64,000 nucleotides of DNA from Nannobrachium achirus. Lineage: Eukaryota; Chordata; Actinopteri; Myctophiformes; Myctophidae. Position 1 is the first letter of the stretch. Each line of letters begins with the position of its first letter. A program made the position numbers and the translations under genes. Below the pieces are notes generated by a model, which saw nothing but the letters and a program-made list of their open reading frames with translations, was not told where the DNA came from and ran no database searches. The stretch lies in assembly GCA_963921795.1 (NCBI GenBank), contig OY997661.1, forward strand, positions 41,327,966 through 41,391,965, read 5' to 3'. Below, piece after piece: positions 1-64,000 of this stretch.

Positions 1-208
1 ATATATGAAACATTTTCAACATGGAAACGAATCAACGATTATGACAAAATAATTGTGTTAATGTCAAATAATTGCGATTAGACAATTATGTAATAATTGT
101 GCCAGCCCTGCTATGCAGAGGATAACATCGATAGCAAAAGGGAAAAAAATAAAAATAAATAAAATATATTTACAGTACGGCAAAAAACAAATTGATAACC
201 AACTAAAC
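1..208. other. mtdh intron, no feature seen
   Basis: AT-rich intronic sequence upstream of the first recognised metadherin exon. Its last 8 bases (201-208, AACTAAAC) are the left target duplication of the next element. Confidence 0.5.
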
Positions 209-639
209 CAGGGGTGCCCACACTTTTTTGACGTGAGATCTACTTTTAAAATGACTAGCTCAACATGATCTACCCATCCAAAATGTTTTAGCTGAGGGCC
301 TGAGGGGGGCTTTGGAATCGCAGCACTGGCGTTACATTTTAGACAAACACGCTTACTGTAAGGGGGAAATAAATGGGAAATACTGGGGGAAATGTCTTCA
401 TCCCATTCTGTAAGGAAGTGGTAGGTTTTGGGGTTCTTTGTAATGCTACTGACTCTTGAACAAAGCAATGCATTGGAGGTTTGCCTAATTTAGATGACAT
501 GAAGGGAGCTGACAGGCCCTTCTTGATGTCATATTGACATATTCTTTTTATATTTTAATTATATGTTTTGTCATGTGGTCTACCTGCACACACTTGGTGA
601 TCTACTTGTAGATCATAATCTACTTTTTGGGCACCCCTG
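209..639. mobile_element. hAT-type non-autonomous element
   Basis: Terminal inverted repeats CAGGGGTGCCCACAC and the complementary GGGCACCCCTG bound a 431-bp element. A perfect 8-bp target duplication AACTAAAC lies at 201-208 and 640-647, diagnostic of hAT transposition. It has no coding capacity. It ends 30 bases before the splice acceptor of the first visible mtdh exon, leaving a 22-base tract (648-669) of native sequence that includes the polypyrimidine run and AG. Confidence 0.92.
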
Positions 640-669
640 AACTAAACAATCCCCTCCTCTCAACTCCAG

Positions 670-3600
670 GCGCATGGGAGAACAAGGTCAGCAGCCGAGA
701 GAAGAGGCAGCAGCGTAGAAAGGACAAGGGCCCCGAGGATTCTGGGAGCCCAGGAACAGTGGAGGCCCCCGTGGGACACGTGGAGCCACCTGCAGCCCCA
801 GCAGCTGCAAACAGCAGAAAGCAGAGGTAATCAAACCTTTTGAGCTTATCCACGAGTTTCCTACGCCCCATAGTGCATTGCGCAAACGTCTGCATCGAGG
901 TTCCGCCGCCGATTTACAAGCTCACAACGGGTTGCATCTGCGACGCGACGTGACCTTGTATGTTTGCTGTTAAACCCGGAAGTTTGGTCCTGATAGTCTC
1001 CAGTAAACTCCTGCGGAAACTTGTGGATAGATCTGATCAGCGTTCAGCGTGCTTTAGGATTTGATGCAGCCAGTGATCAAAAATTGTGCAAATAGCAGCT
1101 CTACAAGATCACAGTGCATTTCAGTGTCACATCTCAATGCATCACATCACAATATGTCGTGAACTTGTAGATTGGCTAGTTTTGCCCAACACCGTCTTCC
1201 GAATGCGGACGACGTGCGTCAAAACAGCCGCCCCCATTATTTTTAATGAACATACCCCACGCTGGGGGCGTCAGACACATGCAGGCTTGCGTTACGCGTT
1301 GTCGCGCGGTGAAAAATGTCTGTAGCCAGTGTGTGTACCCCATTAGTAAGCATAAAATTGGCTTAATTGACTAATAAATAATAGATTTAAACATATAAAA
1401 CAGTCTCCTCTTGGATCTAACTCATATTAAGCTAGCAATGACATAATCAAATCTGTGTATAAATAATAATGGAAGTCTGCACAACAACCTTTTACTTTTA
1501 ACATAATCAAATCTGTGACCTCACAGTACAGACATCAACCAGCACCACTATGTGAACAAGATACATCATATAAACATAAAGAAACAAGTTTATTCTATAT
1601 TTAGCACATTTTATTAAACTAAATGTATCACTCACCTTCTGTTTGATGGACAGATATTTTGGAGGGCCTAGTAATTACTTGTGATGGTCGGCTAAATTAA
1701 GAAATAAAAAGCAATACGCTTATATTGTTACTGTCGGACAGAAGCCTCGTATCTCCAAGTTTCAAATTTGTAATCTTTTTCGCAAAGCATAGCCCTGCTT
1801 CATCATACAAGGCCGTCGCACAAAGGTTGTGAAAACAGCCGATCTACAAGCACACAACGCCTTGCGGTGCGAGGCGTTGTGTGCTTTTCACTAGTTTAAC
1901 TCATTTTTAAAATGATAAATACAACACAAATGGTTTTGGACATACACGGTTTCCACCCGACAACAACGATATTATGTATTGTTGTTGCATCAATTGTGGT
2001 ATGGATAAAGACTCAGATTGTCTATTGTTCCTGCTGTCCACCTCTCCAGCATCTTCTGGTTGGAGAGAGGAGCCCTCGGTCAACGGTGGAGGGTGGACCG
2101 AAGGGGAGAAGTGGAGCGCTGGGTCCGCAGCATCGCGTCACAGAGCCCAGCCTGAGAGCCAGTGCTGGGGACAGGAGACACAAGGTATTGCCCGCATCTG
2201 GACTTTTTTTGCTCGATATGTTGTTGATATGTTACGTTGGTTCTATCTGTGATCATACAGTCACCGTCGGGCAGAAACCTTGTATCTCCAAGTTTCATAT
2301 TTGTAAACCTTTTCGCAAAGTAAAGCACTGCTTCATCATACAAGGCCATCGCACAAAAGTAGTGAAAACAGCTGATCTACAAGCTCAGCGAGGCGTTGTG
2401 TGCTTGTAGATCGTCTGTTTTCACTAGTTTAAATCACTAGTTTAAGTCTGTGCTTGTAGATCGTCTGTTTTCACTAGTTTAAATCATTATAGCAGGGGCG
2501 ACTGTAGCTCAGGAGATAGAGCGGGTTGGCCTTTGATCCATGGGTCAATGATCCAAATCCCGGCTCCTCCTGTCTACATGTTGAAGTGTCCTTGGGCAAG
2601 ACACTGAACCCCGAGTTGCTCCCTGTGAGCTGGTTGGTGCCTTGCATGGTTTCCACCGCCACCGGTGTATGAATGTGTGTGTGAATGGGTAAATGTAATG
2701 CACATTGTAAAGCGCTTTGGAATGGATAAAAGCGCTATATAAATTGTGGTGTATAGACCCGAACCAAGACACAACACAGTAAATTCGTGCAAAGCCACCT
2801 GGCACTTTTATTCACATTTGGCAAAAACAGGTTTAGAAACTTTGCAGAAACGCTGGAGTCAAACCAAATTATGCTTTTCAATAATGTTAAATAATGTTCC
2901 CGGTTTTCTGAAACGAAATGTCAATTCTTTTTTTAGGGGGTATGGGTTCTTCTTCCTTGGCCGGGCCAGGTAAGGTAGGTAGGGATTTCAGAATGGGCAG
3001 CCCAGCGTTAGTGGGTTTTTAGAACGTTGCCTCGTTAACAACAGGCGCTCCTCCGGGCCTCCCGTGCGCTTCTCCTCTGCGCTTCGGGGTTATTGTTAGT
3101 GATGCTCCATGGTTGCCTACATGAGAGAGAGACAGGGCAATGTCAATACAGGTTTCACAGTGAGAACAATGGAAAGGTATTAGTGGTGTGCTCGCCTCAC
3201 CGCCAGAATGCACGTCTGTCTGCGTGGAGAACCAGAGAGCGACTGAGGGAGAGTGAGCAGCCTTTTGAGGTGTGGTTCTATTCAGAGCGCGCAGGTGTGG
3301 AGACATCAGGCTGATGGAGGAGGTAGGTGGGCAGGTACCGTCCCTCGATGACGCTGCCTAGACGGAGGTGTGGTCCTCTCGGGCTCACTCTACCCTCATA
3401 CCACTCTCTCTCTGTGGAGACATGCCTACCTGGCGGTGGTCCTCGCAGCGAGACACCACATACCTCCCTCCAATGATTGCGGCTCGGGGCGCAAGCTTCG
3501 CGAACCTCCTCTTCGTTCTCATGTACCCTGGAGAGCGCATCGGCATGCGGGATTTCCTTTCCAGGCCTGTGTTCCACTGTGTAACGGTAGCTCTGTAACT

Positions 3601-6600
3601 CAAGAAACCAACGGGTTATCCGGTCATTCTTGTCTTTATTTTTCGACATCCATTTTAGTGGGGCGTGATCGGTTATCAGCGTGAACTGGCGGCCCCATAA
3701 ATAATAGCGTAGATGGTGGATTGCCCATTTTACCGCTAGAGCTTCTTTCTCTATAGCAGAATAATGCAGTTCATGTTTTAACAGCTTCCTGCTCGTGTAC
3801 AATATGGGATGCTCGTTACCGTCCCAAAGCTGTGCCAACACTGCGCCCAAACCTGTGCCGGACGCGTCAGTTTGGAGGATGAACGGTCTGGTGAAGTCGG
3901 GCGCTTTCAGCACCGGTTCTTCACAGAGGGCCAGTTTGAGCGCGCGGAACGCCTCCTCTGCTTCTGGTGTCCAGCGTAGCTGATGAGGGAGCTTCTGCCT
4001 GGTGAGGTCGTACAGAGGGGCTGCCACAGTAGAAAAGTTATTTATGAACTTTTGGTAATATGATATGAGGCCAAGGAACGATTTTAACTGTTTCTTCGTA
4101 ACCGGCCGGGGCCAATCCTTTATTCTTTCCACCTTCCGTGTTTGGGGTTTCACGCAGCCGCGTCCGATGGTGAAACCTAGATAGTCAGTCTCATCCAAAC
4201 CTAGGCGGCACTTTTTAGCGTTAGCCGTTAACCCCGCTCTCCTCAGCGCCCCAAGCACCGCATCGATGTGTAGCAAATGTGCGGACCAGGAGGCGCTATG
4301 TACCACAATATCATCCAGGTAGGCCGCTGCGTATTCCCTATGGGGCCGTAGCACTTGGTCCATCATGCGCTGAAACGTAGCCGGCGCGCCATGTACCCCA
4401 AACGGTAATACAGTGTATTGGAATAAGCCCTCCGGCGTGGAAAAAGCAGTTTTTGGCCTGGCTTGGTCTGAGAGGGGCACCTGCCAATATCCTTTGGTTA
4501 GGTCCAAAGTACTGACAAAGCGGGCAGGCCCCAGTCTCTCTATTAGCTCGTCAACGCGCGGCATGGGATATGCGTCAAACTCCGATATTTCATTTAGCTT
4601 TCTGAAGTCGTTGCAAAAACGCAGGCTGCCGTCGGGCTTGGGCACGATTACTATTGGACTGGACCAGGGGCTATATGACTCCTCTATAACCCCTAACTGC
4701 AACATACTCTGTACCTCCGTTTTGATTGCTTGTCGGCGCGCCTCTGGGATGCGGTACGGCCGCAGACGGATCACCTTACCGGGCGGTGTATGGATCTCGT
4801 GCTTCACCACGGCGGTGCGTCCGGGGACGTCGGAGAAGCGGTCCAAATTCCTTCCTAGGAGCTCCTTCAGATCCTGTCTCTGTGCGGGGGAAAGCATTTC
4901 TCCTAAGGGCACAGGTGGTAAAGTTGGTGAGGCACGGGCAGTGAACAGCGCGGGCAGCGGAGGGGCGTCAGCAGCGTGCCATTTCTTTAGCAAATTTATA
5001 TGGTAAATTTGTTCCCCTTTCCTCCTCCCCGGCCTTCGCACCCGATAGTTCACTGGGCCTGTGCGCTCGATAATTTCAAACGGGCCTTGCCATTTGGCCA
5101 GAAATTTGCATTCGTTACTGGGAACTAAAACGAGCACTTTTTCCCCCAGATTAAATTCCCGTACCACGGCGTTACGGTTGTACAGACGGGCCTGTTCTTT
5201 TTGGGCCTTCTCCAAATGTTCCCGGACCATGGGCCAGATTTTCTTCGCCCGGGCCTGCAACTGCTCAATGTGCTCAATGACACTACGGTGGGCCGAGGGC
5301 TGTTCCTCCCAGGCCTCCTTGGCTATATCGAGGAGGCCGCGGGGCCTTCTGCCATAGAGGAGCTCAAATGGAGAGAAGCCAGTGGAGGCTTGCGGGACTT
5401 CACGTAAAGCGAAGAGGATATAGGGGAGAATTTGGTCCCAGTCGCGGCCGTCCACATCGATTAATTTCTTCGTCACACTTTTGACGGTTTTTATCTCCCT
5501 CTCAGCCAAACCGTCAGTTTGCGGGTGAAAGACTGAGGTCCGCACCCGTTTTATTTTTAGCCATTGGTAGAGTTGCACTAGGACCCGTGACATAAAACAA
5601 GTGCCCTGATCCGTAATGATTTCGTCCACTATACCCACCCGGGTGAACATCATAAAAAGCTCATGAGCGACCGCCTTGGCAGTGGCGGCGCGGAGGGGGA
5701 TCGCTTCGGGGTACCGTGTGGCATAATCTACTATTACTAAAATATATCGGTGACCCCTTGCAGACTTTGGTAGTGGGCCTGCGATGTCCATGGCTATACG
5801 TGAAAAGGGTGTTTCAATTATAGGCAGGGGGATGAGCGGGTTTCTCTGGACGGGCCGCGGAGCGCACTTCTGGCACGAGTCACATGCCCGGCAGAAATCT
5901 TCCACGGCTCTTTTAACCCCCGGCCAGTAGAACCGTGCTAGGATGCGTTCATAAGTCTTCTGCACGCCTAGGTGGGCGCCCAACCGGTGAGTATGAGCTA
6001 AATGTAACACCCGTGACACATATGACTTGGGGACCAGTAACTGTTCCACTATTTCACCCGCTCTGTCAACGACACCCCTGTACAATAGCCCATTCTTAAC
6101 AGAGAAATGAGGGGAGGAAAGTTGACTCACCCCGTCACAGAGCTTTCCGTTCACGGTAGTCACTTGTCGGCGTGCCATCTCGAGGTTTGGATCGCTCCAT
6201 TGCTGGGTCGCGAACTCCCCACGACGTGGAGCGGGGCTGTTGTCATTTATGTGTAGCTCGGCGAAGGTGTCTTCGGCGGTCCTCGTCTCGGACGGACTGG
6301 CGCTGTGGGCAGGCGGCGGTTCCTCCTCGCTGCGGTCTCCGCCCCGGTGGCGCCCTTCTCCGGGGGAGCTCTCGCTCGGACTGGCATCGCTGGGGTGGGG
6401 ACTAAACACCGGGCACGCCTCGTATCCTGCCGAGGGCCGGGTGCGGGTCCTGGGCCGGCGTCTTCGGGGCCGAGGGCCGGCCGTCAACCCGGGGTTCCAA
6501 TATTTAGCGAACAACGTGTTGTCGGCACCAATGATCAACGGCACCGGGAGATTTGGTACGACACCCATGTGTAGCACGGCTTCTCCCCTGGGGGTCCGGA

Positions 6601-9600
6601 CCCTCAGCGTGGTCACTGGGTAGTGGCGGAGGTCCCCATGGACACAGGTGACCGGGACGGTGTCAGTGGAGAGTGGGCCAGCGAGCTCAGCGTGGATGAG
6701 GGAAACGGCGCTGCCCGAATCAAGTAGTGCATGGGTGTCGATTTCTCCAATCTTCACTGGTATCTTCGTGTGTTGGCGGGGGCCGGGGCCCGTGAGAAGG
6801 CAGGCGCGGGCACCCTCGGAGGTGGCGGCGCTGGCCATGTGTACGTCTCGGTCCCGGTCCGGGCAGGACCACGATATGTGATCTAATTTCCCGCAGACGT
6901 AACACCTTCTTGCGGACGCGGGCCGGCCGCTCCTCTCTGGAACGGTGGAGCGGGAGCGGGGCGGAGAGTGTGTCGGCGCCGGGAGGCGGGGACGGTCTCT
7001 CCCCGCCCGATTCTCGGCGATTCCTCTCATCGGCTCACTCCTCGAGCCCCGTAGCATTTCAGTGCTAACCTGGTGGTTCTCAAGCAACGCCACCAGCGCG
7101 TCCACCGAAGTGGGGCTTACTTGGGCGGCGTATTTGCGTGCATCTGGCGGCAACGACCGTATGCATCGGTCAATAACAATTCTGTCTATACATGGGGGAT
7201 CTCCTCCCGTAGTAAGCCAGCTGTGGGCCAAGCGTAGCAGAGCGGCGACCTGTTGTCTGGGTGGCAGGGATGGGTGGAAGCTCCAGGTATGGTACCGCTG
7301 TGCCCGGGCGGGCAGGCTGTAGCCTAGGCTGGCTAGTATGGCCTCCCTGAGGCGTCGGAAATCACGGGCCTCTGCGAGCGGGAGGTCCCGGCACACCCGC
7401 TGGGCCTCGCCGCTGAGAAAAGGAGCAACAATATTTCCCCATTCAGCCACCGGCCATCTCTCACGGGCCGCGGTACGTTCAAAGAGTTCTAAATAGGATT
7501 CAATGTCATCCTCGGGGGTTAACTTAGTGAGTACTGCGCTGGGAGGTCGGGTTTCATTATTTTCTCTTTCCATTTTTTTAACGAGCTCTTTCACTGCGCT
7601 CTGTAACTCGTTCTGGCTGCGGAGCAGCGCTGCCACGGCTTGCTCCATGGTGCGTTTTGGTGGGGATCTGAGAACTATACCCGTAGTTCTCCACCAATTG
7701 TGGTGTATAGACCCGAACCAAGACACAACACAGTAAATTCGTGCAAAGCCACCTGGCACTTTTATTCACATTTGGCAAAAACAGGTTTAGAAACTTTGCA
7801 GAAACGCTGGAGTCAAACCAAATTATGCTTTTCAATAATGTTAAATAATGTTCCCGGTTTTCTGAAACGAAATGTCAATTCTTTTTTTAGGGGGTATGGG
7901 TTCTTCTTCCTTGGCCGGGCCAGGTAAGGTAGGTAGGGATTTCAGAATGGGCAGCCCAGCGTTAGTGGGTTTTTAGAACGTTGCCTCGTTAACAACAGGC
8001 GCTCCTCCGGGCCTCCCGTGCGCTTCTCCTCTGCGCTTCGGGGTTATTGTTAGTGATGCTCCATGGTTGCCTACATGAGAGAGAGACAGGGCAATGTCAA
8101 TACAGGTTTCACAGTGAGAACAATGGAAAGGTATTAGTGGTGTGCTCGCCTCACCGCCAGAATGCACGTCTGTCTGCGTGGAGAACCAGAGAGCGACTGA
8201 GGGAGAGTGAGCAGCCTTTTGAGGTGTGGTTCTATTCAGAGCGCGCAGGTGTGGAGACATCAGGCTGATGGAGGAGGTAGGTGGGCAGGTACCGTCCCTC
8301 GATGACGCTGCCTAGACGGAGGTGTGGTCCTCTCGGGCTCACTCTACCCTCATACCACTCTCTCTCTGTGGAGACATGCCTACCTGGCGGTGGTCCTCGC
8401 AGCGAGACACCACAAAATGCACCATTTACCATTTATTTTTTAAATGATATATACAAAACAAACGGTTTTGGACAAGGTTTCCAACCGACAACGACGATTT
8501 GCTGTATGATGATGTTTATTATGCCTCTGTATGTTGTACTGTTCTTAAACTGCTGTGTACAGCACTTTGGTACAACAAAAGTTCTGTTTTTACATGTGCT
8601 CTAAATAAACTTGATTTGATTTAAATTAATTAGATTAATTCATTCAGAGAACAATAACAGCTCCAATGTGCACAATAGACTCATATCTTACATAGTAGTG
8701 TATGACTATGAAGCATTGGAATGTTGTCCTTATGTCCACTCAGTGTTTTTGACACCACATGCTGCTGACTTCTACCGGTACGTGGTAAATCTAGTGCGGT
8801 AGCACCCCCTTCTGGCAGGTACTTGCTACTGGGTAAAGACGGTTTAGCAGAGACTGCTCTTTTCAAAGAATGCAAGGTTTGATTGATTGATTGATTGAAG
8901 AATGTATTAGAAGTTTGCAATAGAAAAAAGTACAGTTTCATGAGAGTACAAATCACTGGTACAAGGTCAACTAAAAGGAGATCCTAGAAAGCCGAGGCTT
9001 ATTTCCACAGAAACCACACTTTAAGTATCTCATATAAAGGTTATTTTCTAGCTATGAAAGGTAACAAAATACATAAAGTCAGGCGAAGTTTATCACCATT
9101 TTCCTCCATTGGTTTTTGTTGTACTCATTAGGTATTACTCTTTCTGGGTTGCACATTGTTTTAAACAAATACAGGCCTTCAAAACAATTACAGGCCTTCA
9201 AAACAATTCAGAGTTGAGTTCTTAAATCGAAACTTTCATCAAATATACGTTTTTCAAATAGATTAGAACATTTTGAACTTTTTTGACGTGTTGTGACAAC
9301 ACCGATCTTGTGTGCAAACCAAACAATGACCCTGTTGTCCTCTTTGCACAGGGACGTGGAGTGGGGTTGATGGCAGGATGAAGGCTGATCTCAACCCTGT
9401 GTCCTTCTCCATGCTGGGGTTGAACGCCACCGGTAGGAAATGGTGATTTCATTATCTTCTTCGGTGCCATATTTAAAGTGGGACCTCTTATATTGCCGTT
9501 TCGCCAACAAAGGGTTAAAAAAATAGTGTGCACGCTGGTGCACAAATTCGTGCACAGATCATGCACTATGCATGTGCATGCTTTTCACAGCTTTCAAAAA

Positions 9601-12600
9601 AAAAATCCGCTTGGAAATCCGTTCAGGCATTCAGGAGAAAGGAACCCTTATGTTTTCTTCAAATGTAAACAAACATGGCTGCCATGTTTGAAAGATGGGG
9701 TTGGTATGGGGGTTAAACATGCAATTTCGCGATCGTGATCATGCCTAGTACACTGTTGGAGGTCCAAACATTTTTTTTTTTTTTTATTTTTTTTAAAGAC
9801 GTCCAAAAGACGTCTGGCAGGGAGGTCCATAGTTAAAAAGACGTTTTTATTATAGAAAACGTCTTTTTTGGCAGGGTAGGTGTTATCAGGTGGTGTGTGA
9901 TTCAAAACAATTTTAGCTTGTTGCATTTCTTTGATATCTGAAATATCTGTCTTTTAGGCTTCAGACACTGTTTTGCTGTTTGTGAAAATGCACCAATCTT
10001 ACCTGTTCAAATTCCTGGTGTAAACATGACAGCTGAAGTGGTTATTGAACAACACCCCCTCAGATGTTATATATTTTATTGCTTAAATATTTGGTGAAAT
10101 ACAGATTTAAGTCGCTGATAGCTTCTCTCGCCCTCTCTCTCTCTCTCTTTCTCACTTTCTCTTTTTCTCTCTCTCTCTTTCTCTCTCTCTCTCAGAGCCC
10201 ATGTCTCACCCTATTGACCTTCAGTGGGACAGACATCCTGATGTTAGTGATGAATGGTCTGGTTTCAGTAAGTGTTCAACCATCAGTTGAATATTCATAT
10301 GTAAAATTACTGAACAAGCATTCTGTCAGACACTGGTTGGTTATGATTGCTAAATAGAACCATGTACACTGTTTAGTGAGACAATTAGGAGGAAAAACAA
10401 GAACGTAAAGTTAAATATCAATATGAGACACGGCAGGCTTGGAAATAGTACATTTTGTAGGATGTCGATAAGAGGTAATATCCATTGTCTGTATTATGCT
10501 AATATGCTGCTGATGTGGCGTTCCAGATGGGATGGCAGCTGTGGACCCCAGTTCAGACTGGAACGCCCCAGCAGAGCACTGGGGCAATTATGAAGAGCCT
10601 CCTGTATTGGTGACGCCAGCCGCACCACCCAAGGAGCAGGCTGCCCCTCTCAAGGTCTGGCTGGCACTCTTTGCTATGTTTATCATTCGCTTTTTAGGGC
10701 AGTGTTTCTCAAACGTTCAAATTTCAAGGTCTCCCCTTACTCAAAAGAATTGTACAAAATGGAACCAAATGAACCCTAACAGGTTCATTTGGTTCCATTT
10801 GTACACTGTCAGAGTTACAAACTTGTAGGGGTCAATTTAGACCCCCCTAAAAGAACCCACAAGAGTCCCTGGAATCAACTTTGAGAACCACTGTTTTAGG
10901 GGATTCAGTGTGTCCTCCTTAACCATGTGAACGTCTTTAAAATAACATGGGCATCTACCATCATTATCAAATAGTTGATGTTGGTTCTGGCCGCTAACTG
11001 ATTTTAGATCTCGCTAGTGATACTACTTAAACTTTGTTGCCAAATATTGATCCTGTCATTCATTTATTAAGTAATTTAACTACTTACGTTAAAATACACA
11101 CTGTGGCCCATGGTTACTTGTTCAGTAACAGAGGTCTCCACATCTCTCCAGATCTTTGTGGGCTTCTGACTTCTGATTGGGTTATTTTGTTGTTCTCTTT
11201 GTGGCCCAGGTGTCAGAGGATGAGAAGGAGGTTGAGGATCCTTCGGAGGGGACAGCCAAATCCAAGAAGAAGAAGAAAAAGAAGAAGAAGGCAGAAGAAG
11301 ATGTTGCTGCTGTTACTCAGGCAAGAAAAAGAGACCCAAATTCCATATCCATTTGAACCTTAGGCTAACATTTGGTCAAACATAGCAGATCTACAAGCTT
11401 GCAACGAGTCAAGTTTTGACTGTAGATTGGCTATTTTCTGTGAAGATATTTAGTGTAGAATGAAAAGCAAGAGGCGGGCCTAGAATAGAACCCCTGGTAT
11501 TCCGCTCAACTAAGACAACAATGTAACAATGTCCCTGTGAGATAAGGGTAATTTTTATGGATAAAAAAAGGGTAATTTTTATGGATAAAAAGCTGTTTGG
11601 ACACTGCTGCGTTTTTTCGTTGTGAAATGTGTTTTTCAGGACAAGGAGAGAGAGAGAAAGATAGAGAGAGCAAGGGAGCCAGTGGTCTGGAAACAAATAT
11701 GAAACGGGTGGCAGTGTGAGGTTGATTTCTTTATTGACGTGCTCCGAAATTCGCTCCTATATTCGGACCAAAAAACGCAGCAGTGTGCAACGACCTTTAC
11801 TGTTAACGAATTGTTGTGTCTGTTTTTTTTTAGACTGTAAGTGAGGTGTCCCACGAAGCTCCTCCCATCATGCCCTCCTCTCAGAGTAAGTCTCCATGGA
11901 TTTATGTACTCTTCCTGGTGGTAACTTATGTTTTGCCAACCTAGGGCTGGGCGATATGGTGATTAAATATCGTTGAGACGATACAATGTCTCCACAATAT
12001 TATCTCCCGATTTAGAGAGTCTTACTGGTGATACAATGAGGAAGCCTCATAAAAAAATCCTGTTGAATTGTTCGTTCAGAGATTCATTGCGGTATTCAAT
12101 TTAAACCAGCAATTTCTAAATTAGTAGTTCTCAAACTTTAAAATGTCAAGGTGTCCCCTACTGTCAGAGTTACATACTTGTAAGTGTCAATTTAGACCTC
12201 CCAAAAGGAACCCAGAGAGTCCCTGGACCCCACTTTGAGGACCACTGGTCTAAAACTCCTTTTTCTTTGAGTCTTTGTTACCTTGTATATTTGGTTGTTC
12301 TGTAAATAACCATAAAAGCCAACGTGAAAAAGAATCGCGATAAGATTGTGTATCGTGATACCGTTTGGAAAAATATTGTGATATTGTATTTTTCCATATC
12401 GCCTATGCCAACCCCTATTTCTTTCTGAAATTACACCTATGAATACAACTTTGATGTCCTTTGTCCTTCTGTCCTGTTTCCCTTCCCTCATTCTTCCCTT
12501 CCTTTCATTTCCCTTCCTTCATTCCCTCCTTTCTGTCTTTCTTCACTTCCTCCTTTACTTCCTATGTTCCTTCTTTCTAATTTGTTCCTTTACTTCCTTC

Positions 12601-12698
12601 ACTGATCCTTCCCTTCCCTCGTCTTTGTAGAGAAATCAGAGCAGACAGTGGACTCTTCAAAGTCGTCCCAGAAGAAGAAAGCGCGAAGGGAAACATGA
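670..12698 (+). CDS. mtdh: Metadherin (LYRIC/AEG-1), 3' exons
   Basis: Metadherin is an ER and nuclear-envelope associated, lysine-rich protein that binds SND1 and modulates NF-kB signalling. Eight coding exons are read: 670-826, 2050-2184, 9352-9432, 10196-10267, 10527-10654, 11210-11320, 11834-11885 and 12631-12698 (TGA). They encode GAWENKVSSREKRQQR, then SVNGGGW, EPMSHPIDLQWD, DEWSGFNGMAAVDPSSDWN (spanning an exon joint), a poly-lysine run and the C-terminus KKKARRET, all in the order of vertebrate metadherin. The SDWNAPAEHWGN stretch corresponds to the SND1-binding tryptophan motif region. Exon phases agree from 2050 to the stop. The 826 to 2050 joint does not keep frame, so one small exon between them was not recognised. 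Exons encoding the N-terminus and membrane anchor lie left of the window. The intron at 11321 starts with GC (CAG|GCAAGA), a GC-AG intron. Confidence 0.93.
840..1725. other. mtdh intron, no clear element
   Basis: Intron sequence with a decayed palindrome-module half-site near 905-945. An mtdh exon that would fix the phase between 826 and 2050 is expected in this interval but could not be recognised. Confidence 0.4.
1728..1972. mobile_element. GTCGGGCAGAAACC MITE, copy A
   Basis: The left end reads GTCGGACAGAAGCC and the right end GGTTTCCACCCGACAACAACG, an inverted pair. The centre holds a palindrome of the GATCTACAAGC type (about 1829-1889). The same element recurs at 2261, 18,205, 20,047, 26,064 and 61,300. 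It is non-coding. Confidence 0.75.
2745..3460 (-). repeat. LTR of the Gmr1-like element (3' side in element sense)
   Basis: A 716-bp LTR with TG...CA ends and short terminal inverted repeat TGTGGTGT/ACACCACA. An AATAAA on the minus strand lies near its downstream end. Confidence 0.92.
3278..7648 (-). CDS. gag-pol polyprotein of the Gmr1-like element
   Basis: A single long frame. Visible parts in order are a gag region with one CCHC zinc knuckle, an aspartic protease, an integrase with an HHCC zinc-binding region and catalytic core, then reverse transcriptase and RNase H. The frame ends inside the downstream LTR. Gag and pol appear as one fused frame, as reported for several Gmr1-type elements. 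The integrase-first order is what separates it from ordinary Ty3/gypsy elements. No envelope-like frame is seen. Start chosen at the first methionine after the primer-binding site. Confidence 0.9.
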   Translation of the reverse strand: MEQAVAALLRSQNELQSAVKELVKKMERENNETRPPSAVLTKLTPEDDIESYLELFERTAARERWPVAEWGNIVAPFLSGEAQRVCRDLPLAEARDFRRLREAILASLGYSLPARAQRYHTWSFHPSLPPRQQVAALLRLAHSWLTTGGDPPCIDRIVIDRCIRSLPPDARKYAAQVSPTSVDALVALLENHQVSTEMLRGSRSEPMRGIAENRAGRDRPRLPAPTHSPPRSRSTVPERSGRPASARRCYVCGKLDHISWSCPDRDRDVHMASAATSEGARACLLTGPGPRQHTKIPVKIGEIDTHALLDSGSAVSLIHAELAGPLSTDTVPVTCVHGDLRHYPVTTLRVRTPRGEAVLHMGVVPNLPVPLIIGADNTLFAKYWNPGLTAGPRPRRRRPRTRTRPSAGYEACPVFSPHPSDASPSESSPGEGRHRGGDRSEEEPPPAHSASPSETRTAEDTFAELHINDNSPAPRRGEFATQQWSDPNLEMARRQVTTVNGKLCDGVSQLSSPHFSVKNGLLYRGVVDRAGEIVEQLLVPKSYVSRVLHLAHTHRLGAHLGVQKTYERILARFYWPGVKRAVEDFCRACDSCQKCAPRPVQRNPLIPLPIIETPFSRIAMDIAGPLPKSARGHRYILVIVDYATRYPEAIPLRAATAKAVAHELFMMFTRVGIVDEIITDQGTCFMSRVLVQLYQWLKIKRVRTSVFHPQTDGLAEREIKTVKSVTKKLIDVDGRDWDQILPYILFALREVPQASTGFSPFELLYGRRPRGLLDIAKEAWEEQPSAHRSVIEHIEQLQARAKKIWPMVREHLEKAQKEQARLYNRNAVVREFNLGEKVLVLVPSNECKFLAKWQGPFEIIERTGPVNYRVRRPGRRKGEQIYHINLLKKWHAADAPPLPALFTARASPTLPPVPLGEMLSPAQRQDLKELLGRNLDRFSDVPGRTAVVKHEIHTPPGKVIRLRPYRIPEARRQAIKTEVQSMLQLGVIEESYSPWSSPIVIVPKPDGSLRFCNDFRKLNEISEFDAYPMPRVDELIERLGPARFVSTLDLTKGYWQVPLSDQARPKTAFSTPEGLFQYTVLPFGVHGAPATFQRMMDQVLRPHREYAAAYLDDIVVHSASWSAHLLHIDAVLGALRRAGLTANAKKCRLGLDETDYLGFTIGRGCVKPQTRKVERIKDWPRPVTKKQLKSFLGLISYYQKFINNFSTVAAPLYDLTRQKLPHQLRWTPEAEEAFRALKLALCEEPVLKAPDFTRPFILQTDASGTGLGAVLAQLWDGNEHPILYTSRKLLKHELHYSAIEKEALAVKWAIHHLRYYLWGRQFTLITDHAPLKWMSKNKDKNDRITRWFLELQSYRYTVEHRPGKEIPHADALSRVHENEEEVREACAPSRNHWREVCGVSLRGPPPGRHVSTEREWYEGRVSPRGPHLRLGSVIEGRYLPTYLLHQPDVSTPARSE
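7699..8414 (-). repeat. LTR of the Gmr1-like element (5' side in element sense)
   Basis: A 716-bp partner of the 2745-3460 LTR with the same boundaries and apparently identical sequence. The flanking AAAT at 8415 is the second target duplication copy. Confidence 0.92.
8499..9351. other. mtdh intron, no clear element
   Basis: Unique-looking intron with a short (TTGA)n run at 8879-8898. The acceptor tract CTCTTTGCACAG leads into the exon at 9352. Confidence 0.5.
9433..10195. other. mtdh intron with GACGTC-rich segment
   Basis: Around 9795-9875 there are inverted and direct repeats of AAAGACGT/ACGTCTTT and a poly-T run, probably a decayed small MITE. A long CT-rich tract (10,128-10,193) forms the acceptor of the exon at 10,196. 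Confidence 0.45.
10700..10893. mobile_element. hAT MITE, CAGTGTTTCTCAAA family
   Basis: A 194-bp element with ends CAGTGTTTCTCAAACG and TTTGAGAACCACTG and a perfect 8-bp duplication TTTTAGGG (10,692-10,699; 10,894-10,901). A central palindrome pairs ATGGAACCAAATGAACC with GGTTCATTTGGTTCCAT. Related sequence recurs at 40,806, 48,001 and inside the composite elements at 11,942 and 59,578. Confidence 0.92.
11942..12405. mobile_element. hAT MITE, TAGGGNTGGGCGATATGG family
   Basis: A 464-bp element from TAGGGCTGGGCGATATGG to CCATATCGCCTA with perfect 8-bp duplication TGCCAACC (11,934-11,941; 12,406-12,413). Its interior includes a CAGTGTTTCTCAAA-type module and a Helitron-like terminal fragment (CTCCCGATTTAGAGAGTCTT). 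It is the reference copy for the element forming connexin intron 1 at 59,578. Confidence 0.9.
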
Positions 12699-14560
12699 GT
12701 TGACATGACCAGTCCGTATTAATCATATGCAAAATGATTGTCCTGTGTGTAAAATGCAATAATTACCAGGTACGGGAGTTTTTGTTTTGTTTTTCTTTTT
12801 TTGCTGTGGGATAAATTGACTACTCTATTCAATTTAAGAAAAAGAGAGAGAAATTAAAAGAAAACAAGCAGCAGATACCAAGTGCTTGGCTCATCAGAGT
12901 GAACAAGTGAGGTCCTATGGGGCTGTTAAGTATGACATCATTTTGTAGGCAGAGGAGAATTTCTGCCCCCAGTTTCTGTGAATCTTTTTACTATTTTTAC
13001 TATTTACACATTTTTCTTCTCTTTGTTGTTGAAAGGAAAGTGTTAGAATTATACTTTAGTCGTTTTTGTTTAGTCGTTGTTTTTTGAAATAGCGAGGGAC
13101 AGAAAATGCTCTGGGGGCAGATTCTCCTCTGCCTACAAAATGATGTCACGGCTTAAAAGCCCCATGGACTGAGATCTTAACTGATTTGCACTATACGCTA
13201 CACTGCAAACAGAGCACAGTTCACTTGCAGTGAGAGGTAGGCCTACACGTTTTTAAACCTATTCATTTTGTCAATGGCAACAAAAGTGTTTTTTTTTTTA
13301 AGTGAGTATGTTAAATATCATTGATGAAAATGAAGTTTTAATTAAGGAATGGAAAATGTATAAATTAGTTTACTTTGGTTCGTTTACTTTGGTTCGTTTT
13401 ATTTGGTCCGTCTCCCTGTTCTGTGGCACTTTTTACTCATGCGCAGGCAACAGCGTCGTCACAGTTACTGAAAGGTGGAAATCTCTTTCATCCATTTGCT
13501 GATCTTGAACCAGTTTAACCACATTTACAGATTTGGAGGTGGTAAACTTGATCCGGGATTCATAGTGCTGGTGGGCTTGCTGACGCTTTACTTTGTAGCA
13601 GTTACAACTTTCAGCCACAAGGTGGCACTGTAACTAATGTTAAATACTGAAAGTGTCAGTCTTAAAGGAGTAGTTCACCCCCAAAATGACTTTTTTTCTA
13701 TTGATTACTCATGCCATGGAGAGTAGAGTTCAATAATATTTTTTGGTTTTTGTCACATTCCTAAGACAAAAATTAATAAATAGTAAATTTACCCCCATTG
13801 ATTCCGGATGGTGACCCGTTTCGAAACGGGTCACCATCCGGAACGAATGGGGGTAAATGTATTGTTATCAAATTTTTGTCTTAGGAATGCGACAAAAACC
13901 AAAAAATATTATTGAACTCTAGTCTCCATGGCATGAGTAATCAATAGAAAAAAAGTCATTTTGGGGGTGAACTACTCCTTTAAGCAAAGGTTGTGAGACA
14001 CTGCTATTTTCTGTCAGTAGTACAGTTATTATTATGGAGTATCTCTCTTTAGTGTGCATTGATATTTTTGGAGACATTAACACTCTCTTTTGCACTCTAA
14101 AATACCTGTCAGATGGTTTTTTAAATCCTTGTCTTTCCTTCCGACCTCTGTGCTAGAAAAAGCCATGCCATATGTACAGATTGTAAGGGATTTTTCCAAT
14201 TCTCTGTGATTGCACTGTGCAAAAGGCTGTACTGAATTATTTTGATGTTATTGTGACTTTTTTTTAAGGATCCTTTTGCAGAATGTGAAACGTGTAAATC
14301 CCAGTTTGTAATTGACCTTCTCTGAGCTTTGTGACGAGGGGAAAGTCCTTTGTGATGTTAAAAATATAATACATAAATTACATTTAATCAAACTTGCTAT
14401 TTATTTAGGTAATCAATGTATTTTCCCATTAAATTCACTCAAACGCTTAAAATGGTACATCTTGTAATATTTAATATTTTCCCAAGGTATGATATAGTAT
14501 CTTATCACACCCTTGGTATGAAAACAATGTTAAAGAGTTGCTTGAATGAAATATAATTGA
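12699..14560 (+). other. mtdh: mtdh 3' UTR, end not fixed
   Basis: Sequence after the TGA lacks other gene signals and contains one fold-back MITE. ATTAAA near 14,429 is a weak poly(A) signal candidate. The true 3' end is not determined. Confidence 0.5.
13662..13983. mobile_element. Fold-back MITE with TTAA ends
   Basis: Ends TTAAAGGAGTAGTTCACCCC and the complementary GGGGTGAACTACTCCTTTAA. The two arms are almost perfectly self-complementary across roughly 160 bp each, meeting at CCCGTTTCGAAACGGG with virtually no loop. TTAA at both ends suggests piggyBac-type targeting. A second copy is at 41,411-41,721. Probably lies in the mtdh 3' UTR. Confidence 0.88.
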
Positions 14561-14879
14561 TTTAAACAAAAAATATTTGTTTATTAAGGTTCTTTAGCTG
14601 TGTTACATTTGTAAATCATGCTGTTACAATTAATCCTGTGTGGGCGTCAAATGTAACATCGGAACAGCGTCCACTCTCGGTTTAATAACTCATGACCTGT
14701 TTTATCAAATGAAAAACTTGAAGTGGTTTATGATAGCAGACATGTGTAAGTCCTTTGCCTGAAAATATTACATATGTAGGTGAAAGAATCTCTGAGTAAA
14801 ATATTGAAATGTGAAAAACTTTACAATCGTGCAGGCTCTCCCCTACTGTATATGGAGATTATGCTGTGAGACCCCAAAC

Positions 14880-15830
14880 ATGCTTACTCAGTTATTGTCT
14901 CCACCAGCCGAAGGCATGGGGGAGAGTATGTTTTCCCCTCCGTCCGTGTGTCCGTGTGTCCGTCCGTGCGTCCGTGCGTGTGTCCTCGCAGTTTGTGTGC
15001 ACCTAATCTCAGTCGCCGTTGGCCCGGTCGCTGCCAAAGTGAGCACACACACTCCCTGGATGCCAATCTAGAACCTCTGCCCTAAATTTTTCAAATGGGC
15101 CTTTTCTAGCGCCACCTAGTGGCCGATGTTCCCAAAACACATTTCTGTGCACTACTCTTACATATTTTGTCCAAAAATCCTACAAATCGGTAGGCAGTAT
15201 CTCGACAGTCATGTGATCGACACAGATTTTTCCGATTTTGCATATTCCATCCTGATTGGCTAAGATTGGCTTCCAAAGTTTGCAGGATTTGGCCGTTTTG
15301 AAAATAATGCCTCAAATCCCAAACGCAAAGTGCAATTATCATGAAATCGTGCACACACGTTCCCACTAGGTCGAGGAAGAAATGCCACTGCATTTTTTTT
15401 AAATCAGCCTCATGGTGGCGCTATAACAGGCCGATTCGTGGTTTTACCCATAACTCCACCGATCAGTTTCAAACTTTGTAAGCGCACTCCCTAGAGGCTA
15501 AGGATAAACCTTTGCCCTGCATTTTTCACATCAGTGTTTTATAGCACCACCTTTGGGCCGACTTATGTAAAACACATTTTTGGATATTACTCCTTGAGAT
15601 TTTATCCAAAAATCACGCAAATCGGTACACAGTATCTCTATAGTCATGTGATCAAGTCCGATCCGTCTGATATTTCATATTCCATCCTGATTGCCTAATA
15701 TTAGCTTCCAAAGTTTGCAGGATTGCTCCGTTTTTGAACAAAATGCCTCAAATCATCAACGCAGCTTGCGATTACCGTGAAATTTGCCACACATATTTCC
15801 ACTAGGTCAAGGAACAAATGAAACACATTT
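14880..15830. repeat. Diverged copies of the Helitron-like repeat body
   Basis: Two successive diverged blocks share phrases such as CTAGCGCCACCTAGTGGCCGA and TTTTGTCCAAAAATCC with the better preserved copies at 31,492, 35,853 and 39,784. A (CCGTCCGTG)n run starts near 14,940. Ends are not visible. Confidence 0.6.
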
Positions 15831-16289
15831 TTGGAACACAATGCTTCAAATCATGCATGCAGAGTCCGATTGCCATGAAAGATCTAAGGTGAAGAACATA
15901 TGCCACCCTTTTTACATTGGCCTATTATACAGTAGCACCACCAGGACGCACAGCCTGGTGGAGACCTGTGCTCGGAAGAGCACTGCTTCTAGTTTGTTAT
16001 GTGAAAGTCCTATGACGTCTATGACATCCCACATCATACACACAATCCCTTTCATGCCCATATATGGAGATCCCTGTCTGTATATCACAATGAATCTCAT
16101 TGCATTCATACACTGCTTTGTATTTATATATATGACAAATAAATGTGAACTTGAACTAGAACCATGCAGCCACACAGATATGGGCTGTCTTCCTTCCTAA
16201 CCCTAACCTCAGTAAAACTGACACTGGGGAATGCTAACCTGGTGAATGTTAACTTGGTCGGAGTCGGACCAACAGTGCTTAAGCCAGTT

Positions 16290-16480
16290 GCTTTTTGAGC
16301 GGTGGTAAACCGCTGAGTGGTTGTGTGTGTGTGTGTCTGTAGCCATTTCTCCTCAGCGTTTTTGCCATAGCAATGTGTGTGTGTGTAGCCCCTGTACATC
16401 CTAGACCTATATCCTAGTCTGAAGACATTATGCAAGCACGACCACCGCTCACTTCACATTGGGTGTGATTTTTTGATACA
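16290..16480. repeat. Dispersed duplicate of 21,765-21,935
   Basis: Shares GGTGGTAAACCGCT, TACATCCTAGACC, ATCCTAGTCTGAAGAC and CACCGCTCACTTCACATTGG with 21,765-21,935 in the same order. The unit is unidentified and non-coding. Confidence 0.65.
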
Positions 16481-16538
16481 CTCGGACTGAAAGACCTGCA
16501 AAAACACTCCCCCCTGAAGGTTTCACTGCCACCAGGAA

Positions 16539-17570
<1,032 letters not shown>

Positions 17571-18655
17571 ACAGTACTCACATTTTCTACTTATATTATC
17601 ATTATTATATTAAGTAAAAGTATCAATACTTCATTGTACAAATACTCTGTTACAAGTAGAAGTCCAGGATTCAAAGTGAACACGAGTAAAAATACAAAAG
17701 TAATGGCATTAAATTTGTACTTAATGTACCAAAAGTAAAAGTACAAAATGTTTGAAAATAGCCGATCAACAAGCTCACAACGCGTCGCGATGCAACACGT
17801 TGTGAGCTTGTTGATCGGCTATTTTCAAATAGCCACGGTATAAAATAGGGCTAAAGTCGTTTATGTATGTTTTATAATATTATAATGTATATCTGCAAAG
17901 TAACTAGTAACTAAAGTTTTCAAATAATTGTAGTGGAGTAAAAGTACAATATTTGGATCCGAAATGTAGTGGAGTAGAATTACAAGTATTGAAAATTGGA
18001 AATACTCAAGTAGCCTATAAGTACAAATACCTCAATGTTTTTTTTTAATTGTATTTAAATAAAGTACTTAATTACATCTAATTAGTTACTCTACTCCAGG
18101 GGTCCCAAACTTTTTTGTCTCAGGGCACCCCATTAATATTTTTTTTTAAATCTGAGGCACCCCTACATTCTAATTTTCACTCCCAGCACCTTATATTTAT
18201 AGCATATATGGTCGTTGTCGGGTGGAAACCTTGTATGTCCAAAACCGTTTGTTTTGTATTCATCATCTACAAAATGCACTAAATGCGAGGCGTTGTGTGC
18301 TTGTAGATCGGCTGTTTTCACTAGTTTTGTGAGACAGTCTTGTATGATGAAGCAGGGCTTTGCTTTACCAAAAGACGTACACATTTGAAACTTGGAGATA
18401 CGAGGTGACGATATTTTAGTGATTATGTTGCGAGGAAAACGTTGAGATAACAGCCATTTTGGTTTATAACTGACTGAAAATAACTTTGTACTTCAAGTAG
18501 TTCAAGTTAAAATGATACTAAATATTATTTCAAGTGTCCAAATAAATCCCAAATATTATCGAATGATCTTGCGGCACCCCTGGACTGCCGTCACGGCACC
18601 CCAGGGTGCCCCGTCACCCACTTTGAAAACCCCTGCTCTACACCACTGGATGCAT
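17571..18655. mobile_element. CAGTGGTGTAAAGTA-family hAT, split by another hAT
   Basis: The body is rich in AAGTAAAAGTA and carries a palindrome at 17,751-17,829. The right end TTACTCTACACCACTGG is separated from the body by the inserted element at 18,097-18,635. The left end is decayed. Confidence 0.7.
18097..18635. mobile_element. hAT element CAGGGGTCCCAAAC, with internal MITE
   Basis: Ends CAGGGGTCCCAAACTTTTTT and TTTGAAAACCCCTG with an 8-bp duplication CTCTACTC/CTCTACAC (one mismatch). It contains a GTCGGGCAGAAACC-type MITE (about 18,205-18,410) at the same internal site as the copy in connexin intron 3, so the two amplified together. Confidence 0.85.
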
Positions 18656-19085
18656 GCCAGCATGCTGTACATGCTGATCTGACCTCCTGCACCCAGTGGG
18701 TGCGGTGGCACCCCAGGGTGCCCTGCCAAAGGCCCAGGGGTGCCCTAGAATACAGTACTTCATTCCTTAATAATATTTGGAATGCATCAATATCACTTCA
18801 GTTTAACCATGCAGTCACGTCAGCTACACTTATAGGGAAACAGACCTAAGTTGCACTTTATTTTTTCGATGTAGGCCTCTACACCAAATCTCTTCGTCAC
18901 AACGCATCGCGTTCGCCATGTGTTGTGAGCTTGTTTAAAGTTACTGCTTGTACATCGGCTATTTCTTTATGAATATTCCACCCAGAGTTGGGGGAGGGAA
19001 GTTATTTTCAATCTGTCCTGAAATGGAAACAGATATTGTCTCAAGTTTGCTCTTGTTGACATTCTAAGATTTGCATACCTGCTGT

Positions 19086-19515
19086 AATATGACGTAAGGG
19101 TCTCCAAACATGAACAATGTATTTCAGTAATATGACGTAAGGGTCTCCAAACATGAACAATGTATTTCAGTAATATGACGTAAAGGGTCTCCAAACATGA
19201 ACAATGTATTTCAGTAATATGACGTAAGGGTCTCTAAACATGAACAATGTATTTCAGTAATATGACGTAAGGGTCTCTAAACATGAACAATGTATTTCAG
19301 TAATATGACGTAAGGGTCTCTAAACATGAACAATGTATTTCAGTAATATGACGTAAGGGTCTCTAAACATGAACAATGTATTTCAGTAATATGACGTAAG
19401 GGTCTCTAAACATGAACAATGTATTTCAGTAATATGACGTAAGGGTCTCTAAACATGAACAATGTATTTCAGTAATATGATGCAAGGGTCTCCAAACATG
19501 AACAATGTATTTCAG
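19086..19515. repeat. 43-bp minisatellite, ten units
   Basis: Ten near-identical 43-bp units with the core AATATGACGTAAGGGTCTC and tail AACAATGTATTTCAGT. Nine units contain TGACGTAA (CRE/ATF-like) and every unit holds AACAATG (SOX-like). Confidence 0.97.
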
Positions 19516-19548
19516 GGCGGGGGTGCCGTGGATGAAAAAAGTTGTTTA

Positions 19549-19800
19549 CAATGGTTCTCAACCTGTGGGTCGGGACCCCCAGGGGGGCGTCCCCAAATTA
19601 TTTTGGGGGGGTCCCCAGATGATTAGCTTAATGTGCAATGCTGTTTTCCCACTCTGTATACAAACCAACATAAAGTTTAAGTGTATAGAGGACATTTATA
19701 AAGTGACAATTTAAAGACTTTTTAATACCTCTATAAAATGAACAACTACGAGGTATTGTGAGCATGTAGATCGTGCGTGTGTGCGTGCGTGTGTGTGTGT
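19549..19800. mobile_element. CAGTGGTTCTCAACC-family hAT, truncated
   Basis: Starts CAATGGTTCTCAACCTGTGG and contains the cassette CCCCAGATGATTAGCTTAAT shared with 21,115, 29,086 and 60,264. It runs into a half palindrome module and a GTGCGTG repeat. No right terminus is seen. Confidence 0.65.
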
Positions 19801-19951
19801 GCGTGCACTGCTGTGGATCATAGCCGCTGTTATAAATCACTCACTCAATCCCCTCCCCCCAACACTCAACACGCACACGCACCCATGCACATGGACATGT
19901 ACACGTGGGGGAAATCTTGATATTTCTACATTTCATTCGTTTGACTAAGCG

Positions 19952-20463
19952 CAGGGGTCGGCAACCCAAAATGTTGAAAGAGCCATATTGGACCAAAAAA
20001 ACCCAAAACAAATCTGTCTGGAGCCGCAAAAAATTATAAAAGCCTTATATATCGTCGTTGTCGGGTGGAAACCTTGTACTATGTCCATAACTTCGTTTTG
20101 TATTTATCATTAAAAAAATTAACTAAACTAGTGAAAACAGCCGATCTACAAGCACACAACGCCTCGCACCGCGAGGCGTTGTGTGCTTGTAAATCTGCTG
20201 TTTTCACTACTTTTGTGCGTCAGTCTTGTATGATGAAGCAGGGCTTTACTTTGCGAAAAAAAAAAACATTCAAATTTGAAACTTGGAGATACAAGGTTTC
20301 TGCCCAACAGTGACGATAAAAAAATCGTTAAAACAAAAAAAAAACATTTTTTCCTCCCCATCTTTTTCCATTTTCATACGTTTTTGAAAAAGCTCCAGGG
20401 AGCCAATAGGGTGGCGCTAAAGAGCCGCATGCGGCTCTAGAGCCGCGGGTTGCTGACCCCCGG
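19952..20463. mobile_element. CAGGGGTCGGCAACC-family hAT with nested MITE
   Basis: Ends CAGGGGTCGGCAACCC and GGGTTGCTGACCCCCGG with a near 8-bp duplication (ACTAAGCG/ACTAAGGG). An inner GTCGGGCAGAAACC-type MITE at about 20,047-20,317 carries a complete palindrome (20,129-20,209). Confidence 0.8.
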
Positions 20464-20579
20464 ACTAAGGGTTAGGGTTAGGTTTAGGCATAGTTTTACT
20501 GAGTTTAGGGTATGGGTTTAGGTTTAGGCATAGTCACCCATGCCAGCGGGTTAGCATTTCACCAGGTTAACGTTCACCC

Positions 20580-21030
20580 ACGTCGAACCCATATATGTTA
20601 TGCCCATATATGTAGATCCCTGATGTCATCAATATCAAGCCCATATCTAACAGCCTAGGACTTCAAATGGGAATGCCCATATATGGAGGCCACATCGGCC
20701 ACACATACCACACTAACAGAATCCATATATGGCCAAGACAGATGGCCAAGACAGCCCATATCTGTGTGGCTGGTTCTACAGACAGGGATCTCCATATATG
20801 GGCAAGAAACGGATCATATGTATGATGTCAGAAGTCAAAGTCATGAACGTCATATGACTTTCACATAAACTACAACTGAGTAAGCATGTTTGGGCTCTCA
20901 CAGCATATCTCCATATACAGTATGGATCTCCATATATGGGTACCAGGGGTCTCCATAAATGGGTAACTGGCCGGATGGCCGAGACATGGTGCGACCTCGC
21001 CCTTTAGGTCGCTTGTCGCCCTGTCTGACA
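20580..21030. repeat. CCATATATGG-rich Helitron-like repeat
   Basis: Contains four perfect CCATATATGG palindromes (20,677; 20,723; 20,792; 20,930) and several one-off variants. The right part holds GGTCGCTTGTCGCCCT, related to the terminal region seen at 24,165 and 38,760. Confidence 0.7.
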
Positions 21031-21114
21031 AGGTATAAAACCATCAACTTTGATGAGGCAGAATTGTGCTTCGAAAACTTTTTAGCACAGCCCTAGTTTT
21101 TATATTGTTTCTAT

Positions 21115-21594
21115 TGGGGCATTAACGAAAAAGTCGACAAGTCGACTAAGTCAACTCCATTACACAAGTCGACTCCCACCAGAGAAAGTTGATAGTCGAA
21201 GTAAAAAAAAAAAACCTTCTATTGTGAAAATAGCAGATCTACATGCTCACAACGCCTCGCATCACGAGGCGTTGTGAGCATGTAGATCTGCTATTTTCAC
21301 AATTTCTGCCTCTATATATTTGACAATTTGGACAATGTTGAATTTGCCATTTTAGAGGTATTAAAAAGTCCTTAAATTGTCACTTTAGAAATGTGCAGAT
21401 ACCTCTATACACTTAAACTTTATGTTGGTTTGTTTACAGTTGAGTGAGATTATGTTTAAGTTAATCATCTGGGGACCCCCCCAAAATAATTGGGGGGTCG
21501 TGTGTGATGTGATGACGTCATCAAACGATAAAGTCGACTTCAACTCAACTTCAAGTCGAGTCGACTTGCAAAAATCACAAGTCGTTAAAGCCCT
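21115..21594. mobile_element. Chimeric hAT MITE, GGGCATTAACG termini
   Basis: Ends GGGGCATTAACG and CGTTAAAGCCCTA, with TCGACTT-rich subterminal sequence. The interior is the AGATGATTAACTTAA/GTTTACAGTTGAGTGAGA cassette of the CAGTGGTTCTCAACC family in reverse orientation, plus a complete palindrome (21,221-21,303). A second chimera is at 29,086-29,519. Confidence 0.75.
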
Positions 21595-21764
21595 ATAGTT
21601 TTTATGTTTTTATTGTTGTTATGCAGCACCTTGGTCAACGTTGTTTTAATGTGTGCTCTGACTATGAATGCAGTTGGATTGGACTGGAAAAGCCTTGACA
21701 GAATCAAAGTTTACGCCTATTTCTTTCACGCCATGTGACCTCCAACTATTGTTCTTGGTGTTTT

Positions 21765-21935
21765 TGAGTGGTGGTAAACCGCTCCATAGAGTGGCTGTGC
21801 GTGCGTCTGTAGCCTTTTTCCTCAGCGTTTTGCCATAGTAAAACGTGTGTGTGTGTAGCATAGCCTGTACATCCTAGACCCAAATCCTAGTCTGAAGACT
21901 TTATGACCACCGCTCACTTCACATTGGGTGCGATT
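21765..21935. repeat. Dispersed duplicate of 16,290-16,480
   Basis: Same unidentified unit as at 16,290, in the same orientation. Confidence 0.65.
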
Positions 21936-22059
21936 TTTACATCTGATGTAAAACTTCAGCCAATCAGACATCACGATACCTTGATATTGTGATGTCATCC
22001 TTTTCCCCCTCTCTGATTGGCTCCCCCAGTAGAGTCAACGGCAACCACACTTGCATCTT

Positions 22060-22148
22060 TCTAGTCTCTCATTGGTCAGTGTTTGACATCGTTCTAGTCT
22101 CTCATTGGTCAGTATTTGACAGGTCTTCCTAGTCTCTCATTGGTCAGT
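22060..22148. repeat. Three CTAGTCTCTCATTGGTCAGT units
   Basis: Three spaced repeats, each holding ATTGG (inverted CCAAT). Two more CCAAT cores lie at about 21,959 and 22,015. They sit beyond the TRIM stop codon, so promoter activity for TRIM is not implied. Confidence 0.8.
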
Positions 22149-22194
22149 AAAAAGGCAGATTTACGCCAGCTCGGGGACGCCTAAAAAGGCAGAT

Positions 22195-23562
22195 TTACGG
22201 CAAACTGCTCCATTTGCGGATACGGTTCCAAAGGCCATATTTGACGTTTTGAGTGTGAGAGTGTGTTGCAACAGGAGAGATGATCAGAGGAGCAGAGTTT
22301 TTACCAGCATCATTAAGCCATGGACTGAAGTATGGGTAGAGTTTCTCAGTGAAGGTGCAGCCAGTGAAAGAGTAGAGGTGAACTCTGGCCTCCACATCAT
22401 AAAAGGAGACCAGACCCTCCTCATAATCCACAAACACTCCCACTTTCTGGACCTCCTCTCTGACAGGGAGACGGACAGCAGGGTCAGCAGCAGCCCTGTA
22501 CTCATTTCCATTCCTCAACTTTATAGACCAGTAACCATTGTTGGGGGTCAGTGGCATGTTTACCTTCCTGCTGATGGACTCTCTGGCCACTCCTAGATTC
22601 CAGTCAGTCTTCCCTCTAACCTGAACCTCATAGTAAAACCTTCCTGAGGAGAAGCTTTGTTTTCCTAAGACACTGGCAACTAGAGAGAATCTCTCTTTGT
22701 TCTCTGGGAGATTCCTGCTTCTGTTTCCAGTACTCACTTGTTTTCCATCCTTAGACAGAATGAGCCAGTGATGTGCTGTATCAGGGTCCAGAGTCACACC
22801 CAACTCATATTGCTGCATCCTCCTCAGCTCATCATCCTTACACAGATTATCCATCTCTTGACAGAGTGTCTTCTCCAGCTGAGCCAGAGCTTTCCTGAGT
22901 TTCCTCACAGTCCCCTCACATGAAGATCGAGGGAAGTTGATCTTTGTCCAGTCCTTGGTGGGTGGAGGAGTGTTGATGGATGTGGTGTTCTGGAGGAGGT
23001 GGTCTTCAGTGTGTGACTGCTTCAGCTCAGAGATTCTCTTCTCTAACTGAGCGATTTCCAGTTGGAGCTCTTCAATGAAACCTTCAGCCTGTTTCTCTGT
23101 TGTTTTCTTCTTCTCTTCGATGACATTAATGAGCTCAGCCTGGCTTCTCTCAATAGAGGTGATCAGAGCAGTGAAGATCTGCACACTGTCTGCTATCTCT
23201 CTGTCTGCATCTTTCTTACTGAGCTCTACTGAGTGTTGGACCTCCTGAATCTTCACTTGTCTCTCCTGGACCATCTGCTGAACTTCAGCCACTGTCTTTC
23301 TTTCATATTCTTCTTTCAACTTGTGAACCCTGAACTGATCGCCCATCTCTGCGAGAACTTTATTAACAGCGAATTCAGGTCTCTTGTGGAAGGCTTTGCT
23401 ACACAGTGGACACCTGCACTCATCCTTGGTGTTCCAGTAATGTGTGATGCAGGCTTTGCAGTAGTTGTGTCCACATGGAGTGGTGATTGGATCAGTGAAC
23501 ACATCCAGACAGATGGAACACCGGAGCTGCTCTTCAGACAGGAGATTGCTGGCAGAAGCCAT
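22195..23562 (-). CDS. TRIM-family E3 ubiquitin ligase, RING-CC-PRY/SPRY, no B-box
   Basis: A 455-residue intronless frame of the fish TRIM type. The RING finger is complete (C15, C18, C30, H32, C35, C38, C51, C54), so E2 binding and ubiquitin transfer are plausible. A long coiled coil follows at about residues 78-195, then a linker with TPPPTKDWTKI and a PRY-SPRY domain from about 255 (LGVTLDPDTAHHWLILS, GRFYYEVQV, GVFVDYEEGLVSFYDVEA) to the end. The B-box zinc finger normally present between RING and coiled coil is absent without loss of frame. Start chosen at MASASNLLSEEQ, the usual opening of these proteins, rather than seven codons upstream. Fish TRIMs of this class often act in antiviral sensing; substrate unknown. 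It sits alone among transposons. Confidence 0.92.
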   Translation of the reverse strand: MASASNLLSEEQLRCSICLDVFTDPITTPCGHNYCKACITHYWNTKDECRCPLCSKAFHKRPEFAVNKVLAEMGDQFRVHKLKEEYERKTVAEVQQMVQERQVKIQEVQHSVELSKKDADREIADSVQIFTALITSIERSQAELINVIEEKKKTTEKQAEGFIEELQLEIAQLEKRISELKQSHTEDHLLQNTTSINTPPPTKDWTKINFPRSSCEGTVRKLRKALAQLEKTLCQEMDNLCKDDELRRMQQYELGVTLDPDTAHHWLILSKDGKQVSTGNRSRNLPENKERFSLVASVLGKQSFSSGRFYYEVQVRGKTDWNLGVARESISRKVNMPLTPNNGYWSIKLRNGNEYRAAADPAVRLPVREEVQKVGVFVDYEEGLVSFYDVEARVHLYSFTGCTFTEKLYPYFSPWLNDAGKNSAPLIISPVATHSHTQNVKYGLWNRIRKWSSLP

Positions 23563-23825
23563 TTCTACGAATTGAGAATACAATTGTAGAAACGATAATA
23601 ACTGGAACGAGAGCGTCCTTTTCGCGCAGTGGCTGTGTTTGATGACGAGGCTACAGTTCCAACGTTCCTTGGGTATCGTGTCAGCCTGGCGTTTCGCTCT
23701 AACAAGCTCAGCTCCTCTTCTAAGCGCTGAAGGTGTTTTGGAGGCTCAAGTGGTCTTCCAGCAGTTGGTGATAGCCAGTAGGGAGAGTGCTTCGTACCGG
23801 ATGGTGTTCCCTCTGTCTGCGCTCT

Positions 23826-23920
23826 ACTTTTATACCCAGGGCGCCTCAGTGCTTGCATCGTCACTGTGATGTCATCATGACGACAAGTTCCGTCAGCCAT
23901 GCCCAAATAAGGAGGTCCAT
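23826..23920 (-). promoter_or_regulatory. TRIM promoter: TATA, CRE-like and CArG sites
   Basis: Reading the minus strand, a CArG box CCTTATTTGG (23,903-23,912) is followed by TGATGACATCACAGTGACG (CRE/AP-1-like) and then GGGTATAAAAGTAG (TATA at about 23,828-23,835). A 5' UTR of about 240 bases would precede the ATG at 23,562. The upstream part resembles the transposon-borne cassette at 32,495-32,555. Confidence 0.6.
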
Positions 23921-24059
23921 GCATGTCAGACTGGCCTCCAAGTACACCGATCGATTGGCAATACTAGGTAAACATACAAACCAAAAACTAGAAATACTGT
24001 TCCTACGAAACAGTGTGGGCTCGCATGGAACACCATGTATGGTCTGTCAGTTGATGTCA

Positions 24060-24211
24060 CAGTGATGTCAGATACTCAGAGCAGGGATCTCCATATATGG
24101 GCATAAAAGGGATTGTATTTATATGTTGTCAGACGACCAAATCCATATATGGCAGAGACAGATGGCGCGAGGTCGCTTTCGCCCTTGGGCGTCTTACTGG
24201 TTGTTATTAGT
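24060..24211 (+). mobile_element. Helitron-like terminus with CArG palindromes
   Basis: Two CCATATATGG sites (24,091; 24,143) precede a hairpin CGCCCTTGGGCG and the terminus TCTTACTGG followed by T. Hairpin, CTRR end and a flanking T match a Helitron 3' end. Confidence 0.6.
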
Positions 24212-24385
24212 GTAACTATATTGTTCCACTGTTTCATCCTTACTGCGGCGCTCCTACGACAAATTAGCTATGGTCTATATAATATACTATCATCCTAAAA
24301 AAAAGAACTTCTGAGGATTAATCCTAGCCTATTTTATCCTAATCTGTCCTATCATATCCTATCCTGTCTATCCTATCCTATACTA

Positions 24386-25482
24386 CAGGGGTCTTCAATG
24401 TTTTCAGGCCAAGGACCCCTTAGTTGAGAGAGAGATGAAGCAGGGACCCCCACAACCTTTTCATAGATTCCATATAGTTTCATCGTTTGACAGCACAATC
24501 ATCAGTGTATTTTGGATTTGTCTTTTCAGATATTTAACCACTTAATTGCGACCGTAGGTCGCATTTACTATCAAAAGCTCCACGGGCTGTCTGTCAGTGA
24601 GTCACACTTTTGCCCTGCTCATATCTCCACAACCGTTGCCCCGATCCATGCCAAAATGTCCACACAAACTCCTTGCCTGCCAAACTACAACCTCCAAGGA
24701 CCCCCGGAGTTCCAGGGACCCCCAGGTCCCTGGGGGACCCCCAGGTGTAAAAGAATTACCACATACACGTCACACTTTCCCCCTACTCATATCTCGGCCA
24801 CCGTTGGCCCGAATCCATGCCAAAATTTCCACACAAACTCCTTGCCTGCCAAACTACAACCTCCAAGGACCCCCGGAGTTCCAGGGGGACCCCCAGGTCG
24901 CTGGGGGACCCCCAGGTGTAAAAAAAATACCAAATGTGCAAAAATGACCAAATGACCACCCCCACGGGGCTGCTCACGGGGAATTCCCGGGGACCACCCA
25001 CTCCTGGTGCTCCAGAACGGATGCAAAAGTGGTGGCGCCCCCAGTGGAGGACCCCCTCCACTGCAGCTCACATAAAATGCCCTAACTCGGCCTAGGAGCG
25101 TCTGGGAGAGCCGGGGCCGGTACCTATTCGTCCGCCAAGGCAACGCGGAGACCCCACCCCTCATTTCTCACATGGCCCTCTTCTAGCGAGACCTACGGTC
25201 GCTTATCTCCCGATTAGGGAGTCTTACTGGTACTTTATAAATTTGACCTTTCATTCTGTACTTAGTCTGCTCTTTTTCCCCTCTACACCAAACCTCTTTG
25301 CCAAAATAGCCGATCTACAAGCTCTAGAGCTAAGTAGCTCTAGCAGATTCTGCTTGTGGCAAAGCATCTTTGATGTTTATTCACCTATATAAAAAATGAA
25401 GAAAAAAAGTTTCTATCACTCAAAGATTTGGAGGGCCCCCTGTAGTAACTCTGAGGACCCCCTAGGGGTCCCCGACCCCCTG
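24386..25482. mobile_element. CAGGGGTCTTCAACG-family hAT, split by Helitron-like element
   Basis: Ends CAGGGGTCTTCAATGTTTTC and GGGGTCCCCGACCCCCTG with perfect 8-bp duplication CTATACTA (24,378-24,385; 25,483-25,490). A decayed palindrome lies near 25,302-25,365. The interior is interrupted at 24,543-25,230. Confidence 0.88.
24543..25230 (+). mobile_element. Helitron-like non-autonomous element
   Basis: The left end is TTGCGACCGTAGGTCGCA (hairpin). The body has two diverged tandem blocks with CAAACTACAACCTCCAAGGA. The right end has a hairpin CTCCCGATTAGGGAG then TCTTACTGG and a host T. The related hAT copy at 26,753-27,161 lacks it and retains AATACTTC at the right junction. No Rep/helicase is present. 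Confidence 0.65.
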
Positions 25483-26063
25483 CTATACTAGGATCCTTGA
25501 CAGGATTCACAATGTGCTATGTGCCCTTTTCCTGAAAAGAAAGAAATGTATACGTTGCTTCTTAACACTTCTTTCTCTGCTTTTCTTTAGGATTATTTAG
25601 AAGAATATAATCTGCTTACTGTGACTCTGGCCTATGTACTTAACACAATTGGCTGCTTGTGTTGAATGAGGCCTACCTTTGTGCTCAATGGTAAAGTGAT
25701 ACTTATGATGTGCAAGATTATCGCTATATAATTTGCCACGGGGCGAATGTTCCATTTGCAGCCATACAACTATGAGCAGCCTTTTGTGTGTCTCTGAAAC
25801 GCTGCCAAAGTTGACTCCTGCAGTGATGTCACTGGGTGGGAACGCGATGCGACACGTTGTGACTGTGAGCTTGTAGATCGGCTATTGTCACTCTCCGTTG
25901 TGTGCCGAAGTGGGGCAGTAAGGGCAGGGACGTGCTGGCCATTGGGAAAAGCGGGACAACTCCCGAACGGCCGGTTCATTCCCGGGCCGGTCCAGGCCGG
26001 CCATTAGGAAGAAATTAACAATAAAATGTCGGCCTTCTTCCATTTTGGGGGCTGGGCAGCCAA

Positions 26064-26460
26064 CAAAGTCGGGCAGAAACCTTGTATCTCCAAGTTTCAA
26101 ATGTGTAATTTTTTTTCGCAAAGCAAAGCCCTGCTTCATCATACAAGGCCGTTGCACAATTAAGTATAGTGAAAACAGCAGATCTACAAGCACACAACGC
26201 CTCGCGGTGCGAGGCGTTGTGTGCTTGTAGATCGGCTGTTTTCACTAGTTTAAAGGGGATACACCATGATAATTCACTTTTCCTATTTTAAAACCTTTTT
26301 TTGGGGTCCCACTAGCACCTTCATATCCTCATTATGGGACATAAACAATATGACATAAATACTTTTTAAATGCATGGTGTATCACCTTTAAATCATTTTT
26401 AAAATGATAAATACAAAACAAACGGTTTTGGACATATAAGGTTTCCACCCGACAACGATG
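26064..26460. mobile_element. GTCGGGCAGAAACC MITE, copy E
   Basis: Ends AGTCGGGCAGAAACCTTGTA and GGTTTCCACCCGACAACG. A complete palindrome lies at 26,168-26,246. It is itself interrupted by a TTAA MITE at 26,250-26,391. Confidence 0.85.
26250..26391. mobile_element. Small TTAA MITE
   Basis: Terminal repeats TTAAAGGGGATACACCATG and CATGGTGTATCACCTTTAA, about 140 bp. Its removal rejoins ACTAGTTTAA with ATCATTTTTAAAATGA, as in the empty copies. Confidence 0.85.
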
Positions 26461-26752
26461 AAATATAACTAAAATAAAAATGAGGGCCTCCCCAACTCTT
26501 TTTCCCGGGCAGAATCAGGGGCCCAGCACGTCCCTGAGTAAGGGCTCCCGTTAAATATATGAAATGTCGACTGAAATGCAGTGTTGATACATAACGTTCA
26601 AAACGTAACAGATTACATTATTAACTGTAATGAAATAATTACTTTTAGGCTACTTTGGAGTACTCCTTTATCAACAGAATATACTGTTAGATGAAGTAAT
26701 CCACAGGTTACTGAAATAAATCAGTTTACAATACTTAGACCAATTAGACCAG

Positions 26753-27161
26753 AGGTCTTCAACAGGGGGTCCTCAGAGTTACTACAGGGGGTCCTCCAAA
26801 TCTTTGTGTAATAGAAACTTTTTTTCTCCTTTTTTATAGGTAATAACCACTTGAACCCTAACGTCCATATTCTGAGAACTTTAGCCGAAAATAGCAGATC
26901 TACAAGGCATGCTCACAGAGCTTGTAGATCGGCTATTTTCGGCAAAGAGGTTTGGTGTAGAGGGGAAAAGGTCAAGTGTATGAAGTATTGGCGGTTAAGT
27001 GGTTAAATATCTGAAAACACAAATTGACATGAATCCAAAATACACTGATGATTGTGCTGTCAAACAATGAAACTATATGAAATCTATGAACAGGTTGTGG
27101 GGGTCCCTGCTTCATCTCTCTCTCAGCTAAGGGGTCCTTGGCCTGAAAACGTTGAAGATCT
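26753..27161. mobile_element. CAGGGGTCTTCAACG-family hAT, reverse copy
   Basis: Runs from GAGGTCTTCAACAGGGGGTC to GAAAACGTTGAAGATCTG. A complete palindrome sits at 26,884-26,943. It lacks the Helitron-like insert of the 24,386 copy and so serves as an empty site. Confidence 0.75.
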
Positions 27162-27301
27162 GTCAGAATTAGCGATGCAATGTTCTCAACCTCGGTGGTA
27201 CATTATACAGCATGCGTTCAAATTTCTGTGTCTTTGTGTGAACCTTGATACTTCCCCTCTTTTTCTCGTCAATCAAATGTTTTCCACTTACGCCAGGTTA
27301 G

Positions 27302-27868
27302 CAGGGGTGTCACAAAGGGGGGGAGGGGGAGGGGGGGTGGGACTGAGTTACTGGGCCCAAGGTAGAGGGGCCTTAATTATGTTATACTTTAGCTATTGAA
27401 AATAGCTTGTAGATCTACTATTTTTGAAAAGTCGTGAAAATGTGTGCAAATCTTTGAATATATGTATTTTTTAAGCGAACATTTGTAACTCAAATTTTGC
27501 TTCTGGGGGGTCCCTGGAACTAAATATTTCGAGATGGGGGTCCGACGTCCCGTGGTCAAATACATATAATTATGGGGGTCCTTGACATGAAAAGATTAGA
27601 GCACCACTAACATAGAAACACAAGGTTTTCAAAAAACCTTAGAAGGATTAGAAATATTCAAAGACTTGCACAAAATGTTCACGATTCGAGTGCCGCGCTG
27701 CGAGCTTGTAGATCTGCTATTTTTTCAATAGAAGCACAAAATAATGCGTAATAGTGCGTTCCCAGTCGAAACAGGTTAAACCCCCTCCCCCTATGAAGAA
27801 CATTCATGGGGGGCCCGCAGTGAATCCTTGTACCCAGCTAGGGCCCAGAATTTGGTGCGTCACCCCTG
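27302..27868. mobile_element. CAGGGGYGTCACAAG-family hAT
   Basis: Ends CAGGGGTGTCACAAAGGGGG and TTGGTGCGTCACCCCTG with perfect 8-bp duplication CAGGTTAG (27,294-27,301; 27,869-27,876). It carries decayed palindrome halves at about 27,400-27,425 and 27,695-27,725. Confidence 0.9.
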
Positions 27869-27879
27869 CAGGTTAGATC

Positions 27880-28380
27880 AACTCGAAGGTTGCGGCCTAA
27901 TTGTACCTGACAGGTGCTTGCGTCTCACCGCCGCAGTCGCGCACAGGTCGCGGCGTATAAGTGGCACCTCCGAAATTGCCCTTCCTGAGCCTTTGACAGC
28001 TAATGGTAACAAAGACGACGGCTGGAATGTCGATGCTCTCTATATACGGAGGGCCCTAGTGAAACACATAGCCCAGGGCAGGATTTTCGGAGCACTGTGG
28101 TGAAATCACCACGGAAGGCGACCTTCTTTTTTGGGGCTTTTTTACGTGTACAGGCAGGATTGACATTAGAAATGAACACGCGCGGGGGGAGAGAGAGGGA
28201 GAGAGAGAGAGATCCACAGGGAGAGTTGTGTCAAAGGGATTCTTCAGTTCAATTGTAATGGTTCGCCTCTCTTAAAGAGGGCATGTTCTGACAGACCCTA
28301 TTAAAAGGCACTGATATTTAGGCCTACTTACCCCTGGCTCACTGTGCTGACAGAACGCAACTTTTTTTTGGTTCGATTCA
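27880..28380. other. No gene or clear repeat seen
   Basis: Moderately GC-rich unique sequence with a (GA)n run near 28,188-28,212. A 91-codon open stretch here has no recognisable similarity and no splice or start context. Confidence 0.4.
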
Positions 28381-28385
28381 AGGGA

Positions 28386-28735
28386 AACCAGTAAGACTCC
28401 CTAAATCGGGAGATATGCGACCGTCAGGTCGCATACACAAACTTAAGAAGGCAATGGTAGGCAATCAGGAGGGAATATGGGAAATGTGACAGATCCATGT
28501 GGATGACATGACTTTACTGTGTACCGCTTTGCGTGATTTTAGGGCAAAATCTGTAGGAGCAGTGTCCAAAAAATCTGCCTGATAGTGGCGCTAGATGGGA
28601 CAGATGCATGTTGATGACATGACTGTAGAGATTCTGTGTACCGCTTTGTGTGATTTTAGGGCAAAATCTGTGGGAAAAGTTTTGCAAGAATCGGCCTCAT
28701 GGTGGCACTAAGCAAGTTATGACTTTCAGAATGCC
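28386..28735 (-). mobile_element. Helitron-like element, 3'-end portion
   Basis: In reverse orientation: A, then CCAGTAAGACTCCC, a hairpin, ATGCGACCGTCAGGTCGCAT, then the common body with GATTTTAGGGCAAAATCTGT twice in tandem. Confidence 0.65.
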
Positions 28736-28981
28736 CTGTTCTTTTCTGTTCTATGCTATTGTGTTGAGTGATCTGTGTGGCCATGTGGGCATGTGTTGTC
28801 CCCTCCAGGACAGACGGCCGCGTTGACTTCGTGACTGGACGACCTCACCGTGCATTATAGTGACTTAATTTCTTCAAATGGATTACTTGGACAATGTTAG
28901 CTTACTCAAATGACAGACAAGGTTTACTAGTCATGGGAGCTGGGATTTGTCTTGTTGGCTTCTACATTAAAGTTGACCCGG

Positions 28982-28984
<3 letters not shown>

Positions 28985-29057
<73 letters not shown>

Positions 29058-29085
29058 GCGTGTGTGCGTGCGCGCGTGTGTGTGT
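28985..29085. repeat. (TG)n microsatellite
   Basis: A pure TG run to 29,052, then TG/CG variants. Confidence 0.97.
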
Positions 29086-29519
29086 TAGGGCATTAACGTC
29101 TTGTGATTTTTGCAAGTCGACTCGACTCAGTAAAAAGTTGAGTTGAAGTCGACTTTATCGTTTGATGACGTCATCACATCACACACGACCCCCCAATAAT
29201 TTTTGGGGGTCCCCAGATGATTAACTTAATGTGAAACATTGTTTTCTCACTCAGCTGTAAACAAACCAACATAAAGTTTAAGTGTATAAAGGGTATCTTC
29301 ACATTTCTAAAGTGCCAATTTAAGGACTTTTTAATACCTCTTAAATGACAAATTAAATATTGTCCAAATTGTCAAATATATAGAGGCAGAACGTTGCGCG
29401 GCGTTGTGAGCATGTAGATCGGCTATTTTCACAATAGAACTTTTTTTTTTCTTTGACTTTCTACTTCGACTTTCGACTTTATCTGGTGGGAGTCGACTTG
29501 TGTAATCGTTAATGCCCTA
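29086..29519. mobile_element. Chimeric hAT MITE, TAGGGCATTAACG termini
   Basis: Ends TAGGGCATTAACG and CGTTAATGCCCTA with an 8-bp duplication GTGTGTGT/GTGTGAGT. The interior is the CCCCAGATGATTAACTTAAT cassette of the CAGTGGTTCTCAACC family, in direct orientation here and inverted in the 21,115 copy. A half palindrome lies near 29,398-29,440. Confidence 0.78.
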
Positions 29520-29713
29520 GTGTGAGTTCGTCTAGCTATACTCATGGGGACTAAACGCATGTTCACACAGTCACCTCCAGGGCACCTCTGACAGTGTGGG
29601 GACAAAATAGTAGGTCCCCACAACGGTTAGGTTTAGGGTTAGGCCACAGGACTTGCATAAAAATGAATGGAAGTCTATGTAATGTCCCCACAAGTGATGT
29701 AAATACCTGTATA

Positions 29714-29861
<148 letters not shown>

Positions 29862-30045
29862 TTGTGTTGTTGGATGTGGGATCTGTCATTCTCAAGCCTT
29901 TCTCTCTGTATGGAATGCAGTATTTGGGCCAGACCTCAGACAGGTGCCCCATGCTACTATAAGCCAACAAGTCTGAACAGGGGTAGTCAAATACATGTAA
30001 TGCTATGCCCTCTGCTTATATTGCACATTTTCTGTGTATCACAAT

Positions 30046-30530
30046 CAGGGGCGTCACAAGGGGTAGGAAAGTTAGACCGAGTTACCGGGGCCCAAGGTGG
30101 AGGGGCCCTAGTAACTTTAGCTATTGAAAAATAGCAGATATACAAGCTCACAGCGCGGCACCGAGTGCCGCGCTGCGAGCTTGTAGATCTGCTATTTTTG
30201 AAAAGTTGTGAAAATGTGTGAAAATCTTTGAATAATATTCAATTTTTAAGCGAACATTTCTAACTAACATTTTGCTTCTGGGGGTCCCTGGAACGAAATA
30301 TTTTGAGATCGGGGTCCGTGGCCAAATACATATCATCTTGGGGGTCCTTGACATAGGTTTCTTGTACACATTTTCACGATTTTTCAAAAATAGCAGATCT
30401 ACAAGCTCGCAGCGCGGCACTCGGTGCCGCGCTGTGAGCTTGTATATCTGCTATTTTTTAATAGTTAAAGCACAGGGGCCCCACAGTGAATCCTTGTACC
30501 CGGGGCCCAGAATTTGGTGTGACGCCCCTG
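30046..30530. mobile_element. CAGGGGYGTCACAAG-family hAT with 46-bp flanking repeats
   Basis: Ends CAGGGGCGTCACAAGGGG and TTGGTGTGACGCCCCTG. Two complete palindromes (30,124-30,202; 30,384-30,459). Instead of an 8-bp duplication, a 46-bp direct repeat with one mismatch flanks it (30,000-30,045; 30,531-30,576). Confidence 0.88.
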
Positions 30531-30690
30531 ATGCTATGCCCTCTGCTTATATTGCACATTTTCCGTGTATCACAATTTATACTGACTGCAGGCTTGGCCT
30601 ACCATGAAGTAAATGTAAGCCTCTTGTAAATTCTTATGAAGAAATGTTAAACCTTAGATACTTTATCTTCCCATTACGTTGCTGTGTGTG

Positions 30691-31134
30691 CAGTGGTGTA
30701 AAGTAACTAAGTAGAGTTACTTAAGTATTGTACTTAAGAACAATTTTGAGGTGTTTGTACTTGAGTATTTCCAGTTTTCACTACTTTTACTTCTACTCTC
30801 TGCATCTCGGATCCAAATATTGTACTTTTACTCCACTACAATTATTTGAAAACTTTAGTTACTTTGCAGTTATAAATTATAATATTACAAAACATACATT
30901 ACTGTAACATACATTTAGCCCTATATACCTAGGCCATTTGAAAATATAGCCGAGCTTGAGCTATGCGATGCGATGCGTTGTGAGCTTGTAGATATTTTCA
31001 AACATTTTGGTGCCAATACTTTTGTAATTTTACTCAAGTACATTTTGAATTCTGGAATTTTACTTGTAACGGAGTACTTCTTCATTGCAGTATTGATACT
31101 TTTACTCAAAAAAGTAGTACTTTTTCCACCACTG
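30691..31134. mobile_element. CAGTGGTGTAAAGTA-family hAT
   Basis: Ends CAGTGGTGTAAAGTAACTAA and AGTACTTTTTCCACCACTG. A partial palindrome lies at about 30,941-31,003. Flanks are GT-rich, so the target duplication is ambiguous. Confidence 0.8.
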
Positions 31135-31491
31135 TGCGTGCGTGCGTGCGTGTGTGGGCGCGCAGCATGCGTGATTGTGATTCTCTGCACTTTCCTCGCT
31201 TTTAAATCTCACAAAGCTAAGGCTTGTCAGAAATTTTAACTCAAATGCCCCGGAAAGTAAGCTACTGGCTGCGCGCTAATATCGTCTTCTCTAACAATCA
31301 ATCACTTTGAAGATTGACAGTAATTTTACAACCCTTTAATTAGGACCTGGGGGCAAGTCGCCTCACAGGGTTCAAGTTCATTCAATATTGTAAATCTTGC
31401 CCCAAGCGCCTACTGTAGAATTCCCAGTGGTGTGCCTTAAGTACATTTACTCAAGTACTTTACTTAAAGGGGAGAACCACCCATTTTCAAT

Positions 31492-31976
31492 ACTGTCGTC
31501 AATTACTTGCGACGGTCAGGTCGCAGTTTCTAGTTACTATCAAAACCTCCACCAGCTGTCCGTCAGTCTGTAAGTCACGTCACATGTCAAACGTCACACT
31601 TTTCCCCTACTCATATCTCCGCCACCGTTGCCCCGATCCATGCCAAACTTTGCACACACTCCTTGGCTGCCAAACCACAACCCCCTCATTTCTCACAAGG
31701 CCCTCTTCTAGCGCCACCATGAGGCCGATTCTTGCAAGACACATTTTTGGACACTGCTCCTACAGATTTTGCCCTAAAATCACGCAAACCGGTACACAGT
31801 ATCTCTACACAGTCATGTCATCAAAATGCATCTGTCCCATCTAGCGCCACCATCTGGACGATTTTTGAAAAACACATTTTTGGACACTGCTCCTACAGAT
31901 TTTGCCCTAAAATCACGCAAAGCGGTACACAGTATCTCTACAGGCATGTCACCAGTAAGACTCCCTAATCGGGAGA
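31492..31976 (+). mobile_element. Helitron-like element, reverse and direct parts
   Basis: Starts near TTGCGACGGTCAGGTCGCA. The body holds two tandem copies of ACACTGCTCCTACAGATTTT. An inverted terminus (CCAGTAAGACTCCC, hairpin, GGGAGATA) lies at 31,951-31,978, so two copies may meet here. Confidence 0.55.
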
Positions 31977-32208
31977 TATCTCCACAAATAGGCCAAAAGT
32001 TTGTTTTACCAATTATTACACTCTATGTGAACATTTACATCAACAAATCCCAAGTACTATGCAGAACGACCCATTTCAAGTTTTTAATGTACAACAATAT
32101 TTAGAAAATAGGTCTACAAGCTCACAATGCTACGCATTGTCCTCGTCCCTTATATTCCCATAGGTTATATGGAGATCTCAGTGTTTGTCAGTCCTTGTTC
32201 ATTTATGC

Positions 32209-32399
32209 CCATATATGGACATCTCTATATCTACTGTAACAGTCCTTGTCCCTTTATGCCCATATATGGAGATCTCTTAACTGTAAGCCCTTGTCCCTTT
32301 TATGCCCATATATGGATATCCCTGATGTCATCCGTATATGCCCATATATGGGCTTTCTAATATGCCCATATATGGAGATCTCTGTATCTCCATATATGG
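32209..32399. promoter_or_regulatory. Six CCATATATGG CArG-type palindromes in 190 bp
   Basis: Perfect CC(A/T)6GG sites at 32,209, 32,260, 32,306, 32,342, 32,366 and 32,390. The motif matches the serum response factor site by sequence; occupancy is unknown. The array is part of a dispersed repeat. Confidence 0.7.
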
Positions 32400-32494
32400 G
32401 TATAAAAGGATACTTCAGGTCTGACATCAGGTTTGTTTATATTGGGTTGCTAGGTTTGACATCACAAACTCCATGGGCCATCTGACCCAGAAAT

Positions 32495-32625
32495 CTATAT
32501 TTGGGCATAGATGACTCATCGTGACCTCATCATGATTTCAATCGCTATAAAAGGACTCAGTGACATACACTCTCCACAGATAAAGCAGATAACCTACGCA
32601 TCACACAAAGTCTGCTCTTCCCTGG
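32495..32625 (+). promoter_or_regulatory. Promoter-like cassette in a repeat
   Basis: ATATTTGGGCATAGATGACTCATC (about 32,498-32,521, with an AP-1 core TGACTCA), GTGACCTCATCATGA, then GCTATAAAAGG (about 32,545-32,554). About 75 bases downstream CTTCCCTG|GTGAGAA reads as a splice donor. Confidence 0.45.
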
Positions 32626-32769
32626 TGAGAATTGCCCCTTTATATAGGGCTTGTTTGTGTATTGTATGACATCACGCCACATCATCAGCTGTGGACTGTA
32701 TGACATCACGCCACATCATCAGCTGTGGACTCTGTGATGTCAGAGTGATGTCAGACTGATGCGTCACAC

Positions 32770-32798
32770 GTCGACCGCACGTGTGACGTGCGGTCGAC
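32770..32798. repeat. Perfect 29-bp hairpin
   Basis: The arm GTCGACCGCACGT and its complement flank GTG. It is preceded by a 35-bp tandem repeat with GACATCACGCCACATCATCA (about 32,666-32,735). Confidence 0.85.
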
Positions 32799-33298
32799 GG
32801 CACGTGTGACCGACGGACGGACGGCCGGTGGAGGTTTTCATACTAAACTGCGACCTTACGGTCGCAATCAACATGGATCTGTCCCATTTGCCATATTCCC
32901 TTGACCACTCCTTGAAAATGGGTGGGTCTCCCCTTTAAGTATCTTGAGGTACAGTATTTGTACTTGTATTTCCAATTTCCAAAACTTTTACTCCACTACA
33001 CTTATTTGAAATTAAACTTTAGTCACTTGTAGGTTTTGATTAAGGCTAGGCCTATTATTAAGCTAAATTACAAAACATTATCTCGCCCATTTGAAAATCT
33101 GCAGATCTACAAGCTCACAGTGCGTCCAGATGCATTGTGAGCTTATAGATCTGCTATTTTCAAAAAGTAGGCCTACATTTTAATATCAATAGGTTTACTT
33201 CGGACTTGTAACGGCTAATATTTCCACATAACATTGCAGTATTGCTACTTTTACTCAAAGTAAAGAATGTCAGTAATTTTTTTTCCCACCACTGACTG

Positions 33299-33583
33299 AT
33301 ATCTTGCCCCAAGCGCGCACTCCGCATGTTTAGCCCATACATACACTGTAGAATTCCTGGAGCGCCTGCTGGACAAGACAGTCGCGCTTCAATTGGTGCA
33401 GCCTCAAGTTCACAGACAGAGCTGCAGAGGCGGTGCACCCTCACTGGCAGGTAGAGGTAGACGATAGGTCATACAGGAGTTATAGGCCTATACTGCAGCC
33501 ACCCGGACCGATCGAGGCTCGGAGGAAAGCTTCTTCTCAGCGGTTCATATGAAAGGATTTCGCAGTCTCTTCTTCAGTGCAGC
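33299..33583 (+). promoter_or_regulatory. 5' region of the signal-peptide gene
   Basis: Moderately GC-rich sequence with no TATA box close to the ATG. A short upstream frame starts at 33,550 and overlaps the main start in another frame. Its left edge resembles 31,391-31,424. Confidence 0.4.
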
Positions 33584-33677
33584 ATGCATCATCAACAACG
33601 CGGCGGCAGGTGGTCGCTCGGAATCGGAATCGTTTTCCTCCTCTTCGTCGTCGCGACGATAAACGCACAGCGACCAG
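33584..33677 (+). CDS. First coding exon, secreted or membrane protein, unidentified
   Basis: Encodes MHHQQRGGRW followed by a hydrophobic stretch SLGIGIVFLLFVVATINAQ, ending RP plus one base, then the donor CCAG|GTAAAA. Basic start, hydrophobic core of about 16 residues and a small-residue cleavage region (INA-Q) read as a signal peptide. The start has A at -3 and is the only ATG giving this frame. The exon ends in phase 1. It was not matched to a family. It is likely the 5' exon of the gene whose last exon lies at 48,199, but no intermediate exon was recognised. Alternatively it could be part of a separate short gene. Confidence 0.5.
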
Positions 33678-34258
33678 GTAAAAACTACATCACGTGTTTT
33701 AAACTTTGCAGTTTATGGATCCATAATTTATTCCCCATTTATAGGCTGTAGGCGTTTTGTGTGACATGCGTTCTGAATGCAACAAAATGAGGAATAATAG
33801 GCTAACTTTGCAGGATAAATGAGCAGTGGCGTCATTTCAGGAAAAAGCTAAGGTATGGCAACATGACTGGTGTCTTGCACGCGCTGATATCCCCCAGTGC
33901 TTGGTTTTTGAGGGCGAAATGAGGTGGTTTGAAGCCTGAACTTGTCTGAGTTGTCTCTTGGAAGACACGAATAGAATTACTTTCTCAAATGAAATGAGCA
34001 AATGACTCATCAGGGTTTTTGCTCATTGTTGAGATTGAAGTTGATTTTATGTTTCATAAGGCCAGGTAGAACATGCATGATGCATGGGACCTATTACATT
34101 GTTTACATGGATAAGTCTTTTGCCACAACGAGATATTCATGAATTGGGTTTTAGCTTCTAAGTTAACTAACTTTCTGCTAAATCAGACCCAACCAACCCT
34201 CTTGTTGAAATGAAGGGCATGCATGAGCCAGCCTTAATGCACTGCACTGACAGACAGT
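33678..34258 (+). other. Intron, no clear element
   Basis: Unique-looking intron sequence after the 33,677 donor. Confidence 0.4.
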
Positions 34259-34259
34259 C

Positions 34260-34296
<37 letters not shown>
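34259..34296. repeat. (CAGA)n microsatellite
   Basis: About nine CAGA units, directly beside the hairpin element. Confidence 0.95.
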
Positions 34297-34300
34297 CTAG

Positions 34301-34631
34301 CCTGGGCTGGCTTCCAATTTCGGGCTTTTGATCCGGTCGGGAGCGGAAGGGCTCCTACGTTTTTCTGTAGTCCAAAACGGACTACACTTTGGCCGGAAAC
34401 AACGACCGGAAACAGTTTTAACCAGGTTTTAACCCGTACTTGCGCATGCGCTAACTACTTGCGCATGCGCTAACTGGGTTGAAACTGTTTCCGGTCGTTG
34501 TTTCCGGCCAAAGTGTAGTCCGTTTTGGACTACAGAAAAACGTAGGAGCTCTTCCGCTCCCGACCGGATCAAACGGCCCGTTTAGTAAACGAACGGCTTT
34601 CCCCCAGCGGAAAGCCTGGTGATGCGAGGTT
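34301..34631. mobile_element. Long hairpin element with two NRF1-type sites
   Basis: An inverted repeat with about 100-bp arms (about 34,321-34,424 and 34,474-34,580): GATCCGGTCGGGAGCGGAAG pairs with CTTCCGCTCCCGACCGGATC. The loop holds a 19-bp tandem repeat with two TGCGCATGCGC sites (34,441-34,451; 34,460-34,470). Flanked by the 13-bp repeat AGACAGACACTAG (34,288-34,300; 34,632-34,644). Confidence 0.85.
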
Positions 34632-34744
34632 AGACAGACACTAGTGCCAATGCAGTGTGCATGTGCATACTGAATGGGCTTGTGAGTGCAAGTTAATGTG
34701 ATTGTGTGTTAGGTATGTGCCTTGTGTATGGGCGTTAGAGAGAG

Positions 34745-34894
<150 letters not shown>

Positions 34895-34972
34895 TGCACA
34901 TGTATGATAGTATGTTTGCATGTGCCTGTGTGTGCCTGTGTGTGTGTGTGTTTCACTGTTGTAGTGTGTGTG

Positions 34973-35518
34973 CAGGGGCGTCACAAGGGGGGGGGGGGGT
35001 TAGTGGGACTGAGTTACTAGGGCCCAAGGTGGAGGGCCCCTATAGTAACTTTAACTATTGAAACATGGCAGATATACAAGCTCACAGCGTGGCACAGAGT
35101 GCCGCACTGCGAGCTTGTAGATCTGCTATTTGTGAAAATGTGTGCAAATCTTTGAATATATGTATTTTTTGATCAAACATTTGTAACTCCAATTTTGCTT
35201 CTGGGGTGGGTACCTGGAACTAAATATTTTGAGATGGGGGTCCGTGGCCAAATAGGCCATTTTGGGGGACCTTCACATGAAAAAGCACCACTGACATAGA
35301 AACATAGTTTTTTCAAAAAAACCTTCGAAGGCTTGCACACATTCACGATTTTTCAAAAATAGCAGATCTACAAGCTCGCAGCGCGGCACTCGGTGCCGCG
35401 CTGTGAGCTTGTATATCTGCTATTTTTCAATAGTAAAAGCACAAAGGGCCCAGAATTTGGTGCGACACCCCTGATGTTGCACACGTAGTCCATGATAGTA
35501 TGTTTGCATGTGCCTGCC

Positions 35519-35549
<31 letters not shown>

Positions 35550-36240
35550 GTGCGTGCGTGCGTGCGCGCGCGCGCCTACAGGGTGGTGATTTGCGGTGAG
35601 TTCAGATTTTCCCTTCTCCAGGGCTTGTCATTCCCTCCAAAGGGAAACAGACGGCTCTTCATCTCCTCTCCTCGCCTGACTTCATCTGCCTTTTGTTTCC
35701 TGTTCCTGTTCGGAGCAGCGGGCACCATGTGTGGCTGGCATGCACCCGGCTCTGTTTTTTACACCCAGAGACCTAACCCTGAATCCTTATTCACTGTATT
35801 GCACTTTCTTATCATCTTATGCACCATGCATGCAGAAAGATGATACTATACCAGTAAGACTCCCTAATCGGGAGATAAGCGACCGTCAGGTCGCATACAC
35901 AAAGTTTTGAAATCAATCATATGGGAAATGGGACAGATCCTTGTTGATGACATGACTTTAGAGATACTGTGTTCCACTTTGCGTGATTTTAGGGCAAAAT
36001 CTGTAAGAGCAGTGTCCAAAAATGTGTTTTGCAGAAGTCGACCTGATGGTGGCGCTAGAAGAGGGCCATGTGAGAAATGAGGGGTAGACCGTGGAGGTTA
36101 TGATTTGCCATCCAAGGAGTGTGTGTGTGCAAAGTTTGGCATTGATAGGGCCAACGGTGGCGGAGATACGAGTAGGGCAAAAGTGTGACGTGACGGACAG
36201 ACTGACAGACAGACAGACTGACAGCCGGTGGAGCTGTGTG
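34973..36240. repeat. 1.27-kb tandem duplication, copy 1
   Basis: Contains a CAGGGGYGTCACAAG-family hAT (34,973-35,471) with palindromes at 35,066-35,133 and 35,357-35,429, then CG/TG-rich and unique spacer, then a Helitron-like element in reverse orientation (35,853-36,234) truncated at GGTGGAGCT. Confidence 0.93.
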
Positions 36241-37504
36241 CAGGGGCGTCACAAGGGGGGGGGGGGGGGGGGGGGGGTTAGTGGGACTGAGTTACTAGGG
36301 CCCAAGGTGGAGGGCCCCTATAGTAACTTTAACTATTGAAACATGGCAGATATACAAGCTCACAGCGTGGCACAGAGTGCCGCACTGCGAGCTTGTAGAT
36401 CTGCTATTTGTGAAAATGTGTGCAAATCTTTGAATATATGTATTTTTTGATCAAACATTTGTAACTCAAATTTTGCTTCTGGGGTGGGTCCCTGGAACTA
36501 AATATTTTGAGATGGGGGTCCGTGGCCAAATAGGCCATTTTGGGGGACCTTCACATGAAAAAGCACCACTGACATAGAAACATAGTTTTTTCAAAAAAAC
36601 CTTCGAAGGCTTGCACACATTCACGATTTTTCAAAAATAGCAGATCTACAAGCTCGCAGCGCGGCACTCGGTGCCGCGCTGTGAGCTTGTATATCTGCTA
36701 TTTTTCAATAGTAAAAGCACAAAGGGCCCAGAATTTGGTGCGACACCCCTGATGTTGCACACGTAGTCCATGATAGTATGTTTGCATGTGCCTGCCTGTG
36801 TGTGTGTGTGTGTGCGTGCGTGCGTGTGCGTGCGTGCGTGCGCGCGCGCCTACAGGGTGGTGATTTGCGGTGAGTTCAGATTTTCCCTTCTCCAGGGCTT
36901 GTCATTCCCTCCAAAGGGAAACAGACAGCTCTTCATCTCCTCTCCTCGCCTGACTTCATCTGCCTTTTGTTTCCTGTTCCTGTTCGGAGCAGCGGGCACC
37001 ATGTGTGGCTGCATGCATCCGGCTCTGTTTTTTTACACCCAGAGACCTAACCCTGAATCCTTATTCACTGTATTGCACTTTCTTATCATCTTATGCACCA
37101 TGCATGCAGAAAGATGATACTATACCAGTAAGACTCCCTAATCGGGAGATAAGCGACCGTCAGGTCGCATACACAAAGTTTTGAAATCAATCATATGGGA
37201 AATGGGACAGATCCATGTTGATGACATGACTTTAGAGATACTGTGTTCCACTTTGCGTGATTTTAGGGCAAAATCTGTAAGAGCAGTGTCCAAAAATGTG
37301 TTTTGCAGAAGTCGACCTGATGGTGGCGCTAGAAGAGGGCCATGTGAGAAATGAGGGGTAGACCGTGGAGGTTATGATTTGCCATCCAAGGAGTGTGTGT
37401 GTGCAAAGTTTGGCATTGATAGGGCCAACGGTGGCGGAGATACGAGTAGGGCAAAAGTGTGACGTGACGGACAGACTGACAGACAGACAGACTGACAGCC
37501 GGTG
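36241..37504. repeat. 1.27-kb tandem duplication, copy 2
   Basis: Nearly identical to copy 1 with a few substitutions, a longer poly-G run (36,256-36,277) and small indels in the CG/TG tract. The Helitron-like element is more complete here, running on to CTGCGACCTGACGGTCGCA at about 37,519-37,537. Confidence 0.93.
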
Positions 37505-37926
37505 GAGCTTTTCATAGTAACTGCGACCTGACGGTCGCAACAATACATGTGTACACATATAGACATGCAGGCATTCATGCACCCATGCACACACACCCCG
37601 GTGGACACATGCGTGTGCACAATGCAGTGCACTGGCAGAAACAACACACACATGTCCTTGTCCACAGTGGATCTCTGTTTGTAGCCACCCAGAAGATTAT
37701 TAAACTGTGTGTGCGGAGTGCGGGCATGGACATGATTTACGGGGATCCACCATAATCAGTCTTTGTACTGTGGACACTGTGTCAAAACCAGTCACGACAG
37801 AGGAGGGCTGGATGGATGACCTTTTTCCTTTCCAGCCAACTTGCCTCAGGGTTGCCTCAGGCTTGGAAAAAAAACAAAAAAAAACATAGAAGTTTGATTT
37901 CAGTAGATTCTTTTGGTATTTGTGTG

Positions 37927-38349
37927 CAGGGGTGTCGCACCAAATTCTGGGCCCTGGGTACAAGGGTTCACTGCGTTATTTTGCGCTTTAACTATTGAAA
38001 AATAGCAGATATACAAGCTCACAGTGCGGCACTCGGTGCCGCGCTGTGAGCTTGTAGATCCGCTATTTTTGAAAAATCGTGAAGATGTGTGCAAGTCTTT
38101 GAAGGTTTTTTGAAAAACCTATGTTTCTATGTCAGTGGTGCTCAAACATTTCCATGTGAAGGACCCCCAAAATGATATGTGTTTGGCCACCGACCCCCAT
38201 CTCAGAATATTCAGTTCAAGGGACCACCCAGAAGCAAAACATTGAGTAACAAATGTTCGCTTAAAATAGTATAGAATAATTAAGCCCCCCTCCACCTTGG
38301 GCCCTAGTAACTCAGTCCCACTCCCCCCCCCCCCCTTGTGACGCCCCTG
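37927..38349. mobile_element. CAGGGGYGTCACAAG-family hAT, reverse copy
   Basis: Ends CAGGGGTGTCGCACCAAATT and TTGTGACGCCCCTG with 8-bp duplication TTTGTGTG/TTGGTGTG. One complete palindrome at 37,994-38,074. Confidence 0.88.
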
Positions 38350-38743
38350 TTGGTGTGGCTTGAACATTAAGTCCTGCTCTCTGGAGAATTCAACTTATCT
38401 CTGCTCACATATGAGTTTCTCTGACCGTGTTACAGTGCGTTACAAGGAACAGATGTTTTATTTCCCTTGACAAACAAAAGAAAAGTCCCCCTTCTCCACC
38501 TGTTTGTCTGGAAACGTTGAGAGAGATGCTAGTTCATCCTGTACGTTGGACAGGCTTCTGTCTGCTTTCCAGACAGTAAAATGCAGTACTTGAGACCTGG
38601 GATGCAGACTTGCAAAGTGGGATAAGGTCATATTTCCTGGTCAGGGCTCGCCGCGCGCATATTTGAGCGGGAGACCAAAGAGTTGGCTGGAATAGAATCG
38701 TCTAGTGATATTCATCCTCTATTGATATACTGTACATACTGTA
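38350..38743. other. No gene or clear repeat seen
   Basis: Unique-looking intronic sequence. A weak acceptor-like GTGTTACAG at about 38,435 leads only to a short open stretch. Confidence 0.35.
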
Positions 38744-38744
38744 C

Positions 38745-39300
38745 TAGTAAGACGTCTCAGGGCGACAAACTAGGGCGAGGTTGCACCATGTGATGTACAT
38801 CGGACCAATACCCATATATGGAGATCCATGTACTGTATATGGAGATATGCTGTGAGAGCCCAAACATGCTTACTCAGTTATTTGTTATGTGAAAATCCTA
38901 TGACGTCTATCACATCTGACATCATACATAGAATCCCTTTTATGCCCATACATGGAGATCCCTGTCTGAACCAGCCACACCGATATGGGCTGTCTTCCTC
39001 CATATATGGGCATTCCCATATGAAGTCCTTAATATTGAGGACATCAGGGATCTCCATATATGGGCATAGTGTGGTTCCAATGACATCACAACATAGAATC
39101 CCCTTTTATGCCCATACATGGAGATCCCTGTCTGAACCAGCCACACCACTGTGATGTCACCTGTTTATGCCCATATATGGAGATCCCTGCACTGAGTATC
39201 TGACATCACTGTGAACCACAGTGTCAGGCGTTACCCGTATACGGACAAGCTGTGCTGGTTCTGACAGTAAACTGCGATCTACGGTTGCAATCATCTAAAT
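38745..39300 (-). mobile_element. CCATATATGG-rich Helitron-like element
   Basis: In reverse orientation: A, then CTAGTAAGACGTCTC (CTAG end read from the other strand), GGGCGACAAACTAGGGCGAGG, then four CCATATATGG sites (38,812; 39,000; 39,054; 39,171). It closes with AACTGCGATCTACGGTTGCA. Confidence 0.65.
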
Positions 39301-39783
39301 CATCTATTGGTAGCTGTCAATGTGCATTGCATAAGTAGTAGGCCAGTTGTAGACCATTATTTATTGGGCATTTGAGCCACAGACCACCATTTGATGACCT
39401 TTAGCCTCCCAGACCCAAAACGTAGAATATTTTGTTGTCGTTGGATAAGATTTTGCCCACAATTCCATGCTGTATTGATGTTGGTGTCATATGAGAGATA
39501 ACAGGCAAAGTTGATCAAAATAGAAATTCTTCACATTCTGTGTAGACATCTTGTAAATCAAGTAATGCAGATGTTTAACAATGATGTAACTCTTGAGCTT
39601 GTAGATCTGCTATTTTCACTATAATCGTCTTCATCTAATTTCGCTTTTGGGTCACAAGCTAAAACATTTGGGAACCACTGGCTTAGAAGAGCACAGGCAC
39701 CACAAGGAGACGCTGTTTAGTGTCTCGCTCAGCGACATTTAAACATGTAGACTGGGCGAGACGAATGTCTAACCAGAATAGTA

Positions 39784-40172
39784 ACCAGTAAGACTCCCTA
39801 ATTGGGAGATAAACAACCGTCAGGTCGCGTACACAAACTTTAGAAAGCAATGGAAGCCAATCAGGAGGGAATATGGGAAATGGGACAGATCCATGTTGAT
39901 GACATGACTTTAGACATACTGTGTACCGCTTTGTGGGATTTTAGGCCAAAATCTGTAGGAGCAGTGTCCAAAAATGTGTTTTGCAAAAATCGGCCTGATG
40001 GTGGCGCTAGAAGAGGGCCATGTGAGAAATGAGGGTGGAGGTTGTGATTTGTCATCCAAGGAGTGTGTGTAAAGTTTGGCATTGATAGCTCCAACGGTGG
40101 CAGAGATATGACTAGGACAAAAGTGTGACATGACGGACAAACAGATTGACAGCCGGTGGAGCTTTTCATAGT
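39784..40172 (-). mobile_element. Helitron-like element
   Basis: In reverse orientation: A|CCAGTAAGACTCCC, a hairpin, AACCGTCAGGTCGCG, the common body with GGTGGCGCTAGAAGAGGGCC, ending GGTGGAGCTTTTCATAGTAA. Confidence 0.7.
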
Positions 40173-41405
40173 AATTCAAAGATGGCTGCACAGCTACAGC
40201 TTCCCGTAATACAAGCTATACTAATACAAGAACGTAATATGGTAGAATCTTATCGGTGACGTTTAAAAAAATTCCATCCATTCTGCACCAACCTTCGTGT
40301 TTGGCCAAACAAAAGCTGCTATTTTGCCGCTGTTTCCGTAGTGATGCACATAACTGTTTCACCCGCAGCATCGGAAACAAAGCAACAGATGTAATATAGG
40401 GAATCTTATGGTATAATTACACCAGGGGATCATATATGGTGCATAAATATGGGTTATTTCCTGACTGCACAGCTGGTGCAAACCTGTATGAACACGAGTC
40501 ACGTCTCTATACCATCACAGTTGTTCTCATCGCGTTTCATTATAGCCATATTTGTCGGTTGACATCGTGATGCTTTAGGGCATCTTAATTGCGACGAACG
40601 TTGGTGTCTGTCGTTATCGTCTGCTTGGCTTTGGGGGAATTACTGTACCGTACTGTATGTAAAGCCACCCGTACGACCACAGACAAGACACCTTAAATGT
40701 GGACGTCATTTGGATGCAGACAGTTTAAGCAGACTGTCTAATGCAGTTGTTTTGTTTCTTTTATGAGATACTGTTGTACTGCAGTTCATAAGATGACTCG
40801 TACTGTAGCACAGGGCTTCCCAAAGTGACTTCCAGGGACTTTGTGTGTTCCTTTATGGGAGTCTAAATTGACCCATACAAGTCTGTAACTCTAACAGTAT
40901 ACACAGCATACAAGTGGAACCAAATGGTCTATTTGGTTCCATTTGTATGCTGTCAGATTTAAGGGGAAACCTTGAAATGTATAAAAGTTTGAAAAACACT
41001 GCTGTAGCACATTCTGGAGTGGTTGCATGACATTCTGGAGTTATCAGGAGTGGTGTACGTTTTCATGATATATTCCGCCGTATTATCAAATGATTGATGT
41101 GGTTGACTATGCTATAGTGGCCAATGAATAATGTATCAATTAAAACTGACATGAAACATTTAACGGTAACTAAAGCACAGATTTAATGCACCTGAAGGCA
41201 ATGAAGGCGGTTGCTTTTTGAGGCAGATGTACAGTGGGTTCCTCCTCTGTTGCTCATTATGGTGTGAAAGGAGCAGGAATCCAGCCCTTTGGGCATGGCT
41301 GAAAAACACGTCTGGCCCGGTTCTGTTTTAGCATGTCGGGATCATTAGCATCTAGCTTCTCTCTGCGGCTGTTTAAAGGTCCAGCACAAGAGTTGTTTTG
41401 AGCAT
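40173..41405. other. Intronic sequence with one decayed hAT MITE
   Basis: No exon recognised. Around 40,806-41,003 a decayed relative of the CAGTGTTTCTCAAA family is seen, with GAACCAAATGGTCTATTTGGTTC as its central palindrome. Confidence 0.5.
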
Positions 41406-41410
41406 ATAAA

Positions 41411-41721
41411 TTAAAGGAGTAGTTCACCCCCAAAATGACTTTTTTTCTATTGATTACTCATGCCATGGAGAGTAGAGTTCAATAATATTTTTTGGTTTTT
41501 GTCACAAATGTGATAACAATAAATTTACCTCCATTCGTTCCGGATGGGGACCCGTTTCAAAACGGGTCCCCATCCGGAATCAATGGGGGTAAATTTACTC
41601 GAATCAAATTTTTGTCTTAGGAATGTGACAAAAAACAAAAAATATTATGGAACTCTACTCTCCATGGCGTGTCTAATCAATGGGGGAAAAAAATCTTTTT
41701 GGGGGTGAACTACTCCTTTAA
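41411..41721. mobile_element. Fold-back MITE with TTAA ends, second copy
   Basis: Same element as at 13,662: near-complete self-complementarity, centre CCCGTTTCAAAACGGG, TTAA at both ends. Confidence 0.88.
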
Positions 41722-42150
41722 GGTCATATTCGCATGTATTCTGAACGAGTTTGTAGATTGTAGATCAGGGGTGGGCAACTTTGATGATGGAGAGGGCCAC
41801 GATATTTCCACCTTCACTCCAGAGGGCCACATTGCATATTGCATTTATTCAGTCATTCTAGTATCTCATACAAAAGAAGCAAAAGTAGCTGATCTACGCG
41901 ACATGTTTTGAGCTTGACTCAATCATCCCAGTCCTATAAAATCTCACTGAGAGCCAGTCATCTCGGAAAGTACAGCTTTAGACAGGGACTGAAAATGCTT
42001 TTTTTTTTTTTTTTACTAAAATGTGATAAAGCCACTAAAGCATTTCATAAATTTCAGGCTACATTTCACTTAACTCTTTATTTCCTCTTTACTTTTCCCT
42101 ACGTGTGATTGGAGTCCTGAGTCACCCATATACTGATATTTATATTACTG

Positions 42151-42750
42151 TCATACATCAAACATAACAAAAGAAAAAAAAAAGATTTTCCCAATTAAAT
42201 TTGTTTCCCTAAGATACTCTAATATATACTTATAACACTTACTTCCTGAATTCTTCCTTAATATCTCCACTAATTCATATCTCTCTTTAATTTCTGCTAA
42301 TTTCTCTTTTAACTGGCTTCTTTCCACTACATATTCCCTGCACTCCATCATCACATGCTCCACTGTTTCCTCTTCTCCACAATGATCACATTGTCCTGTG
42401 TCATGTTTCCCTATCAAGTGTAATGTTCCATTTAAACCTGTGTGTCCTAGTCTTAACCGTGTTATTATCCTCTCCTCTCTTCTGTTCCTTCCTGCTCCCT
42501 TCACTTCTCCTACTCCTCTCTGAATGTTATAAAACCATATTCCCTTCCTTTCCTCCTCCCACCTCTTTTGCCATCTTTCTTTCATCCTTCTTTTAACAAT
42601 ACTCTTACCCTCCATCTTGCTAATATTAACTTTCATTGTTACGTCTACACACTGTGTGGCCTCCTTTGCTATTTTATCTGCCTCCTCATTCCCTCTTACT
42701 CCAATGTGCGCTGGCACCCATACCAACACCACCGTTATGCCCATCATCAT
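42151..42750 (-). pseudogene. LINE ORF2 C-terminal part
   Basis: Starts within RNase H (VLVWVPAHIGVRGNEEADKI, the C-terminal RNase H motif), then a tail with CDHCGEEETVEHVMMEC, a CCHC-type motif usual after RNase H in such elements. Cut from its upstream part by the insertion at about 42,757-43,133. Confidence 0.8.
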
Positions 42751-42756
42751 TATTCG

Positions 42757-43133
42757 GTATAATCCCTGTTGAATTAAGCAATATTACACGAGAGGGTGTG
42801 CATCGGCTCGTTCCTGCGGAAAGGCTGTCGTGCAGGATAACCGCGTTAATGCAGACCCTCGAGTGTAATATTGCGATTATACAACTGTTGCCCTTAAAAA
42901 AAAACACGTCAACTTTATTTCATTGTAATAAAGATATTCGATAGGAATTTGTAATTTTGTAATGCCACATTTAGCTACTATGTCCCTGAACGTCACATGA
43001 AAACTGCTAGCCAGCCGCCTAGCATAGTGTGGGGGGAGAGGAGCGCTTGCTGTCTTTCGTGACCAACGCAGCTGATTTCTTTACTTGATGAGAGACCGTG
43101 CATCTGTGCTGGTTTGATGCACGGTTGGAGAGC
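42757..43133. mobile_element. Insertion in the LINE RNase H, with inverted repeat
   Basis: About 380 bp unrelated to the LINE. It holds an imperfect inverted repeat: GCAATATTACACGAGAGGGT at about 42,779 pairs with ACCCTCGAGTGTAATATTGC at about 42,858, with about 60 bp between. The type is unidentified. Confidence 0.6.
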
Positions 43134-43486
43134 CTGTTTTCCATTGAGAGCCCGACTACCTGTTGTATAATTTCTATTAGTATATCTGGTCTACTTTCAG
43201 ATTTATTATACTGCATACTCTGTAAAGCTGAACTTGAGTCTGAGCATATTACCGCACTCAGAGGTCTAATCTCCTCTATCCACTGTATTGCTAGTAAAAT
43301 TGCTACCATTTCAGCTGTATACACCGACACCTCATCACTAATCCTTTTACCCACCCTCACCTGAAATTCTGGAACCCAAAATGCTACCCCTACCTTCCCG
43401 TCTATACTTTTTGACCCATCTGTGTAGATCTTGACATAGCTATAATATTTCTCCATATGCTCTTGGACACTGCGCATTACATACAA
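43019..43486 (-). pseudogene. LINE ORF2 RNase H, N-terminal part
   Basis: Carries YVKIYTDGSKSIDGKVG and YTAEMVAILLAIQWI, the first catalytic Asp and Glu segments of RNase H, and ICSDSSSALQSM. Read-through into the insertion ends the frame. Confidence 0.8.
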
Positions 43487-43970
43487 ATTCCTTTTCCTTC
43501 CTTCTCCTTTCCAATATACCTAAGTCAACTGTTGCATCTATTGGCATTGGCACTGTTGGACTAAACTCCAGTTTCTCAATTCCTATTTCTTCTGCTCTTT
43601 TCCTTGCTGTCCATCCAAAGTTATTTATTTCCTTTTTTTCCTTTTCCCAGCTAGGCTTTAATATCTCTTTTGCTGGATGGTCCTCCTTATGACCCTTTAA
43701 ATTTACCCAATAATTGATTGACAACTGCAATCTTCTCAAATCTATGGGCATGACCCCCATCTCCACCTGTAACGCTGCTGTAGGTGTCGATTTAAAGGCT
43801 CCTAGTCTCAATGCCTGGTATTGAATATTATCTAACTTCTTCAGGTGTGTATCTGCTGCTGAACCATACACAACACTCCCATAATCTATTATGGCCCTAA
43901 TTAATCCATTATAAATGGCCTTTAACGCCATTCTACAGTATCTGCCCCCCATTCCTTTCCCACTAGGCAC
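43440..43970 (-). pseudogene. LINE ORF2 segment after reverse transcriptase
   Basis: Continues the thumb and connection region (AIYNGLIRAIIDYGSVVYG, LDNIQYQALRLGAFKSTPTA) in another frame from the 43,922-46,363 part. Confidence 0.8.
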
Positions 43971-46330
43971 CTCATTATATTTAGAACCTTTTTACACTTC
44001 TCCTCAACTTTCTTGATGTGTATGTTCCATGTTAATCTTTCTTCAAACCATATTCCTAATAACTTAAACTGCTTGACTCTTTCCAGTTCTTGTTTGTATA
44101 TTTTTAATTTAACCTCATCTCCAACTCTTTTCCTAGTAAAGAACATTGTTTTTGTCTTTCCTACTGAAAACTTAAAACCCCATCTATATGACCACTCTTC
44201 GACTTTATTAATCGCTTTCTGTAACTTCTTTACTATAAATTGGACATTTCTTCCCCTCTTCCAAATTGCCCCATCATCTGCAAACAATGAGAAGCCCATA
44301 CCCCTCTCTATTCCTTTAAACACATCGTTTATCATAATCGAAAATAATAGTGGACTAATTATACTTCCTTGTGGGGTCCCATTTTCTATTTTAAATTTAC
44401 CTGATAAGCTCTTTCCCACTCTCACCTGTATAGACCTCCCAATTAAAAAATCTTTAATCCATCTATATATTCTCCCCTTTACCTCTAGTTTCCTTAGTCT
44501 AATCAATAATCCTTCTACCCACATCATGTCATATGCTTTCTCAATGTCAAAAAATACTGCTACTACACTTTCTTTGTTTATCTGTGCCTTCCGAATTTCA
44601 TGTTCCAGACATAAGGTTGGATCCATTGTGTTCCTTCCCTTCCTAAATCCACTTTGATATGTTGATAAGTATCCTTTACTCTCCATATAATATGTTAGTC
44701 TTTCATTTATCATTTTCTCCATTATTTTACATATGTTAGACGTTAATGCAATAGGCCTATAATTCTCTGGGTTTGACTTATCTTTCCCTGGTTTGGGTAT
44801 TGGTACAATAACTGCCTCCTTCCAACTCTCTGGCAATTTCCCTTCCCTCCAAACTCTATTGTATAGTTCCAACAATGTTTCCTTCGATGCTTCACTTAAA
44901 TTATTTATCATTACATAGCAAATCTGATCCTTCCCTGGTGCTGTCATCTTTGTTTTCCTTAAGGCACGATTCATTTCTGTCATTGTGAACATTTTATTAA
45001 GTAAATCTTCGCTGTCTTCCTCCTCCTGCATTAAACCTTCATTTTCCGCTACTGTCACTTCCCTTCCTCTCTTCCCTTCCTCACTAATATTTCCTGAACT
45101 ATGTACTTTAACAAAAGCCTTTGCCAGCATCTCCCCCTTTTCTTCCTCCTTCACTGCCATTATTTCCCCCTCCTTCAAAACTGGATACCCATACTCTCTC
45201 TTAATACCATTCATTCGTTTAATCATGCTCCAAATCTGTCCTACTTCTGTTTCCCTTCCCACAGAATTACAGAAATTCCTCCAACATGCTCTCCTTGCAT
45301 TTTTGATACTTCTTCTAACACTTGCTTGGCTTCTCTTATATTCAATAAGGTTCTCAAGACTATGATTTCTTTTTAACATTCTGAATGCTTTATTTCTAGC
45401 CTTAATTGCCTCACCACACTCTTTGTTCCACCAAGGTACCATCCTTTTTTTGTTTTTCCCTTCTTTCCTCTTAATTGATTTCTCTGCTGCCTCTACCATC
45501 GCTCTGCACACAGACATATTTAGCTGGTTAACTTCCTCCTTTATATCAATTTCCTCCATTTCTTTCTCACTTATTTTCTTAAACTCTTCCCAGTCTGCGT
45601 TATTAAATGCCCAATTCCTTATTCCATCTGTCTCATACTTTTCCATTGTCAACCCTACTTCAGTTATTATGGGATAGTGATCACTTCCAACAGCTGTTCC
45701 TTTCCTTACTTCCCATGTACATACCCCTGCCAAGGACTCTGTTACTAATGTAAGATCTAATGCTGACTCTACTCCATTGCTGACGTTTATTCTTGTTCCC
45801 ACCCCATTATTTATACACACAATTCCTTTATTTTCCATGAACTCCTCCATAACCTTCCCATTATCATCCGTTTCCCTCCCTCCCCATAGCGTGCTGTGGG
45901 CATTAAAATCACCACACCATATGGCATTACGTCCTTGTCCCACTCTCTCCAATTCCTCCAACTTAATCTTCTTGCATGGATTGTACACATTTATTATTAT
46001 CATTTTCCTCTTATTAACCCAGACCCCAATAATAATGATCTCTAACGTTTCCTCATTCACTGGTAGGGCTACTCTTTCAAATGATACCCCTTCCTTAATA
46101 AATGTTGCACATCCCCCTGCCCTCTGTTTGTTCCTATCCTGTCTCACTGAATTATATCCCACAATTCTAAAGTCCAATTTTGGTTTCAGCCACGTTTCTT
46201 GTATACAAATAATTTCTGGTTTAACTTCTAACTCTTCTATATAACTCTTAAATTCTTGTCCGTTTGCAATCAAACTTCTGGCATTCCACTGAAGGATAAG
46301 GAACACCATGGCTATAATATTACTTAACAT
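43922..46330 (-). pseudogene. LINE ORF2: endonuclease and reverse transcriptase
   Basis: About 800 codons. The endonuclease domain opens with LQWNARSLIANG and includes CIQETW, CGDFNAHSTLWGG and GSDHYPI. The reverse transcriptase has PIPKPGKDKSNPENYRPIAL, FFDIEKAYD, GTPQGSIISPLLFS and FADD. The start ATG (46,330-46,328) overlaps the ORF1 stop in CATGTTAAGTAA, so reinitiation after ORF1 is possible. It loses frame near 43,922-43,970. Confidence 0.85.
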
Positions 46331-47546
46331 GAACAGGTATACTCTTCTTCGTGAGCTCTTCATTCACCATCTCTACACTTAGCTCTTTTATGTTTAAGAA
46401 CTCTGCTGCTGTTTCCACTATAGTTTCTATCCTTTCCGTTCTGGTTGCCTGCTGCATAACTACATTTATAACTTTCGCCATGAATAGTACAAAGTTGGCC
46501 TTATCCACTACTAACGTATTCTTATTCACAGCACACCTATGCGAGCACACTACCACTGGTTGTGGAGGAGGTTCAGCAGCGATCACTTGTGCAACGGCAC
46601 CACCTTGTGGTCTGTTTGCATGCTTAATTGCCTCTGCGTATGATACTTTGTTTTGCACTTTGTATTCTTGCACTTCTTTTGCTTTAATCTGCGCTTCACA
46701 TCCTCGGTAAGCCGCACTGTGCTCTCCCCCACAATTACAGCATTTCACTTTAGCCTCTTCCTCGCAATTTCCAAATTCGTGTTCACCTGCACATCTGGCA
46801 CATCTGGGCTTCGCTCTGCAATGCCCTGCTATATGTCCAAATCTTTGGCATTTATAGCACCTTAATGGTCTGGGCACATATTCCCTGACCGGGTAACTCA
46901 GGCATCCAATCACAACTTTTTCCATCATGGTTCCCTCAAACTGGAGAAGTATAGACAGACTCTCAACTATTTTTCCTTGGTATCTTGTGGATAGTCTTTT
47001 TTCCACCGTCACTCTGCCTCCGCCCTTGATTTCTTTTCTGATTTCATCTAGGCTTATATCTGTTGGTACACCTGTAATTACCCCCTGTATCTTCTTGTTT
47101 ATCCCAGGGATATAACTTTTGATTTGCACTTCTCTCAGGGTTTTCATTTTCAATATCTTCTCTTGCTGGGCCTTGTTAACTGTTTCAATGAGCATCTTTC
47201 CTTTACTCAAGAACCTTGCCTGTTTAGTAGGACCAATTTCTTTCCTGATAGCTTTTGACAATGTAACTGGATGTAACTTGCTACTCGACCCTTCTCCAAA
47301 CTCCACAATCACTTTCCACACTTCTTCCTCTTTCTTTCTTGCTTTTTTCGCCTCATTCTGCCTTTCTTCCCCACTGTCACTTTGACTTATATCAGAAATC
47401 TTTCTTGACTTCTTTTTTCCATTTGTCACTTCTTTCCATTCTCCCTCATCTTGTTCATCCATATCTGAATCTCCCATTTCATAAGGACTTGCACCCAGCC
47501 TCCTTCTTTCCTTCCAACTATCTTTGCGGCTGCCTTCTCGAGTCAT
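46320..47546 (-). CDS. LINE ORF1, zinc-knuckle protein
   Basis: 408 codons, open throughout. A lysine-rich acidic N-terminus is followed by an RRM-like middle (about 80-230) and CCHC knuckles (RCYKCQRFGHIAGHC; RCARCAGEHEFGNC; KCCNCGGEHSAAYRGC). RNA-binding ORF1 of this layout is usual for I-group elements. Confidence 0.82.
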   Translation of the reverse strand: MTREGSRKDSWKERRRLGASPYEMGDSDMDEQDEGEWKEVTNGKKKSRKISDISQSDSGEERQNEAKKARKKEEEVWKVIVEFGEGSSSKLHPVTLSKAIRKEIGPTKQARFLSKGKMLIETVNKAQQEKILKMKTLREVQIKSYIPGINKKIQGVITGVPTDISLDEIRKEIKGGGRVTVEKRLSTRYQGKIVESLSILLQFEGTMMEKVVIGCLSYPVREYVPRPLRCYKCQRFGHIAGHCRAKPRCARCAGEHEFGNCEEEAKVKCCNCGGEHSAAYRGCEAQIKAKEVQEYKVQNKVSYAEAIKHANRPQGGAVAQVIAAEPPPQPVVVCSHRCAVNKNTLVVDKANFVLFMAKVINVVMQQATRTERIETIVETAAEFLNIKELSVEMVNEELTKKSIPVHVK

Positions 47547-47930
47547 TTATCGGATTACTTGATGCATCCGCATCAAGTATCCGCCCTACTTACTTAGTTT
47601 GCCAACAGTCAATCTTACCCCACCAATACTTTGATTAATCTCAGCTGTGTGTCTCGCCGCCTTGTTTAAAGCTCCCGCACCAAACACCATCCGGGTCCTC
47701 CCGCTCGCCTCCGTCACCGGACCAGCAGACTGGCCCGACCAGAGCAGTATAATCCATTTCTAGGGCTCTGGGCCCGACGTCACAGCATTTGGAGCGACGG
47801 CCCCATGCACTCTATTGGTTGGTGAAATAAAAGGTTGACTCCCACTTCCTATTCCAAGGCATAAGGGGGGTTACCCCAGGCTTTTATTTTTTCTTCCTAT
47901 CGCCAAAATAAAAGTCTGGGTTTCCGAGGC

Positions 47931-48198
47931 TAGTGTAGCCCTAACCCAGTCGTCTGTCTGTGTAAAATGAACTGTGTTGTGATGTACAGGAGATGGTGTG
48001 CAGCAGTGGATTTCAGGGACTCTAGGTTCCTTTTATGGGGGTCTAAATTGACCCTTACAAATCTCTAACTTTGTCCGTGTACAAATGGAACCGTACACTA
48101 TAAAAGTTAAGGGGCGACCTTCAAATTTCAAAGTTTGAGAACCACCACTTTACAGATCATAGATTTCAGTTTTCTAATGACTCCCTCTTCTTTCCTAG
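47931..48198. other. Intron end with decayed hAT MITE
   Basis: A CAGTGTTTCTCAAA-family relic at about 48,001-48,155, then the acceptor CTCCCTCTTCTTTCCTAG. Confidence 0.5.
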
Positions 48199-51010
48199 GA
48201 CTACATGCCTGAGCGTGCTTCCAGACTCAAGACGTCTGTCTTGTCATTTCTACTACTGGCCCTGGACACGGGGGAAGCACGTATGGGAATGCAGTCAGAC
48301 CACTGAGAGCGACTGAAGTGTGTACGCTTGTTGTGTGTGTGTCTGGTTTTGTTATTGGATGAAAGCAACACCTGTCGCACAAAGCACAAGTTGACATGAA
48401 AACAGGAGCACTTTGCCCATTTTCAACCATACCTTCATCTAATGTTCATTTTAACAAGGCACCATTTCTGACCGCTCACCCTGTGTCGCAGGAGGCCCAC
48501 CAGTGTCATCTTAGGCAGTTTTTTTTAATTTCAAACAAGATGTCAAACTTTTTCTTACTTCATTTTTTAAAAACCCTATCATTGTGCCAATTAATTCCTC
48601 CCCGCACACACACTTCTGTGTGTTGTCACTACTGATGTATCCAACTGGCTCACCTGCCAGTGAGGAGGGAAGGATGTAGCATATCTGCAACTTGCAAGAC
48701 GGGACCAAAAAAAGGTGTTCTTGTCGCACTCTGGAGATGATCGACCTGAAGTTCATCGATACCACTTCCAAACTTGGACATCGCTTCCAAACAAATGGCT
48801 TCTATTGCCTCCTGCTTGCCAACTTTCCGGGAAGAGAAAGGCTGTATTTTATATTAGCTTGGAATCCCCACCAATGATGTCGCTGGTAGCTCAGGTTTCT
48901 GAGCTGTCCACGGCTCTCCAATGAGACTCGGTGTGAGTAGTCAGAAATGGTGCCATATTATAATGAGCGTTAGTGAGGACCGATTATTTGACGTTGCGGT
49001 TACAGATGGGTGAAGTGCTCATTTAAATTAGAAGGATTGCACCTATGGCATGCAGCCGGGGATGCAGATTGCTCAATTGTAAATATTTGGTCAAATAAGA
49101 GGTTTAGTTAAAGAGATTTATCCACTATACTGGTATGGTGTGTTTAGATTTATTTGGTTGCTTATGGGTTTGAATACCAGCTGAAGAGAAAGTTGCTGTT
49201 TTGATTTTTTTTTAAAGTTCATTTGTTTTAGTTCTCATCTTGCTGGCATTCCAGTTTTAGAAAAGGTTTACACTTTGTGGTATTTGCATTTTTTTATATA
49301 TATTTTGTATGGATCCAAAGTAGTACCAACGGACATTCCAAACAGTGATGTACGCTGTGCATTTTGTTTTAGTTTTAATTCAGAAATACCTGTGTATTTC
49401 TGAATTAAAACTATTAAAACTGTTACTTGAACAGTTGTTTTCAATTATTTAGGCAGTGAGTACGGTATATATTTGACAAAAAAGATTGTTAGTTTTCCAA
49501 TAGGTTTGGATTGCTTTGACTGAAATATGTTCATCATTTCAAGGTTTGTCTTTTTTTTTTGTGTGTGGAATAATTTATATTAACATTTATATTAATACAT
49601 CTCTGCCACTTTTCAGATTAAGGTGTGGTTTTCCTACGTGTGCTAGTCAAGATTCAAGTGTCAGAAAAAGCGTTTGTTTTAGCTTATTTCAGGGATTATT
49701 TTGTTACAGATTAAGATGTGCTCGAACTTTAATATAGACTTTTGTTAACGTCTCAATAATACTAATATGCTGCTTCGGGTGACATTATCATTAAGCCAGG
49801 TAACGTGTAGGAATAAGAATTCACATTTGTTTTCTTTGAAATGCAAAATGTTGCCAATATTACAGGTCAAGATATTTTGTCATCCGGGTGCTAATAGAAA
49901 TGTTGGATTTGCCCCCCTACTGCTTCAGAGCTACAGTAGGTCTTATATTGGCAGGTTGTGAACCTGCAGTATAAACATGGGGCCCACTACTTTAGGCCTA
50001 TATTTGATAAAAGCTGTTGTCTACTCTGGGTTTGTTGTTCCACCAGCACCAGCACATACCAGTAGCTGATTCTTTTATTATTATTTTATTCTGTGGCTCA
50101 TTTGGCAGCTTTAATGATTCCAAACCAAAGCCGTGCCTTGGGGTTAAATGGTTACACATGGTTTTACAGCTCTAATGAGAGCTTTTGGACAAAAAGTAAC
50201 TCATTGCCACGATTTGCTGTGAAATGTTAACCTTGTTCTGTTGGGTTATATTTGGCTCTCAAGCTTTTCTGTGTCAGGGACCACTTGAAAATCTAGAAAT
50301 GTTGAAAAGCGATCTGACCAGACCACTTTAACACTTTAAGCCGATGGGTGTGTGCCACGTGCATTTTCACATTCATGTTTATTTTAATGATCAATCATTT
50401 GTGAGATGGTTGGATCGAAGGAACCAATGTAGTATACTTTTCGCAACACAGTCCGGAACTAGTGTTCACAATTCCAGAACACAATCGTCGACTGATCATT
50501 AAAATAAGTGTGTGTTTATTATAAAACTAACACTAGAGCAAATGTTTCTGCCAGCATAACGAGCACTAGAACTGGGCTGAGTTTCCCAGTGAGTTTGTGA
50601 TGCAAATAGGGCTTGTTGGTGGTCCAATTCCAGTGAGCACAGCGTATTGTTGAAAAGGAAAAAAGAAAAGAAACAACTAATTGAGTTCTGAAAGGTTACT
50701 AAAAGAAAACTAAGTCTGGGCAAGGCCAGTATAGTTCTGTTGACAACCACGTGTTGTAAAAATCCAGGTTTATTTTTGCAGGACCATCACATGAACAAAC
50801 CTAAAGGCAAAGTAGGTTATATTAATCTGACCACAAAGGACGTTCTGATGTGACAGGTCAGGAGGACACAGTGCTAACTGCCTGTTGAATATATTTTGTA
50901 GAATTCCTTCTGTACATAGAGTAGGTCAATTCCATTTGTTCTCTTCCTATGGTTGGATTGTACACTGAATGTAAAAGATGTTTAAATAAATCTTGAGTTT
51001 GAAGAATGAT
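48199..51010 (+). other. Probable terminal exon with 2.8-kb 3' UTR, unidentified gene
   Basis: A strong acceptor (TCTTCTTTCCTAG at 48,186-48,198) opens a stretch of largely repeat-poor sequence that ends with AATAAA (50,985-50,990) about 20 bases before a likely cleavage site. If entered in phase 1, as the 33,677 donor leaves, the coding part is only x-Leu-His-Ala-stop (stop at 48,210). Entry in other phases would add about 36 residues. A diverged copy of the 52,874 MITE lies in the UTR at about 48,690-48,990. It converges with mrps7, the two poly(A) signals lying about 35 bp apart. Gene identity unknown. Confidence 0.5.
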
Positions 51011-51023
51011 TTGGTGAGATACA

Positions 51024-51029
51024 TTTATT
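51024..51029 (-). terminator. mrps7: mrps7 poly(A) signal AATAAA
   Basis: Minus-strand AATAAA about 800 bp after the mrps7 stop codon, back to back with the plus-strand AATAAA at 50,985. Confidence 0.6.
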
Positions 51030-51836
51030 GCACTTGTACTTTTTTATTAGATCCCAACAAGATGTCTACAGTTAACTTCTCTCAAACTTTTACAACATTG
51101 TCCTTTCACCAACAGTCTTCACTATTTACAATGAGTCTGGTTGTTTGAAATTTCATACTAACATAATTATTATGCCAAATAAGAGAATGATTGAAGAAAC
51201 CAATGTTAACTGCTATACACTGTTGAAATGGGAACATGTTAAGTAGTACCTATGCTTTGTCACAAGATGAAGATGGTGCACTTTCCTAACATTCGGTGTG
51301 GTCTCAGTATGTACAAATTAAAACTTTCATTGTGTAATACACTGTCAATGAAAAGCATAGTTGACAAATAGCATACTGATTAGTATGTGATACAGACGCA
51401 ACATTAGTGATTTGTCTCATGCTGCTCTGTGGTTGACAATTAATTACCCTGTATTGCTTTTCACATCAGAGGTGAGCAATCTGGAAGAGGGTCTGTCTGT
51501 GCCCGATCACAAACCACTCCACTGATCAACAACACATCTCTAAAGCACACCACCATAATTACCTCCTAACCTTTACCCGTGTCATGTTTTTTAAATATTC
51601 AACGTAAAAGTTTATAATGGAAGTCAACAAGGCTTGGCTTGACTGAAATCATATGTCATAGATATGTCATAGTCATAGATGACTGATGTCACAGGCTGGT
51701 CACTTGAAGTTTGTCATCCACATCGGAGCCGGCGTTGCCATGATGTGGATCCCAGATCCACATAATTCAGTTTTTTCCCCAACTTTTTTTCTTTTCTTCT
51801 CAATTTGTGTCTTTGGCACTTGAAGCAGATCTACTA

Positions 51837-52058
51837 CTACCACCATCGATAGTGTGCGTACGCTCTGTTGGACTCGGCCATCTTGTGCAGCTCGTGTTTC
51901 TTCTTGATCACGTTGCCTTCCTTGTTGAAGGCCATCAGCAGCTCCTGGGACAGTTTCTTGTACATGAGCGTGCGTCGGTGCTTGTTCTTCCTGCACTCTG
52001 TGATCATCCAGTTCATGGCCAGGTAACGTCGTCTGTTGTCCGTCAGAGGGATGGGCAC
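51837..52058 (-). CDS. mrps7: Mitochondrial ribosomal protein S7 (uS7m), terminal exon
   Basis: MRPS7 is the mitochondrial small-subunit protein uS7m that binds the 3' major domain of 12S rRNA. The exon encodes [37 protein letters not shown] and ends [10 protein letters not shown] before the stop, which matches the conserved C-terminus of vertebrate MRPS7. It begins in phase 0 right after CTCCTGCCTCAG, a proper acceptor. The exon corresponds to about the last 73 of some 240 residues. None of the upstream exons (KGGKFYQ, MMMxGGNKVLAR regions) was found between here and the connexin start at 55,490. It may be an isolated duplicate of the last exon, or the upstream exons lie farther away or were missed. 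Confidence 0.85.
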
Positions 52059-52873
52059 CTGAGGCAGGAGGAGGATTCACCCATTAAGACCTGAAGCCAA
52101 TTCTACAAATATGTCATTTATTTCAAAAGACTGCAGGGGAAGAAAACAGCACTTTAACATTTGTATAACTTGGTACGTGTACTTTATAAACCATTACATG
52201 CAAAACATAAGCATTTCCCCCATGTAAATCTAAACCTTGCATTAAAGATCGCTGACCACAAGAATACTGTAATCCTGTAGATGTTTCAATGCAATGTTCC
52301 AGCCGTACCTTGTCAGTAGGTGCCTTGTCCCAGAAATCTGTTTTTGTGTTTGTGTGTGTTCTGTTGAAAGAATGCACACATGCATTTTGTAGGCACAGAG
52401 GATCAGAGAAATGCCTTAAGCCTTTGTTGAAAATTGAACCGAGCACCCCCTTTTGGCTGTTATGATTTGTTTTTTATTGCAGAGAAGCGGGATTTTATAC
52501 TATGTCGTACGATGTGTCTGGCAATGTTCCATACAAACGAATGCTCTTTTTAGTAAGTCCGTTTGGCACACCTGCAATGGACAGGTGTAGGTAGTCAACA
52601 GTCTTCACTTGGAGCCAAAAAAAAGTTTTAAGATTTGTTTCAGTCGCTTGAAACTTAATCAGGTGTGTATACATATACCATTTATGTAGCCTATCATACC
52701 TGATGACGGTCGAAGTGACTCAAACGGAAACAGATAACTGAAACTGCAAGGGCAAATGAGAAGCAGATGGAGTGTATAGGTGTGAGATGGTGACACACTG
52801 AAATGAGCAGCTTTGCAGTGCATCAGTCAGTGGCAAAGCTCTGTAGCATTTTGTCATGGATATGGGTGAGCTC
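52059..52873. other. No gene or clear repeat seen
   Basis: Region where the remaining mrps7 exons would be expected on the minus strand; none recognised. Confidence 0.4.
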
Positions 52874-53311
52874 TTAAAGGAGTAGTTCACCACTTTTCAA
52901 CCTGTCTTCATATAATAGGTCCTCACTAATGTTCATAATAAAATAGCACATTTTTTTTCTATTCAGTCTGGGTCTCATAGGAGAGCTGTCAAATCCTTCC
53001 TACCAGTGACATCATCGTTTGACAAAAAAAAAATTAAATAATATTTTTGAAAAAAATAAATTAGATTTTTATTATCACGAGAACAATGGTTTCCACTTTA
53101 ACATTGCAACTTTTTCAGGAATAGAAAGCCTGCAGTTTCTATTAGCTTGCATTTCCCATTGATGATGTCACTGGTAGGCAGGATTTGACCCACCCACAGC
53201 TCTCCTATGAGACCCAAACTGAGCAGGAAAAAATTGTGATATTTTATCATGAACATTAGTGAGGATCTATTATATGAAGATAGGTTGAAAAGTGGTGGAG
53301 TGCCCCTTTAA
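52874..53311. mobile_element. Fold-back MITE with TTAA ends, second type
   Basis: Ends TTAAAGGAGTAGTTCACCAC and complementary GTGGTGGAGTGCCCCTTTAA. Long arms pair AACCTGTCTTCATATAATAG with CTATTATATGAAGATAGGTT. The first 17 bases match the 13,662 element but the interior differs. A relative lies in the 3' UTR at 48,690-48,990. Confidence 0.85.
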
Positions 53312-54654
53312 CTATTTTGTCACAATCGTACGACTGAGTCTAAATTAAGGCATTACGATGAGGTGTAGGTAGACCTTCCTGTAATCTCTTACAGTCCTAC
53401 TCTGAAATTCCAGTTTACACTACAAACTGCTTTGATGTGATTTTATTTGATTTCCTCTAATGTGCATTTTGTAACTAGAGATTATTTTGTTCAGAGAAAA
53501 AAAATAAACGTTGGAAAATAAACGTATTTTTCAAGTGTATGGACTTGACATACTTTTGTCAAACCGATCTAGTCAAAAGGTATTGAGTTGTAATTGTTTA
53601 CTGTTAACAGTTAAAGGCTATAGTATAGGCTATATAACTGCTGTACTTGAGGATGCATTTAAATTAATAATTTAATTAACAATTTAAATGCTAATTTTAT
53701 AAACCTAGCTCTTATGACTTTGGTTGTCCTAATGACATTCTCCATTTTAATGATTGAATAGAGGTAAACTACATACCTGTTATCTCCTATGGCACTATGC
53801 TGTCTTGGAAGTGTAGCCAACACTGCCCTCTAAAGGTGTAGTACAAGTACTAATACCTGTGTTGACGATGCTTCCTCCTCCAGAGGAGTTTGTAGAGCGA
53901 TATGATCACAAGTGAAAACTTTATCTGATGTAATGGCTCATAAGTGAAAAATTGTTAAAACACAAACAGTTATTTACTACTTATGCTTAATCTTTGAGTA
54001 AAGATTACAAGCTCTTGAAATGTGCCTAAACTTGCCTTGCCCAAAAAAAAAAAAAAAAAAAAAACTGTTGGGGCCCCAGGGTCTATGGTCTAACTCTAAT
54101 GCACTTCAAATTTGCATTCCTTGAAATGTAACGTTGAGAATTACTGGCCTATTATATCCTGCAAAACATTTTTTATTTATTTTATTGAAACCTAATAGCA
54201 CTCACTGTACAGTAGTCTGTCTATCATTCAACCAGTCTGAAAAGACTACTTGTATAACTCGGAGGCAAATGTTGTACTTTCTAGCCTACTTACAATTAAC
54301 GTTTCAGATGCATTAAGCCCATTCAGATCTCAGTTGCTGGTAGCTGCATCATGACTCATTGTGAGCTTTTTTGAAAAGATTTTGACAAACTTCATTCTTG
54401 AATACAGGAGTTCAATCTTGAATAAAGGACTTACTATTTATAGGACTTTATAGACTTAGTATTTATACATTGTGGTACTAGTTTTACCTAAGTAAAAATA
54501 AACAAATGTGAGTGAGTGTACTTCTTGCAAAGGCTGTGTCACATTCAGGTCACATTATAGAGGGCCTTGTTAATTGACTTTACAAGGGGACAACAAAACA
54601 GTAGTCTAACATGTGGATCTCAGGTTTCAGCCAGGGGCCTCCTCCCTCCTCCCC
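53312..54654. other. Intergenic, no clear feature
   Basis: AT-rich, with a poly-A run at 54,043-54,064. No exon recognised on either strand. Confidence 0.4.
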
Positions 54655-55400
54655 AGTGGTGTAAAGCAGGGGTCTTCAACGTTTTCAGGCCGGGGACCCC
54701 CAAACTGATTGGGAGATGGAGCAGGGACCCCCTACTACCTCGTAGGGTGGGGGGGTCGGGGCTACGACATATCTTTTATTTTAAACATGTACAAGTTACA
54801 GCGAGCAGGGTGGGCCGTACCACTACCATTTCTAAACATACTACTTAATTAACTGAGAACCAATGTCAATAATATCAACAATCTGTCAATTGCATAGTAA
54901 TCATGTATTCAAGCTATTCAAAATGGATAGAATCATGATTAATTTTTTTTACATAAATGTGAAAAAAAAAAAAAAAAAAAAAAAACATTTTTTGAAATCT
55001 TTTTTTTTAAGCAATAATTTCGCGGACCCCCTGCAGTACCTCCGCGGACCCCCTAGGGGTCGCGGACCCCCTGTTGAAGACCCCTGGTGTAAAGTAAGTA
55101 GCCTACATTTACTATTTTTAGGTATTTGTACTTTACTTGAGTATTTCCAATTCACTTGTTCTCCACTAGGCTACGTCTCGGATCCAAACATACTTTACTT
55201 AACTACATTTATTTGAAAACTTTAGTTAGATTCTGATTATTATTAGGCCTACATATAGGCTACATACATTTACCAATTCGGCCAGCTATTTTCAAACGTT
55301 TTTCAAATGTAGGCCTACATTTGAAAAACTTGAAATGGGACAACCTGCATAATGAGTACTTTTACTTTTGGTGCTTTTTTCTGCCAGTACTTTTTGGGTT
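54655..55400. mobile_element. CAGTGGTGTAAAGTA-family hAT, split
   Basis: The left end CAGTGGTGTAAAG (54,655) is cut after 12 bases by the element at 54,667-55,086 and resumes as GTGTAAAGTAAGTAGCC. The right terminus is not clear. Confidence 0.7.
54667..55086. mobile_element. CAGGGGTCTTCAACG-family hAT
   Basis: Ends CAGGGGTCTTCAACGTTTTC and CTGTTGAAGACCCCTG with perfect 8-bp duplication GTGTAAAG (54,659-54,666; 55,087-55,094). Confidence 0.9.
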
Positions 55401-55489
55401 CGCGTCTTGAGAGAATCAAAGTTCAGGTTGAGTTGTTTAGTTTCAGTTGGTTGGTCACTTGTGGTGAATGTGGTGATGAGGAGGCGCAC

Positions 55490-55594
55490 GTGACGTGAGC
55501 ATCATCAAGTCTGCTGATTACACAAACCTGGTGAAGTGAACCAAGTGAACGGGTGGCAGGCATCATCTTCAACTTGGAGGAGCACAGTCACTAG
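55490..55594 (+). other. Probable noncoding first exon of the connexin
   Basis: Follows GCGCACGTGACGTGA (E-box and CRE overlap at about 55,485) and ends CACTAG|GTGAGT, a strong donor. Connexin genes typically have a noncoding 5' exon spliced to an exon starting just before the ATG, and the acceptor for that lies at 59,427. Linking the two is inference. Confidence 0.5.
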
Positions 55595-58500
55595 GTGAGT
55601 TTGTTTGTTTGGGGGACATTTTCTTAATGACTTTTCGTTGTTTCAACAGGTTCGTTTATGCTTATCCATTAAAGTTCATCCTCTGTGAAACGACTAGCCG
55701 GAAATGACCGTCGTTACGACATTTCCCCCCAAACTTTTTAGCTCGAGACTAAAAAAGAAACGACGTTAGTCTAGTCCCAAACTAGTGAAAACGGCAGATT
55801 TACAAGCCCACAAGGCGTCGCCAGTTTGGGGATTTTCGGCTAGTTTCACTACTCAAACATTTGTTTTCTAATTCAGGGAAGTCCTTATACATATTTGTGT
55901 TTATCCACGAAGTTACTTGAATCACTGAATTTTCCCATGAAGTTATTTAAATCATTGAATTTTCTTGGTTTTGAGTGATATTAAAAAAAAAATATCGAAA
56001 TTAAATGTAGGAAATCAAAAATTAAGTGGCCCATAAAGAAATGTGTCTACTGGACCAAATGACTTGGCTATTTTGCCTAAACATGAAGGCACTAGTCCAC
56101 TCCACACAGCTGCAGACAGTGCCTGTGTGATGACATGCCACCGAGCTCCAACGTCTAGCATACATACATGTCTGTCTCACACTTAAAAGTGATATAAACT
56201 CTTAATGGTGGCGTTTCTATCAAGTCAATCACTTAAAGAAGGCTGTGTCTTGTGTTTTGTACTCTTGTTTTGTGTTTCACCCCCCAGTTGTTTGTTTGTC
56301 TACGTTTTGTCGAGGAGTTGCGTCACCCATGCAGTTCAATAGACGTTGAGGCCATATATTTCGTCGTACGACGGTTCTGTCGCCCCTAGGGGTCCTCCCT
56401 ATGTTCCCCACTCCCCCCCCCCCCCCCCCCAAAAAAAAAGGTTCTATGTTCCCCACTTCCCCCCCAAAAAGGTTCTATGTTCCCCGCTCAACCATAAAAA
56501 TAATCTATTCTATGTTCCCCACCAAAAGAAATAAGTATATGTTCCCAACTCATGCAGGAAATGGTGGGATATCTGGGCACTAAAGAACATGTGGGCAATC
56601 CTAATTTAGGTGCCCAGATGTCTCCACCCCTAAGTGCCCACTCGTCTAGGTGCCCACTCGTCCAGATGTCCAGGCTCTGTTCTCAACCTCCCCAGTCTCC
56701 TCCACCGCCTGGCCAGTCGTTAAGTCAAGAAGCCAAATAGCTCGTTAACGCAAACTTTTGTTAGGTTTCCAAATGGCTCTTGTGTGTTTGCTTTCACCCA
56801 GATGCTGCAAACACAGGCTACTGTTTAAAAGGTGTCTTTGGGCCAGCAGGAAGCAGCATTGTGTGCGAGTCCTCCCTCTTGTTTGTGAGACAAAGTTTGC
56901 ATTGTCTGTAATTGCATTGTCTGTCGTTTAAATGTCCCATGTTGAAAGGGAGCTTTAACAGTGCATGGCTTTTGTCAGTTTGAGGACAGCATGAAAGCAC
57001 TACTAGTCTTTTGTGCATCATTCCCCAGACTGCATGGAAGGAGAGCGGACACTGGACAGCTGATCTGAATCACAGCACACTGTCTGAAATCAAACCACAG
57101 TACACATGAAGGAATTCATCCGTGGTTCACAAGTATCCTCAATTGGCTAAGAAGCGGTGTAGTTATGTGGGACAGACAGACTTGACAGAAATATAGGTAG
57201 AACTCATAATGTAGGCAAAACTTCTTTCAGTGGGTATCTGCCAGTGGGGTGTGAATTTCACTTGGTACGCTGCTGAGGTTTTTTAGAGTATTATTGGCAA
57301 GTTCAGAGGTGAAATGTTTGGTTAAGCTGATAAGTAGGCTGTATCTGAGTCTGCACCAACGTGAGCATGTAGTTTAGAAGTCAGGGCTAATGCTTGGCCG
57401 TATCTGAAATTTGTATTATTACATTTCGGTTTGCCTAAATCAATATGGGCCAATTTAATTGGGACGCTTGTGACCACAGTGTCATGGGGTTCGAACGTGT
57501 GGCGCCTTGTAGGAAGTGAAGTCTTCCTAAATGAGTCGCCTCATTGTTGTCTTTATGTGTGATTTGATAACTGCGATTATGTAACCTAGATATTATATCC
57601 ACCTATTTGTGGCACTTGGGGATCGGGACACACCTGAGTCCTCTTTTGAAACAAAGAGTTGATAATACGTTTCACTCTGACAATGACATTCTTCTTTGTT
57701 GCCTTTTCTTCCCATGATATTTTGCGCAACCAGGGTTTGCCCTCGGAAAAATAAAAGCTTGAAATAGAGACTCTTGAATATCGATCAGATTGTTTTCGGG
57801 AAGAAACCAAACACAGCTTGAACTGGGGCATGTGGAATTGCATGCCATGTAAAGGGACAATCGGGATTCAAATGGCTTTGTATATAAAGCATTGTTCTGA
57901 TGCCTAATATTTGCAATGCCACTATTGTCTTGATGTGAATAAGAGTTACTTAACATAATTTAAATAGTGTATGCCATTTGCCACAACGCGCTTAACATAG
58001 ATCAAGAGAAAAAAAATAGACCTGAATCTTAACATTGTGCTGGCATTTTTTTACTGAGCCATTTAACACTCCTTACAGATTTCTAAGTACTTTAGCATTG
58101 GTAATATTTTTGGGCTATTCAAATGCGTATACTATTAACTAATAACATAACCGGTTAACCCATTTAGAATGTGATTTGGGTCTGGGACATTGCCCGAAAA
58201 CAATTCTGTATGCTTGAACACATTTGATGTCAACACAACTTTTAGCTCTTAATCATGGACTCTATGCTCACTTTGATCTGTGATCACACGTAAGTGTCCT
58301 AAACAGGGTAGGTAATTGTATGACAAAAGGGGAAACGGATGTTCCTTTAATGTAGACACTTTTTAGAAGTAGTCCCAAGGACTGCAGCTCATTCCCAAGG
58401 ACTGCAGCTCATTGAATGCTCTCAATCATCATAGTCTGTTGAATTTAACATTGCTCTTTTCCTGAACTGAACAGGCATTAGCCAAACTTCTACTGTTGAT

Positions 58501-58640
58501 TGGACAGCAGAGTTATCATGCACAATAGACTCAAGCGCAGCTACCCCCTCAAACAACAAAGGGAAAAACGTGAATTGCCCCCAATCACTACACCAGTTTA
58601 GCCCATCCACCCAAACTATACCCCATATACTGTAGTTGCA
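55595..58640 (+). other. Long 5' intron, mostly unique
   Basis: Holds a half-site of the palindrome module at about 55,790-55,845, a C- and A-homopolymer segment with repeated CTATGTTCCCCAC (56,398-56,535), and no recognisable exon. Confidence 0.45.
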
Positions 58641-58649
58641 GCTTGCCAG

Positions 58650-58914
58650 CTAATTGCGACTGTCAGGTCGCAGTTACTAATTGAAAACCAGTCAGTATGT
58701 CCGTCACGTCACACTTTTGGCCCTACTCTTATCTCCGGCACCGTTGCCCCTATCCATGACAAACTTTGCAGTTTGCACACACACTCCTTGGCTGGCAAAC
58801 CACAACCTCCGCCCCTGATTTCTCACATGCCCCTCTTCTAGCGCCACCATGAAGTTGCAGAGTGTATTCATGCGACCTGACAGTCGCTTATCTCCCGATT
58901 AGGGAGTCTTACTG
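58650..58914 (+). mobile_element. Helitron-like element, short copy
   Basis: Starts AATTGCGACTGTCAGGTCGC and ends GCGACCTGACAGTCGC, hairpin CTCCCGATTAGGGAG, TCTTACTGA followed by T (CTRR rule kept with A). Internally deleted. Confidence 0.7.
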
Positions 58915-59452
58915 ATACTTTGATGTTGGCTCTAGCTGCGGAGGTCTGGATTGATGGAAACTATTTAGAATATTGACTTCCAGCAGTGCTGTTGACTTTT
59001 TTAAAACATTTTTTAAATTGCTTTTATTTGATGGGTTTCAACCACGGCACTGACGCTTTTTGTTATATGAATTGTGTCCCAAAGCCCCCGAGTAAAGCAC
59101 TCACGACATGAATTCAGCTTAATGTTTGACATTATCAGTCTTTTACTTTTAATAAATGCTTGAGTCGTTCATCCCCAAAGTTTAAAGCACTTGCCACAAA
59201 GCTATCCTGGGCAGGCGACATAACATAGTGTTTTAACATTGAACTAAATGTATTACAAGGTCGGGTGGATCATTTGTATTTAATCAGGCGTATACACCCA
59301 AAAGGTTTACCACATGCCCAGTTTGTCTTGTTTGCTATTTGATGTGACTGGTTGTTGAACAGTAAAAAGCACTGATCTTTAATGGTTCTCATCACCAGTG
59401 TACATCTCTTTGCTTGTCTCTTCCCAGCGCGGGTCTATAGAACATTGGCATC

Positions 59453-62444
59453 ATGAGTTGGAGCTTCATAACACGGTTCTTGGATGAGATATCCAACCAC
59501 AGCACCTTCGTGGGGAAGGTGTGGCTCACGGTGCTACTCATTTTCCGCATTGTGCTGACCGCGGTTGGAGGTGAGACTAGGGGTGGGCGATATGGAAAAA
59601 TAAAATATCACGATATTTTCCCAAGCTGTATCATGATACACGATTTTATCACGATTCTTTTTCACGTTGGTTTTTATGGTTATTTTTCAAGGTACTTGAC
59701 AAAAACTAGACTCTCTGGGTTCCTTTTGGGAGGTCTAAATTGAACTTTACAAGTCTGTAACTCTGACAGTATACAAATGAAACCAAATGGACCCGTAAGG
59801 GTCCATTTGGTTTCATTTGTATACTGTCAGAGTCAAATGGAGACCTTGACATTTTAAAGTTTGAGAACTACTGATTTAGACCAAAATGCAGGTTCAAATT
59901 GAATTCTGCAATGAATGTCTGTATTAATGATTAAACAGGATGTTTTACAAGGCTACAGTACGATACCTCTGAAAATGCATATCGTGGAGACATTGTACCG
60001 TCTCAACGATAATTATCACCATATTGCCCACCCCCAGGTGAGACCATCTACCACGATGAACAGAGCCAGTTCACGTGCAACACTCAGCAGCCTGGATGTG
60101 AAAACGTCTGCTACGACGCCTTCGCTCCACTCTCCATGGTCCGCTTCTGGTCATTTCAGGTGAGCTGTTTTTTTATACATAAAACATGCTGGAAATCTTT
60201 AGGCCTTTAACTGGTTGCCATGGGGAATATTATAGGGCTTTTTAACAAAAGTATCACTTACAGCAGTGGTTCTCAACCTGTGGGACGGCCCGGACGGGAC
60301 CCTCGGGAGTCCCCAAATTATTTTGTGGGGTCCCCAGATGATTAACTTAATATGCAAATAGTTTTCTCACTCAACAGTAAACAAACCAACATAACGTTTA
60401 AGTCTATAGAGGGCATCTGCACATTTCTAAAGTGACAATTTAAGGACTTTTTAATGGCTCTAAAATGACAAATTAAACATTGACCAAATTGTCAAATATT
60501 AGTGGCAGAAACTGTGAAAATAGCCGATCTACATGCTCACAACGCCTCACAACTGTGAGCCTGTAGATCTGTTATTTTCACAATAGAACCGTGTATTGTT
60601 ATAGAAAATGTAATGCCTCAACTCTTAGTGCACTAGATGCAGTATTTGAATTTGCTGGTTATTTAGACCTGGCATTAAAATAAAATGGGGTTTTAAGTGG
60701 TTAAAAGAATAATTACAAATAATGTTTTTACACTAAACATGATTTTATGATTTGTCTATCCAGGTCATCATGATTACCTGGCCCACCATCATGTACCTTG
60801 GTTTTGCCATGCACAAGATCGCCCGCATGGGGGACAGCGACTACAGGCCCCTCAACCATGGCGGGCGCAGGAGGATACCTATTGTGAACAGCAGGCCGGA
60901 CCGGGACTACGAGGATGCGGATCTCGACGAGGACAATCCCATGATGGAGGAGGAGATTGAGCATGAGAAGGAGAAGGAGCCACCTGCAGCAAGTAAGATG
61001 AACATTCTCAACTTGAGTTGAAGTTGCTAATTGTCAGATTCCACTGGTTTTACCACTGTAATCCTGGCATCACCATTTAAACCAGGGGTTTTCAAAGTGG
61101 GTGACGGGGAACCCTGGGGTGTCGCGACGGCAGTCCAGGGGTGCCGCGAGATCATTTGATAGTATTTGGAATTTATTTGGACACCTGAAAGAATATTTAG
61201 TATCATTTTAAACTTGAAGTACAAAGTTATTTTCAGTCAGTTCTAACCAAAATGGCTATAATCTCAACGGTTTCCTTGCAACATAATCACTAAAATATTG
61301 TCACTGTCGGGCAGAAACCTTGTATCTCCAAGTTTCAAATTTGTACGTCTTTTGGTAAAGCAAAGCCCCGCTTCATCATACAAGACTGTCGCACAAAACT
61401 AGTGAGAACAGCCGATCTACAAGCACACAAAGCCTCGCGATGCGTGCTTGTAGATCTGCTGTTTTCACTCGTTTATTTTATAGATGATAAATGCAAAACA
61501 AACGGTTTTGGACATACAGGGTTTCCACCCGACAACAACGATATGCTATAAATATAAGGTGCTGGGAGTGAAAATTATAATGTAGGGGTGCCTCGGATAA
61601 AAAAAAAATGGGGTGCCCTGAGACAAAAAAGTTTGGGAACCCCTGTTCTAAACATTAATGTAAAACGTCACAACCAGATTGCGATAAAGGTGAATGAAAC
61701 AACTTGGTGGCATTATCCAGGTCAGATGTTTATGATCACGTGTCTGTCCTTCAAGGTGGTGCAGCGAAGCATGATGGACGGCGTCGGATCCTGCGTGATG
61801 GACTGATGAAGGTCTACTTGTTCCAGCTGGTGTCGCGTGCATCCTTCGAGGCGGCCTTCCTCTTTGGCCAGTACACCCTGTATGGCTTTGAGGTGCTGCC
61901 CTCTTTCATCTGCAAGCGCGACCCCTGCCCACACACTGTTGACTGTTACATCTCACGACCAACAGAGAAGACAATCTTCCTCCTGATCATGTATGTAGTC
62001 TCTTTCCTCTGCCTGCTCCTCACCTGCCTCGAGATGGTTCACCTGGGCGTAGGGGGCCTTCGCGACACCTTCCGCCGCCGCGCCACTCTCAGGTCGAACC
62101 CGCGACCTCCTGCCCCGTCCACACGGCGCCCGCTCGCCATGGCCCCTCCGGGTTACCACGCGGTCACCAAGAAGGATCACTGCAGCAAGCTGAGGGAGGG
62201 AGGGTCCCTGGGGGACTCGGGCAGGGCCAGCCCACCGCCCAGGGAGCTGGAGAGGCTGCGACAGCACATGAAGTTGGCCCAGCAGCACCTGGACCTGGCC
62301 TACCCGATGGAGGAGGGGGGGAGCCCATCACGTAGCAGCAGCCCTGATGTCAACGCTGCAGCGCAGGCTGCCGCTGATCAGAACCGGCTCAACTTCGTCC
62401 ATGACGAACTCAGCGATAAAGGTACAGCTAATATTATTAACTGA
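59453..62444 (+). CDS. Gamma-group connexin (Cx43.4/Cx45-like, gjc4 type)
   Basis: A four-pass gap junction protein of 382 residues. Coding exons are 59,453-59,570, 60,038-60,159, 60,764-60,992 and 61,765-62,444. The N-terminus [18 protein letters not shown] and TM1 are followed by extracellular loop 1 with [12 protein letters not shown] (C-x6-C-x3-C), TM2, an acidic cytoplasmic loop ([17 protein letters not shown]), [10 protein letters not shown]3, loop 2 [12 protein letters not shown] (C-x4-C-x5-C, gamma-group spacing) and TM4. The sequence is closest by memory to fish Cx43.4 (gjc4). Most vertebrate connexins have an unbroken coding exon; here three introns interrupt it and the first is a transposon. 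The 3' end is uncertain: AAAG|GTACAG at 62,421 could be a donor to a further exon instead of the stop at 62,444. Confidence 0.9.
59578..60036. mobile_element. hAT MITE that constitutes connexin intron 1
   Basis: TAGGGGTGGGCGATATGG to CCATATTGCCCACCCCCA, 459 bp, with 8-bp duplication GGTGAGAC (59,570-59,577; 60,037-60,044). Same family, same inner modules and nearly the same length as the copy at 11,942-12,405. The intron is 59,571-60,037. Confidence 0.93.
60264..60600. mobile_element. CAGTGGTTCTCAACC-family hAT in connexin intron 2
   Basis: Starts CAGTGGTTCTCAACCTGTGG, holds CCCCAGATGATTAACTTAAT and a palindrome at 60,513-60,582. The right terminus is missing. Confidence 0.75.
61083..61645. 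mobile_element. CAGGGGTTTTCAAAG-type hAT in connexin intron 3
   Basis: Ends CAGGGGTTTTCAAAGTGGG and GTTTGGGAACCCCTG with diverged 8-bp duplication ATTTAAAC/TTCTAAAC. It contains a GTCGGGCAGAAACC-type MITE (about 61,300-61,545) at the same internal position as the 18,097 copy, with a palindrome at 61,400-61,469. Confidence 0.85.
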
Positions 62445-64000
62445 TAATGTAAGTAGCCGATCTACAAGCTTCAAATGCATCACAACGTACTGTGAGCTTG
62501 TGGATCGGCAATCTTTGAAAAAGCGGTTAATTCTACAAATCAAAAGGCTTTATACAAAACAAAGGGCATACAAATGGTTATTAGAGAGTTAAATAATGGG
62601 TAATTAGACTTGAGTTAAAGCTTCAATCTGTAGTGATGTCATTACGTGCGCATCCCGCATCAAAAACTCATTCAAGTCGCCCAGGGACTCATTCATGTCA
62701 TGGTCCTGGGGTCCCGGGGATGCGCCTCCATTGGAGTCCATGTTAAAATAATTTACCGGGTCGCGGTAAAAGAAAAACATTTTAAAATTCCACAGACACC
62801 ACCATTGTTCATGGGTGAAAGCATCCTACTTTACCCTACGTTAACACAAATAAAATCCACGTAGAAAGTCTTAAACAGGCGATAGAAACATCAATGTTTT
62901 TATTCCACCAACCTCCGACGCCATTTTGCACGCCCGAATTCATTAGGGGCATATGTTTTAGTAGTTCTAAGTTCAAACATTAGCCAAATTGTAAAACAAA
63001 TATAAGAAATAGGCAAATATTTTGAAAATAGTCGATCTACAAGCTCACAGTGCTCGAAAACATTGTATTGAGGACTCATAAAACTTTTCTGGGACCCACT
63101 TGAATGACCACCTGTGGGTCCCGGGACCCATTACATTGAAAACCTAGTAACATCACTGCTGATGTACTACCTCGGATATCTCTCCAAGATAGCGCCGCCC
63201 ATGGCTGCTGTGGTGACTATGAAAAATGTAGTATGCCAAAGCAAATTCCTATGTGTATTACACAATGGTTAATAAAGAAATCTGAATCTGAATCTGGTCT
63301 CCCACATTCTACCACTCGTCCAAGAGGCAATTGCAGCCTCTCCTTGGGAGATGATGTGACAATACTACTTATCAACCAGTAGGGTCTTTGACTATGGAGA
63401 CTACCTCTAACCACTGCAGATGTTCTAGTAATATTAATTAAAATCATTATTTTAATGAAGCAATCTGGAACTTGAATGAATGAATAAAAGATGATATATA
63501 ATTAAACTGCATTACAGCACAAGAATCAAAAACCTCAGTAAAAAGCAGCAGCAAAAGAGGTTATTACGGATTTGGAGTTTGTTACAGATACAGTATGTGA
63601 TGTATAAGAACGGAACTCTTCACATTTACTAAAAGGCAACAAAACAGCATGCTTTCAATTGAAACTCAAGTATCTGCAAGAAGAATTTACCATACATTTC
63701 TTTCATCCCCTTTTTTTCCCCTTTTTTCTTTTTTATCCATTAACTGATGACCCGGTTATCAAATTATTGGCTCATGAATGTGACAGAAACCAAGCTTAAT
63801 GGGGTGTGTAATTGATCTGGATGAACTACTCCTATAGGCACTGTATGCTTTGTATGAGGAATAGTGAAAATACACCAAGGTCAGTCTCATCGCAATTTGT
63901 TGTGGGGTGGAAAGAATTATGCCCAAAATATGGGTGCTACGTTTAATTGAGCCCCTTTTCCACAGGCCCAACTCCACACCGCCCACTTGTGCCAGGTTTT
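62445..64000. other. 3' flank of the connexin, no gene seen
   Basis: Holds an imperfect palindrome module at 62,455-62,518, a half-site at about 63,024-63,050 and (TCTGAA)n at 63,280-63,296. A further connexin exon could lie here but none was recognised. Confidence 0.45.

Follow-up and report, generated by a model that had tools for sequence, protein, structure and literature searches.

New introns are rare in vertebrates, and their source is usually erased. Introns born from DNA transposons are known in algae, in maize and in the slc26a2 gene of notothenioid fishes. A gamma-type connexin gene on the forward strand of the window (the whole stretch of 64,000 nucleotides analysed here) raises the question of whether its first coding intron had such an origin, as the first-pass annotation of this DNA had proposed. 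One genome holds the source element and its target duplication together with unfilled sites and paralogues that carry the insertion, which allows the conversion of a transposon into an intron to be followed nucleotide by nucleotide. We consider it very probable that insertion of a MITE created this intron via the target duplication, and likely that the family of the element behaves as a low-yield vertebrate Introner.

The gene has four coding exons, all open, with intact splice sites and stop codon. Coding exon 1 runs from the ATG (MSWSF...VG plus a G) at 59453-59570; sequence and restored frame place coding exons 2, 3 and 4 at 60038-60159, 60764-60992 and 61756-62444, the last of these through the stop. 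The spliced product of 385 aa matches the connexin domain (Pfam PF00029, 311 bits, residues 2-254). Its nearest database proteins are named gap junction gamma-1-like, at 71% identity, and none among the best 120 of 2857 proteins is more similar. The gene had been taken for a connexin that otherwise has a single coding exon, which does not hold: further coding introns lie at 60160-60763 (intron 2, which contains another repeat) and 60993-61755 (intron 3, which contains a CAGGGGTTTTCAAAG...CCCCTG repeat). Both were considered as element-born and rejected, since their borders carry no duplication and both introns are apparently shared with open reading frames (ORFs) taken to come from other fishes.

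Intron 1 (467 bp, 59571-60037) consists of 7 bp of the left duplication, the element and the first G of the right duplication. The element is a hAT-like MITE of 459 bp (59578-60036) with imperfect terminal inverted repeats and the ends TAGGGGTGGGCGATATGG...CCATATTGCCCACCCCCA, and it lies in the stretch encoding VGGET. It is flanked by exact 8-bp duplications GGTGAGAC at 59570-59577 and 60037-60044. A long internal inverted repeat at element positions 188-263 (59765-59840) is visible as self-complementary matches and in the RNA fold of the element (z -10.1), in which the ends are paired too. The intron borders read G|GTGAGAC...CCCCCAG|GTGAGACC: the left duplication would supply the donor (G|GTGAGAC), and the element's last A with the first G of the right duplication would supply the acceptor (CAG|GTGAGAC). 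Excision of 59571-60037 yields the complete 385-aa frame, with GTT GGA GGT GAG ACC ATC (VGGETI) as the predicted exon 1-exon 2 join, whereas the frame left unspliced meets a stop inside the element at 59743. The anatomy described in the first-pass annotation, from the duplication to the rejoined VGGET and the stop in the unspliced frame, is thus borne out, and splicing at the duplicated site is its predicted consequence. Mis-splicing is possible, and competing splicing plausible, because the donor-like site that persists in the right duplication scores higher than that of the left one (10.5 versus 9.6 by matrix).

The element belongs to a family with many copies, and its anatomy is more than a chance pattern. 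Among the best 40 of 2821 first-look candidates scored, 39 other copies match the window copy at 88-94% identity, and the window copy differs by 3.9% from the consensus of 29 family copies picked by similarity. For 20 of these 29 copies, the two 8-bp duplications directly abutting the element ends agree with each other at 7 or 8 of the 8 positions. The left end is TAGGGG in 23 copies and CAGGGG in 2; the right end is CCCCTA in 23 copies and CCCCCA in none. The claim that the element has family-typical ends thus needs correcting, as the right end CCCCCA is not fully typical. The terminal T-to-C change behind the CAG acceptor of the window intron is a minority variant: 7 CCCCCA ends occur among the 100 listed of 121 family places followed by GGT. 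The 8-bp target site duplications and terminal inverted repeats starting C/TAGGG are those of the hAT superfamily, in which the ends of Ac/Ds are given as C/TAGGGATGAAA (PMC3260210). A second family copy in the window, already noticed in the first pass, lies on the reverse strand at 11942-12405, opposite in orientation to the connexin copy; its right end is shortened and its own duplication TGCCAACC (11934-11941 and 12406-12413) is exact. Most copies of the family are apparently located in noncoding DNA. Of the 58 flank ends of the 29 copies, 31 (from 24 copies) offered a frame that could be scanned, and none of these gave a host Pfam match at a threshold of 0.001; this small scan, in which 51 of 69 frames were run, low-complexity and masked frames being left out, showed no bias toward genes.

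The same insertion with the same duplication is found at two further loci, C16:4839117-4839784 and C24:41255821-41256489. A fourth copy of the gene, at C24:41238311-41238614 and 149 kb from the window gene, has an empty site: it reads GTT GGA GGG GAG ACC without interruption and retains introns 2 and 3. Below, these copies are labeled W (window), C (chromosome 16), L (C24:41.256 Mb) and S (empty site). The site is also uninterrupted in 14 ORFs taken to be other-fish orthologues, which end beyond ...FQV, and in the one-exon connexin paralogues L031-L033, of which L031 is 89% identical to sequences of Muraenolepis, Lota and others. These comparisons support an element-born intron gain, and as far as they were run they yielded no relative that lacks the element and has an intron at the same codon, the finding that the first-pass annotation had named as contrary to its proposal.

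An empty site could also mean that the intron was ancestral to all four copies and was precisely lost from S. Raw exon identity agrees with this, as S is closest to W (exon 4 96.2%), and one exon site unites S with C and L. Rooting exons 1 and 2 with L031 as outgroup nevertheless places S outside the carriers: derived sites number 9 for C and L, 2 for W, C and L, and 0 for W and S, while 5 more are of unclear polarity and, among exon sites that are few overall, 3 conflict with the tree (227 in S, C and L; 218 in W and C; 166 in W, S and C). The position of S outside W, C and L has a UFBoot value of 91. Intron 2 agrees, with 97.8% identity between W and C versus 90.6% or 92.8%, in two alignments, between W and S; intron 2 of L contains unrelated sequence, and its percentages are not comparable. 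Precise loss would further require an extra substitution, as the empty site has GGG versus GGT in the duplications, and the intron is also missing from the presumed other-fish orthologues and the one-exon paralogues. We therefore reject loss in S on the rooted sites, intron 2 and the UFBoot value, and regard an ancestral intron as highly improbable; even then the intron would still be element-born and its age alone would differ. A gain in the ancestor of the three carriers is most likely, because the rooted characters and the divergence of intron 2 put S outside them. On the sequence comparison, the insertion would be older than the split of the three gene copies.

Gene conversion from a carrier paralogue, rather than descent, might also have brought the intron into W. 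Intron 2 is 97.8% identical between W and C although exons 1 and 2 reach only 88-91%, and exon-2 site 218 is common to W and C alone. The exon/intron contrast needs no conversion, however, if exons evolved more quickly along the branch leading to C and L, and the element deletions common to C and L are absent from W, which has deletions of its own. We consider conversion unlikely, and descent from the ancestral carrier remains the preferred reading.

Alternatively, the element might simply have broken the gene. On that reading, splicing is poor, and W, C and L are pseudogenes in an expanding, decaying family. Several C24 copies are partial or fast-evolving, and the exon 3 pieces of the chromosome 16 and L063 copies are short. 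On the other side, each of the three carriers has kept open frames in exons 1 and 2, and the four exons, splice sites and stop of W are intact. The coding dN/dS between W and S, both open to the same stop, is 0.23 (95% 0.12-0.39), a value that argues against a dead window gene but cannot separate the time before from the time after insertion. A neutral-decay estimate, suggestive only, puts the probability of an intact frame at 0.01-0.24 depending on the assumed rates. Between the chromosome 16 and L063 copies, 21 of 240 exon sites have changed, mostly so as to change amino acids (dN 0.106, dS 0.050), versus 0 of 410 aligned sites in intron 1; exon change beside an unchanged intron suggests that the protein was under selection while the gene already carried the intron, with gene conversion of the intron alone as an alternative. 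We regard the pseudogene reading as very unlikely.

The proposed course of events is as follows. A non-autonomous hAT-like element would have inserted at GTTGGAGGTGAGACC in an exon of the multi-exon gamma-type connexin gene, the transposase duplicating the target GGTGAGAC. The left duplication would have turned into the splice donor GAG|GTGAGA, and the element's terminal A with the first G of the right duplication into the acceptor (C/T)AG|GTGAGA, preceded by pyrimidine-rich CCCACCCCC. Splicing would then take out the element and exactly one duplication copy and so return the original reading frame. The gene would have stayed functional and later duplicated, which would have carried the intron to two more loci.

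The annotation had described a single connexin insertion; the insertion stands, but it is present in three gene copies, and similar introns appear to have arisen in at least 3 other genes. A one-off event was thus rejected, as other family copies seem to make similar introns. In a second connexin (C15:56570328-56571514; target site duplication GGTGACGT), joining the frame across the element yields a connexin domain that is almost complete (309 bits, 1-224 of 225). Its donor GTGACG is weaker (6.2 with the same matrix), and a paralogue at C22:41505179-41505479 (88%) is in one piece across the site. In a C2H2 zinc-finger gene (L085), the element is reversed between exact duplications GGTAAGAG, and the predicted splice restores ...CDEC-G-KSF...HKKTH. 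A DLC1-like gene (L093), for which a Pfam search gave no match, has a 7/8 duplication and two open flanks, and its paralogue at C8:35149408 is contiguous over residues 50-114. Predicted AG|GT splicing restores the frame in all three genes, and uninterrupted paralogues are known for both connexins and the DLC1-like gene.

Judged by sequence, then, similar introns sit at new positions in the gamma-type connexin, the second connexin, the zinc-finger gene and the DLC1-like gene, with splice sites that would come from the element and/or the target duplication and a coding sequence predicted to be unchanged. The four well-supported events suggest that genes can put up with family copies that land in coding sequence of the G|GT type, as introns and in either orientation; formation in both orientations would be possible because both element ends read ...CCCCTA. 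The family is likely a working vertebrate Introner, with new coding introns in at least four genes, among them two connexins of different kinds, and introns that outlast gene duplication. Within this reading, most copies are probably ordinary repeats, and an intron arises from chance insertion at an exonic G|GT donor-like site, in which case introns owe their existence to selection acting on where copies land and not to targeting. If so, a common type of vertebrate transposon can serve as an Introner, and the limit is survival at G|GT donor-like sites, not a special element.

Maize Ds elements, members of the hAT superfamily, are reportedly spliced as introns, as Dennis in 1988, Wessler in 1991 and Giroux in 1994 are said to have described; the intron-like Ds cases are plant mutant alleles. 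The present element resembles Ds in its 8-bp duplications, its C/TAGGG...CCCTA ends (PMC3260210) and its predicted removal by splicing, but here the host is a vertebrate and the intron was retained in evolution and is common to gene duplicates. Its layout is that predicted by the AGGT insertion model of Yenerall and Zhou (2012), in which a duplicated AG|GT serves as donor and acceptor; the table of cases for this route in that paper names Oryza, Drosophila, Oikopleura and Zea and no vertebrate (PMC3443670). The NTE-1 introns of notothenioid slc26a2 likewise arose from a transposon-like inverted-repeat element in a coding exon of fish, with gt-ag within direct and inverted repeats, but their 4-nt direct repeats and tgt...aca ends are not hAT-like, and the account describes NTE-1 as restricted to one gene, in which another element later lengthened the intron (PMC12357937). 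Gozashti et al. (2022) reported 27,563 introns from Introners in 175 of 3,325 genomes; the portion of the survey used here gives two groups only within animals and land plants, naming copepods, and describes no pattern of gain in vertebrates (PMC9860276). Like those Introners (PMC9860276), the present family consists of DNA-type elements bounded by terminal inverted repeats, draws part of its predicted splice sites from the duplicated target and is found as similar putative introns in a number of unrelated genes, whose coding sequence splicing would leave as it was; it differs in its vertebrate host, in having few intron-making copies among many and in showing no sign of gene targeting. A vertebrate Introner family is not among the reports in that portion of the survey (PMC9860276), and a literature search on vertebrate Introners returned nothing beyond PMC9860276, PMC12357937, PMC3260210, PMC3443670 and the Ds works; a search on connexin introns contributed nothing further, nor did PMC7066803.

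Other family copies also lie next to coding sequence. A DUSP26-like gene (L089) was rejected as a case of a new intron: the element merely adjoins the acceptor of an intron that is old, because many DSPc genes of the genome, the C13 neighbours included, are split near profile positions 67-74. Four further copies have a coding right flank and are kept as candidates outside the intron count. That of L109 is GIMAP/AIG1-like (Pfam 0.025, below the cut-off; a PDB search gave no match), and that of L083 is GnRH-receptor-like (PDB 1.9e-15). The flank of L092 is SLITRK1-like (2.9e-13); this copy may be broken, and the stretch lies inside open frames of 705-956 codons in six paralogues. The flank of L094 resembles a neurotensin-receptor-like GPCR (4.4e-11), and is GPR39-like by motif.

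The window, at C24:41327966-41391965, contains a gamma-type connexin gene with coding exons at 59453-59570, 60038-60159, 60764-60992 and 61756-62444. When joined, these encode an uninterrupted 385-aa product in which a connexin domain is recognised (PF00029, 311 bits). Among the 120 best of 2857 full-length matches, the closest carry the name gap junction gamma-1-like and come from fish (71% identity); none exceeds this value, and neither a transcript of the gene itself nor a close orthologue is present there. The predicted intron 1 (59571-60037) consists, as the first-pass annotation described, of a 459-bp MITE (59578-60036, TAGGGGTGGGCGATATGG...CCATATTGCCCACCCCCA) plus one copy of its 8-bp target duplication GGTGAGAC, which is exact on both sides (59570-59577 and 60037-60044). 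The same annotation correctly held that the unspliced frame ends within the element; the stop lies at 59743. The acceptor is CCCACCCCCAG. Using a scoring matrix, donor scores of 9.6, 10.5 and 10.5 were obtained for the left duplication, the donor-like site remaining in the right duplication and the intron 2 donor; as the right duplication outscores the left, exon 2 skipping or similar splicing errors are possible. Introns 2 (60160-60763) and 3 (60993-61755) hold other repeats (60263-60620 and 61083-61660) with CAG(T/G)GGTT-type ends, which by eye look like different hAT-type elements. Long minus-strand ORFs at 3278-7759 and 43922-47546 resemble, by eye, a retroelement, in which integrase-like and reverse-transcriptase-like stretches occur, and a LINE-like element.

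A search of the 1.66-Gb genome, whose gene content is that of a fish, gave 2821 candidates, 40 of which were scored; the 39 besides the window copy match it at 88-94%. In a sample of 29 copies picked by similarity (L002-L030), target duplications with seven or all eight positions in agreement lie exactly at the element ends in 20. The left end reads TAGGGG in 23 of these 29 copies and CAGGGG in two, and the right end CCCCTA in 23 and CCCCCA in none. The window copy diverges by 3.9% from the 29-copy consensus (members 1.1-5.1%). Family membership, as first annotated, is borne out by the 39 matches. The right end, CCCCCA instead of the usual CCCCTA, is not fully family-typical. A terminal CA instead of TA was found in 7 of 100 listed among 121 places reading CGCCCACCCC(C/T)AGGT. 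The 8-bp duplications and C/TAGGG ends, the type given for Ac/Ds in an excerpt of PMC3260210, fit a hAT superfamily assignment. Folded as RNA, the window element pairs its ends and forms a long internal hairpin (z -10.1). The previously noted sister copy at 11942-12405 is real, lies in the opposite orientation and has its own duplications (TGCCAACC).

Three further gene copies bear on whether intron 1 was gained in the lineage of the window copy (W) or lost elsewhere. Copy S (C24:41238311-41240182), found by protein search of the genome, lies 149 kb upstream of the window gene (start codons 149,046 bp apart); it keeps introns 2 and 3, and its exons 1 and 2 are unsplit (GTT GGA GGG GAG ACC). 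Copies C (C16:4839117-4839784) and L (C24:41255821-41256489) have this element too, flanked by the duplication seen in W, although the right duplication of L has since been altered; all three share the terminal CA. Exons 1 and 2 of the four copies were rooted with a one-exon paralogue (L031). Derived sites are shared by C+L (9) and W+C+L (2) and by W+S at none; three run counter to the tree (S+C+L, W+C and W+S+C, one each), 17 are private to a single copy and five are of unclear polarity. The likelihood tree groups S with the outgroups (UFBoot 91), and intron 2 identity is 97.8% for W-C and 90.6% or 92.8% for W-S (two alignments). On these grounds, S is most likely the earlier branch and the element most likely arrived in the lineage from which W, C and L descend, in line with the intron gain first proposed. 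Precise loss in S would need an extra change, as the duplications read GGT and S reads GGG.

Residues 1-119 of the window connexin, used as query, returned 97 proteins, of which 36 were examined. Fourteen of these (P0226-P0231, P0233-P0235, P0237-P0241; 13 from source lgn, one from jgi) are unbroken through VGGE and turn into unrelated tails past ...FQV, apparently intron 2; further proteins among the 36 start at exon 3. Based on the tails and the similarity, we infer that the 14 ORFs are genomic and from fish. Intron 1 therefore appears to be absent from the orthologues and introns 2 and 3 present, and the 14 ORFs, taken as such, read through the site as anticipated for related fish.

Over 382 codons, W and S show a dN/dS of 0.23 (bootstrap 0.12-0.39), and both frames, although they differ in length at four places, stay open and end at the same stop. 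If unconstrained since the split from C and L, the W frame would be intact with a chance of 0.01-0.24, depending on assumed rates, an estimate that is only suggestive of constraint. C (C16:4837754-4839784) and L (L063) differ at 21/240 sites of exons 1 and 2 (dN 0.106, dS 0.050, dN/dS ~2.1), and their intron 1 sequences at 0/410 aligned positions (Fisher 5e-10). The C/L protein seems to have been changing with the intron in place, suggesting diversifying selection; gene conversion confined to the intron would leave a similar pattern. Splicing of intron 1 in the window gene is indicated indirectly, from sequence comparison.

Other family copies may also form introns. Those preceded by AGGT occupy 18 places, namely W, C, L, one C15 connexin and 14 others (L095-L108), in which no restored host frame was recognised (Pfam, run on 2/14, gave no match). 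In the C15 connexin (L078, C15:56570328-56571514; duplication GGTGACGT), the junction reads ATG GAG|GTGACGT...CCCCTAG|GTG ACG TTC, and predicted splicing rebuilds a connexin of 239 aa (309 bits, positions 1-224 of 225). Its paralogue at C22:41505179-41505479 (88%) is unbroken across the insertion site, and five other C15 tandem copies have a gap of ~414 bp there, as judged by length and position. Both element ends read ...CCCCTA outward, so that a copy inserted either way round can supply TAG if its duplication begins with G. Genome-wide matches to CCCACCCCYAGGTRAG comprise 16 places: W, C, 12 examined copies adjoining a donor-like GGTRAG (L083-L094) and two further. Recognisable host coding sequence begins exactly at the duplication in 6/12 (L083, L085, L089, L092, L093, L094). 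The C2H2 zinc finger gene L085 (C3:59509500-59510290) has exact GGTAAGAG on both sides of a reversed, 548-bp element, and the predicted splice restores ...YQCDEC-G-KSFYYRQGFNNHKKTH. L093 (C19:39594090-39594880) is DLC1-like by a 22-residue PDB match (2.9e-4) and has no Pfam match; its duplication agrees at 7/8 positions, the element's left end is lost, both flanks are open and predicted AG|GT splicing restores the frame; a paralogue (C8:35149408) is contiguous over residues 50-114. The DUSP26-like L089 was dropped as a new intron because it sits at an old intron position. Family ends also abut GnRH-receptor-like (L083), SLITRK1-like (L092), neurotensin-receptor-like (L094) and GIMAP-like (L109) candidate hosts; for the first three, no left exon was found in the flanking sequence examined. 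L084, L086-L088, L090 and L091 gave nothing above the Pfam cut-off, L086 and L087 being judged by eye only.

As control, the 29-copy sample picked by similarity provided 58 flank ends, 36 with an open frame of at least 45 codons touching the element. The scan covered 31 flank ends (24 copies; 51/69 frames, low-complexity and masked frames excluded) and gave no host Pfam match at ≤0.001 and three marginal ones (0.002-0.008). In a second control of 20 (C/T)AGGT copies without RAG (L109-L128; frames from 11 scanned), L109 showed a weak GIMAP-like match at the junction, L125 an ordinary exon ~60 bp off and L126 a marginal coiled coil. Coding flanks by any evidence occur at 6/12 GGTRAG versus 0/29 sample copies (Fisher 2e-4; 5/12 and 0.001 without the DUSP case); like for like (Pfam at 0.001 or better), the counts are 4/12 versus 0/29 (p 0.005), or 3/12 (p 0.02). 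This enrichment is modest and real-looking; the case that the family may make introns is carried by four candidate events with both flanks.

Insertion into an exon at a G|GT donor-like site would, through the 8-bp duplication, place a usable donor at the left border, and the element's terminal A with the right duplication would supply the acceptor. Removal would then give back the original codons in any phase. Copies that land at other exonic sites would disrupt their genes and disappear. Such a survival filter may be why intron-making copies occur at G|GT donor-like sites.

The mechanism as such is known from systems already described, among them maize Ds, which is reported to be spliced like an intron. 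The layout of transposon insertion into AGGT, shared by the window intron, is drawn in an excerpt of PMC3443670. Introners, non-autonomous elements creating introns in several genes, are reported from 175 of 3,325 genomes in an excerpt of PMC9860276, which finds no more than two such groups when animals and land plants are taken together, and no pattern of gain in vertebrates. A notothenioid slc26a2 intron was made by an element with 4-nt repeats (PMC12357937, in part), and a human intron-gain survey, in the portion available (PMC12124190), centres on intronisation with methods not designed for element-born introns. Within open-licence papers, a hAT-like family forming introns in several genes of one vertebrate appears new, with uninterrupted sites and duplicated carrier genes side by side.

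On the same chromosome as the window, connexin-like exon-4 copies, ~54-69% identical to the window copy, form large tandem arrays at C24:41263575-41313996 and C24:43450030-43585505. A Cx45-like gene (L062, C18:17458500-17461900) is interrupted behind ...YYDEQ by a stretch of ~1.3 kb in which other repeats are abundant, at a position different from that of the window intron 1.
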